A stretch of 64,000 nt of DNA, from positions 7,874,001-7,938,000 of the forward strand of contig NZ_JACHMO010000001.1 of assembly GCF_014205015.1 (NCBI RefSeq), in the 5' to 3' direction. Shown piece by piece: positions 1 to 64,000 of this stretch. This stretch comes from Saccharothrix ecbatanensis (GTDB lineage Bacteria > Actinomycetota > Actinomycetes > Mycobacteriales > Pseudonocardiaceae). Numbering within the stretch: the first letter of the stretch is position 1; each line of letters starts with the position of its first letter. The notes under the pieces are model-generated. The model ran no database searches, was not told where the DNA came from, and saw only the letters and a list, made by a program, of their open reading frames with translations. Both the position numbers and the translations under genes were made by a program.

Positions 1-615
1 GTTCTGCGCGCCGCCGGGCCGGTGGAAGCCGACCAGGTCCGCGCCCAGCAGGCCGCGGATGATCTCGGTGCGCCACGGCAGCTGCATGAACAGCTCCACC
101 GGCGGGAACGGGATGTGCAGGAAGAAGCCGATCCGCAGGTCGGGGCGCAGCTCGCGGAGCATCGCCGGGACGAGCTGGAGCTGGTAGTCCTGCACCCACA
201 CCGTGGCGCCCTGCGCGGCCACCTTCGCGGTGACGTCGGCGAACCGCTGGTTCACCCGCACGTAGGCGTTCCACCACGTCCGGTGGAAGGCCGGCGGGGC
301 GACGACGTCGTGGTAGAGCGGCCACAGGGTGCCGTTGGAGAAGCCCTCGTAGTAGTCGGCGACCTCGGTGGCGCTCAGCATCACCGGGTGTAGTTGGAGG
401 CCGTCCTCCTCGAACGCGTCCACGTCGGCGTCCGCGATGCCGGGCCAGCCGACCCAGGCGCCTTTGTGCGTGCGGAGGAACGGTTCGAGGGCGGTGACCA
501 GTCCACCGGGGCTGTGCTTCCAGCGCTGCGTCCCGTCTGGCAGGCGCTCCAGGTCAACCGGTAGGCGGTTGGCCACGACCAGGAACTCCGCGCCGTTCTC
601 GCCAATGCTGCTCAC
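1..615 (-). CDS. otsA: Trehalose-6-phosphate synthase, N-terminal part
   Basis: This is the first 205 codons of a GT20 trehalose-6-phosphate synthase; the 3' end lies outside the window. The enzyme joins UDP-glucose and glucose-6-phosphate to give trehalose-6-P, a cytoplasmic step in osmoprotectant synthesis. Family motifs can be read: [10 protein letters not shown] near the N-terminus, SPGGLVTAL with the donor-binding glycines, [21 protein letters not shown] with the catalytic-site DYQ, and FFLHIPFPP followed by LPWRTEI. The start is GTG at 615, preceded by a consensus AGGAGG at 625-630 with 9 nt spacing. A palindromic candidate operator lies about 100 bp upstream. The family assignment is secure; regulation is inferred. 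Confidence 0.95.
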
Positions 616-715
616 CGGGTAGCGCCTCCTAAGGATTCGTCTCGCCCACCGTCGAGGTTAGTGGGAACGCGCAGGCTGGATGCCCTGTCGTCAGACCCGT
701 CACACAGTGTTGACT

Positions 716-731
716 TGACGAAAGTTCGTCA
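716..731. promoter_or_regulatory. Palindromic candidate operator upstream of otsA
   Basis: The sequence TGACGAA-AG-TTCGTCA has two perfect 7-bp arms and lies in the 154-bp gap between the otsA start and the end of the thrE-type gene. Its position, about 100 bp before otsA, fits a repressor or activator site. No regulator is identified. Confidence 0.35.
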
Positions 732-769
732 GGTGGGCCATCTCACGTGGAAAGCACGTGTTCAAGTGT

Positions 770-2107
770 TCACCGTCGGGAGCGGGCCGCCAGCCGACCC
801 AGGCCGGAGCGGACCGGATGCCCCAGATGTTCACCCAGTACGACGCCGGCCGCCAGCGCGAGCGCCGTGGCGGCGGCCAGCACGAGCGTGGACAGGCCGG
901 ACGTGTCGCCGTCCGCGGTGAGTTGGTAGAGGCCGCGGTAGGTGGTCCAGCCGGGGAGCAGCGGCACCATGCCGGCCACCGCGAGCAGCAGCGGGGGCGT
1001 CCTCAGCCGGCGGCCCACGATCGTGCTGCCGAACCCCACCACGGTGGCCGCTGCGGCGGCTGACGTGACCGTGTTGACGCCGATCAGCGCCAGAAGGCCG
1101 TAGGTGGTCGTGCCGACCGCGCCCGCGGCGGCGGCCGTCGGGAGCGCGCGCAGCGGGGCGTAGCCGGCCAGGGCGAAGAAGGCGGACGTCGCCGCGCCCG
1201 CCGCGAACTGCATCGGGACCTCGGAGATCAGCGGTGGCAGCGGGTCGGCCATGGTGGTCTCCACGCCGAACTGCAAGCCCGCCCGCAGGGTGAGCGTGAT
1301 GCCCGCGATGAGACCGGCGGTGAGCAGCGCGACTTCCATCGTCCGGCCGGCGGCGGTGACGTTGTAGCCGGTGATGGCGTCCTGCACGGTGCCGACCAGC
1401 GACAGGCCGGACAGCAGCACCACGATGCCGGTGGCGATCAGCAGGGACGGCCGCACGTTCGGCAGCAGGTCCGTCGCGTACATCGCCAACGCCACCGAGG
1501 TGGCCAGCGCGCCGCCGACGAGCTGCTGGAAGAAGAACGGCAGCGCGCGCCGGTTGAGCAGCCGCCCGACCCGGTCGATCAGCGCCGTGACGATGGCCGC
1601 CGTCACGGCGAGCACCGCGCCGCCGCCGACCAGGAACGCCACCGCGCCCGCCATGCCCGCCCACCCCAGCGTCGCCACCCAGCGCGGGTACGGGTGGTCG
1701 GCGAGGCTGATGCGGTCGATCTCGGCGTACGCGTCGAGGGCGGTGATGCCGTCGGAGGTGATCCGCCGGACCAGCCTCTCGACGGCGGCGAGGCGCGTGT
1801 AGTCGACGCTGCGGCTGCGGACGACGCGCATGGACGTGACGGGCGCGGCGTCCGTGCCGCGGTGGCAGGCGACGGTGATCGACGTGTAGATCACGTCGAC
1901 CTCGGTGTGCGGCAGCCCGTACGCGTTCGTCACCGCCAGGATGGTGGTGGTGACGTCGGCCGCGCCGGCCCCGCCAGCCATCTGCGCGTCGCCCACGCGC
2001 AGCGCGAGGTCGAGCACGAGGTGGACGGTCGAGTCGTCCGGAAGGGACGGTCCTTCCATGGGTCGTGCCGGCACCGTGTCCTCGTGCCGATTGCGCCACA
2101 GCCTCAC
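770..2107 (-). CDS. Threonine/serine exporter family protein (ThrE type)
   Basis: A 445-residue integral membrane protein of the ThrE family, which exports threonine and serine across the cytoplasmic membrane. It has the fused layout of the family: a cytoplasmic N-terminal segment with the 'GAGAADV' and 'VDVIYTSI' region, five predicted helices (about residues 130-260), then a second, ThrE_2-like five-helix half (about 275-425). The start is GTG at 2107, with GGGAGG shortly upstream. It is transcribed toward otsA but separated from it by about 150 bp, so operon membership is uncertain. The substrate is inferred from family. Confidence 0.85.
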   Translation of the reverse strand: MRLWRNRHEDTVPARPMEGPSLPDDSTVHLVLDLALRVGDAQMAGGAGAADVTTTILAVTNAYGLPHTEVDVIYTSITVACHRGTDAAPVTSMRVVRSRSVDYTRLAAVERLVRRITSDGITALDAYAEIDRISLADHPYPRWVATLGWAGMAGAVAFLVGGGAVLAVTAAIVTALIDRVGRLLNRRALPFFFQQLVGGALATSVALAMYATDLLPNVRPSLLIATGIVVLLSGLSLVGTVQDAITGYNVTAAGRTMEVALLTAGLIAGITLTLRAGLQFGVETTMADPLPPLISEVPMQFAAGAATSAFFALAGYAPLRALPTAAAAGAVGTTTYGLLALIGVNTVTSAAAAATVVGFGSTIVGRRLRTPPLLLAVAGMVPLLPGWTTYRGLYQLTADGDTSGLSTLVLAAATALALAAGVVLGEHLGHPVRSGLGRLAARSRR

Positions 2108-2389
2108 CCGGCGTCACCTCCCTCTCCACGCACGGACGCCACGCCGACCGTGTCACATTCGGGGCTGTGTCATGCGCCACCCCCGGGAGGGGTACCCGGG
2201 ACGGGTGATTTGATCACTGTGCGTTCAGCTCTGTTGATATCGCTGGCCAGCGGCTTTAATGGTCCCAAGGACCACCCGGACGGTACCCGCGACCTCCGGA
2301 CGGCCCAACGGGAGCACACCACGAGCAGGCCGTTCGCCGCAGGTGGCACCCCCTGCGGGCGCTTACGATGTTCCAGGCCTCCGGGCCAT

Positions 2390-2465
2390 GCCGGTGTAGC
2401 TCAATTGGCAGAGCACTCGCCTTGTAAGCGAAAGGTTAGGGGTTCAAGTCCCCTCACCGGCTCCA
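2390..2465 (+). tRNA. tRNA-Thr (anticodon TGT)
   Basis: The 76-nt cloverleaf has a 7-bp acceptor stem, GCCGGTG (2390-2396) with CACCGGC (2455-2461). The D arm contains AGCTCAATTGGCAGAGC and the T arm contains GGTTCAAGTCC. The anticodon loop CTTGTAA carries TGT, reading Thr ACA/ACG codons. The CCA end is encoded at 2463-2465. Confidence 0.95.
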
Positions 2466-2547
2466 AAGGACCCCCTGACCAGCCGCTACGGCAGGTCGGA
2501 GGGTTGAAGTTGATCAAGACGTATCCTTGCACAGCGCTCTGCGCCAC

Positions 2548-2584
2548 GTGATCGCGGCCCACGTCGGCCGTGGGCCGCGATCAC
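2548..2584. terminator. Bidirectional terminator between tRNA-Thr and the vWA gene
   Basis: A perfect 15-bp stem, GTGATCGCGGCCCAC with its complement, encloses a 7-nt loop. It lies 23 bp past the stop of the vWA gene on the minus strand and downstream of the tRNA on the plus strand. Confidence 0.8.
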
Positions 2585-2607
2585 GGTGTGGGACTGATGG
2601 CGCGGGG

Positions 2608-4212
2608 CTACTCGCGGTCGACCTGGACCTCGTAGGCGACGCCGCCCTGGTCTTCCTCCTCGAACGACTGCACGACGTGCGTCAGGAACTCGCCCGCCGC
2701 CTCGGACGTGAAGGTGAGCTCCGTCTGGAAGCGCTCACCGGGGTAGATCAGCAGTCCGCGCAGCGCCGCGCGTCGCGTGTCGACCTGGACCTGCGTCTCG
2801 CCGACCTGCTTCACGCCCTCGCCCTGACCGCCGCCGGCACGCCAGCGCTCGAACAGGCGCGGACCGAGGTCGATCACCACGGTGCCCGGCAACGGCTTCA
2901 CGCCGGTGATCAGCAGGTCGGACTTGACCTGCCCGCCGGTCGCGTTGCCCAGGGTGAACCAGGACTTGATCGGCGCCAGCACCTTGCCGCGCACGGTCTG
3001 GACGTTGCGCCACGCGATGTTGTTGTTGTTCTTCGCGTTGAGCGCCGTGTTCGGGCCCTCGGCGAACGTCATCGGGTCGGTCGCCGACACCCAGCGCGCC
3101 AGCAGGCAGAAGTGACCCGGCCCGGGGATGTTGCTCCACGGGATCTTGACCACGGTCACGCCCGCGGGCACCGACACCGACTGCTGGCCGATGTAGACCC
3201 AGTCGCCGTTGGTGGCGTTGTTCCACGTCGTCGAACCGCCGGCGGGCGTGCGGTAGAGCTTGAGCGTGCCCAGGCCGGTGCCGCTGCCGTACGGGCCGGG
3301 GTTGTGCAGCCGCACGTGGACGTAGTTCGTCGCGCCCACGACCGGCTGGATGCCGGCGCAGTCGGCCAGGGTCGGGCAGACCTTGATGTCGGGGCTCTGC
3401 CACACCGAGCCGTTCGGGTTCGGCTCGACGCCGGTGTCCGTCGGCTGGTCGTGCATGAACACGTCGGTCTGCCGGCAGTCCGCGAGGAACTGCTGGATCG
3501 CCGTCGCCGTGCCCGCGCCGTTGGCCGACGCCTGCACGAACGCCCCACCGGTCGTGGTGGCGTAGTTCTGCATGATCGGGGTGATCACCGCGCTGTTGCC
3601 GGGTGACGTCGGCACGTACACCGCCGAGATCTTGATCCCGTTGGCCAGCGCCTGGTTCGCCCTGGTCGACGCGTTCGCCACGTCCACCGCGGCGTGCACG
3701 TCGTCGAAGCCGCCGGGCCGCGCGTCGGTCACCAGCACGACGAACTTCATCGCGTTCGACCGCCACACCCCGTTGAAGGCGGTGTTCTGCGGCCGTCCGA
3801 CGGCGGACAGGTTGTTCACCACCGTGTTCAACGCCTCGTCGGAGGCTTCCGGCTCGGCGCCGCCGGCACTCGCGGCGAGCGTGTTGGTGATGTAGTTGGT
3901 CACCGGCGCCGCGTTGCCCGGCGCGAGGTTGGTGTGGACGGTGATGTTGTCCTTGAACGTGACCAGGCCGAACTGGTAGTCGCCGCCGGACGCGACGACC
4001 ACGTCGTTGACGATCGAGTTGATGCCGGCCTTCAGGTTGGCGATCGCGCCGCCCATGCTGCCGGTGTCGTCGAGGACGAACGTGACGTCGAGCGGACCGC
4101 AGCGGGAAGCCGCCGGGGCGGGCGCCGCGATCGAGGCGGGGGTGAACTGGACGGTGGAGAGAGCCAAAGCGGCGACGGCCAGGACCGCGCCGCGTCTGTG
4201 CGAGGTTCGCAT
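2608..4212 (-). CDS. Secreted von Willebrand factor A domain protein
   Basis: A 534-residue exported protein. It begins with a signal peptide (RR at about residues 5-6, a hydrophobic run, then SIAAPAPAA). A vWA domain follows from about residue 37, with the MIDAS-like start FVLDDTGSMGG, in which Thr replaces the first Ser of DxSxS. The middle keeps VTDARPGG and the C-terminal half is beta-rich, with no family recognised. It probably binds a metal-dependent ligand outside the cell. The ATG start is at 4212. It stands alone between the terminator at 2548-2584 and the divergent aldo/keto reductase. Function beyond ligand binding is unknown. Confidence 0.8.
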   Translation of the reverse strand: MRTSHRRGAVLAVAALALSTVQFTPASIAAPAPAASRCGPLDVTFVLDDTGSMGGAIANLKAGINSIVNDVVVASGGDYQFGLVTFKDNITVHTNLAPGNAAPVTNYITNTLAASAGGAEPEASDEALNTVVNNLSAVGRPQNTAFNGVWRSNAMKFVVLVTDARPGGFDDVHAAVDVANASTRANQALANGIKISAVYVPTSPGNSAVITPIMQNYATTTGGAFVQASANGAGTATAIQQFLADCRQTDVFMHDQPTDTGVEPNPNGSVWQSPDIKVCPTLADCAGIQPVVGATNYVHVRLHNPGPYGSGTGLGTLKLYRTPAGGSTTWNNATNGDWVYIGQQSVSVPAGVTVVKIPWSNIPGPGHFCLLARWVSATDPMTFAEGPNTALNAKNNNNIAWRNVQTVRGKVLAPIKSWFTLGNATGGQVKSDLLITGVKPLPGTVVIDLGPRLFERWRAGGGQGEGVKQVGETQVQVDTRRAALRGLLIYPGERFQTELTFTSEAAGEFLTHVVQSFEEEDQGGVAYEVQVDRE

Positions 4213-4386
4213 TCCGTTGATCTCTTCTCGCTCGTGCTGCCGGGCATCGGGGCCCGGATGCCCGAACAGCGTTGTTCGCGCATGTCAGACGGATGGCGCA
4301 ACGACGTCCCGAGTACGGTCCGACAAGAGCAATCTGCGGGCCGTCCTTGTCCGGCAAACGGCAGTAGCCCGTGCGACGCTGGGGAT

Positions 4387-5415
4387 GTGGCCTACCAACC
4401 GGACGCGTCGCGCTACGACCGGATGACCTACCGCCGCACCGGGCGCAGCGGGCTCAAGCTGCCCGCCGTGTCGCTCGGCCTGTGGCACAACTTCGGTGAC
4501 GACCGGCCGTACGAGTCGGGCCGGGCGATCGTGCGCCGGGCGTTCGACCTCGGCGTCACGCACTTCGACCTGGCGAACAACTACGGCCCGCCCTACGGCT
4601 CGGCGGAGGTCAACTTCGGCCGGATGGTGGCCGACGACCTGCGCCCGCACCGGGACGAGCTGGTGATCTCCACCAAAGCGGGCTACGACATGTGGCCCGG
4701 CCCGTACGGCGAGTGGGGCTCCCGCAAGTACCTGCTGTCGTCGCTGGACCAGTCGCTGTCCCGGCTCGGCCTGGACCACGTCGACATCTTCTACTCCCAC
4801 CGGTTCGACCCGGACACGCCGATGGAGGAGACGGTCGGCGCCCTCGTCAGCGCCGTCCAGCAGGGCAAGGCGCTGTACGTCGGCATCTCGTCCTACTCGG
4901 CGACCAAGACCCGTGAGGCGGCCGAATTGCTGCGCACGGCGGGCGTGCCGCTGCTGATCCACCAGCCGTCCTACTCGATGCTCAACCGGTGGATCGAGAA
5001 CGACCTGCTGGACGCGCTGGGTGAGCTGGGCGTCGGCTGCATCGCGTTCTCGCCGCTGGCCCAGGGCATGCTGACCGACAAGTACCTGAACGGCGTGCCG
5101 GAAGGCTCCCGCGCCACGCAGGGCAAGTCGCTGTCCGAGGACCTGCTGAGCGACGCCAACCTGGCGCACGTGCGGGCGTTGGACGGCATCGCGTCGTCAC
5201 GCGGGCAGTCGTTGGCGCAGCTCGCCTTGACCTGGGCGCTGCGGGACGAGCGCGTCACGTCGGTGCTCATCGGCGCGAGCAGCGTCGAGCAGTTGGACGC
5301 CAACGTGGCGGCGCTGGACGGCCCGCCGCTCACCGACGACGAACTGGAGCGGATCGACGAGCACGCGGTCGAGTCGGGCATCGACCTGTGGGCGGAGTCC
5401 TCGAACGCCGGCTAG
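4387..5415 (+). CDS. Aldo/keto reductase, L-glyceraldehyde 3-phosphate reductase type
   Basis: A 342-residue NADPH-dependent AKR that closely follows E. coli YghZ (Gpr): SLGLWHNFG, FDLANNYGPP with the catalytic Tyr, STKAGYDMWPGPYG, SYSMLNRW, FSPLAQGMLT and SVLIGASS. That enzyme reduces methylglyoxal-like aldehydes and L-glyceraldehyde-3-P. The GTG at 4387 is chosen because the N-terminus (AYQPDASRYDRMTYR) aligns with YghZ; ATG at 4423 is an alternative. The gene is divergent from the vWA gene. Its TAG overlaps the stop codon of the convergent histidine kinase within CTAG (5412-5415), leaving no room for a terminator. Confidence 0.9.
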   Translation: MAYQPDASRYDRMTYRRTGRSGLKLPAVSLGLWHNFGDDRPYESGRAIVRRAFDLGVTHFDLANNYGPPYGSAEVNFGRMVADDLRPHRDELVISTKAGYDMWPGPYGEWGSRKYLLSSLDQSLSRLGLDHVDIFYSHRFDPDTPMEETVGALVSAVQQGKALYVGISSYSATKTREAAELLRTAGVPLLIHQPSYSMLNRWIENDLLDALGELGVGCIAFSPLAQGMLTDKYLNGVPEGSRATQGKSLSEDLLSDANLAHVRALDGIASSRGQSLAQLALTWALRDERVTSVLIGASSVEQLDANVAALDGPPLTDDELERIDEHAVESGIDLWAESSNAG

Positions 5416-6803
5416 CGCGGCAGGGTCACCGTCACGGTGGTCGAGCCGGGACGGCTGGTCAGCTCGACCGTGCCGCCGTGCGCGACGACCAGCGAGTGCG
5501 CCACCGCGAGCCCCAGCCCGCTGCCGCCCCGGTCACGGGTGCGCGAGTCGTCCACCCGGTAGAACCGGTCGAAGACGCGGGTCTGGTCGGCGGCCGGGAC
5601 GCCCGGACCGGTGTCGGCGACCCGCAGCACCGCCGACCCGGATTCCACCGACACCGACAGGGACACCGACGTGCCGGCCGGCGTGTGCACGGCGGCGTTG
5701 GTGAGCAGGTTGTCCACCACCTGCCGCAGCCGCAACGGGTCGAACGCCAGCCGCACCGGCCTGTCCGGCACGGTCAGCGTCAACGGGTGCGACGGGTGGG
5801 CCGCGCGGAACGCGTCCGCCGCTTCCCGCGCCAACGCCGCCAGGTCGCCGTCGGCCATCCGCAGCGGCGTCTCCGCCTCCGCCGAGTCCAGCCGGGCGAG
5901 CAGCAGCAGGTCGTCCAGCAGCACGCTCATCCGCGCCGCCTCCGACCGCAGCCTCTCCAGGTGCGCCTCGCGTTCCTCCGGCGCGTTCGCCGCCGCGTAC
6001 CGGAACAGGTCCGCGTAGCCCCGGATGGACGTCAACGGCGTGCGCAGCTCGTGCGACGCGTCCGCGATGAACCGCCGCAACCGCTGCTCGGCGGCGGTGC
6101 GGGCGGCCAGCGACGTGTCGATGTGGTCCAGCATCGTGTTGAACGCGCTGCGCAGCTCCTCGACCTCGACGCCGCCGCTGCCACCTTCCGCGCGCACCGG
6201 CAGCCGGGCCGAGTCGGTCAGGTCGTGGGACGTGATGTCGTGCGCCGTGCGCGCCATGTCGCTCAATGGCTGGAGCCCGCGCCGCAGCACCGCCCGCCCG
6301 ATCACCACGAACGCGGTCAACGCGAGCAGGAACGTGATCACCTCGACGATCACCAGCTGCCGCACGGTGGTGGCGATGTCGTTCATGGGCGCTGCCGTGA
6401 CCAGCACGACGCCGTCCGACACCGGTGACCCGCGAAGCCGGTACGTGCCGTCGCCCTTCAGGTGGTCCGTCCAGTACACCGGCTCCGGCCCGTCGACCTT
6501 CAACGCCACGTCGGTCATGTCCTCGCGGTCGGCCGGCTGGTCGTCCGGGTTCCTGGGCACGGCACGGCCGTCACGCACGTCGTAGACCACCGAGTACCAG
6601 CCGTACGCGGCGCCTTTGATCGTGCCGGTGGCGGCCAGGTTCTTCTTCACCGAGACCTGGGTGGTCTCCATCTGCGCGTCGAGCCGGCGTTCCAGGAACT
6701 CCTGCATCCGCTCCGCCATCACCGTGCCGACGACTGCGAACACCGCCAACGCGAGCGCGCCCAGTCCCAGCGCCAGGCGCGTGCCGAGGCGCAGCCGCCT
6801 CAC
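5412..6803 (-). CDS. Sensor histidine kinase of a two-component pair
   Basis: A 463-residue membrane kinase resembling mycobacterial TrcS-type sensors. A first transmembrane helix lies at about residues 7-28, followed by an extracellular sensor of about 120 residues, a second helix (about 150-170) and a HAMP segment. The dimerisation/phosphoacceptor block ASHELRTPLTS has His251. The ATP-binding domain shows the N box (DNLLTNAAVHT), G1 (ADTGPGVP), F box (FDRFYRVD) and G2 (GGSGLGLAV). The GTG start at 6803 overlaps the regulator stop as GTGA, indicating translational coupling. The signal sensed is unknown. Confidence 0.93.
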   Translation of the reverse strand: MRRLRLGTRLALGLGALALAVFAVVGTVMAERMQEFLERRLDAQMETTQVSVKKNLAATGTIKGAAYGWYSVVYDVRDGRAVPRNPDDQPADREDMTDVALKVDGPEPVYWTDHLKGDGTYRLRGSPVSDGVVLVTAAPMNDIATTVRQLVIVEVITFLLALTAFVVIGRAVLRRGLQPLSDMARTAHDITSHDLTDSARLPVRAEGGSGGVEVEELRSAFNTMLDHIDTSLAARTAAEQRLRRFIADASHELRTPLTSIRGYADLFRYAAANAPEEREAHLERLRSEAARMSVLLDDLLLLARLDSAEAETPLRMADGDLAALAREAADAFRAAHPSHPLTLTVPDRPVRLAFDPLRLRQVVDNLLTNAAVHTPAGTSVSLSVSVESGSAVLRVADTGPGVPAADQTRVFDRFYRVDDSRTRDRGGSGLGLAVAHSLVVAHGGTVELTSRPGSTTVTVTLPR

Positions 6804-7498
6804 TCCGCCACTCGCCGCAGCACGTACCCCACGCCGCGGATGGTGTGGATGAGCGGCTCGCCGCCGTCGTCCAGCTTGCGCCGCAGGTGCGACACGACCA
6901 GTTCCACCACGTTGGACCGGCCGCCGAAGTCGTACTCCCACACGTGGTCGAGGATCTGGGCCTTCGTCAGCACGGCGGGGGACCGGCGCATCAGGTAGCG
7001 CAACAGCTCGTACTCGGTGGGCGTGAGGGTGACGATCCGGCCGCCGCGGCGGACCTCGCGGGTGTCCTCGTCCAGCACCAGGTCGGACACCCTCAGCACC
7101 GAACGCTTCCACGCCGGCCCGGTGGACCGCCGCAGCACGGCCCGCAGCCGCGCCATCAGCTCCTCCACCGAGAACGGCTTGACCAGGTAGTCGTCACCGC
7201 CGCGGGTGAGGCCCGCGACCCGGTCGGCGGTGCCGTCACGGGCGGTCAGGAACACCACCGGCACCATCGCGCCCGCCGACCGCAGCCGGTCCAGCACGGT
7301 GAAGCCGTCCACGTCCGGCAGCATCAGGTCGAGCACCACGATGTCCGGGAGGAAGTCGGCCGCGGCCTTCAGCGCAGCCTCGCCACTGCCCGCCGTCACC
7401 GCCTGCCACCCCTCGTAACGTGCGACCGTCGCGACCAGGTCCGCGATGTGCGGCTCGTCGTCCACCACGAGCAGTCGAACGGAGGTGCCCTTGTCCAC
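6800..7498 (-). CDS. OmpR-family response regulator
   Basis: A 232-residue regulator with a receiver domain (acidic pocket VVDDEP, phospho-acceptor Asp57 in VLDLMLPD, Thr in FLTARD, Lys in LVKPFS) and a winged-helix DNA-binding domain (about 130-230; TPTEYELLRYL, HTIRGVGYVLR). GTG at 7498 is the first start giving a normal N-terminus. It is the upstream gene of the pair and probably autoregulates, as is common in the family. Close relatives include TrcR and MprA; targets cannot be told from sequence. Confidence 0.93.
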   Translation of the reverse strand: MDKGTSVRLLVVDDEPHIADLVATVARYEGWQAVTAGSGEAALKAAADFLPDIVVLDLMLPDVDGFTVLDRLRSAGAMVPVVFLTARDGTADRVAGLTRGGDDYLVKPFSVEELMARLRAVLRRSTGPAWKRSVLRVSDLVLDEDTREVRRGGRIVTLTPTEYELLRYLMRRSPAVLTKAQILDHVWEYDFGGRSNVVELVVSHLRRKLDDGGEPLIHTIRGVGYVLRRVAE

Positions 7499-7557
7499 CC
7501 GCCCATGGTGCGGCACCGCCACCCGCCGAGCGAGGCCATCCGTCCCCGACGGCCCGA

Positions 7558-8346
7558 TCAACAGCCAGTCGACAGGTCCGCGACAGGTGACCGGGCGGTC
7601 CGCCGAGCCCGTGGGCTGGTGAAGACAGGCGGCGGGCCGGTCCACTCGCCGAGTGCCACCAAAGTCCGGTAACGCATGGCACGCACCACTTCCCGGAACC
7701 TCGGACCGGGCACGTCGGGGAGCAGCGGGACGGCTTCGGACAGCCGGCCCAGGTTGGCCAGGACCGCGCCGCGGTGGGCGAGCAGCTCGTCCTCGTCGAT
7801 CCACCAAGCCCACGAAGGGGCGGAGGGGTCCTCTTCGAGGGCGGCGCGGGACTGGTCCAACGCACGCAACGCCGGCGTCGCCAAGCGCATCCGCGAGTAC
7901 GCACGGGCCCGACGCAGCGCGAACATCGCCCGCACCCGCGGCGAACCGGTGGTGGCCGCACCGACGTCGGCCAGGTCGAGCGCTTCGCCGAACCGGCCGA
8001 CATGGGCGCGTTGCATCGACATGGTCAACAGGGTCAGCGTCTCAAGATCACGGTTGCCCGCCGCCCGCGCCAACGCCAAGGCGGCGACGTTGTGCCGGTG
8101 CGCCTCGACCTGCCGCTCCTCCTCGAACAAGATCCAGCCCGCCACCTCCAGGAGCTCCGCCAGTGCGTCAACCGCACCCACCGGCGCATGGCGAACAGCC
8201 AGCACGGCCAGATCGCCGACGTCACGCGCACCAGGCTCGCCGTCAAGGTCGATCAACAGCCGCGTCACCGCACGGACGCCCGCCGGCACCAGCCACCCCC
8301 AAACCCCGCCGTTCCCGCACCTCACTGGGCCGAACAGGTGGGCCAC
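7558..8346 (-). CDS. TPR-like helical protein, possible remnant of a regulator
   Basis: A 262-residue, Ala/Leu-rich protein made of helix pairs that read as degenerate TPRs, such as HNVAALALARAAGNRD and FGEALDLADVGAAT. It resembles the C-terminal helical region of actinomycete XRE-type regulators but has no helix-turn-helix. The likely start is GTG at 8346; GTG at about 8310 is also possible. The N-terminus (GPVRCGNGGVWGW) has no counterpart I recognise. It may be a truncated gene. Gene status is moderately supported by codon bias; function is unknown. Confidence 0.55.
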   Translation of the reverse strand: MAHLFGPVRCGNGGVWGWLVPAGVRAVTRLLIDLDGEPGARDVGDLAVLAVRHAPVGAVDALAELLEVAGWILFEEERQVEAHRHNVAALALARAAGNRDLETLTLLTMSMQRAHVGRFGEALDLADVGAATTGSPRVRAMFALRRARAYSRMRLATPALRALDQSRAALEEDPSAPSWAWWIDEDELLAHRGAVLANLGRLSEAVPLLPDVPGPRFREVVRAMRYRTLVALGEWTGPPPVFTSPRARRTARSPVADLSTGC

Positions 8347-8457
8347 CTGTGACCACTCACACGCGCTCTGCTACCGTTCCGCCCACGGGTTTCCCGCTCC
8401 ACGGCAGGTCAGCCTGGTTCCGCGCTCGGGGCGTGTCCCACCGCAGACCACGTGGAG

Positions 8458-8506
8458 AGCCGGCCTCGGTCGCACGCATTCGGGAACGTGCGTGCCGAGG
8501 CCGGCT
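8458..8506 (-). terminator. Terminator hairpin after the ADP-ribosylglycohydrolase gene
   Basis: The 12-bp arms AGCCGGCCTCGG and CCGAGGCCGGCT continue inward with GCACGCA/TGCGTG around a mismatch. The hairpin begins 20 bp beyond the stop codon at 8526. Confidence 0.7.
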
Positions 8507-8525
8507 TCCCCCGTTCCCACACCGG

Positions 8526-9566
8526 TCACGAGTACCGGGCGAAGTCGAACTCCTGCCCCATCACCGAACGCCCCAGGTCCGCGCCCAGCTGGGTGAGCAG
8601 GTCCACCAGTTCCAGCCCCGCCAGCCAGTCCCGCGGCAACGCCGCCGTGCCGTGCAGCGCGCCCAGCACGTTCCCGGTCAACGCCGCCGTCGCGTCACTG
8701 CCGCCCGAGTGGTTGGCCGCCGCACGCAACGCGTCCACGAACTGCGCCCGCTTCGGGTACACCAACACCGTGTGCACGGCGATCGCCAGCGCCTCCGGCC
8801 CGGTCCACCCGCTGCCCAGCCGGTCCACCCGCACCGACTCGAAACCCTGCGCCTTGTGCTCGTCGGCGAACACCACGGCCCGGTTCAGCGTGTTCGCCGT
8901 GTACGGGTCGTCCCGCAGCACCCGCCCGATGACCTGGTCCACGGCCTCCCGCATCGACCGCCCGCGCACCGCCAGCAGGTGGATGAGCAGCGCGAACGCC
9001 CCACCGGACACCCAGCCGCCCGTGCCGCCGTGGGTGAGCGCGGCGAACCGGCACCCCAGGTCGTAGGCGATCTCGGGACTCGGCGCGAACCCGGCCGGCG
9101 CCGTCCGCGTCACGCCGTTGCAGCCGGACGACTCGTTGTGCGGCTCCTCCGGCGTAGGCGGCGTCTCCGCTGCGAGAGCCCGCAGGCACGTCAACCCGGG
9201 AGACCGACTCGAGTACAGCCGCTCGTCACCCACCAAGCCCACCGCACCGGCCTCGGGCGCGGCCACCTGCTGGGTGACCAGCCACCGCCGGTAGCTCCGC
9301 CAGACGACGTCGACCGGATCCCACTCGCCGGTCGTCCGCCCGCGCACCCACGCCCGCAGGTAGCCGTCCGCCGTGAACAGCGTGAGCTGCGTGTCGTCGG
9401 TGACCAGGGCGGGACGCGGCGGCTCCAGCACGCCTTCCGGCCCGTGGTCGCGCTGGATGTCGGCCCACCCCAGGTACTGGATGGGCGCGCCGAGGGCGTC
9501 ACCGAGGGCGCCGCCCAACAGGCAGGCCGCGCCACGGTCGACCACGTTCATCGGCTCGCGCGGCAC
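8526..9566 (-). CDS. ADP-ribosylglycohydrolase family protein
   Basis: A 346-residue DraG/ARH-type hydrolase that would remove ADP-ribose from modified proteins or nucleic acids in the cytoplasm using Mg ions. The metal-binding signatures are present: GALGDALGAP near the N-terminus, TDDTQLTLF (about residues 52-60), GGTGGWVSGGAFALL, and HSGGSDATAALTGN toward the C-terminus, where the paired Asp/Thr usually bind the second metal. The GTG at 9566 has AGGAGG just upstream. It is divergent from the SARP gene and monocistronic. The acceptor is unknown. Confidence 0.88.
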   Translation of the reverse strand: MPREPMNVVDRGAACLLGGALGDALGAPIQYLGWADIQRDHGPEGVLEPPRPALVTDDTQLTLFTADGYLRAWVRGRTTGEWDPVDVVWRSYRRWLVTQQVAAPEAGAVGLVGDERLYSSRSPGLTCLRALAAETPPTPEEPHNESSGCNGVTRTAPAGFAPSPEIAYDLGCRFAALTHGGTGGWVSGGAFALLIHLLAVRGRSMREAVDQVIGRVLRDDPYTANTLNRAVVFADEHKAQGFESVRVDRLGSGWTGPEALAIAVHTVLVYPKRAQFVDALRAAANHSGGSDATAALTGNVLGALHGTAALPRDWLAGLELVDLLTQLGADLGRSVMGQEFDFARYS

Positions 9567-9742
9567 TGGTCCTCCTGCACTCGCCCAGGGACTGTCCCGG
9601 GGCCAAAACCCTAGCCGTCGCGGGCCCGTCCGGTCCGGGAGGCACGACTAGTTGACCAAGCAATATCTACTCACAGGTATCCAAGGGCGTTCCCGGCGCA
9701 CCTGATCCTGTGACCGAGCCGCGCACGAGCCGGGGGAGGGGC

Positions 9743-12535
9743 ATGGCTGACCGGAGCAGGAGCGGGCTGGAGTTCGGCGTGCTCGGACCGTTGCAGGTGC
9801 TCGCCGACGGCCGGCAGCTCGTGATCGGCCGCAAGGGGATGCGCGGACTGCTCGCGATGCTGGTGCTGGAGGCCAACCGGGTGGTCCCGATCGACGAGAT
9901 CGTGGACAGCCTGTGGGCCGACGAGCCACCGGCCACGGCGAGGACGATCGTGCACGGCTACGTGTCCCGCCTGCGCCGGATGCTGGAGGCGGCCGACCCC
10001 GCCGCCTCGGCGCGGATCCTCACCACCCCGCCCGGGTACCAGCTGTCGGTGGACCCGTGGCGGCTCGACTTCCACCGGGCCCGGCAGCTCGTGTCGAGCG
10101 CGCGCGGCAAGCCGGCGCCGATCCGGGCGCAGCTGCTGCGCGAATCGCTCGGCCTGTGGCGCGGCCAGGTGCTCACGGACGTGCCCGGCGACCCCGTCAC
10201 CAAGGACCTGGAAGAACTCCGGCTCGCGGCGGTCGAGGAGCGCATCGAGGCCGAGCTGGAACTAGGCCGGCACCTGGAACTGGTCGGCGAGCTGCGCCAA
10301 CTGGTGACCGAGTACCCGTTCCGCGAACGCCTCGTCGGCCACATGATGCGCGCCCTCTACCACTCGGGCCAGCGCGCCGACGCCCTCGAGGCCTACCAGC
10401 GCTTCCACCGCCGCGTCGTGGACGAACTCGGCATCGACCCCGGTCCCGGCCTGCGCCTGCTGCACGAACAGGTGCTGCGCGACGACCCGGCGCTGAGCTC
10501 ACCGGTGACGGAGTCCGCCCCGGTGCCCCCGCGCCCCGGCATCGTCGTGCCCGCCCAACTGCCCGCCGCCGCGAGCGGGTTCATCGGCCGTGACGAGGAA
10601 CTGGCCTGGCTGGACCGGCTGTGCGACGTGCGCGACCTGACCGCCACCACCATCGCGGTCGTCAACGGCCCGCCGGGGATCGGCAAGAGCGAGCTGGCCG
10701 TCACCTGGGGACACCGACGGGCCGAGCAGTTCCCCGACGGTCTCCTGTTCGCCTCCCTGAACGGCTTCGCCCCGGACCGCGAGCAGGTGGAACCCGCCGA
10801 GGTGCTGGCCCGGTTCCTGCTGGCACTGGGCGTGCCCGCGGACGGCCTGCCGCACGGCCTGGACGACCGCGTCGGCCTCTACCGGTCCGTCCTGGCCAAG
10901 CGCCGGGTGCTGGTCATCCTGGACGACGCCTGGGACCCCGAGCACATCCGACTGCTGCTACCCCCGGGAGCGGGCTCGGTGGTCCTCGTGACCAGCCGCC
11001 GTCGCCTCGAGTCCCTGGTCGTCCGCAACGGCGCGCGCATGCTCACCCTCGACACCCTCTCCGAAGAGGAGTCCGTCCGACTGGTGGACGAGGTCGTCGG
11101 CAAGCCGCTGTCCGATCAGGAGCCCGTGGCGATCCGGATGCTGGTGGAACTCTGCGGCAACCTGCCCCTGGCGCTGCGCATAGCCGCCGCCAAGCTCGTC
11201 TTCAGTCCGGAATGGACAGTTGAAGACCTGGTGGCGCAGCTGTCCGACGACGACGCCCGACTCCGCACCCTGGACCTGGCCGATAGCGGCGTAGGGGTGG
11301 GCCGCGCCTTGGCCGTCTCGTACCGCAACCTGCCACCGGAACTGGCCGAGACCTTTCGCGCCGCCGGGCTGGTCCCCGGCAGGTGGGTGAGCCCACACGC
11401 GATAGCCGCCGTGTGCGTCATCGACCTCGGCACGGCGGCGGCCCGACTCGCAGACCTGGCCGACGCCCACCTCGTGGTCGAGCAGTGGCGCGGCGGCTTC
11501 GTCCTCCACGACCTCGTCCGCCTGTACGCCAGGGAACTGGTCGAAGACCGCGAGCACGGCGCGCTACGTCGCCTGATGACCCACTACCTCGCCGCCTGCG
11601 ACCACGCGCGACGCCTCATCCGACCGGTCTCCGACGGCCTGGACTTCACCGACTCCACCACCGTCCCCAGACCGGCGACCTCGGCGCAGGCCCTGTCCTG
11701 GTTCGACAAGGAATGGCCGAACCTCATCGCCCTCGTGCACGCGGGTGCCGAAGCCGGTCTGCACGACCAGGTCTGGCAACTGGTGCGACTCGTGCACACG
11801 TACTGCGTGACCAGACTCGTCTTCCGCGAGTGGCACGGCATAGCCGAATTCGGTCTAGCTTCAGCACGGATAACCCGCAACCGACGCGGCGAACTCCTCG
11901 TGCTTCACGCAATGCACGACATCAACAACCGCGCCGGCGCTTTACACGGCACCCTCGAACACGCCGAAGCGGCACACCGAATAGCCGTAGAACTGGGCGA
12001 CCCGCGCTACCTGGTCATGACGTTGGACCAGCTGGCGCTGGCCCTGATGGCCGACGGCCGTGCGGAGGAAGCCCTGGTGCGCCACCGGGAAGCCGTCGAC
12101 CTGGCCCGTCGGGACGGTGACGCGCTCCACGAGGCCACAGTGCTCAACAACCTGGCCCAAGTGGAGCAACGTCTCGGGCAGCGCGAAGCGGCAGCCCGCC
12201 ACCAGTTCCTCGCAATGGAGATCTACCACCGCAACGGCGACGAGCGCGCGTACGTGGTGGCGGTGAACAACCTGGCGGAGCTGTACGCCGAGCTGGGCCT
12301 GTTACCGGAGGCGGAGGAGCACGCCCGGCAGGGGGTCGAGTTGGCGCGCGGCGGGTCCATGCAGTTCGAGGAGGCGTTCGGTCGGAAGGTGCTCGGCACT
12401 GTGCTGGCCAAACGGGGAGAACGCGTTGCGGCGCAAGCGGAGCTCGCGGAATCGCTTCGGCTGTTCGAACGCCTCGGCTCCACCAGGTCGATGTTGGTCC
12501 GAACGGCGCTTGAAGCCTTGACCTCCGAGGTTTAG
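9743..12535 (+). CDS. AfsR-like SARP regulator with NB-ARC and TPR domains
   Basis: A 930-residue regulator. An OmpR-like winged helix (residues 1-85; FGVLGPLQVLADG, ATARTIVHGYVSRLRR) is followed by a bacterial activation domain (about 90-245) and an NB-ARC NTPase. Walker A is NGPPGIGKS near residue 310, Walker B is RVLVILDDAWD, and GNLPLALRI matches the GLPL motif. A TPR array occupies about 700-930. Such proteins switch on secondary-metabolite or developmental genes through direct-repeat binding. ATG at 9743 is preferred over GTG at 9710 because GGGGGAGGGG lies directly upstream of it. No biosynthetic cluster is adjacent, so it is probably a global regulator. Confidence 0.92.
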   Translation: MADRSRSGLEFGVLGPLQVLADGRQLVIGRKGMRGLLAMLVLEANRVVPIDEIVDSLWADEPPATARTIVHGYVSRLRRMLEAADPAASARILTTPPGYQLSVDPWRLDFHRARQLVSSARGKPAPIRAQLLRESLGLWRGQVLTDVPGDPVTKDLEELRLAAVEERIEAELELGRHLELVGELRQLVTEYPFRERLVGHMMRALYHSGQRADALEAYQRFHRRVVDELGIDPGPGLRLLHEQVLRDDPALSSPVTESAPVPPRPGIVVPAQLPAAASGFIGRDEELAWLDRLCDVRDLTATTIAVVNGPPGIGKSELAVTWGHRRAEQFPDGLLFASLNGFAPDREQVEPAEVLARFLLALGVPADGLPHGLDDRVGLYRSVLAKRRVLVILDDAWDPEHIRLLLPPGAGSVVLVTSRRRLESLVVRNGARMLTLDTLSEEESVRLVDEVVGKPLSDQEPVAIRMLVELCGNLPLALRIAAAKLVFSPEWTVEDLVAQLSDDDARLRTLDLADSGVGVGRALAVSYRNLPPELAETFRAAGLVPGRWVSPHAIAAVCVIDLGTAAARLADLADAHLVVEQWRGGFVLHDLVRLYARELVEDREHGALRRLMTHYLAACDHARRLIRPVSDGLDFTDSTTVPRPATSAQALSWFDKEWPNLIALVHAGAEAGLHDQVWQLVRLVHTYCVTRLVFREWHGIAEFGLASARITRNRRGELLVLHAMHDINNRAGALHGTLEHAEAAHRIAVELGDPRYLVMTLDQLALALMADGRAEEALVRHREAVDLARRDGDALHEATVLNNLAQVEQRLGQREAAARHQFLAMEIYHRNGDERAYVVAVNNLAELYAELGLLPEAEEHARQGVELARGGSMQFEEAFGRKVLGTVLAKRGERVAAQAELAESLRLFERLGSTRSMLVRTALEALTSEV

Positions 12536-12654
12536 CCGCTGTTTAGCACCACGGCGTGAAGTCATGGGATTTTGGACTTGCGCTGATCAGCAGTAGCGGT
12601 CAGTGCTGGGTGGCGCTTGGCAGGGGGAGCCAGGGGGGAAGCCACCCAACCCAG

Positions 12655-12688
12655 CTGGGCCGGCGTTCGGGGGAGAGCGCCGGCCCAG
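12655..12688 (+). terminator. Terminator-like hairpin after the SARP gene
   Basis: The 11-bp perfect arms CTGGGCCGGCG and CGCCGGCCCAG flank a 12-nt loop. It lies about 120 bp past the SARP stop in a 459-bp non-coding stretch that also holds the nested inverted repeat at 12806-12939; no gene is seen there. Confidence 0.6.
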
Positions 12689-12805
12689 TTCGGGATAACA
12701 CCCCATTACCGCCGCCACGGCCTCACCCCGCCACGGCCCCACCCCGCCTCTACGCCGTTCCACCTCCGCCGACCGCACCACAGCGGATCCGCAACTACCG
12801 CACGA

Positions 12806-12939
12806 GGCTCGATTTGACACGGGTTCGGGTGCCATAGGCTGGTCGAAGCCGGGCAGGCTTGGCGGACGCTCTTCCCGCCATGCCTGCCCGGCTTTGGCCT
12901 GTCTGGGGTGCCCGTAAGGGCCCCGTGTCAAATCGAGCC
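12806..12939. repeat. 134-bp nested inverted repeat (MITE-like)
   Basis: The ends are perfect 18-bp inverted repeats: GGCTCGATTTGACACGGG at 12806-12823, with its complement at 12922-12939. Inside is a 20-bp stem with one mismatch (12846-12865 with 12875-12894) and a 9-nt loop. No target duplication is evident. It lies between the convergent SARP and SGNH genes. It could be a miniature transposable element or a convergent terminator. Confidence 0.6.
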
Positions 12940-12994
12940 GGACCCGCTCCGGGCGAATCACCCACCCACTCACCCCGCCACTAACCCACCAAAC

Positions 12995-13762
12995 TCACTC
13001 AGCACAAACAGGCAGCAACTCCGGCCGCTTGGGCACGACCCCGTCACCCATCGACTCCCCACGCAACTGCCGGGCGATCCACGGCATCACGTGCTCCCGC
13101 GCCCACTTCAGGTCATGCCGCCGTTGAGTCATCCAGTCCTCGTCCATCAACGGGGGCCAGGGCGTGTTCCACTCCTCGTCCGACTGGAACCCCAACACCT
13201 CGGCCACCCGCAACGCCACCCGCCGGTGCCCCTCGGGCGACAGGTGCAGCCTGTCCGCGCTCCACGCGCGCCGGTCGTGCAGCACGGTCATCGACCACAG
13301 GTCGACCACCTTGCAGTGGTAACGCTCGGCCACCGACCACAGGTGGCTGTTGTAGATCGCGATCTTCCCGCGCAGCGACCGCAGGAACGGCGTGTGCTTC
13401 GGGTCGAAACCGGTGAAGATCAGCACTTCCGCGCCCGCCGCGCGCAGGTCGGCCACCGCGATCTCGTACACCTCGGCCACCGCGTCCGCGTCGCTGCCCG
13501 GCACCAGGATGTCGTTGCCGCCGCCACACAGCGTGACCAGGCGTGGCTTCAGCGACACCGCCAGCGGGATCTGCTCGTCCACGATCTCCTGGAGCATCTT
13601 GCCCCGGACCGCCAGGTTCGCGTACCGGAAACCCTGCTGCCGGGTCGAGATCATCCCGGCCAGTCGGTCGGCCCACCCCAGGTAGGTGCCGTTCGGCGCA
13701 GGGTCGTCCATACCCTCGGTGAAGCTGTCCCCCAACGCTACGAAGCTGTCCAATCCGTCCAC
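12995..13762 (-). CDS. SGNH/GDSL hydrolase
   Basis: A 255-residue lipase/esterase-like hydrolase. Block I is VALGDSFTEG with the nucleophile Ser near residue 12, block II has the Gly in ANLAVRGK, block III is LCGGGNDIL with Asn, and block V is DRLHLSPEGH with the Asp and His. No signal peptide is evident, so it is probably cytoplasmic. GTG at 13762 was chosen for the GGAGGGAGGG just upstream; this places block I at the usual N-terminal position. Substrates may be acetylated sugars or lipids. It lies downstream of the GH4-kinase operon but 313 bp away. Confidence 0.85.
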   Translation of the reverse strand: MDGLDSFVALGDSFTEGMDDPAPNGTYLGWADRLAGMISTRQQGFRYANLAVRGKMLQEIVDEQIPLAVSLKPRLVTLCGGGNDILVPGSDADAVAEVYEIAVADLRAAGAEVLIFTGFDPKHTPFLRSLRGKIAIYNSHLWSVAERYHCKVVDLWSMTVLHDRRAWSADRLHLSPEGHRRVALRVAEVLGFQSDEEWNTPWPPLMDEDWMTQRRHDLKWAREHVMPWIARQLRGESMGDGVVPKRPELLPVCAE

Positions 13763-13935
13763 AGACCCTCCCTCCGCGCACGGCACCCCCATGACCGCGC
13801 ACGACAGCATGCAACGCGATGCCGGCCCTACGCCACCGTCGGTTGGCAAGGCCGTTACCAAGGTGTCACTCCGGGTGTGAGCACGCATCGGAATTTCCAG
13901 CTCGCCGAAACCCAGTGCGGCAGGAATCACGCCAG

Positions 13936-13980
13936 GCGCAGATCAACTAGGCGCAGATCAACCGCCCGCAGATCAACCCG
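13936..13980. repeat. Three tandem 15-bp repeats upstream of the SGNH gene
   Basis: Three consecutive 15-bp units share CGCAGATCAAC. They lie about 175 bp before the SGNH start and 95 bp after the kinase stop, in a 313-bp gap with no other gene. They could be an iterated binding site or slippage. Confidence 0.5.
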
Positions 13981-14075
13981 GAAATGGGCCGGTGCGCAGG
14001 AGGGGCCGCCGCCATGGTTCACCTCCCGCGCACCGGTGTCTCAAAGACCGGCCGCCCTCGAACGACCGATCAAGT

Positions 14076-15149
14076 TCAACCGGCGGCAGCCTCCACAGCC
14101 ATCCCATAAGCCGCCCGCAACCGAGCCTCAGCCCGCCCCGAGCCCCCGCCCGACGCCCCGCCCGACGCCCCCACCGCATCCGACGCCCCCACCGCCCCCA
14201 CCGCCCCCACCGCGTCCAACCCCAACAACGCCGCCCCCACCACCGGCGGCACGTCCACCACCCGCACCCGAACCCGAGGAGCGAACACCCGCAACCCCAC
14301 CCCCACCGCCTCCGAAACCACCCCACCGGTCCCGGTGACGACCCCACCCCCGAGCACCACGTCCACCGCCTCCCCAAGCAGCCCCAACCGCGTCAACGAC
14401 ACCCGGGCGAGCACCACGATCTCCTCCACGAGCCGGTCCACCACCGCCCGCGCCACCGCGTCACCCCCGGCCGCCACCTCGAACAGCACCCGGCACAACG
14501 CGTGCGGATCGAAGACGGCCTCCCCGAAGTGCAGCCGCTCCACCACCTCCGCCAACGTCCCCACCCCAAGCACCGGCCCGTAGTGCGCGTAGTGCGCGAT
14601 CACGGCGTCCATAAGCGCAGTCGGCTCACCCCGCCCGTCCTCCGCCCGCACCGCCAGCCACAACGCCTCCGACCCGAGGTGCTCGCCCCCACCCCAGTCA
14701 CCCGAGATCCGCCCCACCGCCGGGAACCGGTGCGTCCGCCCGTCCGGCGCCACCCCGACGCAGTTGATGCCCGCCCCGCACACCACCGCCACTCCGACGC
14801 CGTCCGCCGTCCCCGCGCGCAGCAACGCGAACGTGTCGTTCCCGACCACGGTCGTCCCGGACCACCCCCGTGCCGAGATGGCGTCCCGCAGCGCTTCCTC
14901 CTCCCGAGGAAAGTCCGCGCCCGCCAGGTACGCGGCCGTGTGCACCGCGATCGGCTCGTCGTCCGGAAGCCCGGCCAGGCGCGCAGCCTCCCGCGCCATC
15001 CCCTCGAACACCTCCACACTCCGCTGGAGCCCCACCCCCTGCGGCGACGCGCCAGGCCCGAGCACCCTCGCGAGCACCTGTCCTTCCACGTCGACCAGGG
15101 CCATGTCCGTCTTGCTGTTCCCGCCATCGATGGCGAGCACCCGCTCCAT
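14076..15149 (-). CDS. BadF/BadG-type ATPase, probable N-acetylglucosamine kinase
   Basis: A 357-residue member of the ASKHA sugar-kinase group (BadF/BcrA ATPase family, to which eukaryotic GlcNAc kinase belongs). Phosphate 1 motif is AIDGGNSKTDMALVD, phosphate 2 is VGNDTFALL with VCGAGINCVG, and the adenosine motif is VVLGGGVVTGTGG. The C-terminal tail contains a GAVGAVGAS/GASGG run that looks like codon-repeat expansion. The ATG at 15149 overlaps the GH4 stop by one base; GTG at 15152 would overlap by four. Either way it is translationally coupled as the last gene of the ROK/ABC/GH4 operon. It likely phosphorylates the sugar released there. Confidence 0.85.
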   Translation of the reverse strand: MERVLAIDGGNSKTDMALVDVEGQVLARVLGPGASPQGVGLQRSVEVFEGMAREAARLAGLPDDEPIAVHTAAYLAGADFPREEEALRDAISARGWSGTTVVGNDTFALLRAGTADGVGVAVVCGAGINCVGVAPDGRTHRFPAVGRISGDWGGGEHLGSEALWLAVRAEDGRGEPTALMDAVIAHYAHYGPVLGVGTLAEVVERLHFGEAVFDPHALCRVLFEVAAGGDAVARAVVDRLVEEIVVLARVSLTRLGLLGEAVDVVLGGGVVTGTGGVVSEAVGVGLRVFAPRVRVRVVDVPPVVGAALLGLDAVGAVGAVGASDAVGASGGASGGGSGRAEARLRAAYGMAVEAAAG

Positions 15150-16483
15150 CACGCCGTCCCCTGAACCCACGGCAGGAAGTCCGCGTTACGCGCCACGAGT
15201 TCGTCCGCCAACCTCTCGGCCACCGAGAACTGCCCGATCAACGGATGCGCGAGCAACGCGTCCGCCACCCGATCACGCCCCCCGCGCAACGCCGCGTCCA
15301 ACGCCAGGTGCTCATAGCTCGCCACGTGCGAGATCAGCCCCGACACCGAAGCCGGCACCGGCGGCACCTCCACCGGCACCGCCCCCCGCTCGCTCACCAC
15401 AGCAGGCACCTCGACCACCGCGTCATCCGGCAGGAACGGCAACGCCCCGTCATTCCGCACGTTCACCACGTGCTGCTCAGCCGCACCCGCACCCGCACCC
15501 GCACCCGCAGCGGCAGCCGCACCCCCAACCCCCACCCCACCGGTCAACGAGTGCACCAACTGCACCGCCGCCTCCGAGTAGTAAGCCCCACCCCGCTGCC
15601 CCAACAACTCAGGCTTGGCGACAACCGACACATCCCCGTACAGATCGAGCAGCTCCTTCTCCACCCCCGCCACCACCTCGGCACGCGGCGGCGACGTCCG
15701 CTGCTCCCGCACCACCTCGTCGTGCTCGTAGAAGTACTTGAGGTAGTACGACGGCACCATGCCCAGCCGCCGCATCAACGACGCGGGCAGCCCGATGTGC
15801 TCGCCCACCGCGTCACCGTGCCGTTCCAGCAGCTCGGGCAGCCGGTCGACCCCGTCCACGAACACCGCGGTCTCCCACGTCAAGTGATTCAGCCCGACGT
15901 GCTCCAACCGCACGCTCTCCGGCGCGACCCCCAACAACGACGACGTCCAGCGCCGAAACGCGATCGCCACGTTGCACAGCCCGACCACCCGGTGCCCGGC
16001 CTGCGACAACGCCCGCGTCACGATCCCGACCGGGTTGGTGAAGTTCACGATCCACGCGTCGCCGGCCACCGCGCGCACCCGTTCGGCGATGTCCAGCACC
16101 ACCGGCACCGTCCGCAGCGCCTTGGCCAACCCGCCCGCCCCGGTCGTCTCCTGCCCGACGCACCCGCACACCAGCGGAAACGTCTCGTCCGACGCCCGAG
16201 CGGTCTGCCCACCCACCCTGAGCTGCAACAACACGGCTGAAGCCCCTTCGGCCCCCCGCTCCAGATCCGCGGTGGTGGTGACCCGCGCAGGATGCCCGGC
16301 GTGCGCGAGCAGCCGCCGCGAGAACGCCCCCACCACCTCCAACCGGGACGCGTCCGGGTCGACCAGCGCGATCTCGTCCACCACGAGCCCCGCCCGCCGC
16401 CCGTCGACCCCGGCCATCCCGGCGATCCCGTCGATCAACTCCGGCGTATAGGTGGACCCGCCACCGACAACGGTCAGCTTCAC
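15149..16483 (-). CDS. Family 4 glycosidase (6-phospho-beta-glucosidase type)
   Basis: A 444-residue GH4 enzyme. This family needs NAD+ and a divalent metal and cleaves glycosides by an oxidation-elimination route. The dinucleotide motif VVGGGSTYTPEL opens the protein, VNFTNPVGIVT lies in the fold core, CNVAI provides the metal-binding Cys, and GLNHLTW the conserved His. An Ala/Gly-rich insertion (about residues 318-337) encoded by hexanucleotide repeats interrupts the C-terminal half. The GTG start at 16483 lies inside a 25-bp duplication of the upstream permease end. With an ABC transporter rather than a PTS alongside, the substrate may be unphosphorylated; this is inference. Confidence 0.88.
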   Translation of the reverse strand: MKLTVVGGGSTYTPELIDGIAGMAGVDGRRAGLVVDEIALVDPDASRLEVVGAFSRRLLAHAGHPARVTTTADLERGAEGASAVLLQLRVGGQTARASDETFPLVCGCVGQETTGAGGLAKALRTVPVVLDIAERVRAVAGDAWIVNFTNPVGIVTRALSQAGHRVVGLCNVAIAFRRWTSSLLGVAPESVRLEHVGLNHLTWETAVFVDGVDRLPELLERHGDAVGEHIGLPASLMRRLGMVPSYYLKYFYEHDEVVREQRTSPPRAEVVAGVEKELLDLYGDVSVVAKPELLGQRGGAYYSEAAVQLVHSLTGGVGVGGAAAAAGAGAGAGAAEQHVVNVRNDGALPFLPDDAVVEVPAVVSERGAVPVEVPPVPASVSGLISHVASYEHLALDAALRGGRDRVADALLAHPLIGQFSVAERLADELVARNADFLPWVQGTA

Positions 16484-16528
16484 CCTTGGACCCCCGTGAA
16501 TGCCTTCACCCTTTGACCCCCGTGAATG
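16478..16528. repeat. 25-bp tandem duplication at the permease-GH4 junction
   Basis: The segments 16478-16502 and 16504-16528 are identical except for one base, with a 1-nt spacer. On the coding strand each copy contains the end of the permease and GGGTGA. The duplication appears to have separated a permease stop that once overlapped the GH4 GTG. Confidence 0.85.
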
Positions 16529-17369
16529 TGATGCCCCGGACGAACGAGCGCTGCGCGAACACGAACAGCACCACCGCCGGGACCATGATCAGCAACGTGA
16601 CCGCCATCGCCAGGTTCCACTGCACGTGGTGCATGCCCTTGAACGACGCCAGCGCCAGCGACAACGTCCACTGGTCCGGCTTCTCGCTCGTGTACAGCAG
16701 CGGGCCGAAGTAGTCGTTCCACGTGTAGAGGAAGCAGAACAACGCGGTCGCCGCGATACCCGGCCGCGCCATCGGCACCACGATCCGCGTCAACGCCTGG
16801 AACTCCGTGCACCCGTCCACCCGCGCCGCGTCCACATAGGACTGCGGGATGGTCAGGATGAACTGGCGCAAAAGGAAGATGCTGAACGCGTCGAACAGGA
16901 AGTACGGCACGATCAACGGCCACAGCGTCCCGGTGAGCCCCATGCTCGACCACGTGTCGTACAGCGGCACCGCGACCACCTGCGGCGGCAGCATCATCGC
17001 GCCGACCACCAGCAGGAACACCACGTTCCGCCCACGCCACCGCAGCTTCGCCAAGGCGTACGCCGCCGGAATCGACGACAGCAACATCCCCACCGTGGCC
17101 AACCCCGAATACAACAGGCTGTTACCCAGGTACCGCACCAATGGCGCCTGCTCGAACACCTCCAGGAAGTTCCCCCAGTGCCACTCCCGGGGCCACAGAT
17201 CCTTGGTGAACGCCTGCGAGTCCGACATCACCGCCGTCAGGAAGACGAACACGATCGGCAACGCGAACATCAACCCCAACGCCAGCCCAAGACTGTGCAC
17301 CGCAACCCAGTCGAGCGTCCCCTTCCATCCCCGCGCCCGCCAACCACGCGCCCGCGCAACCCCGATCAC
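16506..17369 (-). CDS. Carbohydrate ABC transporter permease (MalG type)
   Basis: A 287-residue inner-membrane permease with six predicted helices. The EAA loop reads DAARVDGCTEFQALTRIVVP. It ends in FVRGITFTGVKG, the usual MalG-like terminus. The GTG start at 17369 overlaps the partner permease stop as GTGA and has AGGAGG 7 nt upstream. Together with the partner permease it forms the channel of the importer fed by the lipoprotein at 18352-19677. No ATPase gene is present; actinomycetes often use a shared MsiK-type ATPase. Confidence 0.92.
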   Translation of the reverse strand: MIGVARARGWRARGWKGTLDWVAVHSLGLALGLMFALPIVFVFLTAVMSDSQAFTKDLWPREWHWGNFLEVFEQAPLVRYLGNSLLYSGLATVGMLLSSIPAAYALAKLRWRGRNVVFLLVVGAMMLPPQVVAVPLYDTWSSMGLTGTLWPLIVPYFLFDAFSIFLLRQFILTIPQSYVDAARVDGCTEFQALTRIVVPMARPGIAATALFCFLYTWNDYFGPLLYTSEKPDQWTLSLALASFKGMHHVQWNLAMAVTLLIMVPAVVLFVFAQRSFVRGITFTGVKG

Positions 17370-18349
17370 GCGCCATCCTCCTGATGCGAGGCCCGACGGA
17401 TCCGTTGCACCAGCACAACAGTCGCAGCGAACGAAACGACGAACAACACGGTGGCCATAGCCGCCGCATACCCCATGTCGAAATACCGGAACCCCTGCGT
17501 ATAAAGCCACACGGGAAACGTCAACGTGGAGTTCTCCGGAAACCCGAGCACCTTGGTCGACCCGGTCACGTCAGCCGACCCACTGGCCGCCGACCCCGCC
17601 ACCACAGCCTGCGTGAACAGCTGCAACGCCAGGATGATCGAGTTCACCACCCCGAACGTCAGCACCGGCGAGATGGTCGGCAGCGTGACGTGCCACCACC
17701 GCCGCACCGGCCCCGCGCCGTCCAATTCGGCCGCCTCGTACTGCTCCTGCGGCACGTCCAGGATCGCCGCCAGCAGAATAATCATCAAATCGCCGGACAC
17801 CCACAGCATCACCGCCGCGATACCCGGCTTGGCCCACACCGGATCGGCGAACCACAGCGGCCCTTCGATCCCGAACCACCCGAGCAGGGAATCCAGCGGC
17901 CCGTCATTCGGTCGCATCACCAAAAAGAACACCAAAGTCGCGGCCACCGGCGGAGCCAACGACGGCAGGTAGCACAAAGTCCGGACCAGACCCACGCCCG
18001 ACTTCAACCGGGCGATCACCGACGCGACACCCAACGCGAACACCACGCGTGCGACGGTCAGCACCACCACGAACCACAGCGTGTTGTAGACGGCGACGCG
18101 GAACAGCTTGTCGGAGAACATGTACGCGTAGTTCTCCCACCCGATCCACTCCGGCGGGTTGATCAGGTCGTACTTGGTGAACGAGAACCCGATCGTCGCC
18201 ACCAGCGGGTACCCGAAGAACAACGCGAACCCGAGGATCGCCGGGGTCAGGAACGCCAGCACGGTCAGGCGGTGACGGGCGCGCGAGCGGGACCGCCCCT
18301 TGGCGGGGGCGGGCCGCACCACGTCCACGCGCTCCAGCGTGGCCGTCAT
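17366..18349 (-). CDS. Carbohydrate ABC transporter permease (MalF type)
   Basis: A 327-residue permease with an N-terminal basic stretch, six predicted helices and the EAA loop EAAELDGAGPVRRWWHVTLP. The ATG at 18349 lies 2 nt after the stop of the substrate-binding gene; AGTAGGG is a weak ribosome site, consistent with coupling. It is the second gene in the transporter and is overlapped by the next permease. Substrate specificity rests with the binding protein. Confidence 0.92.
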   Translation of the reverse strand: MTATLERVDVVRPAPAKGRSRSRARHRLTVLAFLTPAILGFALFFGYPLVATIGFSFTKYDLINPPEWIGWENYAYMFSDKLFRVAVYNTLWFVVVLTVARVVFALGVASVIARLKSGVGLVRTLCYLPSLAPPVAATLVFFLVMRPNDGPLDSLLGWFGIEGPLWFADPVWAKPGIAAVMLWVSGDLMIILLAAILDVPQEQYEAAELDGAGPVRRWWHVTLPTISPVLTFGVVNSIILALQLFTQAVVAGSAASGSADVTGSTKVLGFPENSTLTFPVWLYTQGFRYFDMGYAAAMATVLFVVSFAATVVLVQRIRRASHQEDGA

Positions 18350-18351
18350 CC

Positions 18352-19677
18352 CTACTTGCCGCTCTTCGCGATCTGGTCGTCGATCTGCTGGTCGACTTCC
18401 TTCAGCCCCGCCACCAGATCGGGCACCTTGCCCGCCTGCCATGACGTGGCGAAGTCGCCGATGGCCTTGATGTGCGCGTCGCCGATCGGCGTCACCGGGT
18501 TGCCCTGGAGCTTGCCCGACAGGGCCAGGTCGATGAACGTCTTGAAGTTCTCGTCCACCTCGAGCCGCGGATCGGCCAGCGCCGCCTTCGTGCTCGGGAT
18601 GTTCTTGATCCCGTTGGCCAGGTCCACGATCGTCCCGGTGTCGAACGACAGGTGCTTGATCAGCTCCCACGCCGCGCCGGGGTTCTTCGCGCCCTTCGGG
18701 ATGCCCATGATCGTGCCGGTGGTGAAGCCGATGCCGTACAGGTCCGGCTTGATCGTCGGGAACGGCGCGGTGCCGAACCGGACGTCCGGCGCTTGGTCCT
18801 CCAGGAACGCCGTGCGGTACTCGCCGTCCATCATCATGGCGATCTTCTTCTGGTGGAACGCGTGGTCGGTCGAGTACTCCTGGCCGAGCCCGGCGCGGAA
18901 CCGCTCCAGGTTCTCGTAGCCGTAGAAGTCGACGAGTTCCTTCTGGAACTCCAGCATCGCCGCCCACTCCGGTGACGCGAGCCCCGACTTGCCGTCCGGC
19001 GTCTCCCACTTCGCGCCGAAGTTCGGCGCCCAGATCGGCGGGCGGTTCGCGTAGAACAGCATGGTCGGCAGGAAACCGGCGACCTCGATCGTGCCGTCCG
19101 CGGCCTTCTTCGTGGTGCGCTTGGCGAAGTCGAGCAGTTCGGCCGTCGTCTTCGGCGGCGCCGTGATGCCCGCCTCGGCGAGCATGTCCTTGTTGTAGTA
19201 CAGCCCGTACACGTCGCTGAGCAGCGGCATCGCGCACCGGTTGCCCTTGTACTCGGTGTAGGAGCGCACCGCGTCCGGGATCTGGCCGAGGTCCACGCCG
19301 TCACGGTCGATGTAGGGCTTGAGCTGCTGGAACGAGCCGCTGGAGCAGAACTGGCCGATGTTGTCGGTGGTGAACGACATGGCCACGTCCGGCGGGTTGC
19401 CGCTGCGGATGCCCGCGGTGATCTTGTCGTCGTCCTGGCTGCCCTCGTGCCGGATCTCGGCGTTGGGGAACTTCTTCTTGAAGCTCTCCAGGGCTTTGGT
19501 CACCTCGGCCTGCTCGCGGCCCGAGTAGTTGCTCCAGACGGTCAGGGTGATCTTGTCGTCCTGACCGGGAGCCGCCGCCGGCCCTGACTGCCCGGTGTTC
19601 CCCGAGCCTGCCGCGCAGGCGGTGAGGGACATCGCCGCCGCCATGCTCAGCAACGCTGCGCGGTGGAGCTTGCGCAT
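18352..19677 (-). CDS. Sugar-binding lipoprotein of ABC transporter
   Basis: A 441-residue extracellular solute-binding protein (family 1). A lipoprotein signal peptide ends in LTACAAGS with the lipidated Cys near residue 21. The mature domain begins KITLTVWSNYSGREQ and keeps the PDVAMSF and LPLLSDVYGLYYNKD signatures of the family. It heads the transport genes and follows the ROK regulator by 15 bp. The likely ligand is an oligosaccharide such as a beta-glucoside or chitobiose, judged only from the GH4 and kinase neighbours. Confidence 0.9.
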   Translation of the reverse strand: MRKLHRAALLSMAAAMSLTACAAGSGNTGQSGPAAAPGQDDKITLTVWSNYSGREQAEVTKALESFKKKFPNAEIRHEGSQDDDKITAGIRSGNPPDVAMSFTTDNIGQFCSSGSFQQLKPYIDRDGVDLGQIPDAVRSYTEYKGNRCAMPLLSDVYGLYYNKDMLAEAGITAPPKTTAELLDFAKRTTKKAADGTIEVAGFLPTMLFYANRPPIWAPNFGAKWETPDGKSGLASPEWAAMLEFQKELVDFYGYENLERFRAGLGQEYSTDHAFHQKKIAMMMDGEYRTAFLEDQAPDVRFGTAPFPTIKPDLYGIGFTTGTIMGIPKGAKNPGAAWELIKHLSFDTGTIVDLANGIKNIPSTKAALADPRLEVDENFKTFIDLALSGKLQGNPVTPIGDAHIKAIGDFATSWQAGKVPDLVAGLKEVDQQIDDQIAKSGK

Positions 19678-19692
19678 GTGCTCTCCTTCATC

Positions 19693-20910
19693 TCAAGGTG
19701 CGGACGAAGACGCGGCCCCCTGCTGGGGACCGCGGAAGGGTTCGGTCGTGGCGGCGGGCAGACCGAACACCTCTTCCCTGACGACGGACAGCGCGGAGTG
19801 CAGTGCGCCGGAACGCACCGGTTTCCCGGTCACCAGGGCAAGTCGGACGGGGGTGCGCGGCACCACCAGGTGGCGCAGTTCGGCGGCGACGAGGTCGGCG
19901 AGCGTCGTGCCGCCCGCCTGCGCGATGTCGCCGGAGAGCAGCACCAGCCCGGGGTCGAGCACGCTGATCACGTTCGCGGCGCACGTGGCGACGCGGCGGG
20001 CGAGGTCCACCAGGAACTCGCGGCCCGCCGGTCCTTCGCTCAACGCCTTCGCCACGGCGTCCTGACCCGTGCGCGCGGACACGCCGTGCATGCGGGCCAG
20101 GCGGGCGATGGCGGGACTGGCCATCAGGTCGCCGTAACGGCTGCCGGTGCGCTGCGTGCCCGTGTCGGCGTGCGCGTGGTCGGGGACCTGCATGGCGTCG
20201 ATCTCGCCCGCGCCGCCTGTCGCGCCCCTGATCAGGACGCCGTTGACGACGACGGCCGCACCGACCGCGTCGGCGGGCCAGAGCAGGACGAAGTCCTTCA
20301 CCCCTTGGGCCCGGCCCGCGATCATTTCTTCGAGGGCGACCAGGTTGACGTCGTTCTCGACCGTGACGGAGGTGGTGAGGAGGGCTTCCAGCTCCTCGGG
20401 GATGTTCTTGTTCTCCCAACCCGGCATGTGGGGCGCGTAGTTCAGCAGGCCGGTCGCCGGATCCACCGCACCCGGACTGCCCACGACCACGTGGTTCAGG
20501 ACGTCGGTGGTGAGACCGGCCTGGGTGGTGGCCTTCGTGACGGCGCTGTGGAACGCCTCCAGCACGCCGGTCTTCGGCATGGGGGCGCGGTGTTCGGTGA
20601 GCGTCGCGCCGGAGATGTCGGCGATGGCGATGTCGATGCTGTCGGGCGTGAGGTCGACCGCGGCGACGTGCGCCAACGCGCCGTTGACGGTCCAGAGCTG
20701 CGCCCTCGGGCCCCTGCCTCCGCCGCGCAGACCAGTGCGCAGGACGGTGCCGTCCTCTTCCAGGCGGGTGAGGAGTTGGGCGGTCGCCGGCTTCGAGAGG
20801 CCGATGATCCCTTCCAGTTCCGCCCTGGTCAGGGGACCGTTGCGGAGCAGCGCCTCGATGGCGGCGCGGTCGTTGATCTCGCGCAGCAGCCTCGGGCTCC
20901 CGGCTCGCAT
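19693..20910 (-). CDS. ROK-family transcriptional regulator
   Basis: A 405-residue NagC/XylR-type repressor. The N-terminal winged helix (about residues 5-65) contains GPLTRAELEGIIGLSKPAT. The ROK domain carries VGSPGAVDPATG, the ENDVNLVA segment and GATGGAGEI, but not the full zinc-binding CxCGxxGC motif: the region after GEIDAM diverges. It probably binds a sugar as inducer but may have lost kinase activity. It starts the operon ROK-lipoprotein-permease-permease-GH4-kinase and likely controls it from direct repeats at 20925-20944. Confidence 0.88.
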   Translation of the reverse strand: MRAGSPRLLREINDRAAIEALLRNGPLTRAELEGIIGLSKPATAQLLTRLEEDGTVLRTGLRGGGRGPRAQLWTVNGALAHVAAVDLTPDSIDIAIADISGATLTEHRAPMPKTGVLEAFHSAVTKATTQAGLTTDVLNHVVVGSPGAVDPATGLLNYAPHMPGWENKNIPEELEALLTTSVTVENDVNLVALEEMIAGRAQGVKDFVLLWPADAVGAAVVVNGVLIRGATGGAGEIDAMQVPDHAHADTGTQRTGSRYGDLMASPAIARLARMHGVSARTGQDAVAKALSEGPAGREFLVDLARRVATCAANVISVLDPGLVLLSGDIAQAGGTTLADLVAAELRHLVVPRTPVRLALVTGKPVRSGALHSALSVVREEVFGLPAATTEPFRGPQQGAASSSAP

Positions 20911-20924
20911 CGTCTCTCCTGTCG

Positions 20925-20944
20925 GTCAACTTGTCTGTTAACTT
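20925..20944. promoter_or_regulatory. Direct-repeat candidate operator of the ROK operon
   Basis: GTCAACTT (20925-20932) and GTTAACTT (20937-20944) are direct repeats 12 bp apart, just upstream of the ROK start at 20910. The AT-rich surroundings stand out locally. Position supports autoregulation. Confidence 0.45.
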
Positions 20945-21017
20945 TCCAGACTATTTCTCGGTGAGACCGTAGTGACGGGGCTCACCGGGCGTCAATGGCC
21001 CGAGACGGGTCCGTTAT

Positions 21018-21036
21018 CTGGGTTAGGCACGCCTAA
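21018..21036. promoter_or_regulatory. Possible iron box (IdeR/DmdR type)
   Basis: The 19 bp ending 14 nt before the DUF3159 start match the actinobacterial iron-box consensus at 14 of 19 positions by eye. They include the palindrome TTAGGC-AC-GCCTAA. Overlap with the promoter or ribosome site would allow repression. Confidence 0.4.
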
Positions 21037-21050
21037 GGCACCCTTGAGGT

Positions 21051-21686
21051 ATGACCGACACGCGTCAGGAGTCGCTGGCCGCACTGCTGGGCGGGCGGGG
21101 TGGTGCGTTGGACGCTTCGCTCCCGCCGTTGGCCTTCGTGCTGGGGTGGCTGCTCGGTGGGCGTTCGATCGAGGTCGGTGCTCTTGCCGCCGTCGCGTGC
21201 GGTGTCGTCGTAGGTGGGGTCCGTGTCGCGCGAGGCGGTCGTCCCCGTGCCCTGCTCCTGTCCGTCGCGCTGGTCGTCGTGGCCGCGTACGTCGCTGTCC
21301 AGACGGGCCGCGCCGAGGACTTCTTCCTGGTCCAGATCTTCCTGAACGCCGCGTCGGCCCTGGTCTGGTCGGCGTCCATCGTCGTCCGCTGGCCGCTGTT
21401 GGGTGTGGTGGTCGGCCTCATCACCGGCCAACGCTTCCGCTGGCGCCGTGACCCCGACCTGCTGCGCGCCTACCGGTTCGCCTCGTGGCCGTGGGTGGCC
21501 CAGTACGTCCTGCGCGTCCTCGTCTTCGGCGCCCTGTGGCTGGCGGGCGAGGTGGTCCTTCTCGGCATCATGCGCGCCGCCCTGACGTGGCCACTCCAGG
21601 TCGCGTGCATCGCCGTCAGCTGGTGGGTCCTCCGCCGAACCCTCCCCGCCGACCACCCCGGCCTACGCCACCCCCGCACCCCCTGA
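21051..21686 (+). CDS. DUF3159 family membrane protein
   Basis: A 211-residue protein with about five hydrophobic helices. The family signatures LGGRGGALDASLPPLAFVLGW near the N-terminus and FFLVQIFLNAAS in the middle are present, followed by RFRWRRDPDLLRAYRFAS. Its role is not established. The ATG at 21051 follows TTGAGG. In other actinobacteria these proteins are found near TrkA or dUTPase genes; here it stands alone with a possible iron box upstream. It converges on a BadF-type kinase across a repeat array. Confidence 0.8.
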   Translation: MTDTRQESLAALLGGRGGALDASLPPLAFVLGWLLGGRSIEVGALAAVACGVVVGGVRVARGGRPRALLLSVALVVVAAYVAVQTGRAEDFFLVQIFLNAASALVWSASIVVRWPLLGVVVGLITGQRFRWRRDPDLLRAYRFASWPWVAQYVLRVLVFGALWLAGEVVLLGIMRAALTWPLQVACIAVSWWVLRRTLPADHPGLRHPRTP

Positions 21687-21691
21687 CCTCC

Positions 21692-21990
21692 GCGCGAGTC
21701 GAACCCCCAGACCCCACGTGTCGAACCTCCAGACCCCGTGAGTCCTACGTTCAGACCCCGTGAGTCGTACGTTCAGAACGCGTGAGTCCTACGTTCGCGT
21801 ACCCCGAATTCAACGCTCAGGACGGGCCGGGCCAGCGTTCGTTCGCGCCCACTTTGTTCTGAGCGTTGAATTCGGGGGTCCTGAACGTAGGACACGCCTG
21901 TCCTGAACGTAGGACTCACGCGACGCGAACGTAGGACTCACGGGGCCTGGAGGTTCGACACGCGGGGCCTGGACGTTCGACTCGCGCGAG
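21692..21990. repeat. Palindromic array of about 22-bp units (locus 1)
   Basis: Five or six units containing GAGTC(G/C)(A/T)AC and TTCAGACCC run on the plus strand to a core CGAATTCAACGCTCAG. A 29-nt centre follows, then the inverted core and a similar set of inverted units. It occupies almost the whole gap between convergent DUF3159 and kinase genes. Related arrays occur at 35304-35377 and 56920-57070. Confidence 0.85.
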
Positions 21991-21993
21991 GGG

Positions 21994-22923
21994 TCAGGCA
22001 GGGCGGGGGGCGGTTTCGCCCAGGACCTTGACGGCGGCGAGCCAAGCGGCCCCCGCGGCGCCTTCGGTGGCCACGTGCACCGGAGCCGGGGTGCGAGCCG
22101 CCAGTTCACGCTTGAGACGTGCGCCCAACGGGTGCGCGTGGATCAGGCTGCCGACCAGCACGATCGGCGTCCGGTCGTGTTCGGGCCGTGCGGCCTCGGC
22201 CAAGTCGGCCAAAGCGGTCACGGCCGCGGTGATGATCCGGTCCGCGGACGGCGCCGTGGAGTGGGCCGTGACCAGGGGCGCGTACGTCGCCAGGCGGATC
22301 GGCGGGGTGTTGTTGACCGCGGTGATCAGCCGACGCCACTGGTCACGCCGGGGCATGTCGGGAATGGCCGCCTGGCCCAGCACCGCGGTGGACAAGGCGT
22401 CCGACTCGTCCTGCTCCAACGCGACCAGAGTCGCCCGGACGGCCTCACGTCCCAGCCAGAACGCCGACCCCTCGTCACCCAGCAGCCACCCGTAACCCCC
22501 GACGGTGGACACCAGCTCGTGGTGCTCGATCCGCGCCGCGATCGACCCCGTCCCCGCGACCAGCACCGTGCCGTCCGGTGACGCCGTGCCGGTCGCGAAC
22601 GCCGCCTCGCAGTCCGTGATCACCCGCATCGGGCACCGCAACCCGGCACCGGCCCACGCCGCCTCGAACAGCGCCGCCACCGCCGGATCGGTCAGCTTGC
22701 TCGAACCGGCCATGCCCAGCACGCCCGCCTCGACCTTCGCCGGGTCCAGCCCGTCCAACGCCGCCGTCAACGCCTGACGGATGTGCGAGGCGGCCTGCTC
22801 CGGCGGGTGGGAGTTGGGGTTCGCGCCACCGGCGACACCGGCGCCCAAACGGGTGCCGTCGAAGTCGAGCACCAACGCCCGGGTGCTCGTGCCGCCCGCG
22901 TCCAGACCGACCACCAAGCCCAT
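21994..22923 (-). CDS. BadF/BadG-type ATPase, probable N-acetylglucosamine kinase (second)
   Basis: A 309-residue ASKHA-fold kinase. Phosphate 1 is VGLDAGGTSTRALVLD, phosphate 2 is VAGTGSIAAR with TDCEAAFATG, and GYGWLLGDEGSAFWLG is a hallmark of GlcNAc kinase-like BadF proteins. The ATG at 22923 gives the standard start; the ribosome site is weak. It follows the S8 peptidase on the same strand with a 102-bp gap. With the other kinase at 14076-15149 it is one of two candidates to supply GlcNAc-6-P to nagA. Confidence 0.85.
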   Translation of the reverse strand: MGLVVGLDAGGTSTRALVLDFDGTRLGAGVAGGANPNSHPPEQAASHIRQALTAALDGLDPAKVEAGVLGMAGSSKLTDPAVAALFEAAWAGAGLRCPMRVITDCEAAFATGTASPDGTVLVAGTGSIAARIEHHELVSTVGGYGWLLGDEGSAFWLGREAVRATLVALEQDESDALSTAVLGQAAIPDMPRRDQWRRLITAVNNTPPIRLATYAPLVTAHSTAPSADRIITAAVTALADLAEAARPEHDRTPIVLVGSLIHAHPLGARLKRELAARTPAPVHVATEGAAGAAWLAAVKVLGETAPRPA

Positions 22924-23025
22924 TCGCCAGAGTATGCCCAGCGCCGACCAGGTCCGGCACACCCAACCGGGTAGTGCCGGACCTGGCTCTCCGTGATCGA
23001 CGGCGAGCGCCCGTGATCAAAGGGA

Positions 23026-26000
23026 TCAGCGCGGCGCGAGAACCTGCGCACGGTCACCGGACGCGTTGTGGTGGTGCAGCAAAAGCAGGCTGTCGGCCTT
23101 GTCCGCCGCCAACGACTCCGCGTCACGCACCACCTCCAACGCCGCCTCCGACTCGGCCACGAACGTCACCCCACCGGCCAGACCGAGACCCGGCCGAAGC
23201 GGGTCGAACGACATCGGCGCCCCGATCCGGTCCACGAACCCGTCCGTGTTCCCCGGCGCCGAGTACTGACCCCTCATCCCCGCCGTGTACGTGAAGCGCG
23301 CGCTCGCCGCCGCCGGATCGATGCCCAACGCCGTCAACGTCACCGGCAGCACCACCACGTCGCTGTCCATCACGTTCGTGTCCACGTCGCCGTACTGCCC
23401 GTTCAACGGCTGCTCGTCCACCACCTCGCCGTCCGCCACCCGCACGGTCCGCGCCAGCCACACGTCCGCCGTCACATGGCCCAGCGCGTCGGTCGGCTTC
23501 ACCGCGCGCACGACGTAGTCGTTCACCCCGTCCCCGCCGGTGTCGATGCCGATCTCCGGACTGTTGGTATCACCCAACGTCACCCAGTCGTGCCAGGTCG
23601 CGACACCGAACGCGACCATCCCGTCGGACGCCGCCGCGCCCACGTACCGCAGGTCGCCGCCCTTCGCCGACCCGTTCACCGCGCAGTCGACCTGAACCCC
23701 CTGCGCGCAGGCCGGCAACTCCGGGCTGATGCCCTGCAACTCGAACGCGCTCACCAGCGACCGGTACGCCTGATCGCCCTCACCCTGGGCCACCACCCGA
23801 CCGCGCACCACCACCGCGCCGTCACCGCGGTCCACCGCCTCCACGTCCCCGACCGGCTTGGGCGCCGCGTACACCGGCACCCGCAACGTGAGGTCGTCCG
23901 ACTGCACGAGCAGCCGCCCGGACGCCTCCGCCAGGAACTGCCTCGCCGCGTCCGCCTGCTGCTTCACCACCGTCGGGTCGGCCACCTTGCGCAGCTCGTC
24001 GGGCACGACCCGGAGCGTCACCCGCGCCGTCCTCGACCCGCCCGGCGGCAGCACCACCGTCGGCGGCCACACCTCGAACGTCGCGCCGGGCACGGTCGTC
24101 GCGTCCTGGTGCGCCAGCGTCACCGAACGCACCCGGGACGACTTGTTCACCAACTCGACCGTCTTCTCAACCGACATCGGCGTGGCGGCCTCTACCGGCC
24201 CGAAACTCACGCCGACCGTCCCCGGATCGTCCTGCACCATGGCCAGCAGGTCGACGTTCACGGCGTCGAACGCGTCCACCCGCCCGGCGCCGACCCGCAT
24301 CGGAGCCTCGGGCTTGCCGGCGGTGTGGTCGTCTCCGTCGGTCACCTGGCCGTCCGCCGTGTTCATGATCGCCGCCTTGACCTCCTCCACCGTCCACTCC
24401 GGACGCACCTCGCGGACCAGCGCCGCGATGCCCGCCACGTGCGGCGCGGCCATCGACGTGCCACCCATGCTGACCGCCTCGGCACCCCCTCCGACCTTGG
24501 CGGACAGGATCGTGTCACCGGGCGCGGCGACGTCCGGCTTCGCGGCGGCAACACCACGCGCACCACGTGAGGACGACGGCGTCATCGTGTCCGCCAGGTT
24601 CGGCGTGGTCGTCGGCGCGGCGTTGCGCAGCGAGCCGAGCATCCTCAACTGGAGCGTGCCGTCCGCCAACGCCGGGCGCACGGCCGCGGTCGCGGCGGCG
24701 GTGAACTGGAACGCCGGGATGCCCGCGTTACCCGCGATACCCGCCTTGAAGTTGTTGCTCGTCGCGGTCAGCAGCACGCCTTCCGCGCCCGCCGCCTCGG
24801 CGTTGTCGGTCCGCGCGCCCGAGCCGCACTCGCGGGTCGCGTCGTCTTCGTCCCACTCCAGCCACACGAACTTGCCGTTCAGGTCTTCGGTGATGGGCGC
24901 GCAGCCGTCGACGTTCGCCGGTTCGGACACCGGGACCACGGGCAGCGTCCGGTCCAGGGAGGCGTAGCCGGTGTAGTACTTGCTGTACTGCCCGGAGTGC
25001 CGCGCGCCGGCCACCTCGACGCCGTCCAGCATCGCGAACGCGTCCCGCGTGTTCGCCACGGCAAGCGCCTCGGGTGTGTTCGCGGGGGAGCCGCCGACGT
25101 CGTAGAAGTCGCCGCCGTTGCCCGCCGCCGCGACGACCAGCACGCCGTGCTCCACGACCTTGCGCACGAACAGGCTGTCCGGGTCGTCCTGGCCGCCGAA
25201 GTCGCTGCCCAGGGACAGGTTCACCACGTCGAGGCGGTCGGCGAAGTCGCCGTCGCCGTTCGGGTCGAGGGACCAGTCGAGGGCCGGGCCGACGAGGTTG
25301 GTGGACCCGGTGCAGCCGAACACCTTCAACGCGTACAGCGACGCTTTCGGCGCGGTGCCGGGGCCGATCCTCATGCCCGCCACCGCCTCGGGCGTCAACG
25401 ACTTGTGGTCACCGGTGAACGCCGTGCCGTCCGCGTTCACGCCGTATCCGGCGGCCGAGCCCGCGACGTGCGTGCCGTGGCCTTGGCAGTCGAGGGGGTT
25501 CGTGTCGGGTGCGGGGACGGCTCGTTCGGGCACGTCGCCGTCGTAGGCGTCGCCCGCGAAGTCGTGGCCGCCGACGACCTTCGCGGTCGGGGTCCACGGC
25601 GCGGTGCGGTCGACGGCGTCGTAGGCGGCGGTGGTGCCGGGGCCGCCGAAGTCGGCGTGCGTGTAGTCGATGCCGGTGTCGATGACGCCGATGCGCACCC
25701 CGTCGCCGTACCGGCCGGTGTCCCGCCACACCTGAGCCGCGCGGGTCAACTCCACCGAACCCGAGTTCAGGACGTGCTTCGGCACGGTCCGCCGCAGGGT
25801 CTTGACCTCGGGCAACGCGGTCAGTTCACGCAGCTTCGCGGCGTCCGAGGTAACCACCATTCCGGGTACCGCGTTACGCGTCCCGGCTACCTGACGAGCC
25901 CTGGAATCCTTGTCTCGCAACGCTTTCAGGACCCGGCCGGCTTGATCCTCGGTATGCTGCCGGGCGGCCCTGGCGGCAGCCACCGGATCCCCCGCGCCAC

Positions 26001-26640
26001 GCGCTTTCTCGTCGCCGTACGCCTTGGCGGCCGGGGTTCCGGTCAACTCGACGAACACGGTGACCGGCCCGCTGGCGCCGGCAAGCTCACCGGTCTGCGC
26101 GGATGCACCGGGCTGGGCGAGCACTGGCCGGCCGAACACACCGGGTCGACCGAACACGCCGGCTTGACCCAGCACACCGGCTTGGGCGAGCACACCGGCT
26201 TCGGCGGGCGCCTCAGCTTGGGCGGGCACACCGGCTTGAGCAGGCTTGTCAGCTTGGGCGGGCACACTGGTTTGGGCGGACGCGTCGGCTTGAGCCCGCA
26301 CCCCGGTTTGGGTGGACGCGTCGGCTTGAGCGGGCACACCGGTTTGGGAGGGCGCGCCGGTCATGCTTTGCAGGGGTCCCCGCCGGGGGGTCCCCTGTTC
26401 TTGATCCTGCCGGCCGGCACCGACGTTTTCGCGTCCTCCGCCCCGACCTGTGGACAACTCCGCGCCGTCGATCCGCCCGAAGCCCGCGTGCCCGGAGCGG
26501 TTCGGTGGCAAGGGCTCGGCGAAAGGGTGGGCCGGGTCGGCGGCTGCCTGGACAGCCGCCGGCGGTGTCCCGACCGCTACCGTGACGAGCAGCGCGGCGA
26601 TCGTGGCGGCGGACGTCCACGCCGCACGGTGGAGTTTCAT
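23026..26640 (-). CDS. Secreted S8 serine peptidase with PA domain
   Basis: A 1204-residue subtilase. A signal peptide (residues 1-33) is followed by an inhibitor-like propeptide (about 192-290). The catalytic domain has Asp321 (GVIDTGIDYTHADFGG), His388 (CQGHGTHVAG) and Ser729 (GGTSMAAPHVAG), interrupted by a protease-associated insertion (about 545-680) carrying VSEPANVDGCAP and GAEGVLLTATSN. About 400 residues of beta-rich C-terminus follow. Residues about 85-190, between signal and propeptide, are low complexity: (A/P)AQA(D/G)-type repeats encoded by a tandem repeat next to a terminator-like hairpin. That segment looks like an in-frame insertion. It is probably a cell-surface or secreted protease; divergent from the FAH gene. 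Confidence 0.9.
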   Translation of the reverse strand: MKLHRAAWTSAATIAALLVTVAVGTPPAAVQAAADPAHPFAEPLPPNRSGHAGFGRIDGAELSTGRGGGRENVGAGRQDQEQGTPRRGPLQSMTGAPSQTGVPAQADASTQTGVRAQADASAQTSVPAQADKPAQAGVPAQAEAPAEAGVLAQAGVLGQAGVFGRPGVFGRPVLAQPGASAQTGELAGASGPVTVFVELTGTPAAKAYGDEKARGAGDPVAAARAARQHTEDQAGRVLKALRDKDSRARQVAGTRNAVPGMVVTSDAAKLRELTALPEVKTLRRTVPKHVLNSGSVELTRAAQVWRDTGRYGDGVRIGVIDTGIDYTHADFGGPGTTAAYDAVDRTAPWTPTAKVVGGHDFAGDAYDGDVPERAVPAPDTNPLDCQGHGTHVAGSAAGYGVNADGTAFTGDHKSLTPEAVAGMRIGPGTAPKASLYALKVFGCTGSTNLVGPALDWSLDPNGDGDFADRLDVVNLSLGSDFGGQDDPDSLFVRKVVEHGVLVVAAAGNGGDFYDVGGSPANTPEALAVANTRDAFAMLDGVEVAGARHSGQYSKYYTGYASLDRTLPVVPVSEPANVDGCAPITEDLNGKFVWLEWDEDDATRECGSGARTDNAEAAGAEGVLLTATSNNFKAGIAGNAGIPAFQFTAAATAAVRPALADGTLQLRMLGSLRNAAPTTTPNLADTMTPSSSRGARGVAAAKPDVAAPGDTILSAKVGGGAEAVSMGGTSMAAPHVAGIAALVREVRPEWTVEEVKAAIMNTADGQVTDGDDHTAGKPEAPMRVGAGRVDAFDAVNVDLLAMVQDDPGTVGVSFGPVEAATPMSVEKTVELVNKSSRVRSVTLAHQDATTVPGATFEVWPPTVVLPPGGSRTARVTLRVVPDELRKVADPTVVKQQADAARQFLAEASGRLLVQSDDLTLRVPVYAAPKPVGDVEAVDRGDGAVVVRGRVVAQGEGDQAYRSLVSAFELQGISPELPACAQGVQVDCAVNGSAKGGDLRYVGAAASDGMVAFGVATWHDWVTLGDTNSPEIGIDTGGDGVNDYVVRAVKPTDALGHVTADVWLARTVRVADGEVVDEQPLNGQYGDVDTNVMDSDVVVLPVTLTALGIDPAAASARFTYTAGMRGQYSAPGNTDGFVDRIGAPMSFDPLRPGLGLAGGVTFVAESEAALEVVRDAESLAADKADSLLLLHHHNASGDRAQVLAPR
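26120..26440. repeat. Tandem repeat plus hairpin composite inside the S8 gene
   Basis: On the plus strand, imperfect repeats containing GCACACCGGCTTG are followed by the hairpin GCAGGGGTCCCC...GGGGTCCCCTG (26370-26397) and then TTGATCCTGCC with GGCACCGAC. The same order and sequence recur at 41990-42280 in an intergenic region. Confidence 0.65.
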
Positions 26641-26755
26641 CGCGACCTTTCGTAGCCGGGATTCATCGGACCACTATCCGGACAACCTCTAGACGGACCT
26701 ACCCAAGACGGCTATACATCCGATCTGTCGACCGGTTTGTAAAGGAGGGCCTGCC

Positions 26756-27610
26756 GTGCAGTTGATGCGTCTGGGACCGTCGGGAGCCGAGCGTCCCGCC
26801 GTCCGTGCCGACGACGGCCTCACGTACGACCTGACGCCCCTGACCGACGACCTGACCGGCGCGTTCCTCGCCGACGACGGCATCGCCCGCACCCAGGCCG
26901 CGCTCGCCGCGAAAGAACTCCACCCGATCGTGGTCGACGGATTGCGGATCGGACCCCCGGTGACGGGCGTCGGCAAGATCGTCTGCATCGGCCTCAACTA
27001 CCGCGACCACGCCGAGGAGACCGGCGCGACGGCCCCGTCCGAACCGGTGATGTTCCTCAAGACCCCGGACACGATCATCGGCCCGGACGACGAGGTGCTG
27101 GTGCCGCGCCACTCGGTGAAGACCGACTGGGAGGTCGAGCTCGCCGTCGTGATCGGCCGCACCGCCCGGTACCTGGAGTCCACCGACGAGGCCCTGACCT
27201 GCGTCGCCGGGTACACGCTGTCCCACGACGTCAGCGAACGCGAGTTCCAGCTGGAGCGCGGCGGACAGTGGGACAAGGGCAAGAACTGCGAGACGTTCAA
27301 CCCGCTCGGCCCCTTCCTCCTGCCCGCCGACGAAGTGGCCGACCCCCAGGCGCTCGGCATGCGGCTGTGGGTCAACGGCGTGCCGCGCCAGGACTCGTCC
27401 ACCAAGAACATGATCTTTCCGGTGGCCGAGCTGGTCCGCTACCTGAGCTGGTTCCTCGTCCTCCGACCGGGCGACGTCATCAACACCGGCACACCCGCCG
27501 GCGTCGCCCTCGGCCAACCCGAGCCGAAGCCGTACCTGCGCGCGGGCGACGTGGTGGAGTTGGAGATCGACGGGCTGGGCCGGCAGCGGCAGACGTTCGG
27601 GCAGGCCTGA
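26756..27610 (+). CDS. Fumarylacetoacetate hydrolase family protein
   Basis: A 284-residue FAH-fold enzyme. The catalytic core shows IGLNYRDHAEETG, PVMFLKTPDTIIGP, DWEVELAVVIG with metal-binding acidic residues, and NTGTPAGVALG. These enzymes cleave C-C bonds in acylpyruvates or diketo acids. Next to an SDR and an AKR the best guess is 2,4-diketo-3-deoxy-L-fuconate hydrolase in non-phosphorylative deoxy-sugar breakdown. The GTG at 26756 has AAAGGAGG 7 nt upstream. The fuconate dehydratase and lactonase of that pathway are absent here, so the substrate remains open. Confidence 0.85.
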   Translation: MQLMRLGPSGAERPAVRADDGLTYDLTPLTDDLTGAFLADDGIARTQAALAAKELHPIVVDGLRIGPPVTGVGKIVCIGLNYRDHAEETGATAPSEPVMFLKTPDTIIGPDDEVLVPRHSVKTDWEVELAVVIGRTARYLESTDEALTCVAGYTLSHDVSEREFQLERGGQWDKGKNCETFNPLGPFLLPADEVADPQALGMRLWVNGVPRQDSSTKNMIFPVAELVRYLSWFLVLRPGDVINTGTPAGVALGQPEPKPYLRAGDVVELEIDGLGRQRQTFGQA

Positions 27611-27683
27611 TGACGGCCGGCGCGACGAGACCCTGACCGACCACCGGTACCGGACGTCCGGTGTGGACAGATGTGGAGGAGCG

Positions 27684-28439
27684 GTGAGCGAGTTCGCAGG
27701 ACTGGTCGCGGTGGTGACCGGCGGCGCGTCGGGCATCGGCCTGGCCACCGCCCGGCTGTTGGCCGAACGGGGCGCGACCGCGGTGGCGCTGGACCTCGAC
27801 CCCGACGTCGACCCGCCGGTGCACGGCATCAGGGCGGACGTCACGGACGACGCGTCGGTGCGTGCCGCGATCGCCGAGGTGGTCGAGCGGTTCGGCCGGC
27901 TCGACGTGGTGGTCAACAACGCGGGCGTCGGCGCGCAGGGTGACGTGACCGCGAACCCGGACGACGAGTGGCACCGCGTGCTGGACGTGAACGTGGTCGG
28001 CATGGCGCGCGTCGCCCGTGCCGCGCTGCCGCACCTGAAGAAGTCGCCGTCGGCGGCGATCGTGAACACCGGCTCCATCGCCGCCTGGGCCGGTCTGCCG
28101 CAGCGCGCGTTGTACTCGGCGAGCAAGGGCGCGGTGCACGCGTTGACGCTCGCCATGGCCGCCGACTACGTGCGCGAGGGCATCCGCGTGAATGCCGTGG
28201 CGCCCGGCACCGCCGACACCCCGTGGGTGGGCCGGCTGCTCGACTCCGCACCGGACCCGGCCGCCGAACGGGCCGCGCTGGAGGCCAGGCAGCCGCACGG
28301 ACGGCTGGTCTCGGCGGACGAGGTCGCGGGCGCCATCGCCTACCTCGCCGGTCCGCTCTCCGGTTCCACCGCCGGCACCGTCCTGGCCGTGGACGGCGGC
28401 ATGCACGGGCTGCGGCTGCGTGCACCTGGAAACAAGTAG
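27684..28439 (+). CDS. Short-chain dehydrogenase/reductase
   Basis: A 251-residue classical SDR. The cofactor motif is TGGASGIG (about residues 13-20), NNAG follows, the catalytic triad Ser-Tyr-Lys lies in NTGSIAAW and YSASKGAV, and the C-terminal DGGMHGL is typical. NAD preference is suggested by the acidic residue in ALDLDPD. It is related to 2-keto-3-deoxy-L-fuconate dehydrogenases by gene context. GTG at 27684 was chosen for the GGAGGA at 27675-27680. It sits between the FAH and AKR genes in one operon. Confidence 0.88.
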   Translation: MSEFAGLVAVVTGGASGIGLATARLLAERGATAVALDLDPDVDPPVHGIRADVTDDASVRAAIAEVVERFGRLDVVVNNAGVGAQGDVTANPDDEWHRVLDVNVVGMARVARAALPHLKKSPSAAIVNTGSIAAWAGLPQRALYSASKGAVHALTLAMAADYVREGIRVNAVAPGTADTPWVGRLLDSAPDPAAERAALEARQPHGRLVSADEVAGAIAYLAGPLSGSTAGTVLAVDGGMHGLRLRAPGNK

Positions 28440-28442
28440 GAC

Positions 28443-29378
28443 GTGACGGTCATGATTCCTTTGCCGCGACTGGGGTTCGGTGGCGGACCGATCGGCAACC
28501 TGTACACGGAAGTGTCCGATTCGGACGCTTTCGGCGCGCTGGAAACCGCGTGGGGCAACGGGGTCCGGTACTTCGACACCGCACCTCACTACGGGCTCGG
28601 CCTGTCCGAACGGCGGATCGGCGAGTTCCTGGCGGACAAGCCGCGCTCGTCGTTCGTGGTGTCGACGAAGGTCGGCCGGGTGTTGGAGCCGTGCACCGGC
28701 GGCGGTGAGGACCGTGCGAACGGGTTCGCCGTGCCCGCGACGCACCGCAGGCGGTGGGATTTCAGCGCCGACGGCGTGCGGCGGTCGCTGGAGTCCTCTT
28801 TGGACCGGCTGGGCCTGGACCGGGTCGACGTGGTGTACCTGCACGACCCGGACGAGCACGGTGACCAGGCCATCGCGGAAGCCGTGCCCGCATTGGCGGC
28901 GCTGCGGTCCGAGGGCGCCGTCCGGGCGATCGGCGTCGGAATGAACCAGTGGGAGCTGCCCGCCCGATTCGTCCGCGAGACCGACGTGGACGTGGTGCTG
29001 CTCGCCGGCCGGTACACCGTGCTGGAGCAGACGGGGGCCGAGCTGCTGACGTTGTGCGCGTCGCGCGGGGTGTCCGTGGTGGCGGCGGGAGTGTTCAACT
29101 CCGGGCTGCTCGCGCGGCCCGAAGTGGGGGACACCTACGACTACCGGGCCGCACCCGTGTCGCTGGTGGAGAAGGCGCGGCGGATCGCCGAGGTGTGCTC
29201 GCGGCACGGCGTGACGCTGCCGCAGGCGGCAATCGCGTTCCCGTTCCGGCACCCGGCGGTGGTGTCCGTGCTGCTGGGCGTGCGGACGGCGGACGAGATG
29301 CGGGCGAACGCGTCGGCCGCGTCCGCACCGGTGCCTGACGCGTTGTGGGACGACTTGGCCTCGGCAGGACTGCTGTGA
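28443..29378 (+). CDS. Aldo/keto reductase, aldose dehydrogenase type
   Basis: A 311-residue AKR of the L-fucose/D-threo-aldose 1-dehydrogenase group. LGFGGGPIGNLY, FDTAPHYGLGLSERRIG with the catalytic Tyr, STKVGRVL and VYLHDPDEH match that group. It likely oxidises a sugar to its lactone using NAD(P). It begins with GTG 3 nt after the SDR stop; an in-frame ATG at 28452 is a possible alternative. It ends the trio FAH-SDR-AKR. Confidence 0.85.
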   Translation: MTVMIPLPRLGFGGGPIGNLYTEVSDSDAFGALETAWGNGVRYFDTAPHYGLGLSERRIGEFLADKPRSSFVVSTKVGRVLEPCTGGGEDRANGFAVPATHRRRWDFSADGVRRSLESSLDRLGLDRVDVVYLHDPDEHGDQAIAEAVPALAALRSEGAVRAIGVGMNQWELPARFVRETDVDVVLLAGRYTVLEQTGAELLTLCASRGVSVVAAGVFNSGLLARPEVGDTYDYRAAPVSLVEKARRIAEVCSRHGVTLPQAAIAFPFRHPAVVSVLLGVRTADEMRANASAASAPVPDALWDDLASAGLL

Positions 29379-29778
29379 TCGGGGATGTCACGGGTCGGCC
29401 CCGCCACACGCGCCCACAGCACGTACTGACGCCCTGACCGGGCTCAGGCCCGGGGCTAGCGGCGCCGAGGCAGGCGACTTGGCGTTCTCTGGAGGTCAGG
29501 GTGGCCAGCCGGTGCCTGCTGGGCTGTGATCGTCCGTTTGCTCGTGTCCTCGGGCACTCCATGGAGTTCATCGATCTGGTCGTGTTCGTGTCGTCTGTCG
29601 GGCGGCTGCTGAGACGTTGCAGGGCCACCGGCTCAGCGCCTCCCAACGGGGCACGAGCTCCGCGTCGCTCTGCTGGAGGGCTCCCCGGCCAGACTCACGA
29701 GCAAGCAACACCTGCCGGCAGGCCTGGCGCATCCCGCGTGGAGGAGCGGCCGGATAACGACCGCCCACCAGTGTGATG
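29379..29778. other. Non-coding stretch with no convincing gene
   Basis: This 400-bp gap between the aldose dehydrogenase and ohr genes has a possible 91-codon reading frame (29501-29776). It lacks a ribosome site and family resemblance. The stretch could be decayed coding DNA. Confidence 0.4.
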
Positions 29779-29807
29779 CCCCGCTCCCCTCGTCGGGAGA
29801 GGAGCGG
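29779..29807 (-). terminator. Terminator after the ohr-type gene
   Basis: The arms CCCGCTCC and GGAGCGGG form an 8-bp stem 7 bp past the stop at 29814; the inner sequences can extend it with a bulge. It may serve both convergent transcripts. Confidence 0.65.
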
Positions 29808-29813
29808 GCCGTG

Positions 29814-30242
29814 TCACAGCCGGGTGCCGTTGACCGCCAGTGCCACGTCGATGTTGTCGCGTGTGGCGTTGGAGTACGGGCAGACCTGGTGGGCGGACTC
29901 GACCAGTTCGACCGCCTGCTCGCCGGTGATCGACGGCAGCGAGATCCGCAGCTCGACGCCGAGCTTGAAGCGGCCGCCGTCGATCGGGATCAGTGAGACC
30001 GACGAGTCGATCTCCGCGTCGTCCGCCTTGAGGTTCGCGCGCTGCCCGAGCAGGGCGAGCGTCGCACCGAAACAGGCGGCGTACCCGATCGCGAAGAGCT
30101 GCTCGGGGTCGGCTCCCTCACCGTCCCCGCCCAGCTCTTTGGGCATCCGCAGGTCCAGGTCCAGCCGTCCGTCGGACGTGCGCCCTCGGCCGTTCCTTCC
30201 CCCGGTGACGTGCGCCTCCGCCGTGTACAGCGCCTCGGTCAT
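29814..30242 (-). CDS. Organic hydroperoxide resistance protein (Ohr/OsmC family)
   Basis: A 142-residue peroxidase of the Ohr group that reduces organic hydroperoxides using a Cys pair. Cys57 lies in YAACFGATL and Cys121 in HQVCPYSNAT; family arginine and glutamate positions appear in the N-terminal half (NGRGRTSDG, PEQLFAIGY). The length is normal. It is divergent from the LLM oxidoreductase gene across a 101-bp promoter region. No ohrR-like MarR gene is adjacent. Confidence 0.92.
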   Translation of the reverse strand: MTEALYTAEAHVTGGRNGRGRTSDGRLDLDLRMPKELGGDGEGADPEQLFAIGYAACFGATLALLGQRANLKADDAEIDSSVSLIPIDGGRFKLGVELRISLPSITGEQAVELVESAHQVCPYSNATRDNIDVALAVNGTRL

Positions 30243-30343
30243 CCTGAACTCCCTTCGTTAGCTACCAGGACAAGAACTTGGCACTTCAAAAACAGAAAGT
30301 CAACGGGTTAAGATCAGGAACCTGACGAGACCCCGGAGGAAAG

Positions 30344-31288
30344 ATGGCGAAGCTGGCGGTCGGCTACCTGCTGCCGACGCGTGACCAGACCGTGCTGGGA
30401 GAGCACGAACCAGGACGGCTCGTGGCCCAGGCACGGCGGGCGGAGGAGCTGGGCCTGGACTCGGTCTGGGCCGGCGACAGCCCCGTGACCAGGCCGCGCG
30501 CGGATCCACTGCTGCTGTTGGCCGCCGTCGCCCAGGCCACCGAACGCGTCATGCTCGGCACGGCGGTGCTGCTGCCGGCACTGCGCCATCCGATCCTGTT
30601 GGCGCACCAACTGGCCACCCTCGACCGGCTGTCGGGGGGACGGGTGATCGCGGGCATGGGCGGCGGGTTCCCGAACCCGAACACCCGGGCCCAGTTCGCC
30701 GCGGTCGGCATCGGATACGGCCGCCGCGTCAGCCGCATGGAGGAGTCGATCGACGTCATGCGGCGGCTCTGGTCGGGGGAGGCGGTCTCCTACCAGGGCG
30801 AGCACTTCGCGTTCACGGACGTGCGGCTCGCGCCCCCGCCGGCCCGGCCGGGAGGGCCGCCGATCTGGCTGGCGGGCAGCGGTGGTCCGGCGCTACGGCG
30901 TGTGGCCCGCCTCGCCGACGGCTGGCTCCCCTATCCACCCGAGGCGACGACGTACGCGGTGGAACGGGAGGCCATCGAACAGGCCTCGACCCGTTCGGTC
31001 ACCCCCGCGCTGTACGCGACGCTCTGTCTGGACGAGGACCCGGAGCAGGCGCACCGCCGGCTGCGGACGAGCATCGAGCGCTACTACGGCATGCCGCTCG
31101 AGTTCATCGCGTCGATCCAGACCGTGTTCGCCGGTACCGCCCGCCAGGCCGCCGACTGGTTGACCGGCTACACCGCGGCCGGCGCTCGCCACCTGGTGAT
31201 CCGCCTGGCCACCGACGACCACGACAAGGGCCTGGAGGAGTTCGCAGACCAAGTTCTGCCCCTGCTGCACGAGGAGGATCACCGATGA
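30344..31288 (+). CDS. LLM-class flavin-dependent oxidoreductase
   Basis: A 314-residue luciferase-like monooxygenase or F420-dependent reductase. Typical segments are GLDSVWAGDSP, LGTAVLLPALRHPILLAHQLATLD, GRVIAGMGGGFP and RPGGPPIWLAGSG. FMN or F420 use cannot be settled by eye. The ATG follows CCGGAGGAAAG. It overlaps the downstream hydrolase by four bases (ATGA), starting a three-gene unit with the HxlR regulator. The substrate is unknown. Confidence 0.88.
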   Translation: MAKLAVGYLLPTRDQTVLGEHEPGRLVAQARRAEELGLDSVWAGDSPVTRPRADPLLLLAAVAQATERVMLGTAVLLPALRHPILLAHQLATLDRLSGGRVIAGMGGGFPNPNTRAQFAAVGIGYGRRVSRMEESIDVMRRLWSGEAVSYQGEHFAFTDVRLAPPPARPGGPPIWLAGSGGPALRRVARLADGWLPYPPEATTYAVEREAIEQASTRSVTPALYATLCLDEDPEQAHRRLRTSIERYYGMPLEFIASIQTVFAGTARQAADWLTGYTAAGARHLVIRLATDDHDKGLEEFADQVLPLLHEEDHR

Positions 31289-31977
31289 CCACCACGTTCG
31301 TACTCGTCCACGGCGCCTGGCACGGCCCATGGGCCTGGGACCGGATCGTCCCGCTGCTGCACGCCGCCGGGGCACGCACGCTCACCCCGGACCTCAGCAC
31401 CCCAGAAGACCGCGGGCTCCATGACCACGCCGAGGAGGTCGTCGCCGCCATCGACAAGGCTCAGGACGACGACCAGCTCGTGCTGGTCGGACACAGTTAC
31501 GCGGGCCTGGTCGTCCGGGAGGCGGCCGACGCGCGGCCCGATGCCGTCGGCCACATCGTCCTCGTGGACGGCTGGGCGGGGGCCGACGGTGCCGGCATGT
31601 TCAGCCTGGCCCCCGACACCTTCGAACAGACCATGCGTGCGGCGGCCGACACGCACGGGGACGGCCGGCAGATCCCGGCCCCACCCCCGGCGGCGTTCGG
31701 CATCGTCGACCCCGACGACACGGCCTGGCTGGCCCCGCGTCTGCTCCCGCAGCCGCTGCGCACCTTCACCGAAGCCACTCGCTTGAGCGGGGCTGTCGAC
31801 CGGATTCCCGGCACGGCCATCTACTGCGCGCCGCTGACCTACCCGTTCGACCGGTTCGGCAAGGCCGTCGGGTACGCCACACTCGCGCTGAACGGCCCGC
31901 ACGACGTGATGCTCACCGATCCCGAGCCACTCGCCAGGCTGCTCCTGGAGTTCAGGAACGGGAAGCGCGAAGTCTAG
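31285..31977 (+). CDS. Alpha/beta hydrolase
   Basis: A 230-residue hydrolase of the small esterase type. The oxyanion region is VLVHGAWHGPWAWD, the nucleophile elbow is GHSYAGLV with Ser near residue 72, and GPHDVML near the C-terminus supplies the His. It resembles MhpC/salicylate-esterase-like proteins common in actinomycetes. The ATG start is inside the end of the LLM gene, showing translational coupling. It may act on the product of the LLM enzyme. Confidence 0.85.
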   Translation: MTTTFVLVHGAWHGPWAWDRIVPLLHAAGARTLTPDLSTPEDRGLHDHAEEVVAAIDKAQDDDQLVLVGHSYAGLVVREAADARPDAVGHIVLVDGWAGADGAGMFSLAPDTFEQTMRAAADTHGDGRQIPAPPPAAFGIVDPDDTAWLAPRLLPQPLRTFTEATRLSGAVDRIPGTAIYCAPLTYPFDRFGKAVGYATLALNGPHDVMLTDPEPLARLLLEFRNGKREV

Positions 31978-31986
31978 AGTGATGAA

Positions 31987-32673
31987 GTGGAACAGCGAAC
32001 GTACAACCAGTACTGCGCGACCGCACGCACCCTCGACCTCGTCGGCGAGCGCTGGACGCTGCTGCTGATCCGCGAACTGCTGACCGGGCCCAAGCGGTTC
32101 GGTGACCTCCAGGCCAGCCTGCGCGGCCTCGGCACCGGACTGCTGGCCGCCCGCCTGAAGCACCTGGAACGCGAGGGACTCGCACACAAGATCACGCTCC
32201 CGCCGCCCGCCCGCACCCCCGCCTACGCCCTCACCGAGGCCGGCGAGGAACTCGGACCGCCGATCCTGGAACTGGCTCGATGGGGCCTGAAGTGGGCGAT
32301 GGGCGAACGACGCGAGACCGAGACGTTCCATCCCGGCTGGGCCGTGCTCGGCCTACGGGCCTGCTTCGACGCCGAGGCCGCCGCCGGACTCCGCGCGGTC
32401 TACGAGTTCCGCATCGACGACGAGGTCTTCCACGCCCGCATCGCCGACGGCACGATCGAGGCACTGCACGGACCCGCCCAACACCCGGACGCGACCATCA
32501 CCATCAGCGAGGCAGCCTTCCTCGACGTGACCAGCCACGGTCTGACCTTCGCCGACGCGATCGAGACCGGCGCCGCGTCGGCGTCCGGCGACAGCGCGGC
32601 ACTGCGCAGGCTGAAGGGCCTCTTCCGACTGCCGCCCTCGCGATCCCGCAACGCGGACCAACCCCCGTCCTGA
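31987..32673 (+). CDS. HxlR-family regulator with SCP2-like C-terminus
   Basis: A 228-residue protein. The N-terminal winged helix (residues 1-105) carries the HxlR signature YCATARTLDLVGERWTLLLI and GPKRFGDLQ, including the conserved Cys. The C-terminal half (about 125-210) looks like a sterol-carrier-like domain, with DATITISEAAFLDV and GDSAALRRL. It could bind a hydrophobic effector linked to the LLM-hydrolase pair. GTG at 31987, 9 bp after the hydrolase stop, is chosen. Convergent with the FCD regulator; the 179-bp gap between them shows no strong terminator. Confidence 0.85.
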   Translation: MEQRTYNQYCATARTLDLVGERWTLLLIRELLTGPKRFGDLQASLRGLGTGLLAARLKHLEREGLAHKITLPPPARTPAYALTEAGEELGPPILELARWGLKWAMGERRETETFHPGWAVLGLRACFDAEAAAGLRAVYEFRIDDEVFHARIADGTIEALHGPAQHPDATITISEAAFLDVTSHGLTFADAIETGAASASGDSAALRRLKGLFRLPPSRSRNADQPPS

Positions 32674-32852
32674 TCACGCCCAATCCCACTAGCCCCTTTC
32701 GGCGCACCCGTTGCCGTGCGGTCCGTAAGCGCCCCAAGACGTCTGGCGACAGCAACGCCGGAGTGTCGCGATTACGACGCCAATGGGCATCGCCCGGCCG
32801 AGATCGGAATCGGCCTGAGCTGCGAAAACAGCTTAAGTCACTGGCATTGGGC

Positions 32853-33527
32853 TTAGGCCAGGTCGGACAGCCACTGCTCGACGCCGGCCACGTGCACCGT
32901 GGACCACGAGCGGGCCAGTTCGGGTTGGTGCGCGGCCAGTGCGTCGACGATGGCGCGGTGCTCGGCGACGGTCCGGTCCACCGCGCCGCCCTGCGTGATG
33001 CCCCGCCAGATGCGCACCCGCACGGTCGGGCCGGCCAGGGTGTCCAGCAGCTGGGCCAGGTAGGCGTTGCCCGAGCCCTGCGCGATGGCGCGGTGGAACT
33101 CCAGGTCGTGGTCGACCAGTTCCTCCACCGACTCGGCGGACTCGGCGGCGTCGCACAGGGCGCGCAACGCGGCGATCTCCTCGGGGTTCACGCGCTGCGC
33201 CGCCAGCGCCGCGGCGGCCGGTTCGAGGATGCGCCGGACTTGGAGGACCTCCAGCACCGAGTCCTCGCCGCGGTGCAGGTCGAGCACGAACGACAACGCG
33301 CCGAGCAGGTCGTCGGCCCGCAGGCTCGACACGTACGTGCCGTCACCCTGCCGCACGTCCAACACCCTGACCAGCGACAACGCCTTGACCGCCTCGCGCA
33401 GCGAGTTCCGTGACAGGCCGAGCCGCTCGGCGAGATCCGCCTCGCGCGGCAGCCGGTCGCCCGGCTTCAGCTCACCCGAGACGATCATCTCCTTGACGCG
33501 CAGGATGGCGTCGTCGGTAACTGCCAC
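32853..33527 (-). CDS. GntR-family regulator, FadR/FCD type
   Basis: A 224-residue repressor with an N-terminal winged helix (LKPGDRLPREADLAERLGLS, RNSLREAVKALS) and an all-helical FCD effector domain. The metal-binding Asp/His positions are plausible in VDHDLEFHRAIA and VAEHRAIVDAL. Such proteins sense sugar acids or related carboxylates. The GTG start has GAGGA upstream. It is divergent from nagA; a palindrome at 33644-33658 could be its operator. Confidence 0.88.
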   Translation of the reverse strand: MAVTDDAILRVKEMIVSGELKPGDRLPREADLAERLGLSRNSLREAVKALSLVRVLDVRQGDGTYVSSLRADDLLGALSFVLDLHRGEDSVLEVLQVRRILEPAAAALAAQRVNPEEIAALRALCDAAESAESVEELVDHDLEFHRAIAQGSGNAYLAQLLDTLAGPTVRVRIWRGITQGGAVDRTVAEHRAIVDALAAHQPELARSWSTVHVAGVEQWLSDLA

Positions 33528-33643
33528 GGCGGTCCTCGACTCGTCAGCTAGACCTCGGATGTCTGCCGCCCAGTATGGGCCACGCCGGATCGCCGCGCGG
33601 CCGGATCGCCGCGCGGCGAGAAGTTCACCATGCTCTACTCTAT

Positions 33644-33658
33644 TCGGTTATCTTATAA
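33644..33658. promoter_or_regulatory. Palindrome GGTTAT-CTT-ATAACC between regulator and nagA
   Basis: Perfect 6-bp arms with a 3-nt centre lie 117 bp from the FCD regulator start and 62 bp from nagA. This is a candidate operator of the divergent GntR protein. Confidence 0.45.
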
Positions 33659-33691
33659 CCACACGTGACGGCTTCCGCCACTTCCGGTCAT

Positions 33692-33707
33692 AATGGTCTG
33701 GACCATT
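33692..33707. promoter_or_regulatory. DasR-responsive element (dre) before nagA
   Basis: AATGGTC-TG-GACCATT has 7-bp arms and matches the dre consensus around TGGTCTAGACCA at 11 of 12 core positions. It ends 13 bp before the nagA start, so bound DasR would block transcription or translation initiation. Confidence 0.8.
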
Positions 33708-33719
33708 TGAGGAGGGACC

Positions 33720-34964
33720 TTGGACACGGTTGTCGCAGCTCCGCGAGCACTGCTCGGTCGGACCATCACCGGTCCCGTCAGCCTGAGGTTCAGGGCAGGC
33801 CGGATCGTGGACGTCGTCGCGGGCTCACCGCCCGACGGCGCCGAGGTGCTGACCGGCGGCCTGCTCACCCCGGGCCTGGTGGACGTGCAGGTGAACGGGG
33901 CGGTCGGGGTCGACTTCGCCGAGGTGGACGCGGAAGGCATGGCGGCGGTGGCGAGGGCGCTCCCGCGGACGGGGGTGACCCGTTTCCTGCCGACCCTGAT
34001 CACCGCGCCGGTGCCGGTCGCGGTGCGCCAGGCGCACGCCGTGCTGGCCGCGTCGGCCACCCTGCCCCGCCACCCCGGCGCCAAACCGCTCGGCGTGCAC
34101 CTGGAAGGGCCGTTCCTGTCGCCGAAACGGGCGGGCGTGCACGACCCGGCGCTGATGGTGGCGCCCGGACCGGCCGAGATAGACCTGCTCCTCAACGACG
34201 AGGTGCTCCGCCGCGCGTTGCGCATGGTGACGTTGGCGCCCGAGCAGCCGGGCGGTCTGGACGCGGTCCGCAGGCTGGCGGCGGCCGGTGTGCTGGTGGC
34301 GGTCGGGCACAGCGACGCGACAGGCGAGCAGACCCGTGCCGCTGCCGAGGCGGGCGCGCGCATGGTGACGCACCTGTTCAACGCCCAACGCCCACTCGGC
34401 CACCGCGAACCCGGCGTGCCGGGCGTCGCGCTGGTGGACGACCGGTTCACGTTGGGCCTGATCGCGGACCTGGCACACGTCGGCCCGGACGTCTGCCGGC
34501 TCGTGTTCAACGCCGCCGGCCACCGGGTCGCGCTGGTCACGGACGCCGTCGCCGCCGCCGGCATGCCGCCCGGCCGCTACCAGCTCGGCGGCGCGGACGT
34601 CCTGCTGACCGAGGACGGCGTGCCACGTTCACCGGAGGGCACGATCGCGGGCAGCGCGCTGACGCTCGACCGGGCCGTGCGCAACATCGTGTCGGTGGGC
34701 GTGGACGTGGCGGACGCGCTGGCGTCGGCGACGATCGTGCCGGCCGATGTGATCGGCGAGCCGACGCTGGGCCGCCTGGAACCGGGCGCGGTGGCGGACC
34801 TGGTCTGGTGGGACGACGACCTCCGGCCCCGCAAGGTGTGGGTCGACGGCGAGGTCGTGTTCGACAGCACGGGGCTGGACAGCTCGGCGCTCGGCAGCCC
34901 GGCACTGGGCAGCACCGCGCTGTACGACAACCCGTCCGTCCGTATGGCGGCTGCCGGTCAGTAG
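33720..34964 (+). CDS. nagA: N-acetylglucosamine-6-phosphate deacetylase
   Basis: A 414-residue amidohydrolase that converts GlcNAc-6-P to GlcN-6-P and acetate. The metal ligand Glu lies in HLEGPFLSPKRAG, with His residues in VGHSDAT and THLFNAQRPL. The catalytic Asp is in LVTDAVAAAGMP, and TIAGSALTLDRAVRN is diagnostic. The start is TTG at 33720 with AGGAGG close upstream. A C-terminal Ser/Leu-Gly repeat (SSALGSPALGST) is unusual. It is preceded by a dre site and so belongs to the DasR regulon; the SIS deaminase that follows in the pathway is convergent. Confidence 0.95.
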   Translation: MDTVVAAPRALLGRTITGPVSLRFRAGRIVDVVAGSPPDGAEVLTGGLLTPGLVDVQVNGAVGVDFAEVDAEGMAAVARALPRTGVTRFLPTLITAPVPVAVRQAHAVLAASATLPRHPGAKPLGVHLEGPFLSPKRAGVHDPALMVAPGPAEIDLLLNDEVLRRALRMVTLAPEQPGGLDAVRRLAAAGVLVAVGHSDATGEQTRAAAEAGARMVTHLFNAQRPLGHREPGVPGVALVDDRFTLGLIADLAHVGPDVCRLVFNAAGHRVALVTDAVAAAGMPPGRYQLGGADVLLTEDGVPRSPEGTIAGSALTLDRAVRNIVSVGVDVADALASATIVPADVIGEPTLGRLEPGAVADLVWWDDDLRPRKVWVDGEVVFDSTGLDSSALGSPALGSTALYDNPSVRMAAAGQ

Positions 34965-35014
34965 CCCGGACACGGCAGTAGCCGTACGCGCGAGCCACCC
35001 GTCCTAGCCAGGAC

Positions 35015-35054
35015 ACGTGAGAGGCCCGAGGGATCAGCCTCGGGCCTCTCACGT
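35015..35054 (+). terminator. Terminator of nagA
   Basis: A 17-bp stem beginning ACGTGAGAGGCCCGAGG encloses a 6-nt loop, 50 bp past the nagA stop. It is one of the strongest hairpins in the window. Confidence 0.85.
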
Positions 35055-35059
35055 TGAGA

Positions 35060-35276
35060 TCTGCGGTTGGTCGCCGGCCTCGTTGTTTTAACCGACGTTT
35101 CAGTCCTACAAAAACGGCGTTTCTATTCAAGATCTCGCAATGATCACCCGATAGTGGCGGCCGGTAGGGCAGAAAGCGGCAGGTCAGAGCCAGTCTAAGC
35201 GGTTACGGGTGATCGCGCCGGCGGAGGCAGATCCGGCACCCGTCCGGCACCCGCAATCCGCGACGGCCGCCGGGTC
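35060..35276. repeat. About 200-bp dispersed repeat, copy A
   Basis: The block from TCTGCGGTTGGTCG through GTTGTTTTAACCGACGTTTCA, CGGCGTTTC, GGCAGAAAGC, GGTCAGAG and GCCGGCGGAGGC to ATCCGCGACG recurs at 59438-59640 in the same orientation and order. It lies non-coding between convergent nagA and the SIS gene. The 434-bp gap also holds the terminator and the 22-bp-type repeats. Confidence 0.8.
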
Positions 35277-35303
35277 CGCCCGGTTCCCGTCGCGGATGGC
35301 CGG

Positions 35304-35377
35304 TTCTGAGCGTTGAATTCAGGCGTTCTGAACGTAGGACTCACGGGACGCGAACGTAGGACTCGCGGGACGTGAGG
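35304..35377. repeat. About 22-bp unit array (locus 2, half-array)
   Basis: The core TTCTGAGCGTTGAATTC is followed by inverted units carrying CTGAACGTAGGACTC and GCGAACGTAGGACTC. It matches the right half of the array at 21692-21990 and again lies between convergent genes, 22 bp from the SIS gene stop. Confidence 0.8.
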
Positions 35378-35398
35378 GGTGACGCGCGGTCAGCGGGG

Positions 35399-36442
35399 TT
35401 AGCGGGTGCGGGTGATCTTGTTCAGGCCACGGGGGTTGTCGGGGTCGCCGCCGCGGGCCAGGGCGAGGCCGTGGGCGAGGCGTTGGATCGGGAGGATCTC
35501 CAGGATCGGCGCCACCTCCTCGGCGGTCTCCGCCACCGGGATGCGCAGCGCCGCCGACACCTTGTCCGAAGCCGACCCCACCGCCAGCACGTCAGCCCCC
35601 CGACCGTGCACCGCGTCCAGCACATCGTGCAGAGCGTCCCCGCCCTTGCCCGAACTGGTCACGGCCAGCACCGCCGTCTCCGCGTCCACCGCCGCCACCG
35701 GCCCGTGCAGCAGATCCGCCCCGCTGTAAGCCCGCGCCGCCAGGTACGACGTCTCCGCCAGCTTCAACGCCGCCTCCAACGCCGTGGGCAGCGAATACCC
35801 GCGCCCCGTCGTCAGCACCCGGTCCACGAACCGGTACCGCTGCACCGCCTCCGCCACCGCGTCCGCCGACGAGTCCAACGTCGACCGCGCCAGATCACCC
35901 AGCGACGCCGCCGCCGACCCGTTCCCGCCCCGGATCGCGTCCACCAGCAGGTACAACGCCAGCAACGTCGCCGAGTACGTCTTGGTCGCCGCCACCGCCT
36001 GCTCCACCCCGGCGCCGACGTCCACCGACAACTCCGCCGCCGCGTTCAACGGCGACGAAGCCGTGTTCGTCACCGCCACCGTCAACGCCCCACGAGCCCG
36101 CGCCGACTCGGTGACCTCCAGCAGATCCGGCGACCCGCCCGACTGCGACACCGACACCACGAGCACGTCCCGCAGGTCCGGCTGGGCCCCGTACAGCGTG
36201 GTCGTGGACGGCGACACCAGCCCGGCCGGCAACTCCAGCAACACCTCGGTCAGGTATTTCGCGTACAGCGCCGCGTGGTCGCTGGACCCACGGGCCGCCA
36301 GCAGCACGAACCGCGGCTTGCGCGCCGCGATCGCCGAAGCGACCGACGCGATCCCGTCCCGCCGCGCGAGCAGACCGTCGAAGATCCCGGGCTGCTGGTC
36401 GATCTCGGCCGCCATGTGCCTGCCGGGCTGGTGGTCGGTCAT
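35399..36442 (-). CDS. SIS-domain glucosamine-6-phosphate deaminase (NagB-II type)
   Basis: A 347-residue protein with two SIS domains, like the isomerase half of GlmS but without the glutaminase domain. Sugar-phosphate contacts appear in LAARGSSDHAALYAKYL, VSVSQSGGSPDLLEVT and SGADLLHGPVAAV. Relatives include NagB-II, AgaS and FrlB. After NagA, conversion of GlcN-6-P to fructose-6-P is the fitting step. It is the last gene of the das operon, 13 bp after the GH3 gene; a dre-like site 133 bp upstream lies inside GH3. Confidence 0.85.
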   Translation of the reverse strand: MTDHQPGRHMAAEIDQQPGIFDGLLARRDGIASVASAIAARKPRFVLLAARGSSDHAALYAKYLTEVLLELPAGLVSPSTTTLYGAQPDLRDVLVVSVSQSGGSPDLLEVTESARARGALTVAVTNTASSPLNAAAELSVDVGAGVEQAVAATKTYSATLLALYLLVDAIRGGNGSAAASLGDLARSTLDSSADAVAEAVQRYRFVDRVLTTGRGYSLPTALEAALKLAETSYLAARAYSGADLLHGPVAAVDAETAVLAVTSSGKGGDALHDVLDAVHGRGADVLAVGSASDKVSAALRIPVAETAEEVAPILEILPIQRLAHGLALARGGDPDNPRGLNKITRTR

Positions 36443-36455
36443 CGGAATCTCCTGA

Positions 36456-37886
36456 TCAGGTGCTGGCGGCGATGCGCTCGGCCGCGGCGCGCAGGCTCAC
36501 CCGCGAACCGCCGTGGGTGTCGACGCGGGCGACAGCGCCCAGGTCCGGTCCCGGCACGCCCGTCTCGACGTGCACTAGGTCTAGACCAATAGTAACCAGC
36601 GAGGTCACCAACGAGGTAGCCCAAGCATGGCGGTGTGCCTCACGTGTCACCACCACGACGGGCCGGCCGGCGGCCAACGAGGCGATCTCCGCGGCCGACA
36701 TCTCCGAAGCCGACGTCGACGACACCACCGAAGTGCCCGGCATCAGCTCCACCAGGTACGGCCCGAGCCCCCACGGCACGTCGCCGACCGCGATGGACGG
36801 CTCCACCGCCAGATCCACCACCACCGGCGGCCCGGACAGCCGAAGCGACCCCCGCACCTCCACCGCCCGACGGGCCGCGAGCAGCCCCAACGCCGGATCG
36901 TGCCCGTCCACCGCCATCGGAGGCGCACCCAAGGCCGCCGTCCGCCGCGCCGCCTCCTCCAGCCGCGCCAACGGCAGCGCGCCGGACTCCACCGCCGCCA
37001 CGATGCTGTCGACCAGCCACTGCATCCCGTCGTCGTCCAACGGCTCGCCACCCAGGCACAACGCGTCCACCCCGGCCGCCAACGCCCGCACGGAACCCTC
37101 CGCGAGGTCGCCGCCGACGGCCTTCATGTCCAACCCGTCCGTGATCACCGCGCCGGTGAACCCCAACTCCTCGCGCAGCACGCGAACGGCCAGCGGGTTC
37201 AACGTCGCGGGCTCCGAACCCCACTCCGGCACCACGAGGTGCCCGGTCATGATCGACCGCACCCCCGCCCGCACCGCCTCCCGGAACGGCACGAACTCCA
37301 CCGCCGTCAACTCCGCGACCGACCGCGGCAACACCGGCAACGCCGCATGAGAGTCCACAGTGGACGCGCCGTGTCCCGGGAAGTGCTTGGCGCAAGCGGC
37401 AACCCCGACGGCCTGCATCCCCTCCACGAACGCCGCCACGTGCGCGCCCGCAGCCACCGGATCCGACCCGAACGACCGCACCCCGATCACCGGGTCGTCC
37501 AACGTCAACACCAGGTCCGCCGACGGCGCCAGGTTCAGGCTCACCCCGCACGCCGCCAGCCGCGACCCGATCGACGCCGCCACCGACCGGGTCAGCCCCA
37601 GGTCACCGGCCGCGCCGAGCGCGTGGTTCCCCGGCACCTCCGACCCGTGCCCGGCGTCGAGCCGGGTGACGTCGCCACCCTCCTCGTCGACCCCGATCAC
37701 GACGTCCGCCCGCGCGCCGCGCAACTGCGCGTTCAACGCCGTGACCTGGACGTCGTCGACGACGTTGCGCCCGAACAGCACCACGCCGGCGAGCCCGTCC
37801 GCCACCCGCTTCAACAGCCAGTCCGGCGCCGCGGTCCCGTGGAACCCCGGCAGCAGGACACCCGACGCGAGCCGGTGCAACGACAT
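36456..37886 (-). CDS. dasD: Family 3 beta-N-acetylhexosaminidase (DasD/NagZ type)
   Basis: A 476-residue GH3 enzyme. The NagZ-type loop KHFPGHGASTVDSH (residues 167-180) holds the catalytic Asp/His dyad, and the nucleophile is Asp250 in VITDGLDMKAVGG. A C-terminal domain of about 130 residues extends beyond the barrel. No signal peptide is seen, so it acts inside the cell on imported chitobiose or muropeptide sugars. It lies 6 bp after dasC in the das operon, matching the Streptomyces dasABCD order. Its 3' coding region contains a near-consensus DasR site. Confidence 0.9.
   Translation of the reverse strand: MSLHRLASGVLLPGFHGTAAPDWLLKRVADGLAGVVLFGRNVVDDVQVTALNAQLRGARADVVIGVDEEGGDVTRLDAGHGSEVPGNHALGAAGDLGLTRSVAASIGSRLAACGVSLNLAPSADLVLTLDDPVIGVRSFGSDPVAAGAHVAAFVEGMQAVGVAACAKHFPGHGASTVDSHAALPVLPRSVAELTAVEFVPFREAVRAGVRSIMTGHLVVPEWGSEPATLNPLAVRVLREELGFTGAVITDGLDMKAVGGDLAEGSVRALAAGVDALCLGGEPLDDDGMQWLVDSIVAAVESGALPLARLEEAARRTAALGAPPMAVDGHDPALGLLAARRAVEVRGSLRLSGPPVVVDLAVEPSIAVGDVPWGLGPYLVELMPGTSVVSSTSASEMSAAEIASLAAGRPVVVVTREAHRHAWATSLVTSLVTIGLDLVHVETGVPGPDLGAVARVDTHGGSRVSLRAAAERIAAST
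36575..36590. promoter_or_regulatory. Dre-like site inside the GH3 gene
   Basis: CTAGGTCTAGACCAAT contains the perfect palindrome AGGTCTAGACC-type core, 11 of 12 core positions of the dre consensus. It encodes part of the GH3 C-terminus and lies 133 bp before the SIS gene start. It may act as a roadblock or control an internal promoter. Confidence 0.55.
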
Positions 37887-37892
37887 GCGGTC

Positions 37893-38714
37893 CTACCCCT
37901 TCACCGCACCGGCGGTGACACCGGTGACCATCTTGCGCTGCACGATCAGGAAGAACACCAGCACCGGCAGGGTGAACAACGCCGACGCGGCCATCGCGCC
38001 ACCCCAGTCGGTGCCGAAGTTGGTCTGGAACCCCGACAGCCACACCGGCAGGGTCTCCTTTTTCTGGTCGTTGATCAGCGACAGCGCGAACAGGAACTCG
38101 TTCCACGCGGTCACGAACGCGAACACCGACGTGGCCACCAGACCGGGCCCGAGCAGCGGCAACGTCACCCGCCGGAACGCGCCCCACCGGCCGCAGCCGT
38201 CCACCATCGCCGCCTCTTCCAGTTCCAGCGGGATGCCGTTGACGAACCCGCGCAGCGTCCACGCGCAGAACGGCAGCGTCACCGCGAAGTAGATCAGCGC
38301 CAACGCCGGCAGCCGGTCCAGCAGGTCCAGGTCCCGCATCATCAGGAACATCGGGATCAGCAGCGCCTCGAACGGCGCCATCTGCGCGACCAGCATCAGC
38401 ATCACGAAGCCCTTGCGACCCCGGAACCGCATCCGGGACATCGCCAACGCCGCCAGCAGACCCACCACGACCGCCGCCAGCACCGCGCCCAGCGACACCA
38501 TCAGGCTGTTGCCCAGCGAGTTCAGGAACCCCGGCTTGGACCACGCGGTGGCGAAGTTCGAGCCCGTCACCGAGAACGGCACCAGGTCGTAGTCGCCGGT
38601 CAGCAGGTCCTTGCGCGGCTTCAACGCGGTCGCGACCATCCAGTAGGTCGGGAACGCGAAGAGCAGCGCCACGACCACCGCGACCACGTTCGTGGTGATT
38701 TTCTTCGCGGTCAC
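37893..38714 (-). CDS. dasC: ABC transporter permease DasC
   Basis: A 273-residue MalG-type permease with six predicted helices. The EAA loop is EAAMVDGCGRWGAF followed by RRVTLPLLGPG. The GTG start at 38714 overlaps the dasB stop as GTGA. It pairs with DasB and the lipoprotein DasA for uptake of chitobiose or GlcNAc oligomers; the ATPase is presumably MsiK encoded elsewhere. It is named by gene order and linkage to dasR. Confidence 0.88.
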   Translation of the reverse strand: MTAKKITTNVVAVVVALLFAFPTYWMVATALKPRKDLLTGDYDLVPFSVTGSNFATAWSKPGFLNSLGNSLMVSLGAVLAAVVVGLLAALAMSRMRFRGRKGFVMLMLVAQMAPFEALLIPMFLMMRDLDLLDRLPALALIYFAVTLPFCAWTLRGFVNGIPLELEEAAMVDGCGRWGAFRRVTLPLLGPGLVATSVFAFVTAWNEFLFALSLINDQKKETLPVWLSGFQTNFGTDWGGAMAASALFTLPVLVFFLIVQRKMVTGVTAGAVKG

Positions 38715-39697
38715 AGCGCACCCTCCTGCGATCGGACCAGCCTGCGCAGGTACTGGAACGTGAGCAGCGCCAACAGCGCCACCATCACCACGGACACCGC
38801 GGCGGCCACCCCGAAGTGGCTCTTCGAGATGCCCTCCAGGTACTGGTAGACGGGCAGCGTGGTGCTGCCGCCGTCCGGGCCGCCCTTCTTCATCGCCCAG
38901 ATCTGCGCGAACACCTTGAAGTCCCACAGCATCGACAGGAACGTCACCATCAGCAGCAGCGGCCGCAACTCCGGCCACGTCACCGAGCGGAACGTCTGCC
39001 ACGCCGACGCGCCGTCGATTCCCGCCGCCTCGTACTGGTCCTTCGGGATGCCGATCGCGCCCGCGTACAGGGAGAACGCCAGGAACGGGATCGCCTGCCA
39101 CACGATCAGCAGCCCGATCACGGCCAGCGTGGACGTGCCGGTGGAGAACCACGAGAACCCGGCGAACGAGTCGAACCCGAGCTTCACCAACGTCTTGTTC
39201 AGGATTCCGTACTGCTGGTCGAAGATCCACTGGTAGACCGTGGTGGCCGCGAGGAGCGGCATCGCCCACGCCAGCAGCATCGCCACTTGCAGCAGGATCC
39301 GGACGAACGGGCTGATCTGCCGCATCAGCAGCGCGATCAGCAGGCCCGCGACCACGGAAGCGGCCACCACGATCGCGGTGAACACCACCGTGCGGATCGC
39401 GATCGCCCAGAACTCCGGGTCGCCCAGGATCTTCGTGTAGTTGTCGAGACCCGTCCACACGACCTCGCCGCGGGTCAGCTCACGCAGGTTCAGCTTGCGG
39501 AAGCTGGTGATCACGACGGAGAGGACGGGCCAACCGATGAGCCAGAGGATGGCCACCACGGCGGGGGCCAGCAGCAAGTAGGGCAGCGCCTGGTCGAAGG
39601 CGCCGCCCCGACGACGCGGCGCGCCGTCCGGTGCGGCACGCCGCGGTGCCGACGAATTCGTCGGCACCGCGGCGTCGGTCGTGTGCACGGCCGTCAT
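38711..39697 (-). CDS. dasB: ABC transporter permease DasB
   Basis: A 328-residue MalF-type permease with an N-terminal cytoplasmic tail of about 35 residues and six predicted helices. The EAA loop is EAAGIDGASAWQTF. It starts 7 bp after the dasA stop. Codons 8-20 contain a 38-bp perfect palindrome. The encoded N-terminal tail (AAVPTNSSAPRRAAP) is hydrophilic and probably tolerant, so the DNA or RNA shape may be what is selected. Confidence 0.88.
   Translation of the reverse strand: MTAVHTTDAAVPTNSSAPRRAAPDGAPRRRGGAFDQALPYLLLAPAVVAILWLIGWPVLSVVITSFRKLNLRELTRGEVVWTGLDNYTKILGDPEFWAIAIRTVVFTAIVVAASVVAGLLIALLMRQISPFVRILLQVAMLLAWAMPLLAATTVYQWIFDQQYGILNKTLVKLGFDSFAGFSWFSTGTSTLAVIGLLIVWQAIPFLAFSLYAGAIGIPKDQYEAAGIDGASAWQTFRSVTWPELRPLLLMVTFLSMLWDFKVFAQIWAMKKGGPDGGSTTLPVYQYLEGISKSHFGVAAAVSVVMVALLALLTFQYLRRLVRSQEGAL
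39638..39675. repeat. 38-bp perfect palindrome in the dasB 5' coding region
   Basis: Arms of 19 bp run ACGCCGCGGTGCCGACGAA to the centre, without loop or mismatch; GAATTC lies at the centre. It begins 22 bp inside dasB, directly after dasA. As RNA it would form a very stable hairpin protecting or terminating the dasA message. Confidence 0.9.
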
Positions 39698-39704
39698 CCG
39701 GTCG

Positions 39705-40988
39705 TCATCCGCCCAGTGTCTTCGACAGTGCGGCGTTGGCGTCCGCGGTCGCCGCGTCCAGCGTCTTCGCGCCGGTCAGGTACGCGGTCAGCATGTCCTT
39801 CAGCGGGTTCTGGCCCGCCTCGACCGCGGCCCACGCCGGCGTGGTCGGGGTGACCTTGCCGTTGGGGGCGGACGCGGCCAGGGCCTTGCCCAGCGGGTTG
39901 GTCGACAGCTTCGACGTGTCGGTCGACGTGCCCGGCACCGAACCGCCCTCGGCCAGCATGTCCTGGTACTTCTTGGAGCTGAGGAGCTTCAGGTACTCCT
40001 TGGCCAGGTCGGCGTTCTTGCTGCCGGCCGGGACGGCCAGGTTGGAGCCGCCGAGGAACACCGGGGCGGCCTTGCCCGCGGTCTTCGACGGGATCGGGAA
40101 CGCCGCGGTCTTCTCCTTCAGGTCCGGGTTGGCCTTGATGGCGCCGCCCAGCTCCCACGGCAGACCGATCATCATGCCGACCTTGCCGGTGCCGAACACC
40201 TCCATCTGCTGCGGAGTGGCCTCGTCCGCGTCCTTCGGGGCCTTGGTGCCCGAGGCGTCGACCAGCTTCTTGTAGAACTCCAGGCCGGACTTGGCCTGCG
40301 GGGTGTCGAGCGCGCCCGCCCAGGCCGAGCCCTGCGGCTTGGCCACGTCGCCGCCCTCGTCCCAGATGAACGACAGCAGCACGTACCAGGACTGGCCCGG
40401 CAGGTAGAGCGGCTGGAACTCGGGGTCGGCCGCGTTGGCCGCCTTCAGCTTCTCGATCGCGGCGATCCACTCGTCACGCGAGGTGGGCGGGGCGGTGATG
40501 CCGGCGGCCTCGAACAGGTCGGTCCGGTAGATGACCGTGCGGTTGGCCGCGTAGAAGGGCAGGCCGTACTGCTTGCCGTCCCAGGTCAGCGAGTCCTTCA
40601 GGCCGCTCAGCCACTGGTCGCCGTTGAGGTCCGAGACGTCCGCGCTCAGGTCGAGCAGGGTCTCCTCGGCCGCGAACTTAGCCGTCTGGGTGTTGCCCAG
40701 CTCGATCACGTCCGGCGGGTTGTTGCTGGTCAGAGCGGTGGTCAGCTTCTCCTGGATGCCGTTCCACTTCTGGACCTCGTACTTGACGGTGACGCCGGCG
40801 TGCGAGTCCTGGAACTCCTTGTTCAGCGCGTCGGTCAGGGTGGCCGGTGCGGAGCCGTCCATCAACCACACCGTCAGCGTCCTCGGTTCACCGGAGTTGC
40901 TGCTGCCGCCATCGGTGCTCGTGCCACATCCGGCCACGGCCACCGCGAGTGCGGCGGCACTTACGGCCAGTCCTCTCCAGCCCTTCAC
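39705..40988 (-). CDS. dasA: Chitobiose-type sugar-binding lipoprotein DasA
   Basis: A 427-residue solute-binding lipoprotein (family 1). The signal peptide ends in VAVAGCGTS with the lipidated Cys near residue 18. The mature part begins RTLTVWLMDGSAP and keeps NPPDVIELGNTQTAKFA and GLPWELGGAI. It is identified as DasA by its place: first gene of the transporter operon, divergent from dasR with a dre between. GTG at 40988 places the signal peptide correctly; the ribosome site GGAAAGGG is adequate. Confidence 0.88.
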   Translation of the reverse strand: MKGWRGLAVSAAALAVAVAGCGTSTDGGSSNSGEPRTLTVWLMDGSAPATLTDALNKEFQDSHAGVTVKYEVQKWNGIQEKLTTALTSNNPPDVIELGNTQTAKFAAEETLLDLSADVSDLNGDQWLSGLKDSLTWDGKQYGLPFYAANRTVIYRTDLFEAAGITAPPTSRDEWIAAIEKLKAANAADPEFQPLYLPGQSWYVLLSFIWDEGGDVAKPQGSAWAGALDTPQAKSGLEFYKKLVDASGTKAPKDADEATPQQMEVFGTGKVGMMIGLPWELGGAIKANPDLKEKTAAFPIPSKTAGKAAPVFLGGSNLAVPAGSKNADLAKEYLKLLSSKKYQDMLAEGGSVPGTSTDTSKLSTNPLGKALAASAPNGKVTPTTPAWAAVEAGQNPLKDMLTAYLTGAKTLDAATADANAALSKTLGG

Positions 40989-41034
40989 GTGTGCGCCCTT
41001 TCCCCGTGCTCCGATCCCACGACCGGAACGCCTA

Positions 41035-41050
41035 AGTGGTGTAGACCAAT
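41035..41050. promoter_or_regulatory. DasR-responsive element (dre) before dasA
   Basis: AGTGGTGTAGACCAAT matches the dre consensus apart from one core change. It lies 47 bp upstream of dasA and 177 bp from the divergent dasR start, so it can control both. Confidence 0.8.
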
Positions 41051-41226
41051 GCGGCCTAGAGTGTGCCTCGCCACAAGGCATGTCAAGGCCGTTGCTGGAC
41101 CGTTGCAAAGTCATCGGATCAATTTCACGGCGCTTGTAGGGGGTTCAGGAGCACGATCCGACGTGGACAGGGCATCCTGTGTCCGGGAGCGGTGGCAGGT
41201 TGGCGGCAAGGGGCGAGGAGGAAGGC

Positions 41227-41985
41227 ATGCTCGAAACGAGCCCTGCGACTGGCGTGGACGCCAGGGCTCGCGCGCAGCGCGAGCCGAAGTACTGGGGACT
41301 CAAGCGGCATCTGCTCGACCTCCTGCGCGCGTTGCCGCCCGGATCGCCGATCCCGACGGAGCGTTCGCTGGCGGCGGAGTTCGACGTCTCGCGGACCACG
41401 GTGAGGCAAGCGCTTGCCGAGCTGACCGTCGAGGGTCGGCTGCTGCGGGTGCAGGGGAAGGGCACGTTCGCCGCGGAACCGAAGGTGGCGCAACGGCTTC
41501 AGCTGTCCTCGTACACAGAGGACATGAAGGCGCAGGGGCGGCAGCCGTCGTCGCGGTTGATCGAGGCGTCGGAGATGGCGGCGGAGGCCGAGCTGGCCAG
41601 GCTGCTGGGTGTGCGGGCGGGCGCGAAGGTGCTGAGGCTGCACCGGCTGCGGTTGGCCGACGGCGAGCCGATGGCGATCGAGACCACGCACTTGGCCTTG
41701 GGACGGTTCCGAGGCCTGCGCCGGTACCTCGCGCCGGGGGCGTCGCTGTACCAGGTGCTGCGGGAGCGGTTCGGGGTCGAGATGGGGCACGCCGAGGAAA
41801 CTATTGAGACGGCGCTGGCTTCGCCCGAGGAAGCCGAGCTGCTCGGCGCCGACATCGGGCTGCCGATGCTGCTGCTGTCGCGTCACTCGTTCGACACGGA
41901 AGGCAACCCGGTCGAGTGGGTGCGTTCGGTGTACCGGGGCGACCGCTACAAATTCGTGGCCACCCTCAACCGCCCCAGCGACTGA
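41227..41985 (+). CDS. dasR: GntR/HutC-family global regulator DasR
   Basis: A 252-residue repressor. The winged helix (about residues 20-85) contains [32 protein letters not shown] and [10 protein letters not shown]. The UTRA effector domain (about 100-245) ends with [16 protein letters not shown], very close to Streptomyces DasR, which releases DNA on binding GlcN-6-P or GlcNAc-6-P. ATG at 41227 has GAGGAGGAAGG upstream. Divergence from dasA and dre sites in the locus support the name. In streptomycetes DasR links GlcNAc supply to development and antibiotics. Confidence 0.92.
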
Positions 41986-41989
41986 CCCA

Positions 41990-42190
41990 CACCGCCGGAC
42001 CACCACACCACCGGACTGCCACACCACCGGACTGCCACACCACCGGACTGCCACACCACCGGACTGCCGGCCACCAACCACGCCGCGCGTGACCACGCGG
42101 GCCATCAGCACGCCGGTCCGCACCACGCCGGTCGCCATCACCCCGGTCACCATCACCCCGGTCACCATCACGCCGGTCCGCACCACCCCC
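41990..42190. repeat. Tandem repeats downstream of dasR
   Basis: Four or more copies of a 15-bp unit containing CACACCACCGGACTG are followed by units containing CACCCCGGTCACCAT. They lie between dasR and the MFS gene and lead into the hairpin at 42217-42245. The 358-bp gap holds no gene. The layout resembles the segment inside the S8 peptidase gene. Confidence 0.8.
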
Positions 42191-42216
42191 GGCCATCACC
42201 ACCAAGGCCGTGCTTC

Positions 42217-42245
42217 GCAGGGGTCCCCGCCAGAGGGACCCCTGC
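42217..42245 (+). terminator. Terminator hairpin of dasR
   Basis: The perfect 11-bp arms GCAGGGGTCCC and GGGACCCCTGC enclose a 7-nt loop and are followed by TTTGATCTTG. The hairpin and the following 30 bp are shared with 26370-26430. Confidence 0.75.
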
Positions 42246-42343
42246 TTTGATCTTGCCACCGGGCACCGACAACCGGCGGCCCCGCGTCACGCCCTGTGGG
42301 TAACCGGAAGGCCTGTGGACAGCTCCCGGAGCAGAATGGCCCG

Positions 42344-43795
42344 GTGGCGGAAACTCTGGTGTGGGGGACGGGGCGCGCGAAAGCCGTCCTGGCCACGACG
42401 ATCCTCGGCTCCGGCATGGCGATGCTCGACAGCACCATCGTCAACGTCGCCCTGCCCCGCATCGGCGCCGAACTCGAAGCGTCCGTCGCGGGCCTCCAGT
42501 GGATCCTCGACGGCTACCTGCTGGCCCTCGCCTCCCTGATCCTGATCGCCGGCTCGCTCGGCGACCGCTACGGCCGCCGCCGGGTCTTCGTCTTCGGCGT
42601 CGTCTGGTTCGGCGCCGCCTCCCTGCTCTGCGGCCTCGCCCCGACCACCGAACTCCTGGTCGCCGCCCGCGTCCTGCAAGGCATCGGCGGCGCGCTGCTC
42701 ACCCCCGGCTCGCTCGCCATCCTCCACTCCGCCTTCGCCAAAGCCGACCGCGGCCGGGCCATCGGGGCCTGGTCCGGGCTCGCCGGCGTCGCCACCGCGA
42801 TCGGCCCGCTGCTCGGCGGCGTCCTCGTCCAGGCCTGGTCGTGGCGGCTCGCGTTCCTGATCAACCTGCCGTTCGCGGTCGTCTGCGTGTGGCTCGCCCG
42901 CCGCCACGTCCCCGAATCCCGCGACGAGTCCCTCACCGGCCACCCCGACGTCCTCGGCTCCGTCGTCGGGGCACTCGGCCTCGCCGGCGTCACCGGCGCA
43001 CTGGTCGAAGCTCCCGTCCGAGGCGCCGACCCGCTGGTCATCACGGCGGCCGTCGTCGGCGTGTCAGGGCTGACCGCGTTCGTCCTGCTCCAACTCCGCG
43101 GCCGGGAACCGCTGGTGCCGCCGAGCCTGTTCGCCGACCGCACGTTCGTCCTGTCCAACGCCCTGACGTTCCTCGTCTACGCGGCGCTCGGCGGCGTCAT
43201 GGTGCTCATGGTCCTGCAACTCCAGGTGTCGCTGCACTACCCGCCGACCATCGCCGGGCTCGCCAGCGTCCCGATCACGCTCCTTCTGCTGGCGCTGTCC
43301 GCGAAATCCGGGAGCCTGGCCCAGAAGTTCGGGCCGCGCGCCCAACTCGTCGGAGGTCCGATCCTGATCGGCGTCGGCATGCTGATGCTGCGGTCGGTCG
43401 TGCCGGGCGCCGGCTACTGGACCGGCGTCCTCCCCGGCCTGCTGGTGTTCGGCCTCGGCCTCGCCGCGGTGGTCGCGCCGGTGACGGCGACCGTGCTGGC
43501 CGCCGCCCCGGACCGGCACGCGGGCATCGCGTCGGGCGTGAACAACGCGGTCGCCCGCACCGGAAGCCTGGTCGCGGTGGCCGTCCTGCCCGCGGTCGCG
43601 GGGCTGACCGGCGCCCAGTACGCCGACCCGACCGCGATGACCCGCGGCTGGCAGACGGCGCTGCTGGTGTGCGCGGTGGCGTCGGTGATCGGCGGTCTGA
43701 TGGCGCTCGGTGTCGACAACCGGGTCCTCGAAACCGCCACGGAGCACCACGACCCGCACAGCTGCCCGGTCGACGGCCCGCCCGCACGCACCTGA
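42344..43795 (+). CDS. MFS transporter, DHA2 drug exporter family
   Basis: A 483-residue protein with 14 predicted helices. The DHA2 signatures are LDSTIVNVALPRIG in helix 1, the motif A-like GSLGDRYGRRRVF, and antiporter motif C as GAWSGLAGVATAIGPLLGG. It probably exports drugs or metabolites against protons. GTG at 42344 with GGAG upstream is chosen; an upstream GTG at 42296 would add a tail of little similarity. Codons at the 3' end fall in 15-bp repeats. Convergent with the dehydratase. Confidence 0.9.
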   Translation: MAETLVWGTGRAKAVLATTILGSGMAMLDSTIVNVALPRIGAELEASVAGLQWILDGYLLALASLILIAGSLGDRYGRRRVFVFGVVWFGAASLLCGLAPTTELLVAARVLQGIGGALLTPGSLAILHSAFAKADRGRAIGAWSGLAGVATAIGPLLGGVLVQAWSWRLAFLINLPFAVVCVWLARRHVPESRDESLTGHPDVLGSVVGALGLAGVTGALVEAPVRGADPLVITAAVVGVSGLTAFVLLQLRGREPLVPPSLFADRTFVLSNALTFLVYAALGGVMVLMVLQLQVSLHYPPTIAGLASVPITLLLLALSAKSGSLAQKFGPRAQLVGGPILIGVGMLMLRSVVPGAGYWTGVLPGLLVFGLGLAAVVAPVTATVLAAAPDRHAGIASGVNNAVARTGSLVAVAVLPAVAGLTGAQYADPTAMTRGWQTALLVCAVASVIGGLMALGVDNRVLETATEHHDPHSCPVDGPPART

Positions 43796-43842
43796 CCGGC
43801 ACGCACCTGACCGGCAAGCACCTGACCGGCAAGCACCTAGAG
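43784..43842. repeat. 15-bp tandem repeats across the MFS stop codon
   Basis: Three full and one partial unit of GCACGCACCTGACCG or GCAAGCACCTGACCG span the end of the MFS gene; the first unit supplies its TGA. The array ends at the stop of the convergent dehydratase. Confidence 0.8.
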
Positions 43843-44760
43843 GTACCGGGCGAACACCTCCGGGTCGACGTTCCCGCCGGACAGCACCGCGACGGTCCTG
43901 CCCGGGAACGTCGCGCCGAGGTACGCGGCGAGCGTCACCGCGCCGCTGGGCTCCACCACCAGCCGCGCCTGCCGCGCCAACCGGCCGACGGCGTCGCCGA
44001 TCTGCTCCTCCGACACGGTCACGATGTCGTCCACGTACGCCCGCATGTGCGCGAACGTCAGCTCGGACGGCTCGGCCCGCAGCCCGTCCGCCACGGTCCG
44101 GACCCGGTCGTCGGCGGACCACCGGACGAGCGTCCCGGCCCGCAGCGACTCGGCCGCGTCACCCGCCAGCTCCGGCTCCACCCCGACCACCCGCGTGGAC
44201 GGGCTCAGCGCCTTCACCGCCGTCGCCACCCCGGAGATCAACCCACCGCCGCTCACCGGCACGAGCACCGTGGTCACGTCCGGCAGGTCGGCCACCACCT
44301 CCAGCCCCACGGTGCCCTGACCGGCGATGACGTCGGGGTGGTCGAACGGCGGGATCAGCGTCGCGCCGCGCTCCACCACCAGCTCCGCCGCCCGCGACTC
44401 GCGCAGCGCCATCGGCACCTCGATCACCTCGGCGCCGTGCGACCGGGTCGCGTCGACCTTCACCCGCGGCGTCGTGTCGGGCACGACGATCACGGCGGGC
44501 ACGCCGAACAGCTTCGCCGCGTACGCGACGGCCTGCGCGTGGTTGCCGCTGGAGTAGGCGACGACGCCGCGGGCCCGCACGTCCTCGGGCAGCCGCGCCA
44601 ACGCGTGGTAAGCGCCCCGGATCTTGAACGCGCCGACCGGCTGGAGGCTCTCCGGCTTGAGCCACAGCCCGTCGTCGAACCTCAGCAGCGGCGTGCGCAC
44701 CGCGGCGTCCTTCACGATGTCCGCGGCGGCCTGGATGTCGGCGATCGTGACGAGTTCCAT
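43837..44760 (-). CDS. Threonine/serine dehydratase-like PLP enzyme
   Basis: A 307-residue fold-type II PLP enzyme. Lys46 in GAFKIRGA forms the Schiff base, SSGNHAQ binds the substrate carboxylate, VSGGGLISG binds the phosphate and LSGGNVDP is near the C-terminus. The short length without an ACT domain suggests catabolic threonine/serine dehydratase or serine racemase-type activity. ATG at 44760 with GAGG upstream is preferred over GTG at 44775. It is not linked to an amino-acid operon here. Confidence 0.88.
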   Translation of the reverse strand: MELVTIADIQAAADIVKDAAVRTPLLRFDDGLWLKPESLQPVGAFKIRGAYHALARLPEDVRARGVVAYSSGNHAQAVAYAAKLFGVPAVIVVPDTTPRVKVDATRSHGAEVIEVPMALRESRAAELVVERGATLIPPFDHPDVIAGQGTVGLEVVADLPDVTTVLVPVSGGGLISGVATAVKALSPSTRVVGVEPELAGDAAESLRAGTLVRWSADDRVRTVADGLRAEPSELTFAHMRAYVDDIVTVSEEQIGDAVGRLARQARLVVEPSGAVTLAAYLGATFPGRTVAVLSGGNVDPEVFARYL

Positions 44761-45018
44761 GCCGACGATCCTCACCCCCGCGGCGGTGTGACATCTACAC
44801 GGGGGCTACCGGAACTCCTCCTGCGTCACCCGCACGGGGCAAGAACATTCACACGTACGGGGCGTTGCAAACCCCAATCCGTCACTTCTGTGAAACCGCC
44901 CGAATCGGTGATCGACTCACTACCTTGAGTGAGAGTTAACAGTCAAACGCTACACAGCGCAGTCAACCCGGCGTGTGCTGTGACACACTTCGCCCTCAGA
45001 TGGCCTGAACCGTAATAG

Positions 45019-45034
45019 GTAACAGAGCCATAAC
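45019..45034 (+). promoter_or_regulatory. MtrA-like direct repeat in the protease leader region
   Basis: GTAAC-AGAGCC-ATAAC resembles the loose MtrA direct-repeat motif with 6-nt spacing. It lies 50 bp before the small ORF and 245 bp before the protease. The 44761-45083 gap has no other gene. Confidence 0.25.
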
Positions 45035-45083
45035 GTCGCTCGAACGGGTGAGTACTGGTCGGTAGATGACGGGAGGAGGGCCC

Positions 45084-45209
45084 ATGCGGAAGTCGCGAGC
45101 CCTGTCCTTGCCGTGCGTGACCGTGCCACCGGAGACCCGGGCGACGATTCGGGCGAGAAGTAATGGGGTGGGGCGACCCCTGCCGCCGCCCCACCACCCG
45201 TCCCCCTAG
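45084..45209 (+). CDS. Small ORF (41 codons) in the protease leader
   Basis: ATG at 45084 has GGGAGGAGGG directly upstream, among the best ribosome sites in the window. The frame runs 41 codons to TAG: MRKSRALSLPCVTV, then basic and finally Pro/His-rich (PPPHHPSP). No signal peptide or family is recognised. Its 3' part overlaps a hairpin and a second hairpin follows before the protease gene. It may be a leader peptide that couples translation to downstream expression, a small protein, or chance. Confidence 0.45.
   Translation: MRKSRALSLPCVTVPPETRATIRARSNGVGRPLPPPHHPSP
45167..45195 (+). promoter_or_regulatory. Leader hairpin 1 upstream of the protease
   Basis: The perfect 9-bp arms GGTGGGGCG and CGCCCCACC enclose an 11-nt loop and lie inside the last third of the small ORF, where a translating ribosome would melt them. 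Confidence 0.6.
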
Positions 45210-45213
45210 AGCC

Positions 45214-45246
45214 CCCGAGAGCGGTCCCTGCAACCAGGCTCTCGGG
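45214..45246 (+). promoter_or_regulatory. Leader hairpin 2 upstream of the protease
   Basis: The perfect 9-bp arms CCCGAGAGC and GCTCTCGGG enclose a 15-nt loop, 5 bp past the small ORF stop and 33 bp before the protease ATG. It could be an attenuator or a 5' stabiliser. Confidence 0.6.
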
Positions 45247-45278
45247 TTCCCTGCACCCGAAGATGAGGGAGACGCCTA

Positions 45279-46445
45279 ATGAACCGCACGAGTGCGGCCC
45301 GCCTTGCCACGGCCGTCCTGCTGGCCGCCGGCACGGCTACAGCTCTCAGCGTACCGGCCCACGCGGCACCCGCCGCGCCCCATGCGGGAAGCGCGGCCGA
45401 CACGGAGAGCTACCCGGCCGAGTTGCTCCAGGCGGTGGAACGCGACCTGGGCCTGTCCGCCGATCAGGCCCGCGTCCGTCTGGCCAACGACGCCAGGTCG
45501 GGTGACGTCGAGAACCAGGCCCGCGGCGTCCTCGGCGACGCGTTCGCCGGCGCGTGGATCGACTCGGCGACCGGGAGGATGACCGTCGGTGTCACCGACG
45601 CGGCCAAGGCCGACGCGGCGCGCGCCGCCGGCGCCGACGTCAAGGTCTTCCCCCACTCGCACCGCAAGCTCACCGACGCCAAGGCCGCGCTGGACACCCT
45701 GTCCGCGCCGGCGTCCATCACCGGCTGGCGGGTCGACGACGCGTCCAACACGGTCGTCGTCGAGGTCAACCGCATCACCCGCGACGCGGCGGCCGACAGC
45801 TTCCTGGCCACCGCCTCGTCGTTGAGCCCGGCGGTCCGCGTGGTGGAGGTCGCGGAGTCCCCGACGACCCTCTACGACACGCGCGGCGGTGACGCGTTCT
45901 ACATGGGCGGGCGCTGCTCGGTCGGCTTCTCGGTCACCGCGGGCGGTTACGTGACGGCGGGCCACTGCGGCCGTGTCGGCACCGTCACCCAGGGCTACAA
46001 CCGGGTCACCTCGGGCTCGTTCGCGGGCTCGTCGTTCCCGGGCAACGACTACGCCTGGGTGCGCACGAACTCCAGCTGGACCTCGCGTCCGTGGGTCAAC
46101 CGCTACAACGGCACCAACGTCGTGGTGAAGGGCTCCTCGGTGGCCGCGAACGGCGCCACGATCTGCCGCTCCGGCTCCACCACGGGCTGGCGCTGCGGCA
46201 CGGTGCAGGCCAAGAACCAGACGGTCAACTACGGCTCGTCCGGCATCGTGTACGGCCTGACGCGGACCACCGCGTGCGCCGAGCCCGGTGACTCCGGCGG
46301 CTCGTGGGTGGCGGGCACCGGCTTCGGCCAGGCCCAGGGCGTGACCTCCGGCGGGTCGGGCAACTGCTCGTCCGGCGGCACGACCTTCTTCCAGCCGGTC
46401 AACGAGATCCTGGGCGCCTACGGCCTGCGCCTCGTGATCGGCTGA
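45279..46445 (+). CDS. Secreted S1 serine protease (streptogrisin/alpha-lytic type)
   Basis: A 388-residue preproprotease. The signal peptide (about residues 1-30, ending AHAAPA) is followed by a propeptide of about 165 residues that folds the enzyme. The mature chymotrypsin-like domain begins near residue 200 (YDTRGGDAFYMGG). The triad is His229 (VTAGHCG), Asp257 (GNDYAWV) and Ser339 (EPGDSGGSW). Paired Cys residues flank the His and Ser as in streptogrisins. ATG at 45279 follows a GAGGGAGA ribosome site. It is likely a secreted nutrient-scavenging protease. Confidence 0.95.
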   Translation: MNRTSAARLATAVLLAAGTATALSVPAHAAPAAPHAGSAADTESYPAELLQAVERDLGLSADQARVRLANDARSGDVENQARGVLGDAFAGAWIDSATGRMTVGVTDAAKADAARAAGADVKVFPHSHRKLTDAKAALDTLSAPASITGWRVDDASNTVVVEVNRITRDAAADSFLATASSLSPAVRVVEVAESPTTLYDTRGGDAFYMGGRCSVGFSVTAGGYVTAGHCGRVGTVTQGYNRVTSGSFAGSSFPGNDYAWVRTNSSWTSRPWVNRYNGTNVVVKGSSVAANGATICRSGSTTGWRCGTVQAKNQTVNYGSSGIVYGLTRTTACAEPGDSGGSWVAGTGFGQAQGVTSGGSGNCSSGGTTFFQPVNEILGAYGLRLVIG

Positions 46446-46495
46446 CCGACGGAGTCAGGCGCGCGGTCGTCCCTGCGGGCCGCGCATCGCATCAA

Positions 46496-46530
46496 GAACA
46501 CCCCCTGGGCGAACAGTCCAGGGGGTGTTC
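46496..46530. terminator. Terminator between the protease and the dioxygenase
   Basis: A 13-bp perfect stem, GAACACCCCCTGG with its complement, encloses a 9-nt loop and is followed by CCTTTG. It serves the convergent protease and dioxygenase genes. Confidence 0.85.
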
Positions 46531-46546
46531 CCTTTGTTCGCGGGGG

Positions 46547-47317
46547 TCAGGCGAACTGCACGGAACGTTTGGACAGCCCGTACCAGAAGCCGTCGACGGT
46601 GGTCGTGGCCTCCTGCGCGGCGCTCGCGCCCAGCGACACGAACAGCGGCGCGAAGTGCTCGGTGCGCGGGTGCGCGATGCCGGCGGCCGGAGCCTTGCGC
46701 TGGAAGTCGAGCAGCGCGTCCACGTCGCCGTCGGTCAGCGCCCGGCCCGCCCAGTCGTCGAACTCGGCCGACCACGACGGCGGCTGGTAGTCCGGGCCGG
46801 CGGACATGTCCACGCAGCTCAGGTTGTGCGTCATGAACCCGCTGCCGACGATCAGCACGCCCTGGTCGCGCAGCGGGGCCAGCTTCCGGCCCACGTCGAA
46901 CAGGTCGCGCGGGTCGAGGCTGGGCATGGACATCTGGAGCACCGGGACGTCCGCCTCGGGGAACATCTCCTTCAGCGGCACGTAGGCGCCGTGGTCCAGG
47001 CCGCGCCGCTCGTCGTGCGCCACCGGCTGGTCGAGCAGCCTGGTGACGTCCGCCGCGAGCTCCGGCGCGCCCGGCGCCTCGTACGTGACGTCGTAGTAGC
47101 GCTGGGGAAAGCCCCAGAAGTCGTACGTCAGCGGCACGGTGGTGGTCGCGCCGAGGGTGAGCGGGTCGTTCTCCCAGTGCGCGGAGACGATGAGGACCGA
47201 CTCCGGACGCGGCAGCGTCGCGGACCACGACTTCAGCTCGCCGGTCCACCGCTCGTCGTCGGCCAGCGGGGGCGCCCCGTGGCCCAGGTACAGCACAGGC
47301 ATCGCACGGTCAGGCAT
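46547..47317 (-). CDS. Extradiol ring-cleavage dioxygenase, DODA/LigB type
   Basis: A 256-residue class III extradiol dioxygenase, similar in plan to E. coli YgiD (DOPA 4,5-dioxygenase). Metal-binding His13 lies in LYLGHGAP and His47 in VSAHWEND; further His residues occur in GLDHGAYVPL and MTHNLS. The ATG at 47317 overlaps the thiE stop by one base, and GTG at 47320 would overlap by four, so it is translationally coupled to thiE. No other catechol pathway genes are nearby; substrate unknown. Confidence 0.87.
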   Translation of the reverse strand: MPDRAMPVLYLGHGAPPLADDERWTGELKSWSATLPRPESVLIVSAHWENDPLTLGATTTVPLTYDFWGFPQRYYDVTYEAPGAPELAADVTRLLDQPVAHDERRGLDHGAYVPLKEMFPEADVPVLQMSMPSLDPRDLFDVGRKLAPLRDQGVLIVGSGFMTHNLSCVDMSAGPDYQPPSWSAEFDDWAGRALTDGDVDALLDFQRKAPAAGIAHPRTEHFAPLFVSLGASAAQEATTTVDGFWYGLSKRSVQFA

Positions 47318-47976
47318 CACATGGACGACTGTACGCTTTCTAGTTGAACTTTCAACCAGGCTGCCGCCGCACGCGGGTCCGCCGCCTCCGTGATGGCGCG
47401 CACGACGACCACCCGGTCCGCGCCCGCCGCCAGCACCTCCGACAGCCGCTCCCGGTCGACGCCGCCGATCGCGAACCACGGCCGGTCCGTCGTGCCACTG
47501 GTCGCGCGCACCAGGTCCAGGCCCGGCGCGGGACGTCCCGGCTTGGTCGGCGTCGGCCAGCACGGCCCGGTGCAGAAGTAGTCCACGCCCGGTTCCACGG
47601 CCGCCGCCCGTGCCTGCTCCACGTCGTGCGTCGACCGGCCGATCACCACGTCGTCACCGAGGATCCGGCGCGCGACGGACACCGGCAGGTCGTCCTGCCC
47701 CAGGTGCAGCACGTCCGCGTCCACGGCCAGCGCCACATCCGCCCGGTCGTTCACCGCGAGCAGCGCGCCATGCCGCGCGCACGCCTCGGCGAGGACTTCC
47801 AGCGCGGCGATCTCCTGCTTCGCTTCGAGTCCTTTGTCGCGCAACTGCACGATGTCCACACCGCCCGCGAGCGCCGCGTCCGCGAACTCCGCGAGGTCCG
47901 GGCGCGTGGGCGTGCAGAGGTAGAGCCGCGCGTCGGCGAGCCGCCGCCTGATCTGCGTTCCGTCGAGTCCTGGCAC
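47317..47976 (-). CDS. thiE: Thiamine-phosphate synthase
   Basis: A 219-residue TIM-barrel enzyme that joins HMP-pyrophosphate and thiazole phosphate to thiamine phosphate. [39 protein letters not shown] and FAIGGV are the expected motifs. GTG at 47976 is chosen; the upstream reading continues into the divergent leader and lacks similarity. It is divergent from thiOSG and, unlike them, has no TPP riboswitch on its own strand. Confidence 0.94.
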
Positions 47977-48025
47977 GGGCCGCACGGTAACCGTCCCGCC
48001 GTTTCGTGCGCTACGGTGGAGACGG

Positions 48026-48117
48026 TCCGCACGGGAGCCTGGAACACACCGGGCTGAGAGGGAGCGTGGTTCGCTCCGACCGTCGAACCTGATCCGGGTC
48101 ATGCCGGCGCAGGGAGC
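48026..48117 (+). promoter_or_regulatory. TPP riboswitch (THI element) before thiO
   Basis: The conserved pieces ACGGGAGCC, CGGGCTGAGAGGGAG, GTCGAACCTGATCCGGGTCATGCCGGCG and CAGGGAG are present in order. The last piece is the ribosome site of thiO, so TPP binding should block translation start. Confidence 0.93.
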
Positions 48118-49121
48118 GTGAGTGCCTTGGCAATGCGAGTGACCGTCCTCGGCGGTGGTGTCATCGGCCTGTCCGCGGCCTGGTACGCGGCACGCGCCGG
48201 GTTCCACGTCGAGGTCGTGGACCGTGATTCACCACACGGCGGCTCGTGGGTCGCGGGCGGGATGCTCGCCCCCGTCACCGAAGCCTGGCCCGGCGACGAG
48301 AACGTGCTGGCGCTCGGCGTCGAGTCTTTGGAGCTGTGGCCCGAGTTCGCCCGCGAGCTGGGGGTGGAGCTGAGTCCGGTGGGGACGTTGGCGGTGGCCG
48401 TCGACCGGGCCGATGTCGAGGTGCTGGACCAGTTGTGCGCCTACCTGGCCCGGATGGGTCGTTCCGCGACCCGGCTGACCGGACGTGAGCTGCGCGCGTT
48501 GGAACCCGGCCTGGGGACGGTCCGAAGTGGACTGTCCGTGCCGGGGGACCTGGCCGTGGACAACAGGGTTCTGCTGCGCGCCTTGCGTGAGGCGTGTGCC
48601 GGCAGTGGCGTGGTGTTCGTTGCGGAGTCCGCCGTGGACCCCGACGTGACGATCATCGCGGCCGGGGCGTGGAGCCGTGACCTGCACCCGTCGCTGCGTG
48701 ACGTGATCCGGCCGGTGAAAGGCGAGATCCTGCGCCTGGGCGCGCGCCCCGGAGCGCTTCCGCCGCCACGGCACACGATCCGCGCCCACGTGTCCGGCCG
48801 ACCCGTCTACATGGTGCCGCGCGAAGGCGGGTTCGTGCTCGGCGCCACCCAGTACGAAGCCGGGTTCGACGGCGACGTCACCGTCGGCGGCGTCCGCGAC
48901 CTGCTCCGCGACGCCGAAGTCGTGTGGCCGGGGATCGCCGAGTACGCGCTGGTCGAGACCGCCGCCGGGTTCCGCGCCGGCAGCCCCGACAACGCGCCGG
49001 TGATCGACTGGCTGGAACCGGGGGTGCTGGCCGCCACCGGCCACCACCGCAACGGTCTGCTGCTCGCACCCGTCACCGCACGACGGGTGCTCACCCTGCT
49101 CCGCGAAGGAGGAAACAGCCG

Positions 49122-49125
<4 letters not shown>
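48118..49125 (+). CDS. thiO: Glycine oxidase ThiO
   Basis: A 335-residue FAD-dependent amino-acid oxidase that makes the iminoglycine for the thiazole ring. The Rossmann motif [55 protein letters not shown] and [13 protein letters not shown] are diagnostic. GTG at 48118 lies directly after the riboswitch ribosome site; ATG at 48133 is an in-frame alternative. It is coupled to thiS by a GTGA overlap. Confidence 0.94.
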
Positions 49126-50079
<954 letters not shown>

Positions 50080-50141
50080 TTGCCACGCACGGCATGATGG
50101 ACGCTTCGTCAACTGTGTCCGTCTGCTCGAGGAGGAGTGCC

Positions 50142-50573
50142 GTGACGGCCGACCAGGTCGAGGACGCCACCGCCCGGCTGTACCTCGCGATCGGCAGGCT
50201 ATCCCGGCTGCTGCGGCGGACCGGGTCACCCGGCCTCGGTCCCGGCGCGGTGTCCGCGCTGGCCACGTTGGCGCGGTGCGGTCCCATGCGGTTGGGCGAC
50301 CTCGCCGCCAAGGAAGGCGTCGCCCCGCCCACCCTCTCCCGAATCGTGGCCGCTTTGGTCGAGTCCGGGTATGTGCGGCGCGAACCTGATCCGCAGGACG
50401 GGCGGGCTTGGCTGGCGACGCCGACGCCGGAGGGTGTGACGATGGTGTCGGGGGTGCGGTCGGCGCGGGTGCGCGAGTTGCAGCGGCGGATCGAGCAGAT
50501 GACGCCGGAGCACAGGGAGGCGCTGGTCAACGCGCTGCCGGCATTGGAGGAACTGGTCGGCGAGGTCAGCTGA
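50142..50573 (+). CDS. MarR-family transcriptional regulator
   Basis: A 143-residue winged-helix regulator. LYLAIGRLSRLLRR opens the dimer region, PMRLGDLAAKEGVAPPTLSRIVAALVES is the recognition part and DPQDGRAWLATPT the wing with the conserved DxRxxxxxLT-like pattern. GTG at 50142 has GGAGG 7 nt upstream. It lies 62 bp after thiG and could be read through from it. Ligand and targets are unknown. It is followed by the long palindromic element. Confidence 0.88.
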   Translation: MTADQVEDATARLYLAIGRLSRLLRRTGSPGLGPGAVSALATLARCGPMRLGDLAAKEGVAPPTLSRIVAALVESGYVRREPDPQDGRAWLATPTPEGVTMVSGVRSARVRELQRRIEQMTPEHREALVNALPALEELVGEVS

Positions 50574-50646
50574 CCGACTCTTAGGTGCTTTGAACTCTTA
50601 GGTGCTTTGAACTGCTTTGAACTGCTTTAAGGGCGAAAGATTAAGA
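50574..50646. repeat. AT-rich short direct repeats before the palindromic element
   Basis: Copies of CTTAGGTGCTTTGAACT and shorter GCTTTGAACT repeat head to tail. Comparable repeats of CTTGTGATCT(T/C)TCCG flank the other side (51168-51210). Confidence 0.6.
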
Positions 50647-51168
50647 GCGTCCTCGCCGGACGGGCAGATCAGCAGGATGACCGGGTCGGGCGGTTGTGCG
50701 CCGGTCTCGTCGTCGGTCCGGGCTTCGTGCCATCCCGCCGACCTCCACAAGGGCAACCACACGTGTCAAGGGGGGCGCCCGCAGTGAACGATGAGGCATT
50801 GGTGGACGACGCCCCCCTTGACACGCGCGGTAGGGCTGCGCCAGGTCGGCGGGATGACACGAACCCCTCCTTTGGAAAAGGGCCGCGCGCTGAACGGATC
50901 GGGCGTCCCGGGGCGGCGATGTGGTCACCTACCGGTGTTCTCTCAAACCAGGGGTTCGTGTCATCCCGCCGACCTGGCTTTGCCCTACCGCGCGTGTCAA
51001 GGGGGCTGTGCGGCGTTGCCTCATCGTTCACTTCGGGCTGCCCCCTTGATGCGTGTGGTAGCCCGGAGGGAGGTCGGTGGGATGACACGAAGCCCGGACC
51101 AACGACGAGACCGGCGCACAACCGCCAAACCCGGTCATCCTGCTGATCTGCCCGTCCGGCGAGGACGC
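50647..51168. repeat. 522-bp near-palindromic element with nested inverted repeats
   Basis: The arms 50647-50868 and 50950-51168 are inverted copies, identical over the outer 40 bp and highly similar throughout, around an 81-bp centre. Each arm has its own inverted repeats: TTCGTG(C/T)CATCCC with GGGATGACACGAA, and GTCAAGGGGG with CCCCCTTGACA flanking AGTGAACGATGAGGCA. Long open frames on both strands encode nearly the same peptide (RRPG-ALPRVSRG, PLDTRGRA-PGRRDDTNP), a consequence of the symmetry. It lies between convergent marR-type and VanZ-like genes. Confidence 0.9.
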
Positions 51169-51717
51169 TTGTGATCTTTCCGCTTGTGATCTCTCCGCTT
51201 TTGATCTTTTCAAAGCCGCCACCAGCACCCCCGACACCACCGCCAGCACCACAGCCGCCATCGCGCCGATCGTGTTGTTGTAGAGGTCCTGCTCCTCGCA
51301 CACCCCGATCCCGGTGGCCGCCTGCACCAGCTCCACCCCGCCGCTGAACAGCCCCGACACCACGAACACCGCGAACGGCCGCCGGCAAGCCACCGTGGCG
51401 AAGAACGCGAACGGCGCCAGCATCAGCAGGTTCAGCCGCTCCCGCGACCCCGCCAGCGAGAACCCGTTCCCGACGCACCGCCCGACCGGGTCGGTGGTGA
51501 TGAGCGTGAACGACCCACCCGCCCGCGCCAGCGTGACCGCCAACGCCAACGCCAGCCCGCACCCCGCCAGCACGGCCGGGGTCGCGGGCCACCGGCGCCA
51601 CCGCGCGACCGCGAATCCGGCCGCACCCAGCACCAGCGAACCCCCGACCAGCGTCGCGACGGTCTCCGGTTGGCTCAGCACCCACTCGGCGACGTCCACG
51701 TCCTGTCGTGCGCTCAT
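51028..51717 (-). CDS. VanZ-like membrane protein with a repeat-derived C-terminus
   Basis: A 229-residue protein with four or five hydrophobic helices. The late part, GLFSGGVELVQAATGIGVCEEQDLYNNTIGA, has the VanZ-type pattern in which an acidic ELxQ helix precedes a D-x-x-x-N-T-x-G helix. The last 47 residues or so, from SPDGQISRMTGF to the stop, are encoded within the palindromic element, and the preceding KAERSQAERSQ by its flanking direct repeats. The native end therefore seems displaced. ATG at 51717 is chosen; 51783 would overlap thiD. It follows thiD by 35 bp. Confidence 0.7.
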   Translation of the reverse strand: MSARQDVDVAEWVLSQPETVATLVGGSLVLGAAGFAVARWRRWPATPAVLAGCGLALALAVTLARAGGSFTLITTDPVGRCVGNGFSLAGSRERLNLLMLAPFAFFATVACRRPFAVFVVSGLFSGGVELVQAATGIGVCEEQDLYNNTIGAMAAVVLAVVSGVLVAALKRSKAERSQAERSQASSPDGQISRMTGFGGCAPVSSLVRASCHPTDLPPGYHTHQGGSPK

Positions 51718-51752
51718 GAACCGCAAGACGCGCCGACCCCACCCCGGTGGGC

Positions 51753-52568
51753 CTAACCCCGGTGATCTCCTTCCAACCTCCACAACGGCGACACAGGACC
51801 CACACCGCCACCCAACGGGTACGCGGCGGCCACCGAACGGACGATGAAGTCCTTGCCGAACCGCACCGCCGTCGGCACGTCCGCACCCCGCGCCAGCTGC
51901 GACGCGATCGCCGAAGCCAACGTGTCACCGCTGCCGTGCGTGTGCTTCACGTCGTACCGGGGCCCCAGCAGCTCGATGAACTCCGACCCGTCGTACAGCA
52001 CGTCCAAGCACTCCGGGTCGTCCCACAAGTGGCCGCCCTTCACCAGCACCCACCGCGGCCCCATCGCGTGCAACGCCTCCGCGGCCTTCCGCTGATCGGC
52101 CCGGCTGCGCACCTCCAGACCGGTGAGCAGCCGCACCTCGTCCAGGTTCGGCGTCACCAACGTCGCCCGCGGGAACAGCAGCGTCCGCAACGCGTCCAGC
52201 GCGTCGTCCGCCAACAGCTGGTTCCCGTGCATCGACGCCGCCACCGGGTCCACCACGAACGGACCGACGTCGACCCGGTCCAGCGCGCCCGCGACCGCCT
52301 CGATGATCGCCGCCGACGCCAGCATCCCCGTCTTCGCCGCGTCCACGCCGATGTCCGTGGCCACCGCCTCGATCTGCGCCGCCACCACCTCCGGCGGGAT
52401 CTCGGTGTACCCGGTGACACCCAGCGAGTTCTGCACGGTCACCGCGGTGACCGCCGTCATCCCGTGCACACCGCACGCGAACAACGTCCGCAAATCGGCC
52501 TGGAGGCCCGCACCACCGCCGGAATCCGACCCGGCGATGGTGAGGACCTTCGGTGGAGCGACAGCCAT
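51753..52568 (-). CDS. thiD: Hydroxymethylpyrimidine/phosphomethylpyrimidine kinase
   Basis: A 271-residue ribokinase-fold enzyme that phosphorylates HMP and HMP-P. VLTIAGSDSGGGAGLQADLRT, VDPVAASMHG, TPNLDEVRLLTG, VLVKGGH and the catalytic HGSGDTLASAIA are all present. ATG at 52568 is used. It lies 44 bp downstream of thiC and is probably co-transcribed under its TPP riboswitch. Confidence 0.95.
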   Translation of the reverse strand: MAVAPPKVLTIAGSDSGGGAGLQADLRTLFACGVHGMTAVTAVTVQNSLGVTGYTEIPPEVVAAQIEAVATDIGVDAAKTGMLASAAIIEAVAGALDRVDVGPFVVDPVAASMHGNQLLADDALDALRTLLFPRATLVTPNLDEVRLLTGLEVRSRADQRKAAEALHAMGPRWVLVKGGHLWDDPECLDVLYDGSEFIELLGPRYDVKHTHGSGDTLASAIASQLARGADVPTAVRFGKDFIVRSVAAAYPLGGGVGPVSPLWRLEGDHRG

Positions 52569-52612
52569 CACGCCACCCCGCTCAATCCCACTCCCGACCA
52601 ACCCGACCCCGC

Positions 52613-54371
<1,759 letters not shown>

Positions 54372-54483
54372 GTGTTGAGTTGTCAGTGCTGTGTGGAAAC
54401 TACCGGCCTGACCATGCCACGGCTGGGTCCCGATGCCAAGCCGCGGATGCCAACGCCGCCCGAATACGCGTACCTTTCACCGC

Positions 54484-55218
54484 GTGGCTGATCACCAGCC
54501 GTTCCCACCCGGCGCCCGGCGCGTGGCCCGCCCCGCCGCCGTCTCGCCATGCCCGTCGTGCGGCGACCTCGCCGGCCGCGGCTACCCCGGATGCCGGTAC
54601 TGCGCCGAACTCGTGGACCAGTACTGGCTGCTCGACTGGCAGGAGCTGCTGGCCGCCGAACAGCTCGCCGAAGGCGGCTCGGGGGAACGCGAACTGGCCG
54701 AACTCGTGCTCGCCGACGAGGTCGGACGGCACCCGTGGACGTGCACCGACTGGGCCATGACCCTCATCGTGTGCTCCCAGTGCGGCGACGAACTCGGCAC
54801 CGGACCCGTCGACTGCGTCCGGTGCGCCATGGCAGACGGCCTGCGCTGGTCCTGGGACCACGCCGGGTACCCGAAGTCCATCACCGCCGGCGAACACGCG
54901 CTGCGCGTCGCCCGCGCGATCCTGCGCGCACCACACCGTGCCCGTGCCGCGGCCGTCGGCTCGTGGCGGCTGCTGCTGCCGTTCCTGCTGGTCGGGGACC
55001 TGCCGACGGTCGGCCAGGTGCAGCGCATCCGGGCCGCCGTCCTCGCCGGCGCGTACGCCGACCTCGCGGGCTGCACCACGCACGTCGACCTGGCGTCGTT
55101 CCCCGAACTGCCGTGGCGGCGGCCCGAAGGCTCCGCGCGGACCGACCACCAGCCGAAACCCCACCCGGACGCCTTCCGGCACACCGCCCACGACGAGACG
55201 GCCGCGGACCCGGTCTAG
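54484..55218 (+). CDS. Uncharacterised protein with two zinc-ribbon-like Cys clusters
   Basis: A 244-residue protein. The first Cys set is CPSC-GD-CRYC (residues 23, 26, 37, 40). The second is CSQC and CVRC (97, 100, 111, 114), with an extra Cys87. Between and after them the sequence is helical and Trp/Leu-rich; RIRAAVLAGAYADLAGCTTHVDL looks folded. The tail is polar and may be disordered. GTG at 54484 is chosen. It lies between the thiC riboswitch and def, 6 bp from the convergent def stop. It may bind nucleic acid or be structural; no family is recognised. Confidence 0.7.
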   Translation: MADHQPFPPGARRVARPAAVSPCPSCGDLAGRGYPGCRYCAELVDQYWLLDWQELLAAEQLAEGGSGERELAELVLADEVGRHPWTCTDWAMTLIVCSQCGDELGTGPVDCVRCAMADGLRWSWDHAGYPKSITAGEHALRVARAILRAPHRARAAAVGSWRLLLPFLLVGDLPTVGQVQRIRAAVLAGAYADLAGCTTHVDLASFPELPWRRPEGSARTDHQPKPHPDAFRHTAHDETAADPV

Positions 55219-55224
55219 CGGGCG

Positions 55225-55824
55225 CTACTCGTGCTCGTGCTCGTCATCCTCGTCGTCCGCGAAGGGGTCGGGGGAGGTGGCCGGGTCCCAGGACAGGCCC
55301 GGCACACCCCAACCGTTCGCCTTGATCATCTTTCGCGCCGCCCGCTTGTGCCGCCCCACCAGCCGGTCCAGGTAGATGAACCCGTCCAGGTGATCCGTCT
55401 CGTGCTGGAGGCACCGCGCGAGGAACCCCGACCCCTCGACCTCGACGGGCTTGCCGTCACCGTCGAACCCGGTCACCTTCGCCCACTCCGCGCGACCCGT
55501 CGGATACGTCTCGCCCGGCGCCGACAGGCAACCCTCGAAATCGTCGTCCGGATCCGGCATCCCCAACGGCACCTCCGACGTCTCCAACGTCGGGTTCACC
55601 ACCACACCCCGGTGCCGCACACCCTCGTCGTCCGGGCAGTCGTAGACGAACAGCCGCAGGTCGACCCCGATCTGGTTCGCCGCCAGCCCCACGCCGTGCG
55701 CCGCCGCCATCGTCTCGAACATGTCGTCGATCAAGGCGCGCAACGCCTCGTCGAACGCGCCGACCGGGCGGGTCGGGTGGTGGAGCACGGGATCTCCGGC
55801 GATCCGGATCGGGTGAACTGCCAT
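55225..55824 (-). CDS. def: Peptide deformylase
   Basis: A 199-residue metalloenzyme that removes the formyl group from new proteins. Motif [11 protein letters not shown] (44-53), motif II EGCLS (97-101, Cys ligand) and motif [12 protein letters not shown] (His141, Glu142, His145) are intact. An acidic C-terminal tail ([12 protein letters not shown]) extends past the core. The ATG start is at 55824. It is divergent from the DUF3263/LytR_C pair, as in mycobacteria. Confidence 0.96.
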
Positions 55825-55935
55825 GACGGCAAGCCTATCGGCGGGGCCGATGGGACGCGCCGACCGATGAGCCCACCCTCACGAAGATCACGTGATGTAA
55901 TGGCACCCACGCACGGGACACGGCTGAGGAGCCAG

Positions 55936-56232
55936 ATGGACGCCGCAGAGGCACTGGCGCCGGCGGAGGGGCCGGCCGACGGTTTGAGCGACCGGGAGCG
56001 CGGGATCCTGGCCTTCGAACGCCAGTGGTGGAAGTACGCGGGTGCGAAGGAACAAGCCGTCAAAGAGCTGTTCGACATGTCCCCGACGCGGTACTACCAG
56101 CTGCTGAACGCGTTGATCGAGAAGGAAGAGGCGTTGGCCGCCGATCCGATGTTGATCAAGAGACTGCGCAGGTCCCGTTCCGGCAGGCAACGCGCCCGCG
56201 CGGCCAAGCGGCTGGGCGTCGAGCGCCGATGA
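55936..56232 (+). CDS. DUF3263 family protein
   Basis: A 98-residue protein with the family core GLSDRERGILAFERQWWKYAGAKEQ, then DMSPTRYYQLLNALIEKEEALAADP and a basic tail (RRSRSGRQRARAAKRLG). The helical, basic nature suggests DNA binding. ATG at 55936 has GAGGAG 5 nt upstream. It overlaps the LytR_C gene by ATGA, so the two are coupled; the Rv0430-Rv0431 pair is arranged the same way. Confidence 0.88.
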   Translation: MDAAEALAPAEGPADGLSDRERGILAFERQWWKYAGAKEQAVKELFDMSPTRYYQLLNALIEKEEALAADPMLIKRLRRSRSGRQRARAAKRLGVERR

Positions 56233-56879
56233 CCAATCCGGAACAGTCGACCGGCCCCGCCCACCCGGCGCGCGCCGCGGGCTACGCGCTGCTCGGCGTG
56301 GCCGCCATCGCCCTGGTGATCGGCCTGGTCAGCCTGTTCGTCGGCGGCCCGGACGACGACACCTCCACCGCCCAGCCCACCCCGCCGTCCGCCACTTCCG
56401 GGACTCCGGGCACACCGGGTTCGTCGGACACTCCCGGCACTTCCGGCACCGCTTCCGGCGAGCCGACGTCCCCCTCACCTTCGGAGACGTCACCTTCCGA
56501 GACGTCCCCGCCCGCAGCGACCACCGCCCCCACCACCGGGGCGACGGACACCCCGCCGCCACCCGTCGCCACGACCCCCAAGCCCCCGGTGCGCGTGTAC
56601 AACAACAGCACCACCCAGGGCCTGGCCTCCCGCGCGTCCGACGACGTGGCACGAGCCGGCTGGCAGGTCGCCGAAAAGGGCAACTACTCGTCCGGGAACA
56701 TCCCCACGACCACGGTCTACTACCGCCCCGGCACCGACGAGGAAACCTCGGCCCGCGAACTGGCCACCCTCCTCAAGGCCCGCGTGGAAGCGCGCTTCGA
56801 CGGCATCGAGTCCGCCCAGCCGGGCATCATCGTGATAGTGACCAACGACTACAAGGGCCCAGGCGCCAAGGTCTCCTAA
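56229..56879 (+). CDS. Membrane-anchored LytR_C domain protein
   Basis: A 216-residue protein with a short cytoplasmic start, one transmembrane helix (about residues 17-39), a Thr/Ser/Pro-rich linker (about 45-118) and a C-terminal LytR_C domain (PVRVYNNSTTQGLASRASDDVARAGW, TTVYYRPG). The domain faces the cell wall; a role in envelope biology is likely but not established. It is the mycobacterial Rv0431 counterpart by position. The gene is followed by the 22-bp repeat array. Confidence 0.88.
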   Translation: MTNPEQSTGPAHPARAAGYALLGVAAIALVIGLVSLFVGGPDDDTSTAQPTPPSATSGTPGTPGSSDTPGTSGTASGEPTSPSPSETSPSETSPPAATTAPTTGATDTPPPPVATTPKPPVRVYNNSTTQGLASRASDDVARAGWQVAEKGNYSSGNIPTTTVYYRPGTDEETSARELATLLKARVEARFDGIESAQPGIIVIVTNDYKGPGAKVS

Positions 56880-56919
56880 CCCTTCCCCCACCCTCGCTCC
56901 GCTCACTCCACTCCACTCC

Positions 56920-57070
56920 CGCGAGTCGAACCTTCAGGTCTCGCGAGTCGAACACTCAGGCCCGGCGAGTCGAACCTTCAGGTCTCGCGAGTCGAACACT
57001 CAGGCCCGGCGAGTCGAACCTTCAGGTCTCGCGAGTCGAACGCTCAGGACCCCCGAATTCAGCGTTCACG
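56920..57070. repeat. About 22-bp unit array (locus 3, half-array)
   Basis: Six exact-length 22-bp units alternate between GAGTCGAACCTTCAGGTCT and GAGTCGAACACTCAGGCCC types and end in the core CCGAATTCAGCGTTCA. The core includes the stop codon of the convergent ATPase gene. Loci 1 and 2 are the related arrays. Confidence 0.88.
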
Positions 57071-59419
57071 TGACTTGGCGTAGGCGGCAAGGGTGGCGAG
57101 CTGCGCCGGGTCCAACGAGGGCCGAACGGCCGTACGCGCCGACGCGAGGTGAGCGCCCGTCACCTCCGCCGCCGCCAACGACTCCCGCATCGCGGTCAAC
57201 GCGGCCTCCCTGATCAACGCCGCGCAGTCCGCCGCCGAGTAGCCGTCCAACTCCTCCGCCACCGCGTCGAGGTCCACGTCCGACGCCAACGGCGTGTTCC
57301 GGGCGGAAGCACGCAGGATCTCGCCCCGGGCTTCGGCGTCCGGCGGCGGCACGTACACCAGCCGCTCCAACCGGCCGGGCCGCAGGAGCGCCGGGTCCAC
57401 CAGTTCGGGCCGGTTCGTGGCACCCAACACGATGACGTCCCGCAGCGGCTCGACCCCGTCCAGCTCGGTCAGCAGCGCCGCCACCACCCGATCCGACACG
57501 CCGGAATCGGACGACTGACCCCGGCGGGGCGCCAACGCGTCGACCTCGTCCAGGAACACCAACGCGGGCGCCGCCTCGGCAGCGCGCCGGAACAACTCGC
57601 GAACCGCACGCTCGGACTCGCCGACGAACTTGTCCATCAGCTCGGCGCCCTTCACCGACAGCACGTTCAGACGTCCGGTCCCGGCCAACGCCCGCACCAG
57701 GAACGTCTTCCCGCACCCGGGCGGCCCGTACAGCAGCAGCCCACGGGGCGGCGCGACACCCAGGCGGGCAAAGGAATCGGGGTACTGCAACGGCCACAGC
57801 GCGGCCTCCGTCAACGCCTGCTTGACCTCGGCCATGTCGCCGACGTCGTCCAGCGTCAACCCGCCGGTCCGCAACGTGTCCGAAGTCGACATGGAGATAG
57901 GTCGGACCGTCTCCAAAGCCCCCAACAGGTCCGCCTGCGCGACCCGAGGCTCGTCCACGTCCCGCTGCCGCATAGCTGCCCGAACCGCCGCCTCCCGCCG
58001 CAACGCCACCAGGTCCGCCGCGACGAACCCGGGCGTCCGGTCAGCCACCGCGCCCAGGTCCACATCGGACTCGACGGGCACGTCGCGCAACAGGACCCGC
58101 AGCAACTCCGTCCGCACGGACCCGTCGGGCAACGACAGGACCAGTTCGCGGTCCACCAGTTCGGGCACGCGGAGCCGGGGGTCGATGGCCTCCGGATGGG
58201 CGCTGGTGACGACCAACGCGACCCCGTCGGGGCGGCGGCGCAAGGCGTCCAACACCACCGTCGCCACCGGCGGGGGCGTGGACGCGGGCAGCAACGCCTC
58301 CACGTCGGTCAGCACCAACACCGCCGGCGCCTGCGCCGAAGCGAGCGCATCCGCCACCCGCTGAGCCGCCGCATTCGCCTCCAGCACCGCGACACTGGGC
58401 GCGGCCACCTCCACGACCGCCGCCCCGGCCCCCTGTGCGACGGCACGCACGAACGTCGCCTTGCCAACCCCTTCAGGCCCGCTGACCAGCGCCGCCAACC
58501 GGGGTGTCGCACCAAGTCGAGCCAGCAGTTCGGGATGGCTGAACGTCAGATCAAGCCACTCCGCAAGCCGCTTGGCCGCGTCCTGCTGCCCAATGAGATC
58601 CGCAACCGGCACGGCCGGCACCACAACCTCGACCACCGCTGCCCCGCCAGGTCCACCCACCGACCCCAAGCCCACCGCCGACCCCGCCGAATCAACGCCC
58701 ACCGCCCCCGCAGCCGCCGACCCCCAACCCGCCGCCGACCCCGCGCCCGCCAGACCAGAACCCGACCCAGACCCCGCCACACCGACACCCGTACCCGCGC
58801 CCACACCCACACCCGTGCCCGACCCCGCTCCAGGCACGACAGCAGGCGCGTCACCGGTGCGAGCACCATCCCGCCACCCGACCACCGTCGACGGCTGCAC
58901 GGCCACCGGCCCACCAGCGGGGTCGGCGGACGTGATGGTCAGCAGCTCGTTGGTCCACGTCATGCCGATGGCGTTCGACAGCTTCCGCCGCGTCGCGCTC
59001 ACGTCCGCGCCAGGCGGCGGGGCGAGGTCCTGGGGCAGCAGGGAGACGGCGTCGCCGACGGTCAGCACCTTGCCGGTCAACGCCATGCGCAGCGTCTCGG
59101 GTGTCAGCGACGTGCTCGCCAGCCGCGACCCGGCCACCGTCACGGTCCGGGCGGCGGCGACGTCCACCGGGGCGACCACGATCTCCGCGCCTTCGACCAC
59201 GCCGAGGTTCGACAGCGTCACGTCGTCCACGAAGACCACCCCGGGCGGGCCGTTGTCGGTGGTCGCGGCGGCGAGGGCGGCGCTTACGCGGGCGCCCGTC
59301 AGGCGCACCGCGTCCCACGCGCGCAGCCCGAGGGCGTCCAGGACCTCCGGGTGGAGGCGGACCACGCCTCGGCGGGTGTCGAGGGCCGAGGGGGAGAGGC
59401 GGGCCGTCAGGGTGATCAC
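57059..59419 (-). CDS. CDC48/VCP-like AAA ATPase
   Basis: A 786-residue protein with a CDC48-type N domain (residues 1-165, double-psi barrel-like) and a Gly/Ala/Ser-rich linker (about 190-265). Two AAA domains follow. D1 has a weak Walker A, SGPEGVGKATF, and Walker B LVLTDVEAL without the Glu. D2 is canonical: GPPGCGKT (about 563-570), FLDEVDAL, the sensor-like GATNRPE and arginine-finger region LLRPGRLERLVY. It probably unfolds proteins through D2 alone. The order ATPase-pssA-psd-moeA follows mycobacterial Rv0435c-Rv0438c. The stop codon lies inside a repeat unit. Confidence 0.9.
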   Translation of the reverse strand: MITLTARLSPSALDTRRGVVRLHPEVLDALGLRAWDAVRLTGARVSAALAAATTDNGPPGVVFVDDVTLSNLGVVEGAEIVVAPVDVAAARTVTVAGSRLASTSLTPETLRMALTGKVLTVGDAVSLLPQDLAPPPGADVSATRRKLSNAIGMTWTNELLTITSADPAGGPVAVQPSTVVGWRDGARTGDAPAVVPGAGSGTGVGVGAGTGVGVAGSGSGSGLAGAGSAAGWGSAAAGAVGVDSAGSAVGLGSVGGPGGAAVVEVVVPAVPVADLIGQQDAAKRLAEWLDLTFSHPELLARLGATPRLAALVSGPEGVGKATFVRAVAQGAGAAVVEVAAPSVAVLEANAAAQRVADALASAQAPAVLVLTDVEALLPASTPPPVATVVLDALRRRPDGVALVVTSAHPEAIDPRLRVPELVDRELVLSLPDGSVRTELLRVLLRDVPVESDVDLGAVADRTPGFVAADLVALRREAAVRAAMRQRDVDEPRVAQADLLGALETVRPISMSTSDTLRTGGLTLDDVGDMAEVKQALTEAALWPLQYPDSFARLGVAPPRGLLLYGPPGCGKTFLVRALAGTGRLNVLSVKGAELMDKFVGESERAVRELFRRAAEAAPALVFLDEVDALAPRRGQSSDSGVSDRVVAALLTELDGVEPLRDVIVLGATNRPELVDPALLRPGRLERLVYVPPPDAEARGEILRASARNTPLASDVDLDAVAEELDGYSAADCAALIREAALTAMRESLAAAEVTGAHLASARTAVRPSLDPAQLATLAAYAKSRER

Positions 59420-59437
59420 GGGTCGAGCGTAGTTGGG

Positions 59438-59640
59438 TCTGCGGTTGGTCGCGGGCCTCGTTGTTTCAACCGACGTTTCAGGATCAAGATAACGGCGTTT
59501 CCTTTGAAGTCGCCGCCAGGTTCACCCGACAGTGTTCGGCAGAAAGCAACAAAACTGCTGGTCAGAGACAGTTTAAGCGATCACGGGCGATCGTGCCGGC
59601 GGAGGCCGATCTGGCGCCATCCGCGACGTTTCCCGGGCCT
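59438..59640. repeat. About 200-bp dispersed repeat, copy B
   Basis: The same ordered blocks as copy A (35060-35276). It starts 18 bp from the ATPase start codon and runs into pssA, so the last 20 or so codons of pssA are encoded by it. Confidence 0.8.
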
Positions 59641-60552
59641 CGCCTGACCGTTCGCCTCCGCCGCCACCTGCGTGGGATCGGCGACCCGCCTAGGCCGCCG
59701 CACGGCACGGATCGCCGCACCGGCCACCCGACCCCGCAACGGCTGCCGCAACCCCAACCGCCGCGCCGCCACCCCGTGCGCCCGCTTGATCGCCCGCCGA
59801 TCCGCCGCCGCCACCGACCAAGCCTCCGGGTGCTTCGCCAACCACCGGTACCGCCGCACCGAATACGGCAGGTGACCCAGGTACACCAGCATCGCCGCGA
59901 TCAACGCCACCAACGGGAACGTGATCACCGCCGCCGCCAGCAACCCGACGAGCACCAACAACGGCGCCACGTACCTCGGCGGCACCTTGATGGTCTTCAC
60001 CGACAGCGTCGGGATCCGGCTCACCAGCAGCATCGCGATCGCGACGGTCCACACCGCCACCACCACCGGCTCCGACCACCACCCGGCCCGGCCCAGCTGC
60101 TCGTCCAGGATCAACGGCAGCAACAGCAGCAACCCGCCCGCCGGCGCCGGCACGCCCACGAAGAACTCCTTCGCGAACGGCGGCTGCTCCACCTCCAGCA
60201 GCGTGTTGAACCGCGCCAACCGCAGCACCATGCACACCGCGAAGATCAACGCCACGACCCAGCCCTCACGACTGGGGTCGAACTTCCACACGTAGATCAC
60301 CAGCGCGGGCGCGACCCCGAACGAGATCGCGTCCGCCAGCGAGTCCAGCTCCGCGCCCATCTTGCTGGTCGCGTCGAGCAGCCGGGCGATCCGCCCGTCC
60401 AACGCGTCGAACACCGCCGCCGCGGCGATCGAACCGATCGCCGCGCCCCACATGCCCTTGATCGCGAAGTGCACGGCGGACAGCCCCGCGCACATCGCCA
60501 GCACCGTGATGGCGTTCGGCAGCAGCCTGATCCCCGGCCCGCTCGGAGCCAT
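59581..60552 (-). CDS. pssA: CDP-diacylglycerol-serine O-phosphatidyltransferase
   Basis: A 323-residue membrane enzyme making phosphatidylserine. The CDP-alcohol motif DGx2ARx8Gx3Dx3D is perfect at residues 52-74. About eight hydrophobic helices fill residues 10-240. A basic C-terminal extension follows (KHPEAWS, RPRRVADPTQ); its final segment, GWRQIGLRRHDRP, is encoded by the dispersed repeat. ATG at 60552 has GGAGGG 8 nt upstream and is 4 bp after the psd stop. Confidence 0.94.
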   Translation of the reverse strand: MAPSGPGIRLLPNAITVLAMCAGLSAVHFAIKGMWGAAIGSIAAAAVFDALDGRIARLLDATSKMGAELDSLADAISFGVAPALVIYVWKFDPSREGWVVALIFAVCMVLRLARFNTLLEVEQPPFAKEFFVGVPAPAGGLLLLLPLILDEQLGRAGWWSEPVVVAVWTVAIAMLLVSRIPTLSVKTIKVPPRYVAPLLVLVGLLAAAVITFPLVALIAAMLVYLGHLPYSVRRYRWLAKHPEAWSVAAADRRAIKRAHGVAARRLGLRQPLRGRVAGAAIRAVRRPRRVADPTQVAAEANGQARPGKRRGWRQIGLRRHDRP

Positions 60553-60556
60553 CCGC

Positions 60557-61270
60557 TCAGCCCTCCGAAGGAAGCTCGGCGAGCACGGTCTCGCCACCGA
60601 TGGTGCGCTGCCCGGCCTCCACCAGCACCCGGCTGCCGGCCGGCACGTACAGGTCGACCCGCGAGCCGAACCGGATCAGGCCGTACGTCTGCCCGACCGC
60701 CACCTTGTCGCCCTCGGCCACCTCGCACACGATCCGCCGCGCCACCAGGCCGGCGATCTGCACGACCACCACGTCCTGCCCGGACGGCGTGCTCAGCCAC
60801 ACGGTGTTGCGCTCGTTGTCCTCGCTCGCCTTGTCCAGGTCCGCGGACAGGAACTTGCCGGGCCGGTACGACACCTGCCGCACCAGGCCGGGCACGGGCA
60901 CGCGCTGGACGTGCACGTCGAACACCGACAGGAACACGCTGATCCTGGTCATCGGCGCGGAGCCCAGGCCGAGTTCGGCGGGCGGCGCGGCCTCGACCAC
61001 GTGCGACACGGTGCCGTCGGCGGGCGCCACGGCGACGTCGGGCCTGGTCGGTGTGGTGCGCTTGGGTTCGCGGAAGAACCACGCGACCCACGCGGTCAGG
61101 AGCGCGCCCGCGACGCCGAAGCGGCGGGAGTACCGGCGCAGCAGCAGTGTCGCGACGGCTGCGCCCGCCACGAAGGGACGGCCCGCGGGGTGCATCGGGG
61201 GAACGATGCCCCGGGCGAGCTCTACGAAGTGGGAGACGGCACCACTGTTCTTGTCGCGATCGGCGGTCAT
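60557..61270 (-). CDS. psd: Phosphatidylserine decarboxylase
   Basis: A 237-residue proenzyme that makes phosphatidylethanolamine. Self-cleavage at Gly202-Ser203 in RFGSRVDLY would create the pyruvoyl group. VAPADGTVSHV and FLSVFDVHVQRVPVPG are family motifs, and one N-terminal hydrophobic stretch anchors it. The length is that of the short, type II bacterial form. It forms an operon with pssA. Confidence 0.95.
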   Translation of the reverse strand: MTADRDKNSGAVSHFVELARGIVPPMHPAGRPFVAGAAVATLLLRRYSRRFGVAGALLTAWVAWFFREPKRTTPTRPDVAVAPADGTVSHVVEAAPPAELGLGSAPMTRISVFLSVFDVHVQRVPVPGLVRQVSYRPGKFLSADLDKASEDNERNTVWLSTPSGQDVVVVQIAGLVARRIVCEVAEGDKVAVGQTYGLIRFGSRVDLYVPAGSRVLVEAGQRTIGGETVLAELPSEG

Positions 61271-61445
61271 GGCTCTTCCGTGTCAGGGCAGTGCTTCCGG
61301 CCCGCCACACGCTACGCGGCTCCGCCGGCCCCCGGCCCGGCCGCCCGTGCGTCCCCCGACGAACGCACCGGTCGATCGAGCCGGAGATCACCACAAGTGT
61401 AATCCGGGTCACACCGAAGATCAACGCCGGGCGGTCGACCCGTGG

Positions 61446-62651
61446 CTACTCCCCGTGCAGGAGGTGGACCGCGACCTCGGTGCCCGCCGCCAGCTCCGTG
61501 ACGTCCTCCGGCACCACGATCAGGCAATTGCTGATCGCCAACGCCGACAGCAGGTGCGACCCGGGCCCGCCCACCGGCGTCACCACCTGTCCCGAATCCG
61601 GGTCGTACGCGCCGCGCCGGAACTGCGTGCGCCCCGCCGGTGACGTGATCGCCGCGCTCAGCCGAGCCACGGCGGTCGGCCGTTCCACCCGGGAGAACCC
61701 CATCGCGGCCCGCAACGCCGGCCTGATGAACACCTCGAACGACACCTGCGCGCTCACCGGGTTCCCGGGCAGCGTCGCCACCGCCACACCCTGGTACCGC
61801 CCCGCGCCCTGCGGCCCGCCCGGCTGCATCGCGACCTTCGTGAACTCCACGCCCCGCCCGGTGAACGCGTCCTTCACCACCTCGTACGCCCCGGCGCTCA
61901 CCCCACCGGACGTGAGCAGCAGGTCCACCGACGCCAACCGCGGCCCGATCGCCGCGTGGAACTCCTCCACGTCGTCCGGCACGAACCGCAGCAGCTCCGC
62001 CTCGCCGCCCGACTCGCGCACCGCCGCCGCCAGCATCACGCCGTTCGACTCGTAGATCTGCCCCGGCGCCAACTCCACACCCGGCCCCACCAGCTCGGAC
62101 CCGGTCGACAGCACCAGCACGCGCGGTCGGCGGCGGACCGGCAGCGCGCCGAACCCCAACGCCGCCGCCAACCCCAACTGCGCCGGACCGAGCACCGTGC
62201 CCGCACGCAGCACCGTCGTGCCCGCCGCCACGTCGTCCGCCATCCGCCGCACGTTCGCCCCGACGGCCACCCCGCGGTCGACCCGCACCACCGACGTGCC
62301 GCCGTCCGTCCACTCCACCTGCACCACGGCGTCCGCGCCCACCGGCATCGGCGCGCCCGTCATGATCCGGTGCGCCGTCCCCGGCTCCAACGGCGCCGAC
62401 GACGTGCGCCCGGCGGGGATGTCGTCCGTCACCGGCAACTCCACCGGCGCCGACGCCACGTCCGCCGCGCGCACCGCGTAACCGTCCATCGCCGAGTTGT
62501 CGAACGGCGGCAGCGGCACGGACGCGACCACGTCGGCGGCCAGCACCAGGCCGAGGCAGTCGCCGACGGGGGACTCCACCACCGGCATCGTCCCCAGCAG
62601 CCCGGCGACGCGGGCCTTGTGATCAGCGACTCGGGTCAGCGTGTTGGACAC
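61446..62651 (-). CDS. moeA: Molybdopterin molybdenumtransferase MoeA
   Basis: A 401-residue enzyme that inserts molybdate into adenylylated molybdopterin. PPFDNSAMDGYAVRAAD, AHRIMTGAPMPVGAD, VLSTGSELVGPG, SGGVSAGAYEVVKDAF and LPGNPVSAQVSFEVF are typical. GTG at 62651 suits the GGCAGG 9 nt upstream; ATG at 62660 and GTG at 62657 are in frame. It matches mycobacterial moeA2 by position. Divergent from the AIM24 gene. Confidence 0.93.
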   Translation of the reverse strand: MSNTLTRVADHKARVAGLLGTMPVVESPVGDCLGLVLAADVVASVPLPPFDNSAMDGYAVRAADVASAPVELPVTDDIPAGRTSSAPLEPGTAHRIMTGAPMPVGADAVVQVEWTDGGTSVVRVDRGVAVGANVRRMADDVAAGTTVLRAGTVLGPAQLGLAAALGFGALPVRRRPRVLVLSTGSELVGPGVELAPGQIYESNGVMLAAAVRESGGEAELLRFVPDDVEEFHAAIGPRLASVDLLLTSGGVSAGAYEVVKDAFTGRGVEFTKVAMQPGGPQGAGRYQGVAVATLPGNPVSAQVSFEVFIRPALRAAMGFSRVERPTAVARLSAAITSPAGRTQFRRGAYDPDSGQVVTPVGGPGSHLLSALAISNCLIVVPEDVTELAAGTEVAVHLLHGE

Positions 62652-62714
62652 GTGCACCATCCTGCCCGCCTCATGGCAGACTGCTGCAACCGGCTGATCA
62701 CGACAGGGGGAACG

Positions 62715-63359
62715 TTGCAGGTCAGGACCCGTCACACCCCTACGTTCGGGGTCGCCCGACTCGTGCTCGCACCCACCGAACCGGTGCTCGTGGAGCGCTC
62801 TTCCGTGCTCGCGACCAGCTACGGCGTGGGTGTCGAGACCAAGGCCAAGGCGCCCGGCCTCACCGCCGCGCTGTGCACCGCGAGCGCCGAAGGCGGCTGG
62901 GTGGACGTCGCACCGGCCCTGCCCGGCGACCTGCACGTCCTCGAACTCGACGGCACCACCGGCTGGTGCGTCAGCCGCAACGCCTGGCTGGCCTCGGCCG
63001 CGACGGTCCGCATCGACCCGTCCGCCCCGCCCGTGCGGGCACTGCACGGCGGCGACAACGGCTTTCTCGCTTACGCGTTCGGCACCGGCCCCGTGGTCCT
63101 CAGCTGCTATGGCACGCTCGACGTCGTCACTTTGGAACCCGGCGAACTCGTCACCCTCGACAGCGGCCACGTCGTCGCATTCGCCGACACCGTCCAGTGC
63201 CGGCTGCGCGCCGTTTCCCCCGGCGGGCCCCAATCGGTGCGGAACGGCGAAGGACTCGTTCTCGACTTCGCCGGCCCCGGTCTGGTGCTCACCCGGACCC
63301 GCAGCCCGCGAGCATTGGCCAGTTGGTTGCGGGACAACGGATTCAGCGCCCGCCCGTAG
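62715..63359 (+). CDS. AIM24 (TIGR00266-like) family protein
   Basis: A 214-residue beta-sandwich protein. The start QVRTRHTPTFGVARLVL and the repeated VxLxPGE(L/P)VxxxxG-like pattern (LAPTEPVLVERSSVLATS, VTLEPGELVTLDSGHVVAF) fit the family. Function is not established in bacteria. TTG at 62715 gives the usual N-terminus and has GGGGGA just upstream; ATG at 62673 would add 14 residues. The 63-bp promoter gap is shared with divergent moeA. Confidence 0.8.
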   Translation: MQVRTRHTPTFGVARLVLAPTEPVLVERSSVLATSYGVGVETKAKAPGLTAALCTASAEGGWVDVAPALPGDLHVLELDGTTGWCVSRNAWLASAATVRIDPSAPPVRALHGGDNGFLAYAFGTGPVVLSCYGTLDVVTLEPGELVTLDSGHVVAFADTVQCRLRAVSPGGPQSVRNGEGLVLDFAGPGLVLTRTRSPRALASWLRDNGFSARP

Positions 63360-63450
63360 CGTCGTCATGACTCCATAAGGAGGTATCGGCGAACCCCCTC
63401 GTGCCTCTAGCGTGGCGGTTTGCTCAGGGTATTTCTCAAAGGAGGACGTC

Positions 63451-63657
63451 TTGGCTGTCGGCACGGTCAAGTGGTTCAACTCGGAGAAGGGGTACGGCTT
63501 CATCGCGGCCGACGGCGGGCCCGATGTCTTCGTGCACTACTCGGCGATCCAGATGGAAGGCTTCCGAACGCTGGCCGAGGGCGACCGGGTGGAGTTCGAG
63601 ATCCAGGCGGGCCGCGACGGCCGCAGCCAGGCATCGGACGTCCGGAAGGCACTGTGA
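63451..63657 (+). CDS. Cold-shock domain protein
   Basis: A 68-residue CspA-type RNA chaperone. RNP1 is KGYGFIA (13-19) and RNP2 is VFVHY (26-30); VGTVKWFN opens the barrel. TTG at 63451 has AAAGGAGG 5 nt upstream, and starting there gives the canonical N-terminus. A terminator follows at 63663-63690. Expression could be controlled through the 90-bp leader, which contains a second AAGGAGG at about 63378. Confidence 0.95.
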
Positions 63658-63662
63658 TCTAC

Positions 63663-63690
63663 GCCCGGCCCGCCACGCGGCGGGTCGGGC
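63663..63690 (+). terminator. Terminator of the cold-shock gene
   Basis: A 12-bp stem with one G-T pair, GCCCGGCCCGCC with GGCGGGTCGGGC, has a 4-nt loop and lies 6 bp past the stop. Confidence 0.8.
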
Positions 63691-63795
63691 GCTTCCCCTG
63701 AGGCGGGCACCACCGGAGCGACGACGGTTGCCGGCCGGCAACGATTGCCGGGAACCCGGCGCCGGCCCCTGTACCGGGAGGTTAGGCTGCCCCGC

Positions 63796-64000
63796 GTGTC
63801 GGAGGACCTGAGCGGGCGACGGTTGGGCCATTACCGGATCGACGGGGTGCTCGGCCGGGGTGGCATGAGCGTGACCTACAAAGCCACGGACGTCCGGCTC
63901 GGTCGCAAGGTCGCCCTGAAGGTCATCGGCGAACACCTCACCGCGGACGCCGAGTTCCGGGAGCGGTTCGTCGACGAGGCCCGCAACACCTCGGCCATCG
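63796..64000 (+). CDS. Ser/Thr protein kinase, N-terminal part
   Basis: The first 68 codons of a Hanks-type kinase; the rest lies beyond the window. After a GTG start the frame reads LSGRRLGHYRIDGVLGRGGMS, which holds the Gly-rich loop, then VTYKATDVRLGRKVALKVI with the ATP-binding Lys, and FRERFVDEARNTSAI with the helix C Glu. It is probably a transmembrane PknB-like sensor, but this cannot be shown. GTTGCCGGCCGGCAAC, a 16-bp palindrome at 63727-63742, lies upstream and could be an operator. Confidence 0.85.
   Translation, partial: MSEDLSGRRLGHYRIDGVLGRGGMSVTYKATDVRLGRKVALKVIGEHLTADAEFRERFVDEARNTSAI

Follow-up and report, generated by a model that had tools for sequence, protein, structure and literature searches.

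The locus examined here raises the question of what kind of element a 522-bp near-palindrome between two convergent genes of Saccharothrix ecbatanensis is, and where it came from. The window, as we call the whole stretch of 64,000 nucleotides analysed (G000:C1:7874001-7938000, which sets the contig coordinates of the model matches below), contains the palindrome at 50647-51168, with its core at 50649-51166, between a MarR-like gene on the plus strand (50076-50573) and a VanZ-like gene on the minus strand (51028-51783). An initial annotation, made from the sequence alone, had described a near-palindrome with nested inverted repeats at this convergent position, and our examination confirmed it. 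The arms (50635-50798 and 51017-51180) are 89% complementary across 164 nt, and nested inverted repeats lie at 50720-50777/50810-50867 and 50951-51006/51040-51095. About 38 bases are identical at the outer ends, where 40 bp had been claimed; the loop AGTGAACGATGAGGCA is found in both the left and the right arm, in line with the conserved inner sequence noticed earlier; and the central spacer, given as 81 bp, measures 83 nt (50868-50950). When the palindrome was folded as RNA, a check proposed with that annotation, the energy was -487 kcal/mol (z = -33), which shows only its palindromic nature because any palindrome of this size scores in the same way. A frame of 150 amino acids with a TTG start (50694-51146, plus strand) is open over nearly the whole palindrome and has no Pfam match.

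The palindrome is a head-to-head dimer, and each half is a module of ~215 nt in which stem P1, a conserved internal loop, stem P2, motif E and the short hairpin P3 follow one another. The left module (50649-50867), laid out as P3, E, linker and P1/P2 hairpin, has the minus strand as its folded strand and is matched by the covariance model R1 at 7924649-7924864 (minus, 191.1 bits), and the right module (50951-51166), laid out as P1/P2 hairpin, linker, E and P3, has the plus strand as its folded strand and is matched at 7924954-7925166 (plus, 190 bits). The rod formed by P1, the internal loop and P2 spans 50720-50867 on the left (minus strand; P1 50720-50744/50843-50867, P2 50756-50777/50810-50832) and 50951-51095 on the right (plus strand; P1 50951-50975/51071-51095, P2 50986-51006/51040-51060). 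Both modules terminate in one 34-nt sequence holding motif E and P3, which is GTCCTCGCCGGACGGGCAGATCAGCAGGATGACC at the conserved outer end on the left (50649-50682, minus strand) and its complement on the right (51133-51166, plus strand), where P3 reads GTCC-GGCGA-GGAC. Beyond the modules lie a T-rich/A-rich tail of tandem units on the left (50578-50648) and a tail of three 15-nt units of the CGCTTGTGATCTTTC type on the right (51166-51210), the latter resembling the tails after P3 in other copies. The short direct repeats reported earlier around the palindrome do exist, but they are two different T-rich tandem tails and not a target-site duplication.

The neighbours of the window copy are genes for ThiG, the MarR-like protein and the VanZ-like protein. 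As had been claimed, the final ~47 codons of the VanZ-like frame are supplied by the element (51028-51168, minus strand). Comparison with empty sites, another of the proposed checks, revealed a relative (G008) in which both flanking genes are present (92% and 88% identity) and 62 nt replace the 665 nt found here; the left tail is missing there, and the VanZ-like frame of this relative does without the element-derived codons. The gap in this relative is too diverged at the palindrome site for a target-site duplication to be read, and tails vary between copies of the family. When the MarR-like locus was searched in 23 relatives (~3.5 kb each), R1 matched nothing in 21 of them, with E values up to 1 accepted. 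The same MarR-VanZ gap holds a more distant copy in G011 and a weak, partial match in G015, and these two may be separate insertions.

Copies elsewhere, which the initial annotation had suggested looking for, are numerous. The genome of S. ecbatanensis itself has three larger places, namely the palindrome dimer and two single copies (5446637-5446880 and 9671360-9671573), together with two fragments. Sequence matches were obtained in 23 of 60 relatives searched, the own genome being among the 60 and the best 10 candidates per genome being scored, and the 28-nt outer end occurs at up to 3 mismatches in 11 of 25 genomes of the genus, with as many as 42 copies. When named genomes were scanned with a pattern, 111 stretches were found; the 80 that were listed come mostly from Saccharothrix (NRRL B-16348, S26, luteola, carnea and deserti) and a few from Kutzneria, Amycolatopsis and Saccharopolyspora, and the elements recur in two sizes, ~230 and ~540-580 nt. 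These copies and the clean gap in G008 support the earlier suggestion of a non-autonomous mobile element. The covariance model R1 found matches in 50 of 80 genomes of the family and in 33 of 46 genera; the best 29 candidates per genome were scored in this search, so that copy numbers are lower bounds in several genomes. There were at least 29 matches each in G004, G012 and G110 (29 of 29 scored), 26 in G074 and G102, 25 in G060 and 23 in G099, and since several genomes reach or approach the scoring maximum, such high numbers may have more than one origin. In a phylum-wide sample R1 matched 1 of 100 genomes, the own genome, which proves no absence elsewhere because R1 also gave no significant match on the Streptomyces loci L338-L340 described below. 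At one further locus (L124, G011:C11), two modules of a divergent type overlap or abut in inverted orientation, forming a dimer-like arrangement of a different subfamily. Searches with Rfam gave no match above the gathering score in the window or in 15 relatives, except for tRNAs in the relatives; other Rfam names proposed for the palindrome or its relatives scored far under the gathering scores and were rejected. The initial annotation had recognised no described family.

The structure of the module is conserved further than its sequence, the same architecture being present in distant relatives whose sequence has changed. The internal loop is conserved (5' side CCTGGC..GCCC.ACC, 3' side GGTAGCCCT..GGAGG), stem P2 is variable in sequence, and a variable loop is followed by the linker, motif E and hairpin P3, whose stem covaries around GGCGA as GTCC/GGAC, GCGC/GCGC and GCCC/GGGC. 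In 30 sequences picked for diversity, which include the two modules of the window, standard pairs fill 95.3% of 1311 cells, cells that are not independent since the sequences are related, and two-sided changes occur at 30 of 44 pairs; none of 500 shuffles reached such a value. The same set contains 94 G-T wobble pairs and 7 A-C mismatches, and this excess of wobble pairs indicates that one strand, read from P1 to P3, folds. A further set comprised 35 copies, drawn almost entirely from other genera; with an alignment fitted to the model and at least one duplicate (L167/L217), it gave 95.9% of 1522 cells paired, two-sided changes at 35 of 44 pairs and 90 G-T pairs versus 7 A-C mismatches, while the best of 300 shuffles reached 79.2% and 28 pairs. 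This set was reduced from 71 rows; of the 36 removed, 35 read the same palindromes in antisense and one was truncated. The structured nucleic acid that had been proposed among other possibilities is therefore supported by strong covariation. In addition, motif E is similar to the 5' strand of P1, and pairing of E with the 3' strand of P1 is possible in 93.3% of cells (0/500 shuffles), an agreement which is partly expected because of that resemblance.

The gene settings of many low-copy members of the family are those of actinomycete integrative conjugative elements (AICEs). When 20 chosen loci of 20 kb each were examined, SCO3933-like genes were found in 11, RepSA in 10, FtsK-type Tra in 9, GntR in 7 and a tyrosine integrase in 4, most commonly in the order element, opposite-strand regulator, SCO3933-like gene, Tra, RepSA and integrase; four of the 20 (L177, L181, L187 and L190) had no AICE gene cluster. 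Pfam models for RepSA, FtsK, GntR and Phage_integrase scored above their cut-offs in sampled proteins, RepSA far above, and the NCBIfam matches for RepSA and SCO3933 were all under cut-off. Transfer RNA genes lie within flanks of ~3 kb at 7 of 29 model-hit loci. As a separate observation, CutA-like genes adjoin the element at L150 (983-1318, plus strand; NCBIfam CutA below cut-off) and at L127 (5434-5763, minus strand; by reading).

We then related R1 hits to RepSA genes. Among the matches listed, 49 low-copy hits were considered, all in genomes searched for RepSA, with the own genome and the high-copy genomes G060 and G074 excluded. A RepSA gene lies within 12 kb of 26 of these 49 hits; it is on the P3 side in 26/26 and on the same strand in 24/26, and the two on the opposite strand (G077 and G124) lie ~0.2 kb from the module. 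Seen from the other side, 54 RepSA matches had E < 1e-70, 26 with a listed hit within 12 kb and 28 with no listed hit near; 52 of the 54 entered the position count, two contig-edge fragments of G034 being excluded. The 12-kb surroundings of the remaining 23 low-copy hits are free of RepSA, and these hits may be remnants. AICEs of other replication types were considered as their hosts and are unsupported: none of the 23 had RepAM within 12 kb or 25 kb, and none had Prim-Pol within 12 kb (1/23 within 25 kb). These null results indicate that, where a link exists, the partner is RepSA, a rolling-circle initiator. The genome of S. ecbatanensis gave no RepSA match. The family, its structure and its link to RepSA are well supported.

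A second conserved segment lies beside the module. Beyond P3 in many low-copy members, the alignment shows a G+C-rich hairpin and then CTTGATGAAGAAAAGAAACTCTGAACA, a segment that looks like a double-strand origin (dso) of RepSA; the CTTGA after the hairpin would fit a nick region of the pC194 type. With up to 8 edits allowed, the hairpin and CTTGATGAAG... motif (hereafter the 3' motif) was found within 400 nt in 13 of 20 low-copy loci, leaving 7 without it, and in none of 20 shuffled and none of 20 other-side stretches. At the pattern-scan loci it follows only 6 of 91 E-P3 matches (6 of 97 having been dropped for flanks that were too short), four of the six being in other genera, and in the window no match was found at up to 7 edits within 50301-51700. 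The segment alone matches nine Streptomyces plasmid records, five of which also have a RepSA match, and in four of these five RepSA lies 4-8 kb off on the expected side and strand. At L338-L340 the motif comes after a long hairpin whose internal loop is similar, L338 and L340 being alike there. In a class-wide sample the motif occurs at up to 2 mismatches in 4 of 296 genomes, the own genome and three of another genus, which we take to be Streptomyces and in which GntR, Tra and RepSA lie on the expected side; the two of these three that were folded have no P1-P2 hairpin. The own genome carries an exact motif at G000:C1:7081137-7081163 (L346 about 10013, minus strand), a place without RepSA, Tra or integrase matches among the predicted genes and perhaps an AICE remnant.

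The dispersed copies have features of their own. In 19 of 20 chosen dimers, each half is more similar to a half of some other dimer (0.87-1.00) than to its own mate (0.78-0.90), indicating that the dimer spreads as a unit; the window dimer is a near tie (mate 0.88 versus 0.88 and 0.89). Recent duplication or gene conversion of the arms, as put forward in the initial annotation, is not borne out by these comparisons, and the interpretation given there is supported in part. For the chromosome-organising site also named there, no sign was noticed in these data. Near-identical dimers have differing flanks, which points to recent spread in some species. Some orthologous sites carry a single module in one species and a dimer in another; at one such site (L061 in G001, L199 in S26, L075/L200 in luteola), a single module is present in two species and a dimer in the third. 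Short forms end in a T-rich stretch past P3, with a T fraction of 0.40 in the first 30 nt (97 matches) versus 0.15 over the loci, and the tails after P3 are often tandem units of the GATCTTTT and AAGCTTTT types, the number of which varies between near-identical copies (L196-L275). An autonomous transposon with two outward ends was considered and rejected, as the 4.4-kb end pairs in G022 and G001 are two separate elements that enclose hisS, a metallo-beta-lactamase-fold gene and others (by reading of translations) at conserved places. Two elements 4.4 kb apart (L139 and L140) occupy corresponding positions in two species, on either side of a block read as hisS and its neighbours. At L132 (G015:C1, 5983-6747) an in-frame fusion joins half an AICE-type element to the N-terminal portion of a truncated gene for an IS110-type transposase (Pfam DEDD_Tnp_IS110, 162.5 bits). 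This fusion recalls IS110 bridge-RNA elements, but among the loci inspected it was noticed at this one only and the typical neighbours of the module are AICE genes, and an IS110 bridge RNA was rejected.

Based on these observations, we suggest with moderate confidence that the module is a strand-specific folded element of RepSA-type AICEs, probably a single-strand origin (sso), and that the window dimer is a short form which has spread as a non-autonomous repeat. Weighing against this suggestion are the low-copy hits and RepSA genes that have no partner nearby, the opposite-strand RepSA of G077 and G124, the loci lacking the 3' motif, the Streptomyces-type genomes in which motif and RepSA occur without a P1-P2 hairpin, the NCBIfam RepSA scores under cut-off and the negative RepSA search of the own genome. 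Rolling-circle replication has been described for RepSA elements and the nick site of pSAM2 has been assigned to the pC194 type (available text of PMC3218068), and the sso of ICEBs1 comprises three predicted stem-loops and is active in one orientation (available text of PMC4595007). When the rolling-circle mode of RepSA, the pC194-type nick and the ICEBs1 sso are taken together, P1-P3 is best read as the sso and the segment with hairpin and CTTGA as the dso; the module would then be the single-strand-origin half of an AICE replication origin. Single-strand origins usually lie in the part that is displaced last. A nick in the hairpin-CTTGA segment would cause the P1-P3 module to be displaced last, the displaced single strand would fold there, as DNA rather than RNA, and the host would prime the second strand. 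In Saccharothrix, a short form without the 3' motif would have spread non-autonomously, singly or as an inverted dimer moving as a unit, and the window dimer, best read as a dispersed derivative of an origin-type hairpin from AICEs, lies between the convergent genes and now supplies the C-terminus of the VanZ-like frame.

This reading places the module near several known systems. Low-copy members lie, as in RepSA-type AICEs of the pSAM2 group, among RepSA, Tra, GntR, SCO3933-like and integrase genes, often with a tRNA near, whereas none of those genes surrounds the window copy, a dispersed dimer built from a single non-coding module. Like sso1 of ICEBs1 and sti/sso of pIJ101, with which we compare it by their descriptions in the available text of PMC4595007 and PMC4170104, the module is an orientation-specific fold of one strand on a rolling-circle replicon, and a one-strand fold in fixed orientation on such a replicon is one mark of an sso, orientation-specific conversion of single-stranded into double-stranded DNA being another; it differs from them in its long rod of two parts, in the conserved internal loop of that rod and in the small GGCGA hairpin. 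The hairpin followed by CTTGA beside AICE-type copies is a putative counterpart of the pC194/pSAM2 dso (available text of PMC3218068 for pSAM2), but the window copy has no such segment. The dispersed forms are short, non-coding, present in many copies, mostly intergenic and built of inverted repeats, as are MITEs, REP and ERIC/RU sequences; a long covarying rod, the conserved internal loop, the asymmetry of the folded strand, the AICE source and the tandem T-rich tails set them apart. The palindrome of REP/RAYT is 20-40 bp (available text of PMC3733652), and the module, at ~215 nt, falls outside this size. In the literature searched, most subscription papers being outside it, we found no description of the module, of an AICE sso or of the repeat family (including the available text of PMC3218068, PMC4595007, PMC5714925, PMC4170104 and PMC3583192).

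Here, we need to consider other explanations of the same data. Since the covariation and the wobble pairs suit RNA equally with single-stranded DNA, the module could be a structured non-coding RNA that regulates, for instance, copy number, immunity or excision of RepSA AICEs and ends at P3 and a U-rich tract, with E acting as a switch when it pairs with the 3' strand of P1. The potential of E to pair with the 3' strand of P1 and the T-rich stretch after P3 are consistent with such an RNA, which we regard as possible though rather doubtful, as no Rfam family matches, the link is to RepSA and not to AICEs generally, and the next gene is often on the opposite strand, so that the module is not a leader of that gene. 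The presence of the module at one end of Tra-carrying AICEs could also suggest a cis-acting site for transfer or maintenance, of the clt type, bound by FtsK-type Tra, or for partition. Known clt sites, however, act as double-stranded DNA bound by TraB (available text of PMC3218068), while the strand asymmetry points to a folded single strand, and we find a site of this kind very unlikely. A more speculative idea, improbable in our estimation but less so than a transfer site, is that an origin hairpin has turned into a stand-alone, SINE-like parasite: a gene-less folded single-stranded DNA or RNA copied into the chromosome in trans, with T-rich tandem tails at its P3 ends, pairing up into a nested palindrome that spreads as a unit, and perhaps drawing on the replication proteins of incoming AICEs.

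If the module were instead a small transposon in its own right with a tendency to land in AICEs, its association with them would be secondary, and both the dispersed high-copy forms without AICE genes and the low-copy hits without RepSA nearby would be accounted for. The fixed side and strand relative to RepSA are not what random landing would give, and little credence, slightly below that for a transfer site, is left for such a transposon. As for the window copy itself, it might be an ordinary palindrome of a convergent gap, which terminates transcription from both sides or stabilises mRNA. With a crude gene finder, overlapping loci kept and 35 of 80 elements unplaceable, convergent gaps are favoured (15/45 placed elements versus 40/241 in the background, p = 0.013) and divergent gaps avoided (4/45 versus 63/241, p = 0.012), and G011 and G015 also have a copy between the MarR-like and VanZ-like genes. 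However, tandem gaps hold 26 of the 45, the pattern also fits selection against insertion at promoters, and most relatives lack a copy at the site, making a mere terminator the least credible of these explanations and a highly improbable one.

The single-strand-origin reading remains the likeliest of these. A conserved structured module next to RepSA is indicated for Pseudonocardiaceae conjugative elements, some Streptomyces having a look-alike, and the R1 model marks this module in genomes. AICE-type DNA can become a dispersed repeat family, and one copy of it now ends a protein-coding frame.
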